Shown here piece after piece: positions 1-39,892 of a stretch of 39,892 nt of DNA. The position numbers and the translations under genes were made by a program. The DNA comes from Roseburia sp. (GTDB taxonomy: Bacteria; Bacillota; Clostridia; Lachnospirales; Lachnospiraceae): NCBI GenBank assembly GCA_023664685.1, contig JAMPFC010000020.1, positions 1-39,892 of the forward strand, in the 5' to 3' direction. The first letter of the stretch is position 1. The number at the start of each line of letters is the position of its first letter. Below the pieces are notes generated by a model. That model was not told where the DNA came from. It ran no database searches and saw only the letters and a list, made by a program, of their open reading frames with translations.

Positions 1-204
1 CATAGGCATCACCCCCATTCTTTTGGAATGAGGTCAACGCACCCTGTAACACGACTGTCCCATGCGATAATTGTAACACGTTCTTTTGGCTCTGACAACT
101 TATTTTTTAGATCAGAGGAATACATGCAAATGTCAAGTTTTGATGATTGGGGATTCAAGGGAGTTAGCAGTTGCAAAAAATACATCATGGAACAAAATAA
201 ACAG
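1..204. other. Left edge, no supported gene
   Basis: A plus-strand frame is open from base 1 to a stop at 217-219. Its only ATG before the promoter region, at 28, has no ribosome binding site, and the translation resembles nothing I know. It could be the tail of a gene that starts outside the window. Short direct repeats (TTCTTTTGG at 18-26 and 80-88, TGTAACACG at about 45 and 72) suggest rearranged sequence. Confidence 0.3.
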
Positions 205-233
205 TTGACAATAAACTAAATTGTTAATATAAT
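205..233 (+). promoter_or_regulatory. Consensus sigma-A promoter
   Basis: TTGACA at 205-210 and TATAAT at 228-233 are separated by exactly 17 bases, a perfect consensus. The predicted transcript starts near 240 and runs into a short ORF and then the long hairpin at 336-390. No full-length gene follows directly. Confidence 0.8.
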
Positions 234-239
234 GTAACT

Positions 240-390
240 AAAAAAGGATGTTAGAGGTAAAAGAACATGCACGCAGGTGAAACGACGGTATTTTAGTTTG
301 CTATTGACAATGTCATCACTTACAGGGGAATTACTAAAAGGATCTTCTTCTGCAAAAAGGATTATCTTTTTCGCAGAAGAAGATCCTTTT
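240..390 (+). ncRNA. Leader-like transcript with 9-codon ORF
   Basis: Between the consensus promoter and the hairpin at 336-390 lies a nine-codon ORF at 267-296 (MHAGETTVF), preceded by a purine-rich stretch that could act as a weak ribosome binding site. Promoter, short peptide and terminator hairpin in this order are the layout of a transcription-attenuation leader, such as those of ribosome-protecting antibiotic resistance genes. No such gene follows. It may be a leftover leader or a small RNA of about 150 nt. The function is inferred. Confidence 0.4.
336..390 (+). terminator. Long perfect hairpin, terminator-like
   Basis: Bases 336-353 and 373-390 are perfect 18-bp inverted repeats around a 19-base loop. 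The loop itself pairs in part (AAAAAG with CTTTTT). The right arm ends in TTTT followed by a T-rich stretch, so it should stop plus-strand transcription from the promoter at 205-233. The left arm begins with AAAA, so it may also stop minus-strand transcription. Confidence 0.75.
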
Positions 391-647
391 GTTATTTTCT
401 CTTAAGGATTATCTACATATCTTACGGATTAATCCGCTTTTGCATTATACTTTGCCCCCCGTCCATCGGCAGATGTTGCTATAAAAGATGAATGAGTGCT
501 AGACTTTGTTTGTGTAGTGTGATATACTTTACTTATAAAATTATTTTTTGCTCTGGACTTTAGTTACGAATTTATAGAAAGATCAATACTCAGACAGGCG
601 CAACTTTTTTAAAACCATTGCCTGCATTGTTAAAGGAGATTAGTATA
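391..647. other. Intergenic, weak promoter for hicB-like gene
   Basis: No gene is visible in this AT-rich spacer. A weak promoter is possible at TAGACT (500-505) and TATACT (523-528), 17 bases apart, ahead of the HicB-like gene. No hicA toxin gene is found here, although hicA is normally next to hicB. Confidence 0.35.
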
Positions 648-950
648 ATGAAGCTTATTTACCCAGCAATTTTTACACCTTGCGAAGAAAAATCAGGATA
701 TACCGTGGAAGTACCTGATCTTCCCGGCTGTGTGTCAGAGGGTGATACTCTTATCGAAGCGATTGAAATGGGAACAGATGCGGCGAGTGGGTGGATACTC
801 GGTGAACTAGAGGACGGTCATGATATCCCCAAACCGTCAAAGCATACTGATATTCCCATTGATGGCAACAACTTCATTAACCTTCTGGTTCTTGATATGG
901 ATTCCTATTCCGAAAAATATGGTTCCAGAAGCCAAGCCAATATGCTATAA
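648..950 (+). CDS. HicB-family antitoxin, C-terminally short, no HicA
   Basis: The 100-residue product matches the N-terminal partial RNase H-like domain of HicB antitoxins: an N-terminal strand (MKLIYPAIF), the GYTVEVPDLPGC core and the segment EGDTLIEAIEMGTDAA. Full HicB proteins usually continue into a ribbon-helix-helix or HTH DNA-binding part. Here the protein stops ten residues after the conserved MDSYSEKYG-like segment, with a tail (SRSQANML) unlike the family. ATG 648 is chosen over the upstream ATG at 618 because AAAGGAG lies 9 bases before it. No HicA toxin lies beside it. The gene converges on higA and overlaps its end by 6 bases. It is probably a decayed or recombined remnant, although short HicB proteins also exist. 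Confidence 0.7.
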   Translation: MKLIYPAIFTPCEEKSGYTVEVPDLPGCVSEGDTLIEAIEMGTDAASGWILGELEDGHDIPKPSKHTDIPIDGNNFINLLVLDMDSYSEKYGSRSQANML

Positions 951-1271
951 ATTCTGTTTTTTTACAATTTGCAATTCGTATCCTAACGCATTTACCATGC
1001 TATAAAATAATTTTAAAGATGGGCTATGCTCATTTTTTTCTAATCTTGAAATCGCCTGTTGTTTACTACCTATCATTCTTGCAAGTTCAGATTGAGATAT
1101 ATTCTCGTTCTTGCGGATTTCAACAAGACGATTGATCAATTCCGTATCACTATCTGATACATAAAATGTAGGCGCCGCCATTTCTTTTTTCTTAGTAAGT
1201 GGAATAGAACCTTTTTCAATTTCAACAGCCTCTAATAACCCCTGCATGGTATCATCAAAAAAATTGCCCAT
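945..1271 (-). CDS. higA: HigA-type antitoxin, XRE family
   Basis: This is a 108-residue antitoxin with an unstructured N-terminal part expected to wrap the toxin and a C-terminal XRE helix-turn-helix from about residue 45 to 100 (segments QSELARMIGSKQQAISRLE and LFYSMVNALGYEL). It follows the toxin gene by 3 bases, and toxin-first order is the rule for higBA. It should neutralise the RelE/HigB-like toxin and repress the operon, probably at the palindrome 1584-1601. The gene ends 6 bases inside the convergent hicB-like gene. Confidence 0.85.
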   Translation of the reverse strand: MGNFFDDTMQGLLEAVEIEKGSIPLTKKKEMAAPTFYVSDSDTELINRLVEIRKNENISQSELARMIGSKQQAISRLEKNEHSPSLKLFYSMVNALGYELQIVKKQNL

Positions 1272-1274
1272 TGT

Positions 1275-1583
1275 CTATCCCTCCTTTAAGATTTTTACAA
1301 CTGCTTTAAATGATTTTTTCTCATCCTCTGTTAAATCATCTTTCTCATTCTTAGAATAAACATTCACGAAATAAATGGTTTCTCTTACTTCGATATCTAC
1401 ATAAATCACCCGACTTCCACCACTTTTTCCTCTATTTTCCATTGGAATACGGATTTTTCTAAGTCCACCAGTTCCTTGAATAACATCACCAGCCTTAGAA
1501 TCATTCAATAATATATTCTGTAATTTCCTTGACATTTCATCATTTAGTCCTAATTCTTTCCTCTCCTGTTTGTAATTATACAA
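1275..1583 (-). CDS. higB: HigB/RelE-like toxin
   Basis: The product of about 102 residues carries the signature of HigB2-type mRNA interferases: AGDVIQGTGGLRKIR, then RGKSGGSRVIYVD and VYSKNEKDDLTEDEKK. RelE-fold toxins cleave mRNA on the ribosome. The start is uncertain. TTG at 1583-1581 is the only start codon after an in-frame TAG at 1604-1602 that keeps most of the N-terminal strand, but it has no ribosome binding site. An AGGAGAGG sequence lies downstream, where the next in-frame ATG is residue 17 (1535). The codons just before TTG 1583 still read like family N-termini (RFVVL), so the start may have been lost or be non-standard. It pairs with the higA-type gene that follows. Confidence 0.78.
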   Translation of the reverse strand: MYNYKQERKELGLNDEMSRKLQNILLNDSKAGDVIQGTGGLRKIRIPMENRGKSGGSRVIYVDIEVRETIYFVNVYSKNEKDDLTEDEKKSFKAVVKILKEG

Positions 1584-1601
1584 TACAACAAATCTGTTGT
1601 A
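1575..1601 (-). promoter_or_regulatory. Palindromic operator and -10 of higBA
   Basis: TACAACA (1584-1590) and TGTTGTA (1595-1601) form a 7-bp inverted repeat with a 4-base centre. It is next to a minus-strand TATAAT at 1580-1575, and a TTGATA lies just upstream on the minus strand. This placement suits autoregulation by the XRE antitoxin. If transcription starts from this TATAAT, the TTG at 1583 would lie upstream of the transcript start. Confidence 0.5.
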
Positions 1602-1640
1602 CTATCAAGAGCAATCTGGCAAATTTGCATTTCGATTTTC

Positions 1641-2798
1641 CTAACTGCTATGTTCAATCTGCCTCATTTCCTGTTCGGCTTTTTCATAATTGGCGTGCGT
1701 ATACACATTTAACGTAACACTTACGTCAGAATGCCCCATCAGATATTGCAGGCTTTTAATATCCATTCCCGCATTTGCCATATTAGTGCAAAACGTATGC
1801 CGCAGCACATGGGGCGTAACCGGCGGGAGCGGCATTTCATGCGTAGCATTATATTTATTCCACGCCCTTTTCATCACATGCTCGATATGCGCCGCCACTT
1901 TTGGATTTCCCTCCCTATCCAACAAAATAAAACCGCTGCGGCCGCTCACTACTTTTTCATTTTCAACCGCACTTCTATTGGCAACAATATTTTTCAAACT
2001 CCGGTACACATTTTCTGTCATAGGAATATAACGAACTCCCGATTTTGTCTTTGCTTCTTCTATATAATAATCCCCATCTCTCGTCCTGACCAACTGATGA
2101 TCCACACGAATCCTCTGCTTTTCAAAATCAATATCGCGCATTGTCAGACCCGTGAACTCGCTGATCCTCATACCAGTACCGAGCAAAACAAGAAATTCAT
2201 CCAGATATCGGCAATAATGTCCATCCTCTTCGATAAAAGTCAAAAATTTTTTCTGCTCCTCTTCCGTCATAGCCACCCGCCTTTTGGAATTGTTCGGTAT
2301 CATATCCAATCTGAAATCAAACGGATTCCTCCGAACAATCTCCTCATTGTATGCCATCTGAAAAGCCGGCTTTACCACACCCCGGACATTCGCAATCGTG
2401 CTGTATCCCCGGCCATCCTCTGCCAATTTCATAAACCATTGTTTGGCATCAAAAACCTTTACATCTCGAATCCTCCGATACCCAAAATCCTCCTTCCGGA
2501 TCAGATTCAGCACAAACTGATAGCCAACCCATGTATTATACCGCACCCCTTTTTTCAAACAAATATACCGCTCGACCAGTTCAACCACAGTAATATTTCC
2601 CCCTGCATAGTCCGCCCCGCTGTTCAAAAACTTTTGAATCTCGCTCTCTTTCTCCCTTAATTTCCTCAAATCCGAAGAATAAACCGTCCGCCGCTTGCCG
2701 CCCAGATCCATATACCGGTACTGATAAAGCAAATCTTTCCTCTGGCTCTCCCCCTTCCTCAAAACTCTTCCCCTATGATCCTTTCTTTTCTCAGACAT
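1641..2798 (-). CDS. int: Tyrosine recombinase, Tn916-type integrase
   Basis: The 385-residue protein has an N-terminal arm-type DNA-binding domain (about 1-60), a SAM-like core-binding domain (about 68-165) and a catalytic domain. All catalytic residues are visible: R211 in GTGMRISE, K252 in EAKTKSG, H330 and R333 in HVLRHTFCT, H356 in MGHSDVS and the nucleophile Y366 in NVYTHA. It should therefore be active. This family moves Tn916-like conjugative or mobilisable elements. No excisionase or conjugation genes are in the window, so the element is degraded or extends left. The start has GGAAAGGA upstream. The gene has its own promoter at 2917-2945. Confidence 0.93.
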   Translation of the reverse strand: MSEKRKDHRGRVLRKGESQRKDLLYQYRYMDLGGKRRTVYSSDLRKLREKESEIQKFLNSGADYAGGNITVVELVERYICLKKGVRYNTWVGYQFVLNLIRKEDFGYRRIRDVKVFDAKQWFMKLAEDGRGYSTIANVRGVVKPAFQMAYNEEIVRRNPFDFRLDMIPNNSKRRVAMTEEEQKKFLTFIEEDGHYCRYLDEFLVLLGTGMRISEFTGLTMRDIDFEKQRIRVDHQLVRTRDGDYYIEEAKTKSGVRYIPMTENVYRSLKNIVANRSAVENEKVVSGRSGFILLDREGNPKVAAHIEHVMKRAWNKYNATHEMPLPPVTPHVLRHTFCTNMANAGMDIKSLQYLMGHSDVSVTLNVYTHANYEKAEQEMRQIEHSS

Positions 2799-2824
2799 TG
2801 CGATTCCTTTCCGACAGAAAAGAG

Positions 2825-2852
2825 CCCTGAAATGACTTTCGTCAGATCAGGG
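2825..2852 (-). terminator. Hairpin in the int leader
   Basis: CCCTGA (2825-2830) pairs with TCAGGG (2847-2852), with GAC/GTC pairing inside. On the minus strand it is followed by CTCTTTTCTG. It lies between the int promoter and the int start and downstream of the 1080-codon gene. It could terminate that operon or attenuate int expression. Confidence 0.5.
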
Positions 2853-2916
2853 TTCGATCGGTCTTTTTGCTTTTTAGTTGTTCTTGGCTAAGTTCTTTTG
2901 ATGCAACTATGTCTTT

Positions 2917-2945
2917 ATTATATAGAATAGATTTTACGCTGTCAA
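2917..2945 (-). promoter_or_regulatory. Consensus promoter for int
   Basis: On the minus strand TTGACA (2945-2940) and TATAAT (2922-2917) are 17 bases apart, a perfect consensus. The leader to the int start is about 110 nt and contains the hairpin 2825-2852. A 22-codon open stretch in the leader has no start codon, so I do not call it a gene. Confidence 0.8.
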
Positions 2946-2992
2946 ATAATTTTCCTTATAAATAAAGTTACACACAAGTGCCTAAAAACTAA

Positions 2993-5900
2993 TTACTTAT
3001 TGCTTTCTTCTGTTGGAAAAATAAAATAATTAATACCTCCTTCATCGTTAAGCATTTCAATTTTTTTCACCACCCTCATATCCTGTGGATTCTCAGAATC
3101 ATATTCATCTCCACTTTTATCACTTACCACAACCTTATAAAAAGCCTCCAATCCTTTAAAACTCTCCAAAAAATTTGTAATTTTTCTTGGAAGCATATCT
3201 ATAATTTTCTTAACACCATCATTAGATATTGCAGGACACTGGTCACTCTCCCCCTTTGCTTTATAGTCCAAACAGAACGGACTTTGTTTAGCAACTTTCA
3301 TAGAATTTAAAAACATATATATACCATTATGGATACGTTGAATATCCTTTTCTGTTAAAAACGGAAAAAAATAACGATAAAATACTGTTTCTAAATATGA
3401 ATATACGGAATATAAAACTAAAGAAATATATCTGTCTAAGTTACCTTTTTCTTTATCAGTATCGTTTAATATGCTTTTTATCTCCACTCTCAATTTATTC
3501 ATTAATGACTGGAATATCTTTTTTCGTACATTACTTTGAAGTTCACAAAGCAATGTATTATTATCATTGTCATTACTAGTATTTGAATCAACTTCATTTT
3601 TTATCAAGAACTTACGAAGTTTTTGGTCTTCATCCACAAAAAGAGAAGCTAATCCAAATGTCGCTGGTCCCGAACTTCCAACAATAGATACTCTAAAATG
3701 TTGATTGTTTTCCCCCTTTTGCCCATCTTCTTTCCATAAAATAAGTTGTGCAATCTGTACATGATCAGAACAATCTTTCAACGGACAATCTGTCCTCTCC
3801 ATAATAGACTCTTCGTGAAGATCATATATGATTTCCTCACTAATTTTTCTTTTAGTAACAACTTTATTACATGTTTTACAAAAAGAGCGTGTTAAGTACG
3901 AATAAACGCCTTTTTCACTAACTAAATCTGCTTCATTCTTACAAACAAACCCTCTAACCTGAACATTATTATAATGACCACATTTATCACAATCAATATA
4001 CTCATTCTTATACTCATGAATTTTATTGATGTGGCTATCATTACCCATTTTAGCAACACTGCTCTCTTTGCATCTGTCAAAAATGTATTCAGTCACTTTT
4101 TTTGTCAAAGGCTTTACTGGTTGCCCCACACAAATGAAATTAACATCTTCTGCTACCCTATCCTCAACCCCATCTGGCAAGCTAATAAGTACATACTCCC
4201 CAATAACAGATCGTTTCGATAAATAATACGATAATGCCGATACTGCATCTAAATCCCAATTTGTAATGCGTGACATCGCCCCCATCTCTGCATCATTATT
4301 ATCACTATGTTGTGGCAAATAGATTCTAAGACGATTATAGCGGAGCATCGTATTCCAAAATTTCCTTCGGTAATAAGATTCCAATGCCAACCAGTCTTTT
4401 ATCTGGTTCTCTTTACCATCTTCTTTTAATTTTCTCTCTGAAGTGCTTTCACCATTCTCCCCCGATTCATGAAGTTCTAAATATTCCCATTTTTTAAACC
4501 CATGCCAATCCGTATCAAAGGGAATAATTTTAGAATGCTTTTCAATGCCAAATTGCGCTAATGCCAACTGATGATAAAACCCTTCGGTATCATGCGAATA
4601 ATAATATGCCGTCCATAAACCTGCAACATCAAAGACATTTCTACTATTCCCCTGTATATCCCCCTCCACAATTTTTCTTTCTTTTTCTGTAAGCTCGTTT
4701 TTAACCGTTATCGCATAAACTTCCGCACCATGTGCTGCTCCAAGCCAAAACAATGACTGCGGACTATTATTTGTGATATCTACCACAATCTCATTTGTAT
4801 AGCAAAGAGTTCTAAGCATTACATGGTACAAGCAAAAGGCCTCTTCCTCGCTATCCTTTTTAAGAACATCGGGAGTTATTTGATTTTTTACCCTTTCCAC
4901 ATAAACTGGATTGTCAGGATATAAAATCATACCCCTATTTCCAATATACTCTTTTACAAAGTATTCTATTTCTTGTTTATGTGTTTTTCCAAAGTTCTCG
5001 ATTTCACTTAATTCCGAAAAAAGTTTCGCTATGTCTTCTGTTCGAATTTTTTCTTTTGCCGCCAAATATGTCGCCTGATTTACTCCAATATGTATGATTT
5101 CGCCTGCATTATAAAGAACATGTCGTTCCTTTTGGGCATCTTTATCACTGTCTGGTATTACATTTCCCTGTACTAATACACCTACACGTTCACCACAAAA
5201 ACATTGTTCTTTCTTCATTCGTTCTGTAATACTACGATAAAAATTCACAATACATCTTCCTGCCTGATCTTTATTCAGAAAACCCTCTATCGTATAAACA
5301 ACTAAAGTATTATCATCTTTTGTAGCATTATTATATTCCTTCATCAATCTTCCGTAAATAATTTCTCCAATGTTACTTTCGTTACTTCCTAATCTTTCAT
5401 CATATGGGAAACGTCCATACTGTTTATCTGAAAAACCATACAAACGATTTGCTGCTTTCTCAAACTCCAAATATGACGTATTTGAAGAATTATCATTTTT
5501 TTCATTTTGCTTAAAACGAATCCCATAATATTCAAATAATTTTTTTCGCCACGGATAACATCCTATATGTTTCTCTAGTTCCTCTAACTGATCTAGGTTC
5601 TTAATATCCATTTCTTTTATTTCTTTAGGATACTCTGATTTATAAAAACTTTCACTAAAACAAATAGGCAATATCAACTTCTCTAAAGCAACAGCCATCC
5701 CAAACTCATAAAACACATTTGGATTCTGGGTAGATACATCTACAATTACAAGATCTGCTATCTGCATTTGTTGACAAATACGACTACAAATAACATAATT
5801 GGATGACGGATTTGAATCTGCACGAACCACCTTAATTTTATCAACTTTTTCCATACCTTCTGGTATATCATTCTTTTCGATATTACAGTATAATCTTTTC

Positions 5901-6235
5901 TTTTCGCTATCCACATACAGATATTTGTTTAAAGATTCAATAAATTTTTCAATACGCCACTTATACACAACATCTGACATATCAGAAAAATTCATAATAA
6001 CAAATGCTGAAATTACAATCTCCCCATCTCCCTTTTCATACAATTTTTTTCTTTCACGCTGAATGTTTGTCTTTTGAGAACAATATTCTCCGCTCATAAA
6101 ACACCGACGAGTATGATTACTACTCTCCGTAGAAATATAACATCTCTGGCATGCTTCCTTTCCCTCTGTATTCCCACTATTAGTACATTCTTTATTGCAT
6201 ATATCAATTGCTTGCTGTGTATTATTTTCAGACAT
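2993..6235 (-). CDS. Large multidomain protein, deoxyribosyltransferase/TIR-like
   Basis: I do not know a named family for the whole 1080-residue protein. Order: a Cys-rich N-terminus (C13, C17, C29, C32, C45, C52); a Rossmann-like domain at about 72-200 with FVIMNF, a conserved RAD (138-140) and IADLVIVDVS followed by NPNVFYEFG, where E177 is at the position of the catalytic Glu of nucleoside 2-deoxyribosyltransferase/TIR-like NADase folds; a weaker copy at about 309-515 (VVDITNNSPQSLFWLG) with Trp497 in place of that Glu; a third alpha/beta segment at about 634-720; a CxxC...CxxC zinc-knuckle-like part (C749, C752, C786, C789); a segment with VSIVGSSGPATFGLASL (849-865); and a helical C-terminus. 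No membrane segment is seen. It lies 49 bases after the ThsA-like gene in the same operon, with AGAGGAAAGGA before its ATG. Inferred role: it makes a nucleotide signal for, or acts with, the macro-domain protein in phage defence. Confidence 0.75.
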   Translation of the reverse strand: MSENNTQQAIDICNKECTNSGNTEGKEACQRCYISTESSNHTRRCFMSGEYCSQKTNIQRERKKLYEKGDGEIVISAFVIMNFSDMSDVVYKWRIEKFIESLNKYLYVDSEKKRLYCNIEKNDIPEGMEKVDKIKVVRADSNPSSNYVICSRICQQMQIADLVIVDVSTQNPNVFYEFGMAVALEKLILPICFSESFYKSEYPKEIKEMDIKNLDQLEELEKHIGCYPWRKKLFEYYGIRFKQNEKNDNSSNTSYLEFEKAANRLYGFSDKQYGRFPYDERLGSNESNIGEIIYGRLMKEYNNATKDDNTLVVYTIEGFLNKDQAGRCIVNFYRSITERMKKEQCFCGERVGVLVQGNVIPDSDKDAQKERHVLYNAGEIIHIGVNQATYLAAKEKIRTEDIAKLFSELSEIENFGKTHKQEIEYFVKEYIGNRGMILYPDNPVYVERVKNQITPDVLKKDSEEEAFCLYHVMLRTLCYTNEIVVDITNNSPQSLFWLGAAHGAEVYAITVKNELTEKERKIVEGDIQGNSRNVFDVAGLWTAYYYSHDTEGFYHQLALAQFGIEKHSKIIPFDTDWHGFKKWEYLELHESGENGESTSERKLKEDGKENQIKDWLALESYYRRKFWNTMLRYNRLRIYLPQHSDNNDAEMGAMSRITNWDLDAVSALSYYLSKRSVIGEYVLISLPDGVEDRVAEDVNFICVGQPVKPLTKKVTEYIFDRCKESSVAKMGNDSHINKIHEYKNEYIDCDKCGHYNNVQVRGFVCKNEADLVSEKGVYSYLTRSFCKTCNKVVTKRKISEEIIYDLHEESIMERTDCPLKDCSDHVQIAQLILWKEDGQKGENNQHFRVSIVGSSGPATFGLASLFVDEDQKLRKFLIKNEVDSNTSNDNDNNTLLCELQSNVRKKIFQSLMNKLRVEIKSILNDTDKEKGNLDRYISLVLYSVYSYLETVFYRYFFPFLTEKDIQRIHNGIYMFLNSMKVAKQSPFCLDYKAKGESDQCPAISNDGVKKIIDMLPRKITNFLESFKGLEAFYKVVVSDKSGDEYDSENPQDMRVVKKIEMLNDEGGINYFIFPTEESNK

Positions 6236-6284
6236 TATATAATCCTTTCCTCTGTTTATTATTTTTCAGTAATTTCTACAAGTA

Positions 6285-7166
6285 TCAGTCAAAAATAGAA
6301 ACCTCCCCTTTTTGTTCCTGAGAAATCACAATATTTACTTTACCACGCACTATATCCAGATTTAATTCCAAAAGAGCTTTTAAAAGCCTGAGAGAATCAC
6401 TTGGACTTAACCCTGCCCCAGACATTCCTGTCCCTATTAAGGGCAAATATAAATCATATCCTTGTCCTTTTTCATAATAATATTTTAACATAGACTCTGC
6501 ACATTGGATGACTTCCTCTCTTGAACTGTGAGCATTATTATTTTGGTCAAATCTTGATAGTGCCATCAAAAAAAATATAACATCACCACTTTCTATTGGC
6601 ACAACTGTCCCAAGCTCATAATTTTCTAATTTTCTTCGCACATCCTCACACTTTAATTTCTTCACTGGCGTTTCATTTTGAAGAGTCTGTTCAATTTTTT
6701 TATCAAGTTCATCGATCCCCATTTCCTTTTCACAATATTTCAGAATCCATTTTCCATGAATTGTTTCTGTAGAAATTAATGGTCTTTGATTATTTGGTAT
6801 GGTTTCATCTACGATTGTATCAAAACCCGTATTAACCGGAATAACCACTATCCGTTTGCCCTTACATTTTCTCGGAAAACCTAGTTTCAAAATATCGCCA
6901 TATCGGACACAAATTTCCTTTCTTCCTACTTTATACACAATAGATTCTCTTTTTAAAAAACAAATCCATAAAGCAGCAAACACTACACTACATAAGATAA
7001 TACAAATAAAAAACAAAATTTTATCTGTTGCTCCTCGACACCCAATTTCTTCCCATGCTACAAAAGAAAGAACAACAGAAAGTATTGAAAAAACCATACC
7101 CATTATTTTTATCCAAACTTCTACTATTCTCTTTATATTATATTTTATGATTTCTATAATTTTCAT
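6285..7166 (-). CDS. Two-TM macro-domain protein, ThsA (DUF6430)-like
   Basis: The 293-residue protein has two membrane helices (about 18-38 and 50-71), then a cytoplasmic macro-like domain (about 80-293). The domain shows the DUF6430/ThsA-macro pattern: VVIPVNTGFDT (107-117), the Ser/Thr-x-x-x-HG motif ending in H137-G138, MALSRFDQNNNA (201-212) and LPLIGTGMSGAG (241-252). In type II Thoeris such proteins bind an ADP-ribose-derived signal (histidine-ADPR) made by the TIR protein ThsB and then damage the membrane. Here no TIR gene is adjacent; the partner position is taken by the 1080-residue protein 49 bases downstream. An XRE regulator gene lies 41 bases upstream. AGAGGG precedes the ATG. 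Family assignment is firm on motifs; the system's activity is inferred. Confidence 0.82.
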   Translation of the reverse strand: MKIIEIIKYNIKRIVEVWIKIMGMVFSILSVVLSFVAWEEIGCRGATDKILFFICIILCSVVFAALWICFLKRESIVYKVGRKEICVRYGDILKLGFPRKCKGKRIVVIPVNTGFDTIVDETIPNNQRPLISTETIHGKWILKYCEKEMGIDELDKKIEQTLQNETPVKKLKCEDVRRKLENYELGTVVPIESGDVIFFLMALSRFDQNNNAHSSREEVIQCAESMLKYYYEKGQGYDLYLPLIGTGMSGAGLSPSDSLRLLKALLELNLDIVRGKVNIVISQEQKGEVSIFD

Positions 7167-7207
7167 ATTTACCCTCTTTTAGATGATAAACATCCTATTT
7201 CTCTCCC

Positions 7208-7537
7208 TCACTCCTCCAACACCCCTCTCAAGCTCCTCACTACCGACAAAATAACCTTCATCTCGTAATCCGAACACTCCCCCAACTCCTTCATGAGCAT
7301 ATTCCGCACCTGAAGGTTCTCGGCCATCTCCGGATAAAACACCTGATAAAGCGGCAGATCCAGTTCCCTCACTAAGAGACAAAGGATTTCAAATTTCGGA
7401 TTACCAGTATTCTTTTCAATATCAATGATCGTTCGCTTACATACGCCAATCCGCTCTGCTAAAGCCTCTTGCGATAGGTGTTTCCTTTTTCTTGTCTTGC
7501 GGACGATATCACCTAAAGCCTTTCTCGTCTGGTTCAT
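7208..7537 (-). CDS. XRE-family transcriptional regulator
   Basis: The 109-residue protein has a helix-turn-helix at about residues 8-65 (LSQEALAERIGVCKRTIIDIEKNTGNPKFE) and a short C-terminal helical part. It is the first gene of a minus-strand run with the ThsA-like and 1080-residue genes, 41 bases before the former, so it probably controls the operon. ACGAGGTGA stands 6 bases before the ATG. Similar small regulators are common at the ends of Tn916-like elements. Autoregulation is inferred from position. Confidence 0.85.
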   Translation of the reverse strand: MNQTRKALGDIVRKTRKRKHLSQEALAERIGVCKRTIIDIEKNTGNPKFEILCLLVRELDLPLYQVFYPEMAENLQVRNMLMKELGECSDYEMKVILSVVRSLRGVLEE

Positions 7538-7556
7538 TACAGTTCACCTCGTAATT

Positions 7557-7585
7557 ATTATATACTACACTTTTTGTCTGCACAA
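7557..7585 (-). promoter_or_regulatory. Promoter of XRE / ThsA-like operon
   Basis: Minus-strand TTGTGC (7585-7580) and TATAAT (7562-7557) are 17 bases apart and lie about 20 bases before the XRE start. AT-rich inverted-repeat-like sequence overlaps the region and could hold the regulator's operator. Confidence 0.6.
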
Positions 7586-7746
7586 TCCGCTATAGTTCAT
7601 CTTAATATGCGTTATTGTTCCCTTTTTCGACAAACTTCGACGTATTTTTCCCTTATGAGTATAAACTCCTATAGCTTTTATCCGTGATACTCTTTTTGTT
7701 CAATCCGCCAAGTCCCATCTGCCTTTGCCCCACCACATGCAAAAAA

Positions 7747-7788
7747 ATAAGCACATACACTTATCTTTTTACAAGTATACATGCTTAT
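7747..7788. repeat. Imperfect inverted repeat
   Basis: ATAAGCA at 7747-7753 pairs with TGCTTAT at 7782-7788, and the following bases continue with wobble pairing up to ACTT/AAGT. It could be a terminator or mark the edge of the accessory region. Confidence 0.45.
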
Positions 7789-7840
7789 GAAAATATTTTA
7801 TGGTTCAGCAGCACTCCGCCATCCGCCAACTAAAAGATGA

Positions 7841-7869
7841 TTGAAATACACACATAATTCGCTTATAAT
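7841..7869 (+). promoter_or_regulatory. Promoter of exonuclease gene
   Basis: TTGAAA (7841-7846) and TATAAT (7864-7869) are 17 bases apart, about 57 bases before the ATG at 7926. Confidence 0.65.
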
Positions 7870-7925
7870 AATAGCATATCCGGCGGCCAACCACGAGTTA
7901 CCAAGCGAGAAAGGGTTAAATCAAT

Positions 7926-9032
7926 ATGCATATAACAGACCGAGCATTCGACTTACAAACAAATTCCATTTCCACCCTGCACACATGGCAGGGAACAAAG
8001 GCAGATACTTTCTGCTTTTTTGACATTGAGACGACCGGTCTATCCGCAAAAGTCTCCTCTCTCTATCTGATCGGTGTCCTGTGGTATGACCAAACGGACA
8101 AAAAAATCCACACAAAACAATGGTTTGCCGACGATTACATCAGCGAAAAAGAAATCCTGTGCGCCTTCACCGAATTTATCTCCGGTTTTACAACTGTCGT
8201 CCACTACAACGGTTCCGGCTTTGATATTCCCTACATTGAAAAGAAGTGCAGGGAACTGGAACTCCCCACTCCATTTCATGACATAAAAAGTCTCGATCTT
8301 TACCGGGAAATCCGCCCCCTGAAACCGCTTTTTAAAACTCCTGACCTAAAACTTTTTACAGTTGAAAAACTGGCCGGCTTTATGCGCAAAGATATCCTTT
8401 CGGGGAAAGAATGTATTGAGGTCTATTCCCGCTTCATGCAAAAGAAATATTTCCGGGATTCCTCGATGGAAACGGAAAAGCAAAAACTCCTTCTTCATAA
8501 CATAGAGGATATCATTGGCACATTTTATTGTGCTGAGATGTTATCCTACAGATGTAGTATGTCGTACAAAAAACAGACTGTTAATCCATCTCTTTTGCAG
8601 ATTGATTTCCTGTCCAAAGCCGCCTTTCCGTCCCCGGTCAAATGGAAATCCGCCCCCTATGCCCTTGCCTTTCATGATCATACCGTGACACTGGAGATTT
8701 CCCTCTATTCTGGTGAACTGCGCCACTTTTTCAAGGACTATAAAAATTATTTTTATCTTCCGGCTGAGGACACCGCGATCCACAAAAGCGTGGGGACTTA
8801 TGTGGAAAAAGAATTTCGCCGGCAGGCAAAAGCTTCCGAATGCTATGTAAAAAAAGAGGGGCTTTTCCTTCCCCTTCCATCGGGCATAGAGCCACAGGAT
8901 CTTCCGCTCTTTCGCCCAGACTACCGTTCCCGACAAAATTATCTCCTCTGGGATGAAAAGGTGCAACAGGACCTCTCCCTTTGGGAAGAAATCCTGCACC
9001 AGATCATAAATACACTTTCCCGGAGCAAATAA
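7926..9032 (+). CDS. YprB-like RNase H-fold exonuclease domain protein
   Basis: The 368-residue product has a DnaQ-like DEDD exonuclease domain in its first 200 residues: FFDIETTGLS with D33 and E35 (ExoI), VHYNGSGFDIPYI with D100 (ExoII), and HNIED with H190 and D194 (ExoIII). These residues would bind two metal ions for 3'-5' cleavage of nucleic acid. The C-terminal 170 residues are not recognised and carry no clear motif. It resembles the ribonuclease-H-like protein YprB of Firmicutes, whose substrate is not settled. It is transcribed alone from the promoter at 7841-7869 and converges on purE. Confidence 0.85.
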   Translation: MHITDRAFDLQTNSISTLHTWQGTKADTFCFFDIETTGLSAKVSSLYLIGVLWYDQTDKKIHTKQWFADDYISEKEILCAFTEFISGFTTVVHYNGSGFDIPYIEKKCRELELPTPFHDIKSLDLYREIRPLKPLFKTPDLKLFTVEKLAGFMRKDILSGKECIEVYSRFMQKKYFRDSSMETEKQKLLLHNIEDIIGTFYCAEMLSYRCSMSYKKQTVNPSLLQIDFLSKAAFPSPVKWKSAPYALAFHDHTVTLEISLYSGELRHFFKDYKNYFYLPAEDTAIHKSVGTYVEKEFRRQAKASECYVKKEGLFLPLPSGIEPQDLPLFRPDYRSRQNYLLWDEKVQQDLSLWEEILHQIINTLSRSK

Positions 9033-9108
9033 TTTTTAACCGCGTTTGTTTTTCGCTTTTAAAACGATCGAGTTCGACTCCTTCTTATCCAAACACCTTT
9101 TTCTTCCA

Positions 9109-9621
9109 TCACATCTGCCGGATATACTCCTTATATCCTAACTGATCCAGTTTCTCCGCTTTGGCAGCCACGCCATCCTTCATCTCCACTTTATATTCCT
9201 TGAGCTTCTTCCGCAGCTCCTGATCATAGACCGACAGGATCTTGGCAGCAAGGATTCCCGCATTGGCGGCTCCGTCGATCGCTACCGTAGCAACCGGAAT
9301 CCCCGATGGCATCTGAACGATCGAGTACAGGCTGTCCACGCCGCCGACTGACTTCGTATGGATCGGAATGCCGATGACCGGCAGATCAAATAACGCTGCG
9401 CACATTCCCGGGAGATGGGCTGCTCCGCCTGCTCCGGCGATGATCACCTCGATCCCTCTCTCCTCGGCCTTTGTCGCATATTCTACAAATACATCCGGCA
9501 TGCGGTGCGCCGATATGATCGTCATCTCATAATCAATCCCGAATTTCTCCAACATCTGCGCTGCCTTCTGCATAACTGGCAGATCCGAATCACTGCCCAT
9601 CAAAATACCTACCTTACACAT
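9109..9621 (-). CDS. purE: N5-CAIR mutase PurE
   Basis: PurE converts N5-carboxyaminoimidazole ribonucleotide to CAIR in purine synthesis. The sequence has MGSDSDLP, SAHRMPD with the catalytic His, and AGAGGAAHLPGM, and the 170-residue length fits class I PurE. The ATG at 9621 is chosen because GGAAAGAGG lies 9 bases before it; ATGs at 9654 and 9630 are poorly spaced. It follows the M29 peptidase gene by 19 bases and is probably co-transcribed with it. purC lies more than 10 kb away, so the pur genes are not clustered here. No purine riboswitch is seen upstream. Confidence 0.96.
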   Translation of the reverse strand: MCKVGILMGSDSDLPVMQKAAQMLEKFGIDYEMTIISAHRMPDVFVEYATKAEERGIEVIIAGAGGAAHLPGMCAALFDLPVIGIPIHTKSVGGVDSLYSIVQMPSGIPVATVAIDGAANAGILAAKILSVYDQELRKKLKEYKVEMKDGVAAKAEKLDQLGYKEYIRQM

Positions 9622-9640
9622 AATACTCATCCTCTCTTTC

Positions 9641-11650
9641 CTATTCCATCTCATTTAGTATTTCCGTGCCTGCAAGCACAAATTTTCCTTCACGGATAAT
9701 CACAATCTCCTGTCCATCCCTCGTATTCACCACGATATCTCCCAGTTCATCATAAGGAATGGTAATGTCCGTATGGCAGTTAAAATATGCCTTCTCAATC
9801 TCCGTCTTCCGGAGGATCGAGCATTCATTGTCCTTTGCAACGATTTCCTTTCCATCCGGATTATAGAGGCGGATCTCCTCACTCATCGAATAACACGTAT
9901 CGCCAACTGCAAAATGAGGCCCTGTCTTTTCTGCGATCAGGATCGGAAGTTTCGCTTCAATCCCGTATTTGCGCCCCATCCGGTATGCCATCGTATTCGT
10001 CCCGATCGCAAACTCACCCATCGGAAGTGTCTCCCGGTTGTGAAGCACATTTTCCCGGATATATTTTTTATTTTCCTTCTCATCCCCATAATTGCTGCAG
10101 TTGTAATCCGCAATCATTCCATCCGCAAACGTCATACGAAGCTCCTCATAACGCAGTCCATTCAAATAAACCTCGCCGACGTGAAGAACGCCATTCGTCC
10201 CCTTCAACACAGGCGATGTAAACACCTCACCAACCGGAATGTTCACATCTGCCAGACAGTTCTCAAAATTTGTCTCTTTCGCCGGATCGGAAAGGGTATG
10301 AAGCTTTACTGTGAGGTCAGTCTGATTTGTTCCCCGCCCCGTTATATGAACGGTATCCCCCTGATCCAGTGCATCAATGATCGACTGGTGGATCTTTTTA
10401 TACTGTTCAACATCAAGCGTATTGATCTTCACCGTCTCATCAAATATCTTCTCAAAATCCGCCCCGATCTCCGGCACAGGAAAGGCAATGATCGTAAAAC
10501 TGCGCTCTTCTTCCGGGATATAACGGTCTTGTATGAGCATATGATCCCTCTGGTAATCCACCGATAACTTCTGCTGCTCCGGCGTATACGACGGACTCTC
10601 TTTCCGGTTCTCCGGGACAAACAGTTTTTCCCCGAAAACCTCCATCACCGCAGGCCCCGCCACCCCACGGGCAGCCTCTTTGTATTTTTCAAAACTCTTT
10701 TCCACATGAGCCAGTTTTTCCTTTACGACCGCATGATTCAGATACAGTGCATCATCAAAGCGATGATCATAAATATACTGTCGGTTCGCCGGAGACGTGC
10801 AGACGCCGGCAGATTTCGTATTGGAGTTCATGTAAATGACCGGGGCAAGTCCCATTTCCCGAAACTGCCTGACCGCCTCTCTGACAACCGCCTCAAATCC
10901 GATGTGATACCGGATATTCACCGTCTGTTTTTTCGACAGATCGATACCTGCCGCCACAAATCCCTGACGGTACCCTTCGGTATATGTTCTGGCGATGAGT
11001 TCGAGCTTTTCTTTCGGCAGCGAGCGGATATATGCGGCTGTCCGAAGCTCATTTTCAGTAATATTTTCGCCATAATAATACAGGTATCTCTCGTCCATAA
11101 AATCGCTGTCCATGACGATTTTTACGAGACGGTCAAGAGACGGATCGACAATCCGCCGAATACTTTTCTCCGTATAATACTCGTCATAATCATGCACATA
11201 ATAATATAATGTCTCTTTCAGCCACCGCGCCTTGTCCTCCTCCGTCCCGAGGATCGTATACACCTGTAAAAAAAGCTCCATAAGATACAAAAGAGATTCC
11301 CTGTCTCCCTCATAGGCATGCTGGATTCCGCCACGGAAGCGGCTGTGAAAATAAGCGAGAACCTCTCCCTCTTCTTTCCCAAACTCCTGAACGCAAAAAC
11401 GTGGATTGGCAAAAGAGGTTTCGTAGTGGACATCCCGGATATCATCATATAAAATATCGATCCACGCTTTCAACTCCTCCGTGGACACATGCTCCAGTCC
11501 CTCTCCGGTGACAGCCTCAAGTACCCGGTCAAGCCGGGTGAAAAGCTCTGCGGTTTTCAGGCAGTAAATGCTGTATTCCCCCGGAATATCATTTTCGGAA
11601 AGGATCTCTTTGATCCGCCCGGCTGCAAGTTCATATCGTTCCTTTATCAT
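9641..11650 (-). CDS. M29-family aminopeptidase with long N-terminal region
   Basis: The 669-residue protein has a C-terminal M29 (AmpS/PepS) metallopeptidase domain. Visible ligand-type residues are E475 in VGEVFTSP, E546 in GEFAIGTN, E574 and H579 in AEKTGPHFAVGD, and H626 and D628 in CHTDI. These co-catalytic metal peptidases remove N-terminal residues from peptides in the cytosol. Usual M29 enzymes have about 410 residues; here about 260 extra helical residues precede the domain, rich in Tyr, Asp and Glu (LYYYVHDYDEYYTEKS). Their role is unknown. ATG 11650 is preferred over GTG 11656 because GGAGA is correctly spaced. It is upstream of purE and downstream of rnpB. Confidence 0.88.
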   Translation of the reverse strand: MIKERYELAAGRIKEILSENDIPGEYSIYCLKTAELFTRLDRVLEAVTGEGLEHVSTEELKAWIDILYDDIRDVHYETSFANPRFCVQEFGKEEGEVLAYFHSRFRGGIQHAYEGDRESLLYLMELFLQVYTILGTEEDKARWLKETLYYYVHDYDEYYTEKSIRRIVDPSLDRLVKIVMDSDFMDERYLYYYGENITENELRTAAYIRSLPKEKLELIARTYTEGYRQGFVAAGIDLSKKQTVNIRYHIGFEAVVREAVRQFREMGLAPVIYMNSNTKSAGVCTSPANRQYIYDHRFDDALYLNHAVVKEKLAHVEKSFEKYKEAARGVAGPAVMEVFGEKLFVPENRKESPSYTPEQQKLSVDYQRDHMLIQDRYIPEEERSFTIIAFPVPEIGADFEKIFDETVKINTLDVEQYKKIHQSIIDALDQGDTVHITGRGTNQTDLTVKLHTLSDPAKETNFENCLADVNIPVGEVFTSPVLKGTNGVLHVGEVYLNGLRYEELRMTFADGMIADYNCSNYGDEKENKKYIRENVLHNRETLPMGEFAIGTNTMAYRMGRKYGIEAKLPILIAEKTGPHFAVGDTCYSMSEEIRLYNPDGKEIVAKDNECSILRKTEIEKAYFNCHTDITIPYDELGDIVVNTRDGQEIVIIREGKFVLAGTEILNEME

Positions 11651-11688
11651 ATACACTCTCCAATTTTTTCCATAAATATCAAAAAAAT

Positions 11689-12057
11689 GAGTAGCACGGT
11701 AAGCCGAGTTCTGTCATTGGATGATCATCTATCTGGGCCTGCTGTTACCAACAGGCTCTAGCGACCTACCCGAAAGCACGACGGGCCGCCGTATCGCTCT
11801 CTGTTCGGTCTTGCTTCGGATGGGGTTTACATATGCCCTTTCTGTTACCAGAAAGGCGGTGGGCTCTTACCCCGCCATTCCACCCTTACCGGTCTGTCGC
11901 ATAGCTGCCGCCATACAGCAGACCGGCGGTATATTTCTGTTGCACTAGCCCGGGAGTCACCTCCGCCGGACGTTATCCGGCATCCTGCCCTGCGAAGCTC
12001 GGACTTTCCTCACCTGAGGCCTTTCGGCACGGACAGGTGCGATCATCTGTGCTACTC
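11689..12057 (-). ncRNA. rnpB: RNase P RNA (class A)
   Basis: The minus strand reads the conserved RNase P blocks: GAGGAAAGTCCG near the 5' end, the central AGAGCCC region, and ACAGAACTCGGCTTAC near the 3' end. The terminal GAGTAGCAC and GTGCTACTC pair as helix P1, which defines the ends. The extended P-helices, such as CTTTCTGGTAACAGAAAG, match the type A layout. With its protein it trims the 5' leader of pre-tRNAs. The length is about 369 nt. No protein gene is called inside it. Confidence 0.95.
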
Positions 12058-12065
12058 AATCATAT

Positions 12066-12094
12066 ACTATACAATACTCCGGAAAATTAATCAA
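12066..12094 (-). promoter_or_regulatory. rnpB promoter
   Basis: Minus-strand TTGATT (12094-12089) and TATAGT (12071-12066) are 17 bases apart, and the predicted start falls at the 5' end of the RNA near 12057. The -35 box overlaps the stop codon of the nucleoside kinase gene. Confidence 0.7.
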
Positions 12095-13763
12095 GCAAAA
12101 TGCCTCCGCCGATAAATTCCCTCAAAATCGAATTTAACGGAACCTCCTCCGGATTGATGCCGAGGAAATAATCCAGAAACTTCAAAAGCCTCTGCGCCTC
12201 CGCATACTCCTCGCTGCCTCTTGGCACCCGGAACAAAAGCGGTTCTGCATACTGTTTTAATGCTGCGAGTTCATAGACAAGCGAGGAATTAAACATTGCA
12301 TCCGCCTTTTCCTGAAATGGGAAAATATTTTCGTTTTCCCCGGCTCTTACGGATTCCCACATGGAAATCGTCTTCTGTGCGCTGTGTCCTCTCGTCCTCG
12401 CATCCCGTATGATCCGGCGCAAAAGCCTGCCATCCGTCGTTGGGATCTGGTTATGTTCGTCGATATTCAATGAGGTAAGCGCGCTGATATAAATTTTAAA
12501 TTTATGTTCCGGCGCAATGCCCTCTGTCAGCAGATCATTCAGCCCGTGTATCCCCTCGATGACAAGCAGCTCTCCCTCGCCCAATTTCATAAGCGGCTTA
12601 TTATATTCACGCATACCCGTGATAAAATTATAGGTCGGAAGCTGAACTTCTTTTCCCGCAAGGAGCTGTTCAAGATCCTGATTGAACTGCTTTGTATCGA
12701 TCGCACCGATACATTCATAATTGTATTTTCCGTCTTTATCTTTCGGCGTATCGACACGGTTCACAAAGTAATCATCCATAGCGACCGGGTGTGGTTTGAG
12801 TCCCAGCGTCTTTAACTGTGCAGACAGGCGGTATGAGAAGGTCGTCTTTCCCGACGAAGAAGGCCCGGCGATCGTCACAAGTTTTGTCTGCCCGGACGCT
12901 GCGATCTGCTCGGCAATGTCACCGATCCTTTTCTCATGCAGTGCCTCCTGCACAAGAATCATCTCACGCATCCCCCCATCTACGATAATGTCATTGAGCT
13001 GTCCCACATTTTCTGCGCCAAGCCTTATCCCCCACTCCGCTGTCTGTTTCAACGTCCGATGCAGTTTCATGCTCGGCCGAAATTCCGGCAGCTCATCCGG
13101 CTTCGATGCCGTCGGCACGATAAATACAAATCCTCCGTCAAATGTCTCAAGACGGAAACGCTTAAGTACGCCTGTACTATATGGCATCGGCCCATAAAAA
13201 TAATCCATAACCTTTCCAAGCTTATAAACATTTACCCGGGAACTTCTTCGGTATTTGATAAGACCGCTCTTATCATACATCTTCCGTTCCTCAAAGAGCC
13301 GGATGGCTTTATCCGTACTGATCGATTTTTTCTCGAAAACCACGTCCTCACTTACATATTTGTGCATCCTCTCCTCGACCCGTTTTAAAAGCTCCTCCTC
13401 AACCGGTTCCCCATCATTTAACATACAATAAAAACCGGTATCAAGACTGTTTTCCACTGTGACCTTCTCAAATTTATCTTTGGGGACTTCTTTGTAAAAT
13501 GCCTTGAGCATGATCATCTTAATCCCTCTCAGATAGGCATTTCTTCCCTCCTCATCCTCATAAGTGCAAAACCGTACGTCACACTCTTCTGTTATGGCAG
13601 TCGACAGCCCTCGCACGATCCCATCCACTCTGGCTACGAGGATTTCCTTTTTCCCGGAATCCCCTCCCGCCTGTTTCAAGAGATCATACAATGTAGTCCC
13701 TTTCTCACACAGAATGCTCTTACCATCTGCTGTTACCCTGATCTTCTCCATAAATCCGTTCAT
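12087..13763 (-). CDS. TGS-domain nucleoside (uridine-type) kinase
   Basis: The 558-residue protein combines an N-terminal TGS domain (about 5-70), a threonyl-tRNA-synthetase-like second additional domain (about 80-250) and a C-terminal uridine kinase/phosphoribulokinase-type P-loop domain starting near residue 290 with GPSSSGKTT, followed by MDDYF and EGIHGLN. It probably phosphorylates a nucleoside with ATP or GTP. What the synthetase-like parts do is unknown. It overlaps the trmK stop by an ATGA, so translation may be coupled. An alternative ATG at 13751 has better ribosome binding site spacing (AAAGGA). It is the last gene of the dgt-dnaG-rpoD-trmK run. Confidence 0.88.
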   Translation of the reverse strand: MNGFMEKIRVTADGKSILCEKGTTLYDLLKQAGGDSGKKEILVARVDGIVRGLSTAITEECDVRFCTYEDEEGRNAYLRGIKMIMLKAFYKEVPKDKFEKVTVENSLDTGFYCMLNDGEPVEEELLKRVEERMHKYVSEDVVFEKKSISTDKAIRLFEERKMYDKSGLIKYRRSSRVNVYKLGKVMDYFYGPMPYSTGVLKRFRLETFDGGFVFIVPTASKPDELPEFRPSMKLHRTLKQTAEWGIRLGAENVGQLNDIIVDGGMREMILVQEALHEKRIGDIAEQIAASGQTKLVTIAGPSSSGKTTFSYRLSAQLKTLGLKPHPVAMDDYFVNRVDTPKDKDGKYNYECIGAIDTKQFNQDLEQLLAGKEVQLPTYNFITGMREYNKPLMKLGEGELLVIEGIHGLNDLLTEGIAPEHKFKIYISALTSLNIDEHNQIPTTDGRLLRRIIRDARTRGHSAQKTISMWESVRAGENENIFPFQEKADAMFNSSLVYELAALKQYAEPLLFRVPRGSEEYAEAQRLLKFLDYFLGINPEEVPLNSILREFIGGGILLD

Positions 13764-14470
13764 CCTTTCCCGTTTTTAAAAAGCGCAAGACATTGTTCAA
13801 TATCTTCTAACATATTCTGAATTTCTGTCCGTCTTTCTTTATCTTTTGACGACAGCTCAAGTTTTCTCAGAATCGACCGGCAGGTATCCCTCTCTTTTAG
13901 AAGGTACTGCTGTAAAACCGGATCGTTTTTTTGTACTAAATATGTACCATACCGATACTCCCATTCATAGCGGACTGTCTGTTCAAGCGGACGCCCGGCC
14001 CGTTTTGCACAAATTGCAAAATAATACTTTCCATCCTCCACACAGGCTTTCTCCTCTGTGATCTGAAAACCCTGCCGGAAAAGAAAACGTCTTACCTCTC
14101 CGATCTCCGACTGGGGCTGCAGCACGAGCGTATCAACCTTTTCAAGCACCCGGCTCCCCTCTTCCAGAATACGGATCATCAGAGGGCCTCCCATACCGGC
14201 GATCATCAATGTGTCCACCTCACCGGGAATAAGTTTCTCTGTCCCATCACTCAGGCGGCACTCGATCTGCTTTTCCAGCCCTGCTTCCCGGATATGTTCT
14301 TTTGCCCGTTCAAGCGGCCCTTTGTTAATATCCAGTGCGATCACCCTGCCGGATATCCCATGTCTGACAAGCCAGATGGACGCATAACCGTGATCACATC
14401 CGATGTCTGCTGTCCTCGTCCCCTCCGGCACAAGGGATACGTTCATTTTCAGGCGTTTTGACAAATTCAT
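13760..14470 (-). CDS. trmK: tRNA (adenine-N1)-methyltransferase TrmK
   Basis: The 236-residue protein matches TrmK, which methylates N1 of A22 in tRNA using SAM. It has the SAM-binding IGCDHGYAS motif, ALDINKGPLERA, and the family-specific IAGMGGPLMIRIL, followed by LQPQSEI. The start ATG overlaps the rpoD stop in TGATG, and its own stop overlaps the kinase gene. Position directly after rpoD is typical in Firmicutes. Confidence 0.93.
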   Translation of the reverse strand: MNLSKRLKMNVSLVPEGTRTADIGCDHGYASIWLVRHGISGRVIALDINKGPLERAKEHIREAGLEKQIECRLSDGTEKLIPGEVDTLMIAGMGGPLMIRILEEGSRVLEKVDTLVLQPQSEIGEVRRFLFRQGFQITEEKACVEDGKYYFAICAKRAGRPLEQTVRYEWEYRYGTYLVQKNDPVLQQYLLKERDTCRSILRKLELSSKDKERRTEIQNMLEDIEQCLALFKNGKG

Positions 14471-15597
14471 CAGTCCAGATAATCCTTCAACTTCCTGCTG
14501 CGGCTCGGATGACGCAGCTTCCGGAGTGCCTTGGCTTCGATCTGACGGATCCGCTCCCTCGTCACATCGAACTCTTTTCCGACTTCCTCGAGCGTTCTGG
14601 CACGCCCGTCATCTAAGCCAAACCGCAGACGCAGCACTTTCTGTTCCCTCTCTGTCAGTGTATTCAGGACTTCGCAAAGCTGTTCTTTCAGCAGGGTAAA
14701 TGCTGCTGCCTCTGCCGGCACCGGCACATTATCATCCTGAATAAAGTCACCGAGATGACTGTCCTCTTCTTCGCCGATCGGCGTCTCTAAGGAAACCGGC
14801 TCCTGAGAAATTTTCTGTATTTCCCTGACTCTGTCCACAGGAAGCTGCATCTCTTTCGCAATCTCCTCTGGATATGGTTCTCTGCCCAATTCCTGAAGAA
14901 GCTGCCGCTGAACGCGGATCAGTTTATTGATCGTCTCCACCATATGCACCGGAATACGGATCGTGCGCGCCTGATCTGCGATCGCTCTCGTGATCGCCTG
15001 ACGGATCCACCATGTAGCATACGTACTGAACTTATATCCTTTGCGGTAGTCAAATTTTTCTACCGCCTTGATCAGACCAAGATTTCCCTCCTGTATAAGA
15101 TCGAGAAAAAGCATTCCTCTTCCCACATATCTCTTGGCGATACTCACGACCAGACGAAGGTTTGCCTCAGCGAGCCGCTTTTTGGCATCCCCATCGCCCT
15201 CCTCCATCCGTTTTGCGAGGTCAACCTCCTCATCGGCAGATAAAAGCGGAACTTTTCCAATCTCCTTGAGATACATACGCACCGGATCCTCGATACTGAC
15301 GCCATCCGGTACCGACAGCTCGATATTTTCAAGTTCTTCCTCGGTCGGCTCATCGTCCACGTCCAGAATGATATCATCGTCCGCATCACTGTCAGGAACC
15401 ATCGCCACAATACCATTCTGCTCCAGATAATCAAGGATTTTCTCAATCTTCTCCCCATCCAGATCAATGTCTTTGAACTGTGCGTTGATATCATTAAATT
15501 CAAGGATGCCATTTTTCTTTTTCCCAAGCTCCAAAAGGGCGCTTAACCCCTCTGTAAATAATGCCTGTTCGTCTACCGTATTCTTTTTCTCTTTCAT
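14470..15597 (-). CDS. rpoD: Primary sigma factor RpoD (sigma-A)
   Basis: The 375-residue protein has a short acidic N-terminal region 1.1, region 1.2 ([16 protein letters not shown]), the strongly conserved region 2 ([20 protein letters not shown], then ATWWIRQAI), region 3 and the region 4.2 helix-turn-helix ([20 protein letters not shown]). The length and low-complexity acidic linker fit sigma-A of Clostridia. It directs RNA polymerase to the TTGACA/TATAAT promoters seen throughout the window. It follows dnaG after a 140-base structured spacer. Confidence 0.97.
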
Positions 15598-15639
15598 GTT
15601 TATTCCCCATTCCTGCGCTGCTTTTACTCATGAAGCAAT

Positions 15640-15713
15640 GTTTGTGCAAGCCATGCTATGGCTTTGCAGCGCGCAGTCACAAACTTGCCGAGTGAAAAAT
15701 TTATTTTTCACTC
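15640..15713 (-). ncRNA. Structured dnaG-rpoD spacer
   Basis: The spacer holds two adjacent structures. GTTTGTG (15640-15646) pairs with CACAAAC (15678-15684), enclosing an AAGCCAT/ATGGCTT hairpin. A perfect 10-bp hairpin GAGTGAAAAA/TTTTTCACTC lies at 15690-15699 and 15704-15713. A GCGCTGC/GCAGCGC pair offers an alternative fold. It may process or tune the mRNA before rpoD, or be a dispersed repeat. Confidence 0.45.
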
Positions 15714-15737
15714 TTTCCTCCTTAACTTAAACTTGAG

Positions 15738-17507
15738 TCACTGTACCGGCAGTGTCAGATGCAGATTTTCCAGTTTCTTTTTTTCCTCGATCAGACGTTG
15801 AAGCTGGGTTAGATCTGTAATCTCCCTGCTCTGCTTTTCAATACTTGCCTTCTTTAGTGTTTTTACAACCTCATTCAGAGCCTTTTCTCTCTCCTCCTGT
15901 TCGCTGACCTGCTTTACCTGTTTATTAAAAAGTCCTGCCACTACAGACTGTTCCTCCTTACTGTCAAAGCAGCTAATGATCTTTGCCGGGGAAATATTCC
16001 CCTCCTCAGCCTGTCCATACAGCATGTGCGCCACCTGCCGGTATGGCTCATCCGGAAAATCCTCCGGCCCGATGTAGTCCCGGACGACGGAATAAAGCGA
16101 GCATTCCTCACTGATCCATGTCAGAAGGATTCCTTGGAGCCTGCCAAGACCATCCTCAGTTTTGTCCTTACTCCGTTTCTGCCTCTCCTGCCGGTTCCTC
16201 TCATAATCAATTCCAGCCATCGTCGCCGCATGATGACGGACAAGTTTTTTGAAATCCTCGGTGCGGACGCCGTATTCCCTCGAAAATGCCTCAATATAAT
16301 TATTTCTCTCAATCTCATTTTCAAACGTCAGGCACTTTTTCGCCGCTTCATTCATAAATTTTGTCTTTTCTTCCGGATCATCCATATCATAATCACGCTT
16401 TATCATATCAAGCTCATAAAAAAAGCTGTTTTGCGCATGATCGATCCGCTTCTGAAATTCCTCCGCAGACAATCCGCGGATAAACTCATCGGGATCTTTA
16501 TAGGGCCTCATATCAATGACCCGCACCATAACCCCAGCCTCCTTTAGCATGGGAATCGCCCGAAGTGCCGCCTTTACCCCGGCTCCGTCACTGTCATAGC
16601 AGAGGTAGACTGTATCGGCATACCGCTTCAAAAGACTGCTCTGCTGGCTTGTAAAAGCGGTGCCAAGTGAGGCAACAGCATTTGTAAATCCTGCCTGATG
16701 AAGCGCAATGACGTCCATATATCCCTCGCAGATTATGATCCCTCTGTCCTGCCTGCCATGAACAAAATTCAGTCCGTACAGATTCCGGCTCTTATCGAAA
16801 ACAAGCGATTCCGGCGAATTGAGGTATTTTGGCTTTCCATCCCCCATCACCCTTCCGCCAAAAGCAATGACTTTATTACTCCTGTCCATGATCGGAAACA
16901 TGACCCGGTTCCAGAATTTGTCATACACACCTTTCTTTTCATGAAAGGTAAATAAACCGGTTTGGTTTAATATAGTATCGTCAAAACCTTTCTTTTTCAT
17001 GTACTGGTACAGATCGTTGCTGTATTTATCCGAATAACCGAGACCAAACCGCCGGATCGTCTCCCCGGACAGTCCTCGTGCGAGAAGATATTCTTTCGCC
17101 TCTTTTCCCCTCTCGGATTCTAATTTTGCATAATAATAATTTGCCGCCAGCTTATAGATTTCCAGAATCCGCTCCCTTTCATTGCGCCTCTTCTTGTCCT
17201 CTTCGGAATTATTTTTCTCGGGCAGAGCCATCCCGGCACGCCCTGCTAGCTGCTCAAGCGCCTCCAGAAATGTTAGATTTTCATACTCCATCAAAAAAGT
17301 AAACACATTTCCGCCTGCCCCGCACCCGAAACAATAATACATCTGCTTACCGCCCGAGACAGAAAAAGAGGGGGTTTTTTCATTATGAAACGGACACAGC
17401 CCGACATGGTTGCTGCCGCTTTTTTTTAAGTTTACATAACTCGAGATCACGTCCACGATATCATTTCTCTGGCGAACCTCTTCTACAAACTCTTCGCTGT
17501 AATACAT
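15738..17507 (-). CDS. dnaG: DNA primase DnaG
   Basis: The 589-residue primase has an N-terminal CHC2 zinc finger (CPFHNEKTPSFSV, then CFGCGAGGN), a TOPRIM catalytic domain (ICEGYMDVIALHQAG; CYDSDGAGVKA) and a C-terminal helicase-interacting part. It makes RNA primers at the replication fork. ATG 17507 is chosen because GAGGGAGGG lies directly upstream; an in-frame start at 17534 lies within the dgt end. It starts 12 bases after the dgt stop, and the order dgt-dnaG-rpoD is usual in Clostridia. Confidence 0.97.
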   Translation of the reverse strand: MYYSEEFVEEVRQRNDIVDVISSYVNLKKSGSNHVGLCPFHNEKTPSFSVSGGKQMYYCFGCGAGGNVFTFLMEYENLTFLEALEQLAGRAGMALPEKNNSEEDKKRRNERERILEIYKLAANYYYAKLESERGKEAKEYLLARGLSGETIRRFGLGYSDKYSNDLYQYMKKKGFDDTILNQTGLFTFHEKKGVYDKFWNRVMFPIMDRSNKVIAFGGRVMGDGKPKYLNSPESLVFDKSRNLYGLNFVHGRQDRGIIICEGYMDVIALHQAGFTNAVASLGTAFTSQQSSLLKRYADTVYLCYDSDGAGVKAALRAIPMLKEAGVMVRVIDMRPYKDPDEFIRGLSAEEFQKRIDHAQNSFFYELDMIKRDYDMDDPEEKTKFMNEAAKKCLTFENEIERNNYIEAFSREYGVRTEDFKKLVRHHAATMAGIDYERNRQERQKRSKDKTEDGLGRLQGILLTWISEECSLYSVVRDYIGPEDFPDEPYRQVAHMLYGQAEEGNISPAKIISCFDSKEEQSVVAGLFNKQVKQVSEQEEREKALNEVVKTLKKASIEKQSREITDLTQLQRLIEEKKKLENLHLTLPVQ

Positions 17508-17518
17508 TTTCCCTCCCT

Positions 17519-18529
17519 CTAATATATCTGCCAAGTCTTTGGCACCATAATCTCCTGAAACGTCGCCACCGCATACCGGTCTGTCATCCCTGCGATATAA
17601 TCGCAGACTGCCTGCTCGACCGTCTCACCCTGCTCCCAGATCATCCTCGTAGACTCCTCCGGCAGTTCTTCTACATGCTTTACATAATGCTCAAAAAGCT
17701 GTCGTATCATACGCTCCGCCTTTCCCTCCTCCGCCTTAGCGGCAGAATTTATGTACACATGATCAAACATATACCGGCGCAGAAGAACCAACGCCTCATA
17801 TTTTTCATCCGACATGATAATGTCATTTTTGCCCATGCTATTTTTTACGATATCATGGATCAGCGTATTCAGGCGTTCCCGGATCGTAGCGCCAAGCACC
17901 TGAACACAACGTTCTGGAATGTCCTCTTCCCGGATGATCCTTCCCCGTATCGCATCATCAATATCTGAATTTACATAAGCGATCTTGTCACATAACCTCA
18001 CGATTTTTCCCTCCATCGTCGATGGGGTCCCCGCTGTCGAGTGATTCAGGATGCCATCCCGTACCTCTTTCGTGAGATTCAGCCCTCTTCCATTTTTTTC
18101 CAAGCATTCTACAACCCGCACGCTCTGCTGCTGATGATAAAAACCATTGGAACAGATCCGGTTCAGTTCCCGCTCTCCGGCATGTCCGAACGGTGTATGC
18201 CCCAGATCATGCCCAAGTGCGATCGCCTCCGTGAGATCCTCGTTTAACCGCAGGGCTTTTGCGATCGTCCTCGCATTCTGCGACACTTCTAACGTATGTG
18301 TGAGGCGTGTCCGGTAATGATCTCCTTCCGGAGATAAAAATACCTGAGTCTTGCCTTTCAGCCTCCGAAACGCCTTCGAGTGCAGGATGCGGTCTCTGTC
18401 CCTCTGATAGATCGTCCTCAAGTCGCAGGGTTCCTCTTCCCTGTCCCTTCCGGCCGACTGGTCACTGAACGCTGCAAACGGACTGAATATATCATGTTCT
18501 CTCTGTTCAAACTCTTCACGCAGTGTCAT
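17519..18529 (-). CDS. dgt: Deoxyguanosinetriphosphate triphosphohydrolase-like protein
   Basis: The 336-residue HD-domain protein has RRLKGKTQVF near the N-terminus, then RTRLTHTLEV with a metal His, ALGHDLGHTPFGHAGE with the HD pair, and DGILNHS and CDKIAYVNSDIDD, as in Dgt-type dNTPases. These enzymes release tripolyphosphate from dNTPs and help control the dNTP pool. ATG 18529 is chosen for the AAAGGGG before it; in-frame upstream codons to 18610 read as non-family sequence. It is the first gene of the dnaG-rpoD operon. Confidence 0.93.
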   Translation of the reverse strand: MTLREEFEQREHDIFSPFAAFSDQSAGRDREEEPCDLRTIYQRDRDRILHSKAFRRLKGKTQVFLSPEGDHYRTRLTHTLEVSQNARTIAKALRLNEDLTEAIALGHDLGHTPFGHAGERELNRICSNGFYHQQQSVRVVECLEKNGRGLNLTKEVRDGILNHSTAGTPSTMEGKIVRLCDKIAYVNSDIDDAIRGRIIREEDIPERCVQVLGATIRERLNTLIHDIVKNSMGKNDIIMSDEKYEALVLLRRYMFDHVYINSAAKAEEGKAERMIRQLFEHYVKHVEELPEESTRMIWEQGETVEQAVCDYIAGMTDRYAVATFQEIMVPKTWQIY

Positions 18530-18550
18530 TATGTATCCCCTTTTACCGAT

Positions 18551-18566
18551 CCAACAACGTCGTTGG
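18551..18566. promoter_or_regulatory. Near-perfect palindrome upstream of dgt
   Basis: CCAACAACGTCGTTGG is a 16-base near-palindrome (CCAAC...GTTGG arms) 22 bases ahead of the dgt start. It sits where an operator of the dgt-dnaG-rpoD operon could lie. A TTGAAA on the minus strand about 40 bases upstream may be part of the promoter. Confidence 0.4.
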
Positions 18567-18749
18567 GTTAAAAACAAAAAAATGTCTACACTTACATATT
18601 TCAACACCAAAGAGGATTTTCCTTTTTCCTGATTGATTATTTTTTAAATTTGCTGTATGATAATAAGAAAAGACCCGGTAAAAATCCGGGAATCACTCAA
18701 AAAACTCAGCGAGGCGGCATCGTCCGGCTGACACAGGAGGAACTTACAT

Positions 18750-19007
18750 ATGGCACGAACCGGAAAAAATACATGGGCACTGTTCCTGCTTTTACTGGCA
18801 GGCATCGTTTTAGGAAGCTTTATCGCACAAATGACGAGCGGCGTCTCCGCCCTGTCGTGGCTTTCCTTTGGCAAAACGTTTGGATTGGACGATCCTGTCA
18901 CACTAAATCTCGGCGTCCTCATCCTCACATTTGGACTCAAGATCAAATTTACGATCGCAAGCATCATTGGGATCATTATCGCAGCGATCATTTACCGGCT
19001 GCTTTAG
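18750..19007 (+). CDS. DUF4321 small membrane protein
   Basis: The 85-residue protein has two hydrophobic segments (about 9-28 and 53-84) and matches the DUF4321 family of small Firmicutes membrane proteins, whose function is unknown. AGGAGG lies ahead of the ATG. It is a single gene divergent from dgt; upstream is a CCCGG/CCGGG hairpin at about 18676-18692. Confidence 0.85.
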   Translation: MARTGKNTWALFLLLLAGIVLGSFIAQMTSGVSALSWLSFGKTFGLDDPVTLNLGVLILTFGLKIKFTIASIIGIIIAAIIYRLL

Positions 19008-19072
19008 AGGCTCGATGGCATCACCATGCTGATTAAAGGAAATTATAAATAGAATAAATTTTTTTGCAAGTT

Positions 19073-19747
19073 TTAAGGGAACATCTCTAATAATTCATAC
19101 AAATTACTAATGCTGTTTCCATTCTTTTCTGTACGTTGTATCCAAATAAATTTACAATTCGCATTCATTGCTGTTTTTCTATCTTTTTCTTCATCTCCAA
19201 CAAAAAATAATTCTGTGACCGGGGTTGCGAATTTTTCAGAAATCATTTGCAATCCCCTGCAATTTGGCTTTCGATATCCGGCAACAGCAGATGATACATA
19301 ATAATCAAAACAGCCTAACAGTTCCGAGATATCCCGTCTAAAAACATCGTCAGGCATTGCACTGGGTAAATCAGTCAGTGCCGCTATCCTATAACCTCTT
19401 TCCCTAAGTTTTTGCAATACCTTCATTGTCTCTGGATATATCTCTGCTTTTAACTGTAATCCACTCCAAAAAGTTTCGATACAGTTTTGGATAGAAATTT
19501 CTATATTCCATGACTCCAATATTTTTGTAAAAATATATTCTGCTGAATACTCAATCTCCCTGTAATTAATTCTCGGATTAAACTCCTTCAACATTTCAAC
19601 CGATTTTAAAACAACTTCTTGCGGAATATAATATGGGAGTTTCTGAATGATTGCTTCAAATCCTTTATAATAAAAATCCACCCATGAATGGGGCATTCCT
19701 GCATACTGCATTAGTGTTCCGCCAAGATCAAAAACTATAACTTTCAA
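19073..19747 (-). CDS. HAD-family hydrolase
   Basis: The 224-residue protein has HAD motif I (FDLGGTL), motif II (ALTDLPSA), the Lys motif (AGYRKPN) and motif IV (FVGDEEKDRKTA). It lies in the general subfamily I phosphatase group; the substrate cannot be read from sequence. The start is TTG at 19747 (MKVIVFD), with GGAGA about 12 bases upstream. It follows purC by 55 bases and may share its transcript. Confidence 0.87.
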   Translation of the reverse strand: MKVIVFDLGGTLMQYAGMPHSWVDFYYKGFEAIIQKLPYYIPQEVVLKSVEMLKEFNPRINYREIEYSAEYIFTKILESWNIEISIQNCIETFWSGLQLKAEIYPETMKVLQKLRERGYRIAALTDLPSAMPDDVFRRDISELLGCFDYYVSSAVAGYRKPNCRGLQMISEKFATPVTELFFVGDEEKDRKTAMNANCKFIWIQRTEKNGNSISNLYELLEMFP

Positions 19748-19802
19748 ACTTATATTACATCTCCTATCCGCAATTTTTTCAACGTCAACTGCTTACCACC
19801 AT

Positions 19803-20645
19803 TTATTTTATCAGTCTCCGCAGACATTCCTTATATCTTTCTCCCATCTGGGCCAAAATATCTTCCGGCACACGATCAAACGGAATCTTACCATCTCTTT
19901 TATGATCTCGCAGCCAGTCACGCAAAAACTGTTTGTCAAATGAATCTGGCGCAACACCAACCCTATACTTATCGGCATCCCAATATCTGCTTGAATCCGG
20001 AGTAAATAATTCATCTGCCAAAACCAGTTTCCCCTGCTTGTTCTTGCCAAACTCAAACTTGGCATCTGCTATGACCAACCCTCTTGAAAATGCATACTCA
20101 CTACAAACCCGATAAAGCTCAAAACAAATTTCTATGATCTGCTCCGTCATTTTCGTTCCCAACCGGGATTCCACTTCTTTTACACTCACATATTCATCGT
20201 GTCCGGTGTCTCTTTTTATCGCAGGCGTAATAACCGGCTGCTCTAGTTTTTCAGCCAGCCTATAATGCTCCGGCAATACGATTCCACAAAAATCCCCGCT
20301 ATTTTCATAAATATCCCACATGCTCCCAAACAAATACCCGCGCACGACAAACTCAAAGGGAAACATATCGAGCTTTTCAACAAGCACCGTGCGATTCCGA
20401 AAAAATTCCTTCTGGAAAAAGGAAGGCATATTTTCAACCCTGTCATCAATGATATGATTTGATACCACATTCCGGGTTCTGGCAAACCAAAAATTTGATA
20501 ACTGATTCAACACGATTCCTTTATCTTTTACGTCGGCAGGCAGGATGTGGTCAAAGGCAGAAATTCGGTCTGTTGTTACAATGATCAAATGCTGGTCTGA
20601 AATGTCATAAATCTCCCTTACTTTTCCCTTATATATCGGTTCCAT
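19803..20645 (-). CDS. purC: SAICAR synthetase PurC
   Basis: PurC joins CAIR to aspartate with ATP in purine synthesis, the step after PurE. The 280-residue protein has YKGKVREIY, the ATP-binding strand, TDRISAFDHILP, FVVRGYLFGS and DTGHDEYVS, and ELFTPDSSRY. The start has AGGAGG inside the end of the methyltransferase gene, which stops 3 bases earlier, so the two are translationally coupled. Confidence 0.96.
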   Translation of the reverse strand: MEPIYKGKVREIYDISDQHLIIVTTDRISAFDHILPADVKDKGIVLNQLSNFWFARTRNVVSNHIIDDRVENMPSFFQKEFFRNRTVLVEKLDMFPFEFVVRGYLFGSMWDIYENSGDFCGIVLPEHYRLAEKLEQPVITPAIKRDTGHDEYVSVKEVESRLGTKMTEQIIEICFELYRVCSEYAFSRGLVIADAKFEFGKNKQGKLVLADELFTPDSSRYWDADKYRVGVAPDSFDKQFLRDWLRDHKRDGKIPFDRVPEDILAQMGERYKECLRRLIK

Positions 20646-20648
20646 AAA

Positions 20649-21482
20649 TCACAGTACCTCCTCCTGCTTTTGTGCAATCAATGTATCCATACAGTGTTTA
20701 TGTGGTATGCCGCCGCTGTTACAGTCAAAGAGATCCTCCTTGCATGTATGAAACAACCAATCATGATAATATCCAAATAATTCTCCCGAATGCCACGGAT
20801 GCCTCTTTTCCTCATCTCTGGCAGGATCCTTCCCACGGATTATAAATGGTTTTTGCACAAACACATTCAATGCGTTTATACCGTCTCTGGCAGTGTGTTC
20901 CTTCAAACTGTCACAAATTTCTTTCCGCGCATCCGGCGGGACAAAATGAAGTACTCCGCTGCTAAATATAATGTCATACTCCGTATCCGGGCGATAATCA
21001 AAAATATCCGCTTTAAAGAACATAACCTCAGTTTTATTATGCTCCGCAAGCCTCTTCGCCTTTTCAATCCCCTGCTCTGATATATCAAAAGCAGTCACCG
21101 CATATCCACACTTTGCCAGAAAAACCGCATCCTTTCCTTCCCCACATCCAATGTCCAGTACCCGGTATGGTTTTACTGGAGGAAGAAGTTTCATAACCTC
21201 ATAGCAGATACGGTTTGGCAAAAGTCCCCAATAATACCCTTCGGTGTCATACCGCCTATCATAATCCGTCATCACACTTTTATAACCGAGCAGCGCATCA
21301 ACTGTTGTATTGAGTGCCGCCGCCAGTTTCGGAAGCATTTCAATATCCGGATATGCTGTGCCATTTTCCCACTTCGATACTGCCTGAAATGAAATATTAA
21401 GAGACTCTGCAAGCTGTTTCTGAGTGTACCCCTGTTCTTTCCGTCGTTTGCTGATCACTTCTCCCGTTTTCAAATAATCCAT
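20649..21482 (-). CDS. XRE HTH - SAM methyltransferase fusion
   Basis: The 277-residue protein joins an XRE helix-turn-helix (about 8-66: YTQKQLAESLNISFQAVSKW, then ENGTAYPDIE) to a class I SAM-dependent methyltransferase (about 90-270) with LDIGCGEGKDAVFLA and FDISEQGIEKA, closest to the TehB-like group. In this architecture a regulator may respond to the enzyme's ligand, but substrate and target DNA are unknown. AGGAGGG precedes the ATG. It is transcribed from the promoter at 21518-21546 and coupled to purC. Confidence 0.85.
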   Translation of the reverse strand: MDYLKTGEVISKRRKEQGYTQKQLAESLNISFQAVSKWENGTAYPDIEMLPKLAAALNTTVDALLGYKSVMTDYDRRYDTEGYYWGLLPNRICYEVMKLLPPVKPYRVLDIGCGEGKDAVFLAKCGYAVTAFDISEQGIEKAKRLAEHNKTEVMFFKADIFDYRPDTEYDIIFSSGVLHFVPPDARKEICDSLKEHTARDGINALNVFVQKPFIIRGKDPARDEEKRHPWHSGELFGYYHDWLFHTCKEDLFDCNSGGIPHKHCMDTLIAQKQEEVL

Positions 21483-21517
21483 CCCATACCCTCCTCTTCT
21501 ATGGTTCTGACGAATTT

Positions 21518-21546
21518 ATTTTAGTATAATCCGAAGAGAATTACAA
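21518..21546 (-). promoter_or_regulatory. Promoter of HTH-methyltransferase/purC operon
   Basis: Minus-strand TTGTAA (21546-21541) and TAAAAT (21523-21518) are 17 bases apart and lie about 36 bases before the start. The fused HTH protein may act here. Confidence 0.55.
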
Positions 21547-21627
21547 TAACGTAAAGCGAGAATCTGGCGCCATAACTCACCCGGTAGTTGAATCTGGGAG
21601 TATCTTTGTTTTTATTTTTAGTGCAAC

Positions 21628-21659
21628 TTGCACAAATTCCGCAAGGAATATTTGTGCAA
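21628..21659. repeat. Hairpin with TTGCACAAA arms
   Basis: TTGCACAAATTCC (21628-21640) pairs with GGAATATTTGTGCAA (21645-21659), with a two-base bulge and a GCAA loop. It is next to the small-RNA promoter. Its function is unknown. Confidence 0.6.
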
Positions 21660-21678
21660 CATTTTATCTGTGATGTGC

Positions 21679-21684
21679 TATAAT
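21679..21684 (+). promoter_or_regulatory. Extended -10 of small RNA
   Basis: TGCTATAAT is an extended -10 box; no good -35 is present. It precedes the hairpin RNA at about 21691. Confidence 0.5.
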
Positions 21685-21690
21685 ATTATT

Positions 21691-21788
21691 TATAAAAAGG
21701 TGTACCTATAACGGTTCGCCTCAGTTAATAGTTACTACATCAAATTAGCAACCTAACTTTGGTCGGAGCGGTTGCTTTTTTGATGTAG
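21691..21788 (+). ncRNA. Predicted small RNA with intrinsic terminator
   Basis: A transcript of about 98 nt is predicted from the extended -10 at 21679. It holds a first hairpin (GGTGTACC 21699-21706 with GGTTCGCC 21713-21720) and a terminator: AGCAACC (21747-21753) with GGTTGCT (21770-21776), then six T. An outer 12-bp perfect pair encloses the terminator (TACTACATCAAA at 21733-21744 with TTTGATGTAGTA at 21779-21790). The layout resembles the antitoxin RNAs of small holin-like type I toxin-antitoxin loci, but I find no toxin ORF here. Confidence 0.5.
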
Positions 21789-21827
21789 TACTATATTTCT
21801 ACAAAATAGCAATAATTTTTTCCTACT

Positions 21828-22514
21828 CTATGACACCGTCCCATCCTCGATCATCTCGATCATATATGGTATGATCTTCGGGTCAAATTGCTTTCCGCTA
21901 CACTCCCTAAGCTCCTTCAAAATATACTCCTTGTCATGGTTATTTTTATAAACCCTCTTACTTGACATCGTATCGTAACAGTCCGCCACACAGATAATTC
22001 GCGCAAATAAAGGGATTTGTTCCCCCTTAAGTCCTTCATTATAACCATTTCCGTCGTATCTCTCATGATGATATCTAGCTCCGTCACTGATTCCCTCGAT
22101 TGCAGTAAAATCTTTTAAAATCTCACCGCCGATGGATGGATGGCTGCGGATGATCTCCATCTCTTCCTCCGTCAATTTCCCGGGCTTCTTTAAAATGCTG
22201 TCAGGGATTCCGATTTTTCCAATATCATGGAGCATCCCCATATAATAAATCTGCTCCTGTTTCTCCTCGTTAAAACCCATCCGCTTTGCGATTTCACGCG
22301 AATAAGCCGCCACCCGCACAGAATGGCCATTTGTGTCCTCATCCTTCGCATCGATCGCATGTGCAAACGTCTCCAAAGACTGATTCACGATCGATTTATA
22401 CACGCCCTGTTTTCTCTCCAGCTCTTTCATCTTGGAACGTATGTACAAAAAGCAAAATACTGTACAAGACAATACAAAAATCAAAGCAAGCGATAAGCTA
22501 TCATTATTCCCCAT
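21828..22514 (-). CDS. HD-GYP-like phosphodiesterase, membrane anchored
   Basis: The 228-residue protein has one N-terminal membrane helix (about 7-25), a short coiled stretch and an HD-GYP domain. HD is seen in MLHDIGKIGIP, with HSVRVAAYS before it and HHERYDGNGYNEGLKGEQIP after it. The hallmark GYP tripeptide reads GYN here, which is unusual and may affect cyclic-di-GMP binding. No sensor domain is present. A likely role is c-di-GMP turnover or a related phosphohydrolase. It precedes the sRNA region; GAGAGGAAA lies before the ATG. Confidence 0.85.
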   Translation of the reverse strand: MGNNDSLSLALIFVLSCTVFCFLYIRSKMKELERKQGVYKSIVNQSLETFAHAIDAKDEDTNGHSVRVAAYSREIAKRMGFNEEKQEQIYYMGMLHDIGKIGIPDSILKKPGKLTEEEMEIIRSHPSIGGEILKDFTAIEGISDGARYHHERYDGNGYNEGLKGEQIPLFARIICVADCYDTMSSKRVYKNNHDKEYILKELRECSGKQFDPKIIPYMIEMIEDGTVS

Positions 22515-22527
22515 ATTCCATTTCCTC

Positions 22528-23325
22528 TCAAATCAATTTGATCAATTCCTTCAGTACGCCATCTTCCTTGTATGAGCCGCAGATCCCGCCGGCTGCACAC
22601 TTTAATTCCTCTCTTGCATTTTCGACCGCAAAACTTGTCCCCGCCATTTTCACCATATCAATGTCATTCTGGTTGTCCCCAAATACCATCGTCTCCTCTT
22701 TGGAAATACCAAGCCTCTTCTGGATAAACTCCACTGCACTCCCCTTTCCGGAAGACATCGGTACACAATCAAGCCACTGTATGCCTGCCAGATTGAGCCT
22801 CATGCGCTCTTCCCACCTTGGCCGGAACCACGGAGTTGTCAGCTGTTCCACCATATTCTGGTGATACAGGGAAACCTTCACAATATCATCCGAAATATTT
22901 TTTTTCAGATCGCCAACCGCCTTCATGTCAAAACCATATGCATTTACCATCCAGCGATACAGCTCCGAGTCCGCACTCGCCGCATAAGCGTGCTTTATCC
23001 CGCAGACCATGATATCACACTGCGGAAGCTGTCTGGCATCATCGATCAGTTCATGATAAATATCCTCCGGAATGACTTTTGAATAAATGCACTCGCCCTG
23101 ATAAAATACAAGGCTGCCGCCATCGGATGCAAAATACATCCTCTCCTTTACCGGTGCAAACAACTTTTCCATGCTGACGCACTGCCTCCCGCTGCACACA
23201 GCAAACCGGATTCCCTTTTCGTCCAGTTTCTTTATCACGTCATAATAATCCGGATTCAGAGAATGAACAGAGCCGCCATCCTCCACAAGCGTCCCGTCTA
23301 CGTCACTGATTACAAGTCGGATCAT
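22528..23325 (-). CDS. Cof-type HAD phosphatase
   Basis: The protein of about 265 residues has motif I SDVDGTLVE, the C2-type cap and FGDNQNDIDMVKMAG (motif IV). This is the Cof/YkrA subfamily of sugar-phosphate or cofactor phosphatases. ATG 23325 begins with the normal MIRLVISDVDGT; an upstream in-frame ATG at 23349 with its own AGGA cannot be excluded. It lies 13 bases upstream of the HD-GYP gene and follows the ilvC terminator. Confidence 0.88.
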   Translation of the reverse strand: MIRLVISDVDGTLVEDGGSVHSLNPDYYDVIKKLDEKGIRFAVCSGRQCVSMEKLFAPVKERMYFASDGGSLVFYQGECIYSKVIPEDIYHELIDDARQLPQCDIMVCGIKHAYAASADSELYRWMVNAYGFDMKAVGDLKKNISDDIVKVSLYHQNMVEQLTTPWFRPRWEERMRLNLAGIQWLDCVPMSSGKGSAVEFIQKRLGISKEETMVFGDNQNDIDMVKMAGTSFAVENAREELKCAAGGICGSYKEDGVLKELIKLI

Positions 23326-23377
23326 AATCCTGAAATCCCCTCTTCCCATGATTTTCCTGTTCGTCAGGAAAAAGAAA

Positions 23378-23404
23378 GCCCGGTCAGCACTCTTCCAACC
23401 GGGC
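23378..23404 (-). terminator. ilvC terminator
   Basis: GCCCGGT (23378-23384) pairs with ACCGGGC (23398-23404); on the minus strand CTTTCTTTTT follows. It lies just after the ilvC stop. Confidence 0.85.
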
Positions 23405-23420
23405 CATATATCACAACATT

Positions 23421-24467
<1,047 letters not shown>

Positions 24468-24484
24468 TTATAAAATATAAAGCC

Positions 24485-24541
24485 CCTCCGGTTAAAACCG
24501 GCGGATGGTTTTCAATATGTAATGCGGCGAACCTCCGCCGC
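24485..24541 (-). repeat. Two hairpins between ilvN and ilvC
   Basis: CCGGTT/AACCGG (24488-24493 with 24496-24501, flanked by further CC/GG pairs) and GCGGCG/CGCCGC (24524-24529 with 24536-24541) form two compact hairpins. On the minus strand the first is followed by a TTTATATTTT stretch, so it may partly terminate transcription and lower ilvC relative to ilvN, or stabilise an mRNA end. Confidence 0.6.
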
Positions 24542-24560
24542 AGCTCCTCTTTTCCCTTTG

Positions 24561-25049
24561 CTATTCGTCCAAAAATCCTCTCGCAAGTCCGGTGATTCCC
24601 GTCCGGACAAGCTCCTTGATCTCATACCCGTCTAGCAATTTTGTAAAGGCATCCAGCTTCGCTTGGTTTCCTGTCAATTCGATCATCATAGAATCCGAAG
24701 CCACATCGACGATCTTAGCACGGAAAATCTCCACGATCGCATTGATCGCAGGTCTCGCCTCTTTCTCCGCCCTGACCTTCACAAGAATCAGCTCCCGGCA
24801 CACCGAGGCCTCTCCGGTCAGTTCCTTCACAGCGATCACATTTTCAAGTTTACAGATCTGCTTCTCGATCTGGTCAAGTATGATCCTGTCACCGGTCACA
24901 GCGACCGTCATTCTGGAAACTGCCGTGTTTTCCGTCTCACCCACGGTAAGACTGTCTATATTATAACCGCGTCTGCTGAACAGACCTACGACACGGGACA
25001 AGGCTCCCGGCGTATTATCGATCAAAATGGATAGCACCATATTCTGCAT
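24561..25049 (-). CDS. ilvN: Acetolactate synthase small (regulatory) subunit
   Basis: The 162-residue protein has an N-terminal ACT domain (VLSILIDNTPGALSRVVGLF, then SRRGYNIDSL) and the family C-terminal domain. It binds valine and controls the catalytic subunit IlvB, which is not encoded in this window. ATG 25049 is chosen with AAGGAG 8 bases upstream; the GTG at 25058 lies inside that site. Transcribed from a strong promoter at 25079-25107. Confidence 0.95.
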   Translation of the reverse strand: MQNMVLSILIDNTPGALSRVVGLFSRRGYNIDSLTVGETENTAVSRMTVAVTGDRIILDQIEKQICKLENVIAVKELTGEASVCRELILVKVRAEKEARPAINAIVEIFRAKIVDVASDSMMIELTGNQAKLDAFTKLLDGYEIKELVRTGITGLARGFLDE

Positions 25050-25078
25050 ACCGCTCACTCCTTACTGTTCAAAAACTA

Positions 25079-25107
25079 ATTGTACCAATTTCCTCCAATC
25101 TTGTCAA
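25079..25107 (-). promoter_or_regulatory. ilvN-ilvC promoter
   Basis: Minus-strand TTGACA (25107-25102) and TACAAT (25084-25079) are 17 bases apart, about 30 bases before the ilvN start. No T-box or leader peptide is seen in the short leader. Confidence 0.75.
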
Positions 25108-25140
25108 CTCCCGCATTGTCCAAAAACTGCCCCAAAAGAG

Positions 25141-26178
25141 CTATTTCTTATAAATAAAATCATACAGGGCGGACTTATTCTTTGGAATATCCGGCACCAG
25201 ACAATCCTCGCCACTGATCGTCTGACTTGTATATCCCCCATCGATCGGAAGACTGTACTGGTTTAACTCCGTCGTTCCCATCTGGATCACCGCCAGCATA
25301 TAAGAATAAATATCATCTTTTGTGAGGTCAGTCTTGATATTCGGCATGATAATATCGATAAGCTCCATCCATTTATTGAGTGACATTGATTTTATCTTTT
25401 TCAAAAGTGCCTGCATGACAAGCCGCTGCCGCTCTGCCCGCCCATAATCATCACCTTTCCCGGATGCTGTCAGAACAGCCGGATAGTGACCGTTTTTCCA
25501 TTTGCCATGACGGATCCGGCAATAGCCGAGCGCCTGATAGCCATTCAACACCTGCTTGCCTACTTTTACATTACGGAACTTTTTCCGTTTGATATAGTTT
25601 GTATCGTTTAAGTTCACAGCCTCAGACTCCGTAAGCGTAGCCTCCACGCCGCCTACCGCACTGATCACATCGACAAATGCATCAAAATTCACTTCCGCAT
25701 AACCATTCATTTTAATGCCAAAATTTGATGCGATCGTCTCATAAAGAAGCTTGATCCCCCCAAACCTATGAGCAGCATTTAACTTATGACTGCCATGTCC
25801 CGGAATCTCCACGTACATATCCCGCATCAACGAAGTGACTTTTAATTTTTTATGCTTCATATCAAGCGTGGCGATCATCATCGAGTCCGAACGCCTTGAA
25901 ACGTCATCTTTATCCTGCTCATCCGGATCTTTATCTCCCCCCACGAGCAGAACATTGATGATCGCAGAATCACTCACCGTATCGTATTTGGAAATATCTA
26001 CCGTATCCAGTGAATCCTTTTGATCAAAATTGATCAGGCCAAGAGAACCATCAATTCTGTATTGTGCGGTAGCTAAAATACTTCCCGCCGCCATACTGAC
26101 CAAAATCCCAAGTACGAGAAAAATCCTTCCAACAATTTTTTTCTTTCCCTTTTTTTCCTTTTTATCTTTTTTTGCCAT
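25141..26178 (-). CDS. LytR-CpsA-Psr (LCP) family ligase
   Basis: The 345-residue protein has a Lys-rich cytoplasmic start, one membrane helix (about 15-37) and an extracellular LCP domain with SDSMMIATLD, TSLMRDMYVEIP, KLNAAHRFGG, the YRxRH-like CRIRHGK and DYGRAERQR. LCP proteins attach wall glycans such as teichoic acids or capsule to peptidoglycan. The two glycosyltransferases directly upstream support a glycan role. GGAGG precedes the ATG. Confidence 0.92.
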   Translation of the reverse strand: MAKKDKKEKKGKKKIVGRIFLVLGILVSMAAGSILATAQYRIDGSLGLINFDQKDSLDTVDISKYDTVSDSAIINVLLVGGDKDPDEQDKDDVSRRSDSMMIATLDMKHKKLKVTSLMRDMYVEIPGHGSHKLNAAHRFGGIKLLYETIASNFGIKMNGYAEVNFDAFVDVISAVGGVEATLTESEAVNLNDTNYIKRKKFRNVKVGKQVLNGYQALGYCRIRHGKWKNGHYPAVLTASGKGDDYGRAERQRLVMQALLKKIKSMSLNKWMELIDIIMPNIKTDLTKDDIYSYMLAVIQMGTTELNQYSLPIDGGYTSQTISGEDCLVPDIPKNKSALYDFIYKK

Positions 26179-26208
26179 CTTATCCTCCGTTCCTTATGCG
26201 CATCCTCG

Positions 26209-27174
26209 CTATATGAGCAGGAATAAGGCCACATTTCTGATCAAACCGCTTTTACAAAATCCATACTGGAGCATCGCTTTGCGGCGCCCCAAAATCCCCA
26301 TCTTGGACATCTGCGCAAACTGAAACGCTGTTTCCCGTTTTTCCTCCGGCAGCTCTTTGCCAAAGACCTCATAAAACGCACATCCCTGTGCAACAGTCGC
26401 ACGGATTACTGCTCTCTGTTTGTGCAGATGGGAAAGCCTGTTTTTTATATCATCAAAATAACTGCTTCCGCCAATCATATTACCACTATGCTGTCGATAA
26501 TGCAAGGTGGTTTCTTCGATATAGGAAATTTTTCCAAAATGACTGCAGATCAGGGCAAGCCACCAATCATGTACACGGATCTCCTGCGGCAATACTCTCA
26601 AATAATTCCGGACTTCTGCATTGATCATGATCGTACAGCCGATACATTTATTTTCCATGAAAAGATGTGCTGTGTCAAGTTTTTCCACGTCAAGATGGCT
26701 GGTTTTATGAAAAGAGCCAAGTTCTTTCCCATCCTCACTGTCAAAATTCATGGCATCTGTAAATACCATAAGAGGCATCTTCTCTGTGTTCTCCTGCTCG
26801 AGCTGCTTCATCCGCTCATATGTCTTTCGGATCTTATCCCGATGCCAAATATCATCTTGGTCACAGAGCATGATATACGGACTCCGGCTTCTGCGTATGC
26901 CCTCCATAAAATTCATCGTGTAGCCGAGATTTTTTTCATTTTGATGAAATCCGATGCAGTCATAGCGTTCCGTATACTCCCTTACGATCTGCACCGTCCC
27001 ATCCGACGAACCGTCATCGCACACCTCGATATAAATATCTTTAAAATCATTTTCAAGCAGAGAATCCAACTGCTCTCTGATGTATTTCTCCCCATTGTAT
27101 GTCGTCAGCACAATATGGATCTGCGCCATATCGTTCTGTACTTCTGCGTTATTTCCTTCACTCACACTTACCAT
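26209..27174 (-). CDS. Family 2 glycosyltransferase
   Basis: The 321-residue protein has the GT-A fold motifs IHIVLTTYNGEKYI, VCDDGSSDGT and the DxD-like LCDQDDIWH. It is related to rhamnosyl- and other transferases that build wall polysaccharide from nucleotide-sugar donors; the donor is unknown. It begins within the end of the upstream glycosyltransferase (17-base overlap). The first ATG is kept because AAGAGG lies just before it; a later ATG at 27129 (MAQIHIVL) is possible. It is followed by the LCP gene after 30 bases. Confidence 0.9.
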   Translation of the reverse strand: MVSVSEGNNAEVQNDMAQIHIVLTTYNGEKYIREQLDSLLENDFKDIYIEVCDDGSSDGTVQIVREYTERYDCIGFHQNEKNLGYTMNFMEGIRRSRSPYIMLCDQDDIWHRDKIRKTYERMKQLEQENTEKMPLMVFTDAMNFDSEDGKELGSFHKTSHLDVEKLDTAHLFMENKCIGCTIMINAEVRNYLRVLPQEIRVHDWWLALICSHFGKISYIEETTLHYRQHSGNMIGGSSYFDDIKNRLSHLHKQRAVIRATVAQGCAFYEVFGKELPEEKRETAFQFAQMSKMGILGRRKAMLQYGFCKSGLIRNVALFLLI

Positions 27175-28102
27175 TCCAATACCTCTTATTCATACTGAGT
27201 TTCTTCACGAGCCATCCCGGCAGCTTTTCATACCGAAGCCCCAGACGGTATCCGATAAATTTAAAACCGCTCTGCAAGATCAGATCCGGGATCAGATACC
27301 ACTTCCCGCACTTCACAAGATGACGCATCGTATCTTTGATGAGACGGATCCCTTCCGACTCCGATTTGATCTTTTCAAAAATCTCCCGGTACTGCCTTTG
27401 GGAGACGCCGAGATCAAAATTTCTCGTCAACTGCTCCCGGTAAGTATATTTGTGGGAATGAACCACTTTGGCATCCGCCGCATAGGCGATCTTATATCCT
27501 GCCCCGATCACGCGGGAAGCAAAGATCATATCCTCATTAAAGATCGTCTCCGTGACAAAACCGCCCAATTCCTCATATACACTCTTTCTATACATCGCAC
27601 AGGCATTGGAGCAAAAATAAGTTTTGATCCCGAGTTTCTCGATGTCTTTGGAACTCTTGACACTGGATTTTTCCGGATAATTAAACAGTCTCGTATAGCT
27701 TTCGATCACTCCTGCTGCCTCTCCCGGCGTCTGTCTGGCATACGCCGTGGCGACCCCCTTCTCCGAAGTGATATGTTTGTACATATTTTCAATGAGATAC
27801 GCATCTTCCGGCACCGCATCCTGTGTCATAAACAGCATATACCCGGCATCCGAAAGGGAAGCACCCTGATTTCTCGTACCCCCGTGGTCAAATTCATCTT
27901 TATCAACCGGAATGATCTTTGCATTTTCTGCCCGGTTAAGAAGCTTTCCCACCCTCTCATCCTCACTGTCACCTGTCATCGTCTGCAGAAAAAGGATATG
28001 CTCCGGTTTCATCGTCTGGATCATTAACTTTTCGATCAGTCGTTCCAGTTTTTCATCCGGCCGGTACACCGGAATGATCACATCTACTACACTTGCGCCC
28101 AT
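27158..28102 (-). CDS. Family 2 glycosyltransferase, rhamnosyltransferase-like
   Basis: The 314-residue protein has VDVIIPVYRPDEKL, FDHGGTRNQGA (a pattern common in rhamnosyltransferases) and MTQDAVPED. ATG 28102 is preferred because AAAGGAGG lies 9 bases before it; in-frame ATG 28159 begins a basic run of non-family sequence. It overlaps the next glycosyltransferase and probably acts with it and with the LCP ligase on the same glycan. Confidence 0.88.
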   Translation of the reverse strand: MGASVVDVIIPVYRPDEKLERLIEKLMIQTMKPEHILFLQTMTGDSEDERVGKLLNRAENAKIIPVDKDEFDHGGTRNQGASLSDAGYMLFMTQDAVPEDAYLIENMYKHITSEKGVATAYARQTPGEAAGVIESYTRLFNYPEKSSVKSSKDIEKLGIKTYFCSNACAMYRKSVYEELGGFVTETIFNEDMIFASRVIGAGYKIAYAADAKVVHSHKYTYREQLTRNFDLGVSQRQYREIFEKIKSESEGIRLIKDTMRHLVKCGKWYLIPDLILQSGFKFIGYRLGLRYEKLPGWLVKKLSMNKRYWNGKCE

Positions 28103-28186
28103 CCTTAAGAGCCTCCTTTTTTTTGCGTGGTTTTTGTGCTTCTCAATGTTGTGAAGCAACTTGCTGATATATTCGCCAGAACATAT

Positions 28187-30643
28187 CTATCTTCCAAGCA
28201 GCCGGTTTACAAGCTTAACTGCCTCTCTGGCATCTTTCGAATAGCCATCTGCCCCGATTTCCTCCGCATAACTCTCCGTAACGACAGCACCGCCGATCAC
28301 GATCTTTGCCTCAATCTTCTGTTCCTTTGCCATCTCTACCAGATTTTTCATCTCCGTCATCGTAGTTGTCATAAGCGCCGACAGACCGATCACTGCTGCG
28401 CCAGTCTCCCTCGCTGTGTCTAAGATCCGCTGGCTGTCTACATCTTTTCCGAGGTCGATAACGTCATATCCATAATTTTTCAGCATCAAAACGACAAGGT
28501 TCTTTCCGATATCATGGATATCCCCTTTCACCGTCGCCATAACGATCGTATCAAGTTTTTGATCTCCCCGCTCTTTGGCAAGAAGCGGCTCCAGATAGTC
28601 GATCGCCTGTTCCATCGTCTCCGCACTCGAAATAAGCTGTGGAAGAAAATAGGTTCCTTTCTCAAACAGCTCTCCTACATAGTTGATCGCCGGAATCAGA
28701 TGCGTATCGATCACTTCTGCCGGTCTTGCTCCCTGCGCGAGTTCTTTTTTCACAAGCTCTACGACTTGGGCATCCTTTCCTTTTACGACAGACATAAACA
28801 ACGGATGCTCCTCTTTTTCATTCTGACTATTGTCATTGCTTTTCCTTTCCCCGCCCTCAGAACCAGTACTCTTTGCCGCACCCGAAGAAATTTGCGCCGG
28901 ACACACCCCGTTGATATAATTTAAATCTGCTCCCGGTTTGTTCAAAAGCAGGTCAGAAGCCAGCGCCGCATTGGTAAGAAGCGTTTGACCCGGATTGGCG
29001 ATCGCCATCGTCAGTCCTTCCCGGATCGCCATCGTCAGGAATGCACTGTTTACGAACGATCTCTCCGGAAGCCCGAACGATATATTGGAAAGGCCGCATA
29101 TCGTCGCCACTCCCAGTTCATTTTTGCAATACTGTATCGTCTCAAGTACTTCTAACGCCGCTTTTTTATTTGCTCCGATCGTCGCCACAAGGCCATCCAC
29201 CACAATATCTTTTTCCGATAATCCCTGACGCTTCGCCTCGGTAAGAATGGTATTTATGATCTGTTTTTTCTCTTCAAGATCCTTTGGCAGTCCTTTTTCA
29301 GAAAGCGGCAGCAGGATAAACATCGCTCCGTATTTTTTCGCCGCCGGGATTAGTTTTTCAAACTTTTCCGGCTCCAGTGAAATGGAATTGATCAACGCTC
29401 TTCCGGGATAGATCCGGAGTGCTTCCTCCACCACATCCACATAACTGGAATCAATACTGAGGGGGACATCGACCGTAAGCGTCAGCTCATAAATGGCGCG
29501 AAGCATCATTTCCTTTTCATCGATCCCATTCATCCCCATATTTACATCGAGGATCTTCGCCCCTCTCTCCACCTGTTCTTCTGCCATTGAGACGACAAGT
29601 TCCAGTTTTCCCTCTTTTAATTCCGCCTGCAGCGCCTTCTTTCCGGTCGGGTTGATCCGCTCGCCCACGATTGAAAATGCACCGTCCAGTTCAATCTGGG
29701 TAAAATTCCTTTCGTTTGTCAGCGCCCGGATTTTTTTCTCTTCCGGCATGACTGCTTCTTTTGAAGAAAGACGCTCTTTCAGACAGCGGATATGTTCCGG
29801 CGTCGTCCCACAGCATCCGCCCAGTACGGTGGCGCCAAGCTCTGCGATCGGCATCATCGCCTCCGCAAATTCTTCCGGCCCCATCCCATACACCGTCTTT
29901 CCACCCATCAACTGCGGCAGTCCGGCATTTGGTTTTACAACGAGCGGGATACCGGAAACCTTGCTCATCCGCTCTACAAGTTCTATCATCTTATCCGGGC
30001 CTGTCGAACAGTTAAGCCCCACAGCGTCCGCTCCCATTGCTTCAAGAACGATCACTGCTGTCTCCGGACTCGTCCCATACAGCGTTCTCCCATCCTCCTG
30101 AAACGTGAGCGTCACTAGCACCGGCATCTCTTCCCCACAGGTTTCCCGGATCGCAAGAAGCGCCCCCCGGCACTCCTGAAGGCTCATCATCGTCTCCACA
30201 GCAAACAGATCCACGCCTGCCTCCTGCAAAAGAGCCGCCTGCTCTTTATAGACGTTGATCAGTTCTTCAAATGAGAGCGTCCCGACCGGATATAACTGCT
30301 CGCCTGTCATCGTCATATCCCCGGCGATATAAATTTTTCGGTCTGTGCCGCTTTGTGCCACAGCTCTCTTGGAAAGTTCCACGAGCCGCCCGGTCAGTTC
30401 CTTCTGCCGGGATTCCAATCCGTACTCCGCCAGTTTGATCCGGTTGCAGGTAAAGGTCGGCGCATAAAGCACATCACTCCCTGCTTCGATATAACTTTTC
30501 TGCAGTTCTACAAACACATCCGGATGCTCTAAGACCCATGTCTCCGGGCAGTCGCCGGCCTGCATCCCGTGTTCCTGAAGATTGGAACCGGTTGCACCGT
30601 CCAGTATGACAAATCCTTGTTTTAAATATTCCCTAAAATTCAT
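28187..30643 (-). CDS. metH: Cobalamin-dependent methionine synthase, no reactivation domain
   Basis: The protein of about 818 residues has the homocysteine-binding barrel (about 1-300, Zn ligands in GLNCS and GGCCGTTP), the pterin (methyltetrahydrofolate) barrel (about 325-590) and a cap plus cobalamin-binding domain with GDIHDIGKN near residue 707. The polypeptide ends after the cobalamin domain, so the C-terminal AdoMet reactivation domain of long MetH is absent. Such short MetH proteins need a separate reactivating protein, which is not in the window. ATG 30643 overlaps the end of proS by 11 bases, suggesting coupling. A Ser-, Gly- and Asn-rich linker lies near residues 600-640. Confidence 0.93.
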   Translation of the reverse strand: MNFREYLKQGFVILDGATGSNLQEHGMQAGDCPETWVLEHPDVFVELQKSYIEAGSDVLYAPTFTCNRIKLAEYGLESRQKELTGRLVELSKRAVAQSGTDRKIYIAGDMTMTGEQLYPVGTLSFEELINVYKEQAALLQEAGVDLFAVETMMSLQECRGALLAIRETCGEEMPVLVTLTFQEDGRTLYGTSPETAVIVLEAMGADAVGLNCSTGPDKMIELVERMSKVSGIPLVVKPNAGLPQLMGGKTVYGMGPEEFAEAMMPIAELGATVLGGCCGTTPEHIRCLKERLSSKEAVMPEEKKIRALTNERNFTQIELDGAFSIVGERINPTGKKALQAELKEGKLELVVSMAEEQVERGAKILDVNMGMNGIDEKEMMLRAIYELTLTVDVPLSIDSSYVDVVEEALRIYPGRALINSISLEPEKFEKLIPAAKKYGAMFILLPLSEKGLPKDLEEKKQIINTILTEAKRQGLSEKDIVVDGLVATIGANKKAALEVLETIQYCKNELGVATICGLSNISFGLPERSFVNSAFLTMAIREGLTMAIANPGQTLLTNAALASDLLLNKPGADLNYINGVCPAQISSGAAKSTGSEGGERKSNDNSQNEKEEHPLFMSVVKGKDAQVVELVKKELAQGARPAEVIDTHLIPAINYVGELFEKGTYFLPQLISSAETMEQAIDYLEPLLAKERGDQKLDTIVMATVKGDIHDIGKNLVVLMLKNYGYDVIDLGKDVDSQRILDTARETGAAVIGLSALMTTTMTEMKNLVEMAKEQKIEAKIVIGGAVVTESYAEEIGADGYSKDAREAVKLVNRLLGR

Positions 30644-32372
30644 CGGCTCTCTTTTCAATCTCTGCATACAGTTCCCTCACCAGTTCTTCGATCGAATCCG
30701 CAGCTTTTTCAAGCTCTGCCTGCCTGCTTATGGACTTGTCCCTCGTCGTGATCTCCACACATCCATTTTTCATGTTCCGCGGGCTTACCACCGCCCTGAC
30801 CGGCACTCCCAAAAGGTCTGCGTCGGAAAACATCGCCCCGGCACGCACTTCCCTGTCATCATAGATCACTTCGATCCTTCGTTTCTTCAATTCCTCATAC
30901 AGACGGTCTGCATAAGCACGACATTCCTCATCATCCACACGCACGCAGCACAGATGCACTTCCCACGGTGCGATCGTGATCGGCCAGATTGGCCCATATT
31001 CGTCGTTCCTTACCTCACAGACCGAGGCAGCCAGACGCCCGACGCCGATTCCATAGCATCCCATGATCGGATTCTTTTTATTTCCCTCTCTGTCCAGATA
31101 CTCCATTCCCATCGTTTTCGTATATTTCGTACCGAGCTGGAAGATATTCCCAACCTCAATCCCCCGCTCGATCTTCAATGACTTCTTCCCACAGCATGGG
31201 CAGATTCCGCCCTCTACCGCTTTCGCAAAATCACCGTACTCTACTTCGCCCATATCCCGTTTGATATCAAGACCGGTATAATGCTTTCCATCGATATTTC
31301 CACCACAGCAAAGATTTTCAACCCCTTCTAACGAGCGGTCAAGCAAAACCGTATAATCGCCATTTAAAGCATACGGGCCGATCGACCCCGCCTGCAGGCC
31401 GCACTCCGGGGTAATAACTGCCGGGCGGATGGTGCAGCCCAGATGATTTTTTATTTTTGTCTCATTTGCTTCAAGATCCCCGCGCAAAAACAGCACGATA
31501 TAGGAATCGTCCTCGTTGCTTTGATATACAACTGCCTTACACGAATTTTCCACCGGAAGCCCCAAAAATTCGCATACGTCATCGATCGTATGCTTATCCG
31601 GCGTATCCACAAGTTTTAGCTCCTCCTGCGGCAATGTCTGGTTATTCTCAACGATGCACTCCGCCGCCTCCATATTCGCCCGGAAATCGCACTCCCCGCA
31701 AAGAACGATGGAATCCTCACCTACCGGCGTCAGAAGCATATATTCATGGGAAATATTTCCGCCCATCATGCCCGAATCTGAGGCAACCACGACAACTTCG
31801 GGAATCCCGGCTCTGGCAAAAATCCTCTGATATGCCTTATAACATCTGTCATAGTATTCCTCGAGATCCTCCTGCGATGTATGGAAAGAATAGGCATCCT
31901 TCATCGTAAATTCGCGCACGCGGATCAATCCTGCACGCGGACGCGCCTCGTCACGAAACTTGGTCTGTATCTGATAGATCATAAACGGATATTTTGTATA
32001 GCTGTTCGCATACTCCCTCACAAGATGGACTGCCGCCTCCTCGTGGGTCATCCCGAGCAGCATTTGGGCATTATTTCTGTCCTTAAACCGCAAAAGCTCA
32101 CTGCCCACGCTCTGAAAACGCCCCGACTCTTCCCAGAGGCTTCCCGGAAGCGCCACCGGAAATAATACCTCCTGACCGTCGATGGCATCCATTTCCTGCC
32201 GTATGATCGCTTCAATCTTTGACGTGATACGTTTTAACGGTGGGAATTGGGAAAATATTCCATTTGCCATATTTTTCATATACCCGCCCCGGATCATAAG
32301 CGCATGGCTGTCAATCGCACAATCTGACGGTTTTTCTTTAAATCTGTCTCCTACTAACTGATCAAGTTTCAT
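30633..32372 (-). CDS. proS: Prolyl-tRNA synthetase
   Basis: The 579-residue bacterial-type ProRS has class II motif 2 (TKFRDEARPRAGLIRVREF), motif 3 (GCYGIGVGR), a YbaK-like editing insertion in the middle (about 230-390) and a C-terminal anticodon domain. It charges tRNA-Pro and edits mischarged Ala. It lies 16 bases downstream of the MATE gene and overlaps metH. Confidence 0.96.
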   Translation of the reverse strand: MKLDQLVGDRFKEKPSDCAIDSHALMIRGGYMKNMANGIFSQFPPLKRITSKIEAIIRQEMDAIDGQEVLFPVALPGSLWEESGRFQSVGSELLRFKDRNNAQMLLGMTHEEAAVHLVREYANSYTKYPFMIYQIQTKFRDEARPRAGLIRVREFTMKDAYSFHTSQEDLEEYYDRCYKAYQRIFARAGIPEVVVVASDSGMMGGNISHEYMLLTPVGEDSIVLCGECDFRANMEAAECIVENNQTLPQEELKLVDTPDKHTIDDVCEFLGLPVENSCKAVVYQSNEDDSYIVLFLRGDLEANETKIKNHLGCTIRPAVITPECGLQAGSIGPYALNGDYTVLLDRSLEGVENLCCGGNIDGKHYTGLDIKRDMGEVEYGDFAKAVEGGICPCCGKKSLKIERGIEVGNIFQLGTKYTKTMGMEYLDREGNKKNPIMGCYGIGVGRLAASVCEVRNDEYGPIWPITIAPWEVHLCCVRVDDEECRAYADRLYEELKKRRIEVIYDDREVRAGAMFSDADLLGVPVRAVVSPRNMKNGCVEITTRDKSISRQAELEKAADSIEELVRELYAEIEKRADEF

Positions 32373-32388
32373 TTTGCTCCTCCTTCTG

Positions 32389-33792
32389 TTATAAAGTCTT
32401 TATCTTATTTCGGTATAATCTGACAAAAAATACGCTGCTGAGCATCAGTGAGCCAAGCTCCGCGATCGGAAATGACCACCAAACAAAACCGAGTCCGGCA
32501 AATTTAGCCAAAAGATATGCCACCGGCAGTATGATGACAAGCTGACGAAGCACTGACACCGCAAGGCTGACAAAACCCTCGCCAAATGCTTGGAACGTCG
32601 ACATGAAAATGATCGAACAGCCGGCAAACATAAAGCATGTCCCGATGATACGCAGTGCCGGGACACCGATCTCAAGCATCGTCGGCGAAGCATCAAACAT
32701 TGACAACAGCAGCTCCGGAACACATAAGAAAATACACATTCCAATGATCATGATCGACACGGATATCAGGATACTGAACTTTACCGCCTCGATGATCCTG
32801 TCCTTCTTCCTTGCCCCGTAATTGTAAGCAACGATCGGGATCAAACCATTGTTCAGGCCAAACACAGGCATAAAGATAAAACTGTTTAATTTAAAATAAA
32901 TACCAAATACGGCAACCGCAGTCGTCGAAAACGGAGCCAGTATTTTATTCATTCCATATGTCATGACCGAGCCGATCGCCTGCATGATGATCGTCGGGAC
33001 ACCGACCCAGTAGATCGTCTTTATCGTCGATGCCGCCGGTTTCATTTTCTGCAGTGAAAAGTGAATGTCCGTATTCTTTTTCAAGTTAAAAAATACTGCG
33101 AGGGACATTGCGACCACCTGACCGGTCACGGTCGCCAAAGCCGCACCGCGTATTCCCAATTCGGGCATCCCAAAATATCCAAAGATCAGGATCGGGTCAA
33201 GGATAATATTGATGATCGCACCCGTCCCCTGCGTGATCATCGTATAAAAGGTCTTTCCGGTAGCCTGAAGGAGACGCTCTAACATCATCTCAAACAAAAA
33301 ACCAAAAGAAAGGATCATACAAATCGACAGATAACTGGTACCGTATTCCACGATCTGCGGCGCATTTGGCAAAGACATATCGACCTGCGATTCAAAAAAC
33401 ATCCGGACGCCAAAGATCCCGAACAGGCAAAACAAGGCATAGCTGATAAGCATAAGAAAAATACCGGCGTTTGCCGCACGGTCTGCCTCTTTAAATTTTT
33501 TCTCACCTAAGCTTTTTGACAAAAGTGCATTGACACCGACCCCGGTACCACCTGCCACTGCAACCATCAGTGTCTGAACCGGGAACGCTAGGGATACTGC
33601 TGTCAGGGCGTCCTCCCCAACCCTCGAAACAAAAATACTGTCTACAATATTATATAGTGCCTGTACGAGCATCGACGCCATCATCGGAAGTGACATACTG
33701 ATGATCAGCCGCTTCACCGGCATGATGCCCATTTTATTTTCCTGTTTCCGCTCTTCTGTTTGTTCCATTTTTCTTTTCTCCATTCTTACCAT
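32389..33792 (-). CDS. MATE-family efflux transporter
   Basis: The 467-residue protein has about twelve membrane helices in two homologous halves and MATE-typical segments such as MSLPMMASMLVQALYNIVDS and QATGKTFYTMITQG. It exports cationic drugs or metabolites using Na+ or H+; the substrate is unknown. The first ATG has only a weak ribosome binding site, and internal ATGs at codons 4 and 9 are possible. It lies 4 bases after the histidine phosphatase gene, so the two are probably coupled. Confidence 0.92.
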   Translation of the reverse strand: MVRMEKRKMEQTEERKQENKMGIMPVKRLIISMSLPMMASMLVQALYNIVDSIFVSRVGEDALTAVSLAFPVQTLMVAVAGGTGVGVNALLSKSLGEKKFKEADRAANAGIFLMLISYALFCLFGIFGVRMFFESQVDMSLPNAPQIVEYGTSYLSICMILSFGFLFEMMLERLLQATGKTFYTMITQGTGAIINIILDPILIFGYFGMPELGIRGAALATVTGQVVAMSLAVFFNLKKNTDIHFSLQKMKPAASTIKTIYWVGVPTIIMQAIGSVMTYGMNKILAPFSTTAVAVFGIYFKLNSFIFMPVFGLNNGLIPIVAYNYGARKKDRIIEAVKFSILISVSIMIIGMCIFLCVPELLLSMFDASPTMLEIGVPALRIIGTCFMFAGCSIIFMSTFQAFGEGFVSLAVSVLRQLVIILPVAYLLAKFAGLGFVWWSFPIAELGSLMLSSVFFVRLYRNKIKTL

Positions 33793-33796
33793 TCTC

Positions 33797-34447
33797 TTAT
33801 CTTCTTATAAATGATGACTTCCAATTGTTTCTCAAAAGTTCCGGATATTTTTCCAGATGGGAAAAATCATTAAAACGCTCCAGATAAAACAGATTTTTGT
33901 CCTCATCATAACAAATCTGCGTGATCGCTGTATTTTCCATGTCGATTGCAAATTTCAATTTGTTCTTCATCGGAGTCTGCGTTAGATGCGCACAAAGCGC
34001 CCGAATCACTCCGCCATGCGTCACAATGGCAGCACGCCGCTCCGGCCGCCGGCAGATTTCTTCCACATGCGGCATCACGCGCCGGATCACATCTGCCCCG
34101 TTCTCCCCGCCGGGATAGGAAAGATCGCTTGTCTGCATGGCGCGCTCCCTGCGAAACTCCCCATACTCTTTCACAATCACATCATCCTCTTTGCCCGTCA
34201 TCGTTCCAAAATCGATCTCACGGAAATCCTCAATCTTCTCTGGGCAAAGCCCGAGTGCATTCCCGATGATGTCCGCTGTCTGTACTGCGCGCTTGAGTCC
34301 GCTGCAATACAGCTTTTCGATCTGATAACCAGTAAGCCTGTCCGCCAGTAATTCCGCCTGCCTTTTTCCTGCTTCATCCAGACCGACATCTACATTGCAT
34401 CTCTTTGAACTCTGTCTTCCATGCCGGATCAGAAAGAGATCTTTCAT
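33797..34447 (-). CDS. Histidine phosphatase (phosphoglycerate mutase-like)
   Basis: The 216-residue protein has the RHG motif (LIRHGRQSS), CSGLKRAVQTADII and a second His in IVTHGGVIRAL. The family includes alpha-ribazole and other small phosphatases. The substrate cannot be assigned. It is the first gene of the run to MATE, proS and metH. Confidence 0.88.
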   Translation of the reverse strand: MKDLFLIRHGRQSSKRCNVDVGLDEAGKRQAELLADRLTGYQIEKLYCSGLKRAVQTADIIGNALGLCPEKIEDFREIDFGTMTGKEDDVIVKEYGEFRRERAMQTSDLSYPGGENGADVIRRVMPHVEEICRRPERRAAIVTHGGVIRALCAHLTQTPMKNKLKFAIDMENTAITQICYDEDKNLFYLERFNDFSHLEKYPELLRNNWKSSFIRR

Positions 34448-34552
34448 CGCTAATCACCTCTGAATTTATTCAGTTTCTTATTATATAACGTATATTTATT
34501 TTTGTAAAGCAGTCATTTGCGGGGAATTAATTTCGCTGTAAGCATTTTCATC

Positions 34553-34695
34553 GAAGGCAGAGGCACAGACGTGCCGATTCGTACACGCTTCCGCTTGGAA
34601 AAAGGCGTAACGGTACATAAGGCCGCAAAATACGCAGCCTAAGTACCGACGCCTTTTTAACAGTACTCATCTGGTACTGTCTGCGCCCCGCCTTC
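34553..34695. repeat. 143-base structured palindromic element
   Basis: GAAGGC (34553) pairs with GCCTTC (ending 34695), and CAGAC with GTCTG just inside. A central hairpin pairs AAAAAGGCGT with ACGCCTTTTT (about 34599-34660), then CGGTAC with GTACCG and AGGC with GCCT. The right arm ends in TTTTT, so the inner hairpin may also stop transcription. No coding frame fits it. Confidence 0.65.
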
Positions 34696-34748
34696 TGCGA
34701 ACCTGTTACTGCGTATTTAATTCTTCTATGACTTTTCAAATCAACACA

Positions 34749-34880
34749 GAAATCAATTTTGGAGTACTGATAAAATCTTGTGTGACAACAGGAATATTTT
34801 CAGATGGAAACCTTAGCACCGCTACGTGTTTATCTAGCGAAAGCGGGTTCGAGGCGGAAAATATTCCTGTTGTCACACAA
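34749..34880. repeat. Palindromic repeat element, copy A
   Basis: It begins with GAAATCAATTTTGGA (34749-34763) and GGAGTACT. Bases 34778-34801 and 34857-34880 are perfect 24-bp inverted repeats. Between them lies a conserved 37-base block (34811-34847) containing CCGCT/AGCGG pairing. Copy B at 39687-39892 shares these blocks. Confidence 0.85.
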
Positions 34881-34900
34881 AGTTTATCCATCTCCCCCCC

Positions 34901-35194
34901 TTATATGTAGTGCATCTGCCGCAAAAAACCGTTTTTATATTTTCGCCCGATCGCAACCGTCCCCATCTCATCTTTTAAGATCACGACATTTTCCGTGCGG
35001 TCGATCTTTTCGATGAAAATATGGTTCACAAGAAAAGATTTGTGGCACTGGTACAGATAATCACACCCAAGCGCCAGATGGATGCTGCCTAACGTCACAT
35101 ATGGTATGTAAATGCTCCCCTTCAGCGTATAGAGAAATACCGTCCGGCTGCAATGCTCCACATAAATAATATCACGAATATCAAAATGATTCAT
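34901..35194 (-). CDS. Stand-alone LytTR DNA-binding domain protein
   Basis: The protein of about 97 residues is only a LytTR domain: IIYVEHCSRTVFLYT, LKGSIYIPYVTLGSI, YLYQCHKSFLVNHIFI and KNGFLRQM at the end, as in the DNA-binding part of AgrA/LytR regulators, with no receiver. ATG 35194 is chosen for AGGGA just upstream; GTG 35212 is an alternative. It follows the XRE gene by about 37 bases. Its target is unknown. Confidence 0.82.
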   Translation of the reverse strand: MNHFDIRDIIYVEHCSRTVFLYTLKGSIYIPYVTLGSIHLALGCDYLYQCHKSFLVNHIFIEKIDRTENVVILKDEMGTVAIGRKYKNGFLRQMHYI

Positions 35195-35231
35195 TTTTCC
35201 CTGAATGCACACAAAAACATCCAGAGCTTCT

Positions 35232-35594
35232 CTAACAATGCTTTTTATCGTTACCGTCCCCTTCGTTCCCGGCCCGCATCAGATAAGTCCTTTCACATGA
35301 ATCCAACAACTGATGCAAAAAATAAAATGTTTCCTCCGGCGTACCATAAATGAGATCTCTCGCAATATCCTCTTCCTTTGATCTGCCGGTGATCAGATAG
35401 TTCAGATCAATGCCATAAATCTCACGCAGCATTTTTAACCGCACGATACTAAGCCCATGCTCTCCCCTCTCCAGTTTATGAAAATGCCCCAGACTCAGCT
35501 CGAGTGTCTCCGCCATCTCCTCACTGGAAATATCCAGCATATTCCGTATCTTGCGCAGCCTCTTTCCCACCATGCTGTTTACTCTTGTATTCAT
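35232..35594 (-). CDS. XRE-family regulator
   Basis: The 120-residue protein has a helix-turn-helix at about residues 7-65 (KRLRKIRNMLDISSEEMAET and LELSLGHFHKLERGEHGLSI). GGAGG stands 6 bases before ATG 35594; in-frame ATG 35630 has no such site. It is divergent from the XRE gene at 35880 and precedes the LytTR gene. Confidence 0.85.
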   Translation of the reverse strand: MNTRVNSMVGKRLRKIRNMLDISSEEMAETLELSLGHFHKLERGEHGLSIVRLKMLREIYGIDLNYLITGRSKEEDIARDLIYGTPEETFYFLHQLLDSCERTYLMRAGNEGDGNDKKHC

Positions 35595-35771
35595 TTTCAG
35601 CCTCCATATACACACATTTTGCCATGCCATTCCTCCCGGATACCATATATTTTACATAATTTTCAGAAAATTGATAGTTCAAGATGCGGTCATTTTGGAT
35701 CGTATCACGAATATTCCCCGAGATAACGTACCTTTTAAAACTCAACTTTTTTTCGCGTAAAAATAAAAAAA

Positions 35772-35817
35772 GGTACTACAATACCGAAATTAAGCCCAAA
35801 AACGGTACTACAGTTCC
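35772..35817. promoter_or_regulatory. Two operator-like sites
   Basis: GGTACTACAATACC (35772-35785) and GGTACTACAGTTCC (35804-35817) are near-identical sites 32 bases apart, about three helical turns, in the region between two divergent XRE genes. The first is an inverted repeat (GGTA/TACC). They are good candidates for XRE binding. Confidence 0.55.
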
Positions 35818-35855
35818 TTGTGGGAATCTCCCCCTACAGGTACACTATAGATAGA
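35814..35855 (+). promoter_or_regulatory. Promoter of plus-strand XRE gene
   Basis: TTGTGG near 35818 and TACACT near 35841 are 17 bases apart, just after the second operator-like site. Moderate match only. Confidence 0.4.
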
Positions 35856-35879
35856 GACTTTACAAAGGAGGAAAACAGG

Positions 35880-36257
35880 TTGGGTACTCAGACAGATTTG
35901 TACGATCTCAGTCATGTCGGACTTCGCATCCGAAATTACCGGGAGGCAAAACATATCAGCCAAGAACAGTTAGCTCACCGCACAGGATTTTCCACAGGGA
36001 CGATCGGAAAAATCGAGCGGGGAATCAGCAATCCAAAAACCAGCACCCTGATGCGCATCGCCCGCGAACTCGGCGTCCCCTGCCGGTCGTTTTTTGATCA
36101 GCCGGATGTGCAGAAAAAGCATGTCTCCCCCATCGCCGGCCGCCTCCTTAAATATATAAAATTTCTCGATGAAACTGAACTCCGGCTTCTCTGCATGACC
36201 GCTGAAACCCTGATCCGGAATAAAAACCGCAGCCGCACAGTTGATAAAAAAGACTGA
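35880..36257 (+). CDS. XRE-family regulator, TTG start
   Basis: The 125-residue protein has a helix-turn-helix at about residues 12-70 (RIRNYREAKHISQEQLAHRT, then GFSTGTIGKIERGISNPK). The TTG at 35880 is chosen because AAAGGAGG (35864-35871) is 8 bases before it; no ATG fits, and the in-frame ATG at 35820 lies in the promoter. A role as partner or antagonist of the divergent XRE gene is inferred. It converges on spoIIP. Confidence 0.85.
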   Translation: MGTQTDLYDLSHVGLRIRNYREAKHISQEQLAHRTGFSTGTIGKIERGISNPKTSTLMRIARELGVPCRSFFDQPDVQKKHVSPIAGRLLKYIKFLDETELRLLCMTAETLIRNKNRSRTVDKKD

Positions 36258-36284
36258 CACCGTCTGACAGCCTGCGGGAAACCA

Positions 36285-37466
36285 TCAATAAGCAGACACA
36301 TCTCCTTTCAGCACGTCAGCGATCACTTTTGCCAGCGGAGCGGCTGCATTTTTTGCCTCTTCGACTGTATTGTTTTCATTTCCGAGTTCGATCAAAAGCG
36401 CCCGCTCGGCGACATGCAGATTGTAGCGGTAGCCTTTGAGGTAGATTGGTTTGGTAAATCCCTCGTACTGCTCCATCGCATGGCACTTGAGCTGAAGGCT
36501 GAACGAAAGATTTGCCTCCAGATTGGGATTATACAGATAATCAATCTTTCCCGAACGGTTTCTGCTCATTCCATTAAAAAACATGACGATCGCTGTTTTT
36601 TTTCCGTCGATCATTGTATATGTATGCTTATTTTTTCCCACAGAATCGCGGTGGAGATCAATCGTCACCTGAATATCCGGGTTCTGCTGCATGATCTGCG
36701 TCACACCGTCTAATGACGCATTATATGCCTTACTCCGGTCAATCTCCCCATTGATCAGATCATACTTAGTCTTATCATGGTACACGCCATATCCATTTTT
36801 TTCCAGTTCCTCTGCCAATAAACTCCCCACTCCCACGACAGAGTCAGACTCTTTTCCCTTTTCACTGTCCTCAAACATCTCCGTCGCTCCGTGGGTGTGA
36901 TAGATCAGGATTTGCTTTTTTCCTTTTTTCTGGCTCAGTGTCATATTTCTTGTGAGCATCTTTTCCACATCAAATAATTTTTTTGTGACAGAGGTCGTAG
37001 AGTCAATAATATAAAAATGATTCCAAAGATAATCCACATCACGGGTCTCTTTCAGTCTGCTGACATAAGCGGCTGTTCCGGACTGCCCCCCATTCATCGT
37101 CTGGATCTGCGCCAGATTTTCACTTGCCACCGCAGAAGCATCCACAGAACCCGGCACCTCCGGTTCGCCCTCAACGCCTGATGTCATCCCGCCGGTGTCC
37201 TGCCCGCCCTGATTCTCCATATAGACAAGCTTATTCTCTGCCGGTTTCCTTGCCGGATCTCCCCGAAAATAAATCCTGTTCCCTGCCAGAAGTTCTGACA
37301 GCATATCATTCCGGTTCATTCTGGATACCAAAAAAGCGTTCCCATACAGGGATGTACCAATTTTTGCCAAAACTTCATCCTTCCGCGCATTATCCGCACA
37401 CTCCAGAAAAATAAGCGCCGCTATGACAAGCATTGACAGAAATATTTGAAACAGTCCTCTCTTCAA
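36285..37466 (-). CDS. spoIIP: Stage II sporulation protein P
   Basis: SpoIIP is a peptidoglycan amidase and endopeptidase that works with SpoIID and SpoIIM to drive engulfment of the forespore. The 393-residue protein has an N-terminal membrane anchor (about 5-25), a linker and the catalytic domain with ILIYHTHGATEMF, VTIDLHRDSVG and IELGNENNTVEEA. The TTG at 37466 is chosen because GGGAGGAG lies just before it; the longer in-frame start at 37487 has none. It follows gpr, the usual Clostridia arrangement. Confidence 0.93.
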   Translation of the reverse strand: MKRGLFQIFLSMLVIAALIFLECADNARKDEVLAKIGTSLYGNAFLVSRMNRNDMLSELLAGNRIYFRGDPARKPAENKLVYMENQGGQDTGGMTSGVEGEPEVPGSVDASAVASENLAQIQTMNGGQSGTAAYVSRLKETRDVDYLWNHFYIIDSTTSVTKKLFDVEKMLTRNMTLSQKKGKKQILIYHTHGATEMFEDSEKGKESDSVVGVGSLLAEELEKNGYGVYHDKTKYDLINGEIDRSKAYNASLDGVTQIMQQNPDIQVTIDLHRDSVGKNKHTYTMIDGKKTAIVMFFNGMSRNRSGKIDYLYNPNLEANLSFSLQLKCHAMEQYEGFTKPIYLKGYRYNLHVAERALLIELGNENNTVEEAKNAAAPLAKVIADVLKGDVSAY

Positions 37467-37538
37467 TCTGCTCCTCCCACACCACACATATATAATAATG
37501 TATAGCGCATTTCCGCAAATATATTACTGGAAGCATTT

Positions 37539-38450
37539 TTATTGAAAGCACTTTTTCTGAAAACAATGGTTGAATACTTTCGCCAGATCCTTGGCGATCA
37601 CTGACACAGACTCGTCAATGTTTTTCGGTGTCACATACAAATTATCCATCTCCTCCTGAAACACTTCATGGATAAATTTGTCAATTTCGTCTTCATTATA
37701 GCCCTGCTTCGTCAAAACCTTTTCCAAATGGTCGCTGATGATCGTTTTCGCATCCACCACCGTTGGAACGCCGACAGCGATCACTGGAACTCCAAGACTT
37801 TTTTTGGACAGCGCTTTTCTGTGGTTTCCGATTCCGGAACCCGGGCTGATGCCGGTATCTGTGATCTGCACCGTCTTGCAGAGCCTTGACATACTCCTCG
37901 CCGCCAAAGCATCCACTACGATCACAAGATCCGGGGAAGTCTCCCGGACGATCCCCTCCAATATCTCGACTGCCTCCATTCCCGTCTGCGCCATGACCCC
38001 GGGGGAGATCACACTCACATTTCCATATTCATTTTCTTCCATAAAAGCAGTCCCAAACTCATATTCCAAATGTCTTGTGACAAAGATGCACTCTGCCATC
38101 CTCGGCCCGAGCGAATCGCTCGTAACCTGACGATTGCCAAGCCCTGCGATCAGTACGGATTTGTGCCGGAGTCCCTCGACCAGTTTTTCCAATTCACCGC
38201 AGATGCATAAAAGCAGATTTTCCTTAGAAATATCATCCCGCGGCATGTCCTCCGACTCGATCGTCACATAACAGCCCCTAGGCTTTCCCATCGCCCGGCT
38301 CCCCTTGTCATCCTTGATACGCACAGTCGTAATATGTGCTTTTCCCGCCTCATCATAATGTTTCTCCAGAACCACTCCTTTTACTTCTACATTGTTTCTG
38401 GGGAAGCTTTCTCGTATCTCAAGCGCAAGATCTGTTTTTCTCTCCGACAT
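37539..38450 (-). CDS. gpr: GPR endopeptidase (spore protease)
   Basis: GPR degrades small acid-soluble spore proteins when the spore germinates. The 303-residue protein has the family segments RTDLALE-like TDLALEIRES, AGLGNRQVTSDSLGPR, SPGVMAQTGMEAVEIL, VIVVDALAARSMSRL and GSGIGNHRKA. GGAGAGGGA precedes the ATG. It is divergent from rpsT, as in many Firmicutes. Confidence 0.96.
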   Translation of the reverse strand: MSERKTDLALEIRESFPRNNVEVKGVVLEKHYDEAGKAHITTVRIKDDKGSRAMGKPRGCYVTIESEDMPRDDISKENLLLCICGELEKLVEGLRHKSVLIAGLGNRQVTSDSLGPRMAECIFVTRHLEYEFGTAFMEENEYGNVSVISPGVMAQTGMEAVEILEGIVRETSPDLVIVVDALAARSMSRLCKTVQITDTGISPGSGIGNHRKALSKKSLGVPVIAVGVPTVVDAKTIISDHLEKVLTKQGYNEDEIDKFIHEVFQEEMDNLYVTPKNIDESVSVIAKDLAKVFNHCFQKKCFQ

Positions 38451-38505
38451 GTTTTCCCTCTCCTTCTCTTTTTTATAGATTTACCAAAATATTTCATTTT
38501 ATGTA

Positions 38506-38534
38506 TTGACACAAAGCGGAATTTGTAATATTAT
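38506..38534 (+). promoter_or_regulatory. rpsT promoter
   Basis: TTGACA (38506-38511) and TATTAT (38529-38534) are 17 bases apart, about 85 bases before the rpsT start. Confidence 0.8.
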
Positions 38535-38548
38535 AGATGAGTATGTTT

Positions 38549-38575
38549 GGGTTAATGTCCGTGTCCGTTTAACCC
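38549..38575 (+). promoter_or_regulatory. rpsT leader hairpin
   Basis: GGGTTAA (38549-38555) pairs with TTAACCC (38569-38575) in the rpsT 5' leader. S20 controls its own synthesis in some bacteria, so this may be a regulatory leader; the link is inferred. Confidence 0.45.
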
Positions 38576-38618
38576 GGCAGAAAATACAAATTATCAGAAT
38601 AAGATGGAGGTGTTAGAA

Positions 38619-38882
38619 TTGGCGAACATTAAGTCTGCAAAAAAGAGGATTCTCGTTTCACAGAAAAAAGCTGACCGAAATAAAGCAATCCGTTCTAAGG
38701 TGAAAACTGCGATCAAAAAAGTAGATGCTGCCATTGAGGCAAAAGACAAAGCTGCTGCAAAAGAAGCACTGGTAAAAGCAGTATCTGAGATCGACAAAGC
38801 CAGCAAGAAGGGAATTTATCATAAAAATACCGCTGCGAGAAAAGTGTCACGTCTGACGATCGCAGTCAATAAACTTGCGTAA
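38619..38882 (+). CDS. rpsT: 30S ribosomal protein S20
   Basis: The 87-residue, Lys- and Ala-rich protein matches S20: [31 protein letters not shown] and the C-terminal [17 protein letters not shown]. It binds 16S rRNA early in 30S assembly. The TTG at 38619 is the start, since GGAGG is 8 bases upstream; the ATG at 38604 lies in that site. It has its own promoter and a terminator at 38947-38989. Confidence 0.96.
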
Positions 38883-38946
38883 CTGGTATACATTACGTAG
38901 AAGACAGTCGTACTGTTACTACAATTCTACCCGTCACAAAATATAA

Positions 38947-38989
38947 AAAGCAGTGAGAAGCGAAAATTTTAGTCGTTTCCCGCTGCTTT
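38947..38989 (+). terminator. rpsT terminator
   Basis: AAAGCAG (38947-38953) pairs with CTGCTTT (38983-38989), with more pairing inside (GAAGCGA with TCGTTTC), followed by CTTTAT. Confidence 0.8.
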
Positions 38990-39055
38990 CTTTATCACGG
39001 GAACCAGTGGAAATTCAGGTACTTTTTCTACAATTTTAAAAAGGAGAAATTTGAC

Positions 39056-39658
39056 ATGATCAGAAAAGTGATACAGATCGATGAGGACAAATGCAATGGC
39101 TGCGGAGCGTGTGCTTCGGCGTGCCATGAGGGTGCGATTGGCATCGTGGAGGGCAAAGCAAAACTGCTTCGGGACGATTATTGTGATGGCTTGGGAGACT
39201 GCCTTCCCGCATGTCCAATGGATGCCATTACTTTTATCGAAAGGGAGGCTGCAGAATATGATGCACAGGCAGTCATGGCAGCAAAGAAAAGGGAATCACA
39301 GCTTGCACAGTGGCCCTGCCAGATCAAGCTGACCGCACCAAATGCACCATATTTTAATGGGGCAAAACTATTGATCGCCGCTGACTGCACCGCTTATGCC
39401 TATGCAAATATGCACCAGACGTTTATGCAGGGCAGGGTAACTTTGATCGGCTGCCCGAAACTGGATCATATTGATTATAGCGAAAAACTGACCGAAATCG
39501 TCAAAAACAACGAGATCAAAGACATTACACTTATCCGGATGGAAGTGCCATGCTGCGGCGGTCTGGAAATGGCGGCAAAAAAAGCAATCCAAAACAGCGG
39601 AAAATCCCTCCCGTGCCGGGTTGTCACAATTTCACTGGATGGGAAAATCAAAAATTGA
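39056..39658 (+). CDS. Ferredoxin-like 4Fe-4S protein
   Basis: The 200-residue protein has two N-terminal cluster-binding motifs: CNGCGACASACHEGAI, and a second set (CDGLGDCLPACPMDAI) with wider spacing between the first two Cys residues. A C-terminal domain of unknown function (about 70-200) has further Cys residues in GCPKLD and PCCGG. It resembles short ferredoxins of Clostridia that likely carry electrons in the cytoplasm; the partner is unknown. GGAG precedes the ATG. The gene stands alone. Confidence 0.88.
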   Translation: MIRKVIQIDEDKCNGCGACASACHEGAIGIVEGKAKLLRDDYCDGLGDCLPACPMDAITFIEREAAEYDAQAVMAAKKRESQLAQWPCQIKLTAPNAPYFNGAKLLIAADCTAYAYANMHQTFMQGRVTLIGCPKLDHIDYSEKLTEIVKNNEIKDITLIRMEVPCCGGLEMAAKKAIQNSGKSLPCRVVTISLDGKIKN

Positions 39659-39686
39659 TCCGGCATTCCGTGCTTTCTTTGTCATG

Positions 39687-39892
39687 GAAATCAATTTTGG
39701 ATAACGACTGTTCAGGGAGTACTAGTAAAACCTTGTACAGCAACAGGAATATTTTCAGATGAGGGCCTTATAAACCGTCGGTTCTTAGGCTACGTATAAG
39801 GTGCATCTTTTGCACAAAGTGCAAAATGGCACCTTGTAGCCTTAGCACCGCTACGTGTTTATCTAGCGAAAGCGGGCCCGAAGCGGAAAATA
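39687..39892. repeat. Palindromic repeat element, copy B (cut by window end)
   Basis: It repeats the blocks of copy A: GAAATCAATTTTGGA (39687-39701), GGAGTACT (39716-39723), AACAGGAATATTTTCAGATG (39742-39761) and a 37-base identical block at 39840-39876. Between the last two, copy B has a 78-base segment with its own hairpins (GGTGC/GCACC, TTGCAC/GTGCAA) where copy A has only 4 bases. The right arm begins at 39886 and runs off the window. Confidence 0.85.

Follow-up and report, generated by a model that had tools for sequence, protein, structure and literature searches.

A Thoeris-like operon of Roseburia sp. pairing a transmembrane macro ThsA with a large protein that carries a putative NDT/DrHyd/TIR-like domain

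The closest described system is TM-macro Thoeris (type II, as in EcThs and BaThs), a two-gene unit of a TM-macro ThsA and the TIR protein ThsB. According to an excerpt of PMC11204291, TM-macro ThsA takes ADPR and imidazole adenine dinucleotide as ligands, and those subfamilies of ThsB whose active site has an NDT-like Tyr pair exclusively with ThsA of this kind. The NDT/DrHyd superfamily (PF05014; DNPH1/Rcl; the retron NDT effector) offers a second point of comparison. The excerpted text of PMC9503650 describes NADase and ADP-ribosyl cyclase functions for DrHyd domains, and Retron-Eco1 is presented, in part of PMC12405507, as having an NDT-like effector that acts through NAD+ hydrolysis. A third comparison is the DUF4062 TIR-like NADase Swarozyc, where passages of PMC13174449 describe a TIR/NDT-like domain together with a large auxiliary region.

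The window analysed here is the whole stretch of 39,892 nucleotides of Roseburia sp. (contig JAMPFC010000020.1). It contains a minus-strand run of an XRE gene, a ThsA gene and a gene for a 1080-residue protein, hereafter big, near a Tn916-type integrase; the ORFs lie exactly as the initial annotation had described them, with gaps of 41 bases between XRE and ThsA and 49 bases between ThsA and big. The features are as follows.

1641 to 2798, minus strand: Tn916-type tyrosine integrase adjoining the operon (PF00589, E 5.9e-38; PF02920, the Tn916 DNA-binding domain, E 4e-20)
2993 to 6235, minus strand: big, 1080 aa (ORF), proposed sensor and nucleotide-signal synthase
2993 to 4525, minus strand: C-terminal region of big, residues 571-1080, less conserved, candidate sensor
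4526 to 5335, minus strand: residues 301-570 of big, the second conserved block, without a known domain (alignment)
5516 to 6019, minus strand: NDT/DrHyd/TIR-like domain of big, residues 73-240 (weak PF05014 match)
5705 to 5707, minus strand: codon of Glu177, putative catalytic residue (Glu in 10 of 10 aligned rows)
6080 to 6151, minus strand: Cys cluster of big, residues 29-52, perhaps metal-binding (alignment)
6285 to 7166, minus strand: ThsA, 293 aa, two TM helices and a macro domain, proposed membrane effector (PF20016)
7208 to 7537, minus strand: XRE-type helix-turn-helix regulator, 109 aa, heading the run (HTH_3, E 8.2e-11)

The assignment of the 293-residue protein as a two-helix ThsA-type macro protein was borne out. 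It matches PF20016 (ThsA_Macro, E 1.3e-37) and, over its full length, PADLOC ThsA1 (PDLC00408, E 3.2e-91), the matches by which a TM-macro ThsA of Thoeris is recognised, and its matches in the PDB include ThsA macro domains (9uuz, E 5.1e-10; 8r66, E 8.6e-10). In a simple hydropathy scan, 19-residue windows above 1.6 begin at residues 14-25 and 41-56, with one more at 185, a profile compatible with two predicted N-terminal TM helices. At the positions corresponding to EcThsA pocket residues 83, 96, 100, 113, 114 and 150 the window protein has D, N, D, I, H and D, and at 175, 217, 218, 220, 259 and 262 it has S, T, G, S, S and Q. The predicted ADPR pocket is only in part that of the E. coli reference, with 5 of the 12 published pocket-region residues identical (this reference is a plasmid protein in which 11 of the 12 residues fit the numbering of the literature). 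H114, T217 and S220 occur also in 9, 7 and 7, respectively, of 11 ThsB-paired rows of the family; the Q found in place of K262 and the S at 259 each occur in none of these 11.

The partner is what sets the locus apart from TM-macro Thoeris: neither the operon nor the genome contains a ThsB TIR gene. As had been claimed, no canonical TIR gene was detected: the own assembly (2.999 Mb in 131 contigs, completeness 98.75%) gave no match to ThsB_TIR (PF08937) or TIR_2 (PF13676) at E<=0.001, and in a control hmmscan PF08937 recovered 10 of 10 tested ThsB proteins from other ThsA loci. The protein in this position is about 1080 residues long, and none of the 10 members of its family scored against TIR families at E<=1.

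Big is a member of a previously unnamed protein family. The family alignment (A2) has 10 rows, some of them partial, with 43-72% identity to the window protein. Its best-conserved block is residues 73-240 (64% mean pairwise identity), where Asp-containing strand and N-x-N-x-F-Y-E-x-G motif resemble those of the NDT/DrHyd superfamily. The deoxyribosyltransferase-like domain proposed in the initial annotation was recovered as a weak match to Nuc_deoxyrib_tr (PF05014) at residues 127-196, spanning E177 (E 0.0097), with 16.5 bits against a Pfam gathering cut-off of 28.8 bits. A PF05014 match at E<=1 was found in 9 of 10 aligned relatives (best E 4.9e-5), and the best match of the big profile to DNPH1/Rcl structures had an E of 0.012 (profile positions 153-186). 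R138, D140, D161, D166, N171 and N173 are invariant in the 9 rows covering them, and C32, C45 and C52 are kept in all 8 rows covering the Cys cluster. With respect to the superfamily, the differences are that the similarity spans only about 150 of 1080 residues, that the long C-terminal part is unnamed (mean pairwise identity 38-39%), and that Phe78, present in 8 of 8 rows covering the position, seems to stand on the first strand for the Tyr of NDTs and some ThsBs, an equivalence judged by eye. The window protein matched no PADLOC family and no PDB sequence under E 0.8. Differently from Swarozyc, the partner is ThsA and none of the 10 members matched DUF4062 at E<=1; differently from a type II retron with an NDT effector, none of the nine ORFs scanned between 618 and 9654, those of the operon among them, matched a reverse transcriptase family. 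In the second block a motif resembles, by eye, that of the first domain, with Trp497 at the place of Glu in 8 of 8 rows covering the position; hhalign between the block and the first domain gave 1.3% (3.6% to the NDT set) and did not support homology, and we do not claim this block as a dead copy of the first domain. Likewise, big is not claimed as a distant ThsB (hhalign of the first domain against ThsB, 0.55%), and an hhalign value of 99% between the first domain and the NDT set was discounted as circular, because that set had been gathered using big itself.

Homologues of big were found in 10 further Lachnospiraceae-like genomes, giving 11 with its own. A single-sequence search returned none in genome contigs, viral contigs, plasmids and phages, and in 391 genomes of the class and 397 of the family the own protein was accompanied by 4 and 5 short matches, respectively; of these nine, eight fell on the NDT motif and one (L010) lay elsewhere in the protein. 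These single-sequence null results were misleading until relatives surfaced in the genus search, which gave G797, and in the alignment-based scan, which gave 10 big loci. The scan used the peptides IMNFSDM and VFYEFGM and therefore favoured members carrying the Glu motif; scans for big covered part of the Lachnospiraceae genomes. A profile search of 398 genomes of the phylum gave the own protein and 4 short matches, and viral contigs searched with alignments A1 and A2 gave no big. A named source of the ThsA-big pair is Blautia schinkii DSM 10518 (locus L074); its big as query gave one short match in plasmids and none in phages, and 64 genomes of its genus held no additional full-length big. 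ThsA itself had no matches in viral contigs and phages, and its matches in 73 plasmid records all covered less than 80% of the query.

The expectation that homologues of big lie beside ThsA-macro genes held for part of the family. ThsA directly adjoins big in 6 of the 11 genomes, each time as the sole ThsA match in the genome (6 of 8 if only loci with a visible ThsA neighbour or two visible flanks are counted), and no ThsA match was found in the other 5. In three of these five, the neighbours of big are FRG, hydrophobic and weak TPR genes, and in two the locus is interrupted by contig ends. With respect to other genomes of the family, where ThsA occurs in 20 of 396, this is an enrichment with a Fisher p of 1.4e-5, to be taken as indicative since most genomes are MAGs and relatedness was ignored. 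The paired genes lie on the same strand with 0-64 bases between the ORFs as called; ThsA is upstream of big in the window, L067 and L068, and downstream in L071, L074 and L075. ThsB_TIR was matched neither in G817 (which carries L071) nor in G820 (which carries L074), and was matched elsewhere in the genome in three of the five other ThsA-big genomes, as a small orphan TIR gene in G813 and a large TIR protein in G814 and G821.

The ThsA partner was exchanged between ThsB and big during evolution. A single clade of big-paired ThsA proteins was rejected (AU p 1.9e-44), and the starred branches of the tree require at least 2 changes of partner label (gains or losses). Between L068 and L075 the big proteins share 61.7% identity but the ThsA proteins 24.0%; the L068 ThsA has 47.1% identity to its ThsB-paired counterpart in L051. 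A non-clade result for the five big-paired ThsAs other than that of L068 (p 0.036) was not relied on, because the group had been picked after the tree was seen.

The recurring pair, the absence of TIR matches from the own genome and the exchange of partners are what would be expected if big fills the slot of ThsB. We favour, at a probability of about 0.58, a Thoeris-type abortive-infection operon with big in the place of ThsB, with a predicted signal chemistry and a putative role in phage defence. The proposal that big replaces ThsB thus gained from these observations, whereas its role as signal maker or sensor is still a matter of inference. Big would sense a phage cue, probably through its variable C-terminal part; its N-terminal domain, through Glu177, would act on NAD+ or a related nucleotide, cutting the N-glycosidic bond and, judging from the chemistry of related families, yielding ADPR or a base-exchanged ADPR compound. 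The product may dock in the macro pocket of ThsA, whose residues are partly conserved, and ThsA, following the TM-macro ThsA literature, would oligomerise so that its TM helices damage the membrane. Against this reading weigh the NDT match below cut-off, the low hhalign value with ThsB, the big genomes lacking ThsA, the partial pocket identity, the ThsB_TIR matches in other ThsA-big genomes, the preference of the peptide scan for members with the Glu motif and the Phe that seems to occupy the Tyr position.

A different division of labour, which we consider unlikely, is that big itself kills as an NADase depleting NAD+ upon infection, ThsA amplifying the effect through released ADPR or serving as an independent second effector. 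The DUF4062 NADases and Retron-Eco1 work in this way in the cited excerpts (PMC13174449; PMC12405507) and 5 of 11 big genomes lack a ThsA match; the shifting ThsA pairings and short same-strand spacing nevertheless speak for a part played by ThsA, and ThsA requires a source of ligand in a genome where no TIR was matched. Improbable, in our estimate, is a non-enzymatic big, a regulator or scaffold that would bind a nucleotide through its NDT-like domain and control ThsA by touching it. The weak match to known enzymes and Trp497 in the second motif would suit it, yet Glu177 and the six invariant residues are conserved as an active site would be, and the pairing of two distant ThsA clades with related big proteins is easier to reconcile with a diffusible signal than with a contact interface. 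Still less probable is the hitch-hiking of independent defence genes in common islands, with ThsA an orphan or signalled from elsewhere, for although an integrase and toxin-antitoxin-like genes adjoin the locus and 5 big genomes lack ThsA, the two genes are directly adjacent, in either order, in 6 of 6 genomes holding both, and the chance of this under random placement is negligible even with ThsA in every genome (2800 genes per genome assumed).

Within the favoured reading, in which big replaces ThsB, we advance tentatively, at slightly less than even odds, the fuller claim of a first signal synthase outside the TIR family to serve a Thoeris macro effector: big would be an enzyme of the NDT/DrHyd type that carries a phage sensor of its own and makes an ADPR-type messenger for ThsA, and would be a general alarm module coupled also to other effectors (FRG, small membrane proteins). 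If this is true, Thoeris effectors are not bound to canonical TIR enzymes, since a related Rossmann-type domain can supply the signal, and the NDT-like active site reported for some ThsB subfamilies (PMC11204291, excerpt) sits on a continuum; a testable messenger is predicted, and ThsB-based detection rules would be broadened. The pairing suggests a bacterial alarm system able to exchange its sensor.

The regulator built into the system, as first proposed, did not prove general: XRE genes accompany 2 of 6 ThsA-big loci, those of the window and L071 (the latter judged by eye), and is not a conserved component. Around the operon no att site was found, the direct repeats present being unconvincing, and comparison of the flanks with 7 genomes of the genus allowed no element boundary to be deduced. 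One of these genomes (G804) shares the window's gene order from the exonuclease gene at 7926-9032 rightwards (exonuclease, purE-like, M29 peptidase) and has different genes to the left; the remaining ones diverge more around this gene. Toxin-antitoxin-like genes, as well as the integrase, adjoin the operon.

The three-gene run proposed in the initial annotation was confirmed by ORF calls and Pfam searches, with gaps of 41 and 49 bases between the genes and a Tn916-type integrase alongside:

1641-2798, minus strand: Tn916-type integrase
2993-6235, minus strand: 1080-residue protein, hereafter Big
6285-7166, minus strand: ThsA, a TM-macro effector of 293 residues
7208-7537, minus strand: XRE gene

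The identity of the ThsA is unambiguous, as it matches PF20016 (ThsA_Macro; E 1.3e-37), PADLOC ThsA1 over its full length (E 3.2e-91) and ThsA macro domains in the PDB. The only Pfam match of Big is a weak one to PF05014 (Nuc_deoxyrib_tr), and a genome-wide profile search of the window genome found no match to ThsB_TIR (PF08937) or TIR_2. We favour, with a probability of roughly 0.6, a Thoeris-type abortive-infection operon in which Big replaces ThsB, the usual TIR signal-making partner. The window is the complete contig C44, hence flank data end at base 1 on the left; that end looks accessory because a HicB-like antitoxin and a RelE and HTH pair lie beyond the integrase (618-1583). On the right, ten ORFs scanned within 9641-33792 resemble core or metabolic genes, one being a MatE transporter.

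First searches of public collections, 391 class genomes and 397 family genomes returned no full-length relative of Big. Among 38 other genomes of the genus, one (G797) carries a homologue, split into two contig-end pieces that correspond to residues 15-282 (76% identical, immediately behind a ThsA) and 904-1075 (61% identical). The first piece is preceded by genes that, by eye, we take to be prpC, prkC and rsgA, and no integrase was found within its 6.6 kb. An alignment-based scan of genome_contigs gave ten Big loci (L067-L076) in Lachnospiraceae genera or Clostridiales, nine of which are marked as MAGs; L074 belongs to Blautia schinkii DSM 10518, and L067 is apparently the ThsA-bearing contig of G797, since length, match place and gene content agree.

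The expectation that Big recurs beside ThsA held in part: the two are immediate same-strand neighbours in 6 of the 11 genomes with Big, but the other five (those of L069, L070, L072, L073 and L076) gave no PF20016 match in a genome-wide search. The same search found exactly one ThsA match in each of the six. The ThsA-Big gene pair is a recurring unit, with ThsA upstream of Big in the window, L067 and L068, and downstream in L071, L074 and L075. PF20016 occurs in 20 of 396 other family genomes, and the enrichment in genomes with Big (Fisher p 1.4e-5) is indicative only, as the test ignores MAG completeness and relatedness. In L069 (9974-13992), from a genome without a ThsA match, an FRG-domain gene (PADLOC candidate PDC-S15) starts 14 bases downstream of Big, and its product is a possible alternative effector. 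Big of L072 is broken by an in-frame stop, and the protein upstream has a weak, below-cut-off TPR match. Directly upstream of the truncated Big of L076 (2189-3764) are a protein judged hydrophobic by eye, whose sequence includes a few masked bases, and a small nucleoside 2-deoxyribosyltransferase (NDT) that matches PF05014 at E 4.7e-7; in L070 and L073 the neighbourhood is cut by contig ends. Downstream of Big in L068 (13825-15906), two ORFs appear by eye nucleosidase-like and membrane-protein-like.

At 12 of the 20 family ThsA loci fetched, we read a ThsB-like neighbour of 170-260 residues, and all ten of these that were tested matched PF08937. Relationships were analyzed with 24 ThsAs: the six that are paired with Big, a reference from an E. 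coli plasmid, and 17 drawn from the 20 family loci after leaving out three loci without a phmmer hit and a second L061 copy. The short L062 row was then dropped, so that the tree has 23. A single clade of the six Big-paired ThsAs was rejected (AU p 1.9e-44), and well supported branches force at least two changes of label, which could reflect acquisition of Big or its displacement by ThsB. Long branches occur in three rows, all outside the Big-paired set. The clearest exchange case is L068 versus L075, whose Bigs are 61.7% identical and whose ThsAs are 24.0% identical; at 47.1% identity, the L068 ThsA is closer to that of L051, which is paired with ThsB. The nearest relative of the window ThsA is that of L067 (53.2%), followed by the ThsB-paired L047 (43.3%) and L048 (42.3%). 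The separate clades and the identity mismatch therefore indicate that the ThsA partner was exchanged, with ThsB and Big in the same slot. Elsewhere, ThsA_Macro genes adjoin a 1377-residue DEAD-box helicase protein (L053, 8105-13115), a 1403-residue protein with a TIR_2 domain (L052, 8193-13276) and, for a weakly scoring gene, a 592-residue SIR2_2 protein (L061, 12960-15588); in L044 (5972-9233) the gene is flanked by a pentapeptide-repeat TIR protein and a 416-residue protein without a Pfam match.

Some PF08937 match is present in 6 of the 10 other genomes with Big, and there is none in those of L071 and L074, both with ThsA. The match is a small orphan gene close to a contig start in the L067 genome, and a large TIR protein in those of L068 and L075. 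At the thresholds used, neither the ten-ThsB family profile nor the window ThsA matched in the six PF08937 regions fetched. In three genomes (L093, L094, L096), a large TIR protein lies at one conserved place, beside a gene that by eye resembles glutaminyl-tRNA synthetase.

Ligand-pocket positions were mapped via the E. coli plasmid ThsA, in which 11 of 12 residues fit the published numbering. The window ThsA has the same residue as this reference at five of the 12 positions (D83, N96, D100, S175, G218); its H114, T217 and S220 match the letters in 9/11, 7/11 and 7/11 ThsB-paired family ThsAs, and its S259 and Q262 those in 0/11. It likely keeps a putative pocket of its family's kind; the L068 pocket diverges further.

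In Big, an N-terminal Cys cluster precedes the best conserved block, residues 73-240 (64% mean pairwise identity in the family alignment). Y176, the putative catalytic E177 and G179 are kept in all ten rows, and R138, D140, D161, D166, N171 and N173 in all nine reaching them. The block resembles NDT-type enzymes weakly (PF05014 at E<=1 in nine of ten members), as it does DNPH1/Rcl structures (best profile E 0.012). A second conserved block (residues 301-570, 59-61% identity) has no known domain and holds Trp497 within a motif resembling that of the first; hhalign gave no support for homology between the two. The last ~500 residues, less conserved (38-39%), are plausibly a sensor region. By eye, a 257-residue protein in L035 (276-1046) resembles the start of Big, in that an NDT-like block comes after a Cys pair motif.

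According to PMC11204291, ADPR and imidazole adenine dinucleotide are both ligands of TM-macro ThsA, base exchange is possible for a ThsB TIR domain, and those ThsB subfamilies whose active-site Tyr is NDT-like were found only alongside TM-macro ThsA; its discussion gives histidine-ADPR as the BaThs signal. In other papers, Retron-Eco1 is described as carrying an NDT-like effector and working through NAD+ hydrolysis (PMC12405507), TIR, DrHyd and SLOG are placed in one clade and FRG might be a NADase (PMC9503650), and DUF4062 is described (PMC13174449). Among the matches listed from titles and abstract starts of the open-licence literature, none reports ThsA paired with an NDT-type protein, an earlier description being possible. 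Big probably fills the role of ThsB, our best inference for it is the making of a nucleotide signal, and the operon may work like Thoeris; it is not counted as a strict member because the ThsB feature is absent. More tentatively, at a little under even odds, Big would be the first non-TIR (NDT/DrHyd-type) synthase of an ADPR-type signal for ThsA, equipped with a phage sensor of its own and forming a general alarm module that also serves other effectors.
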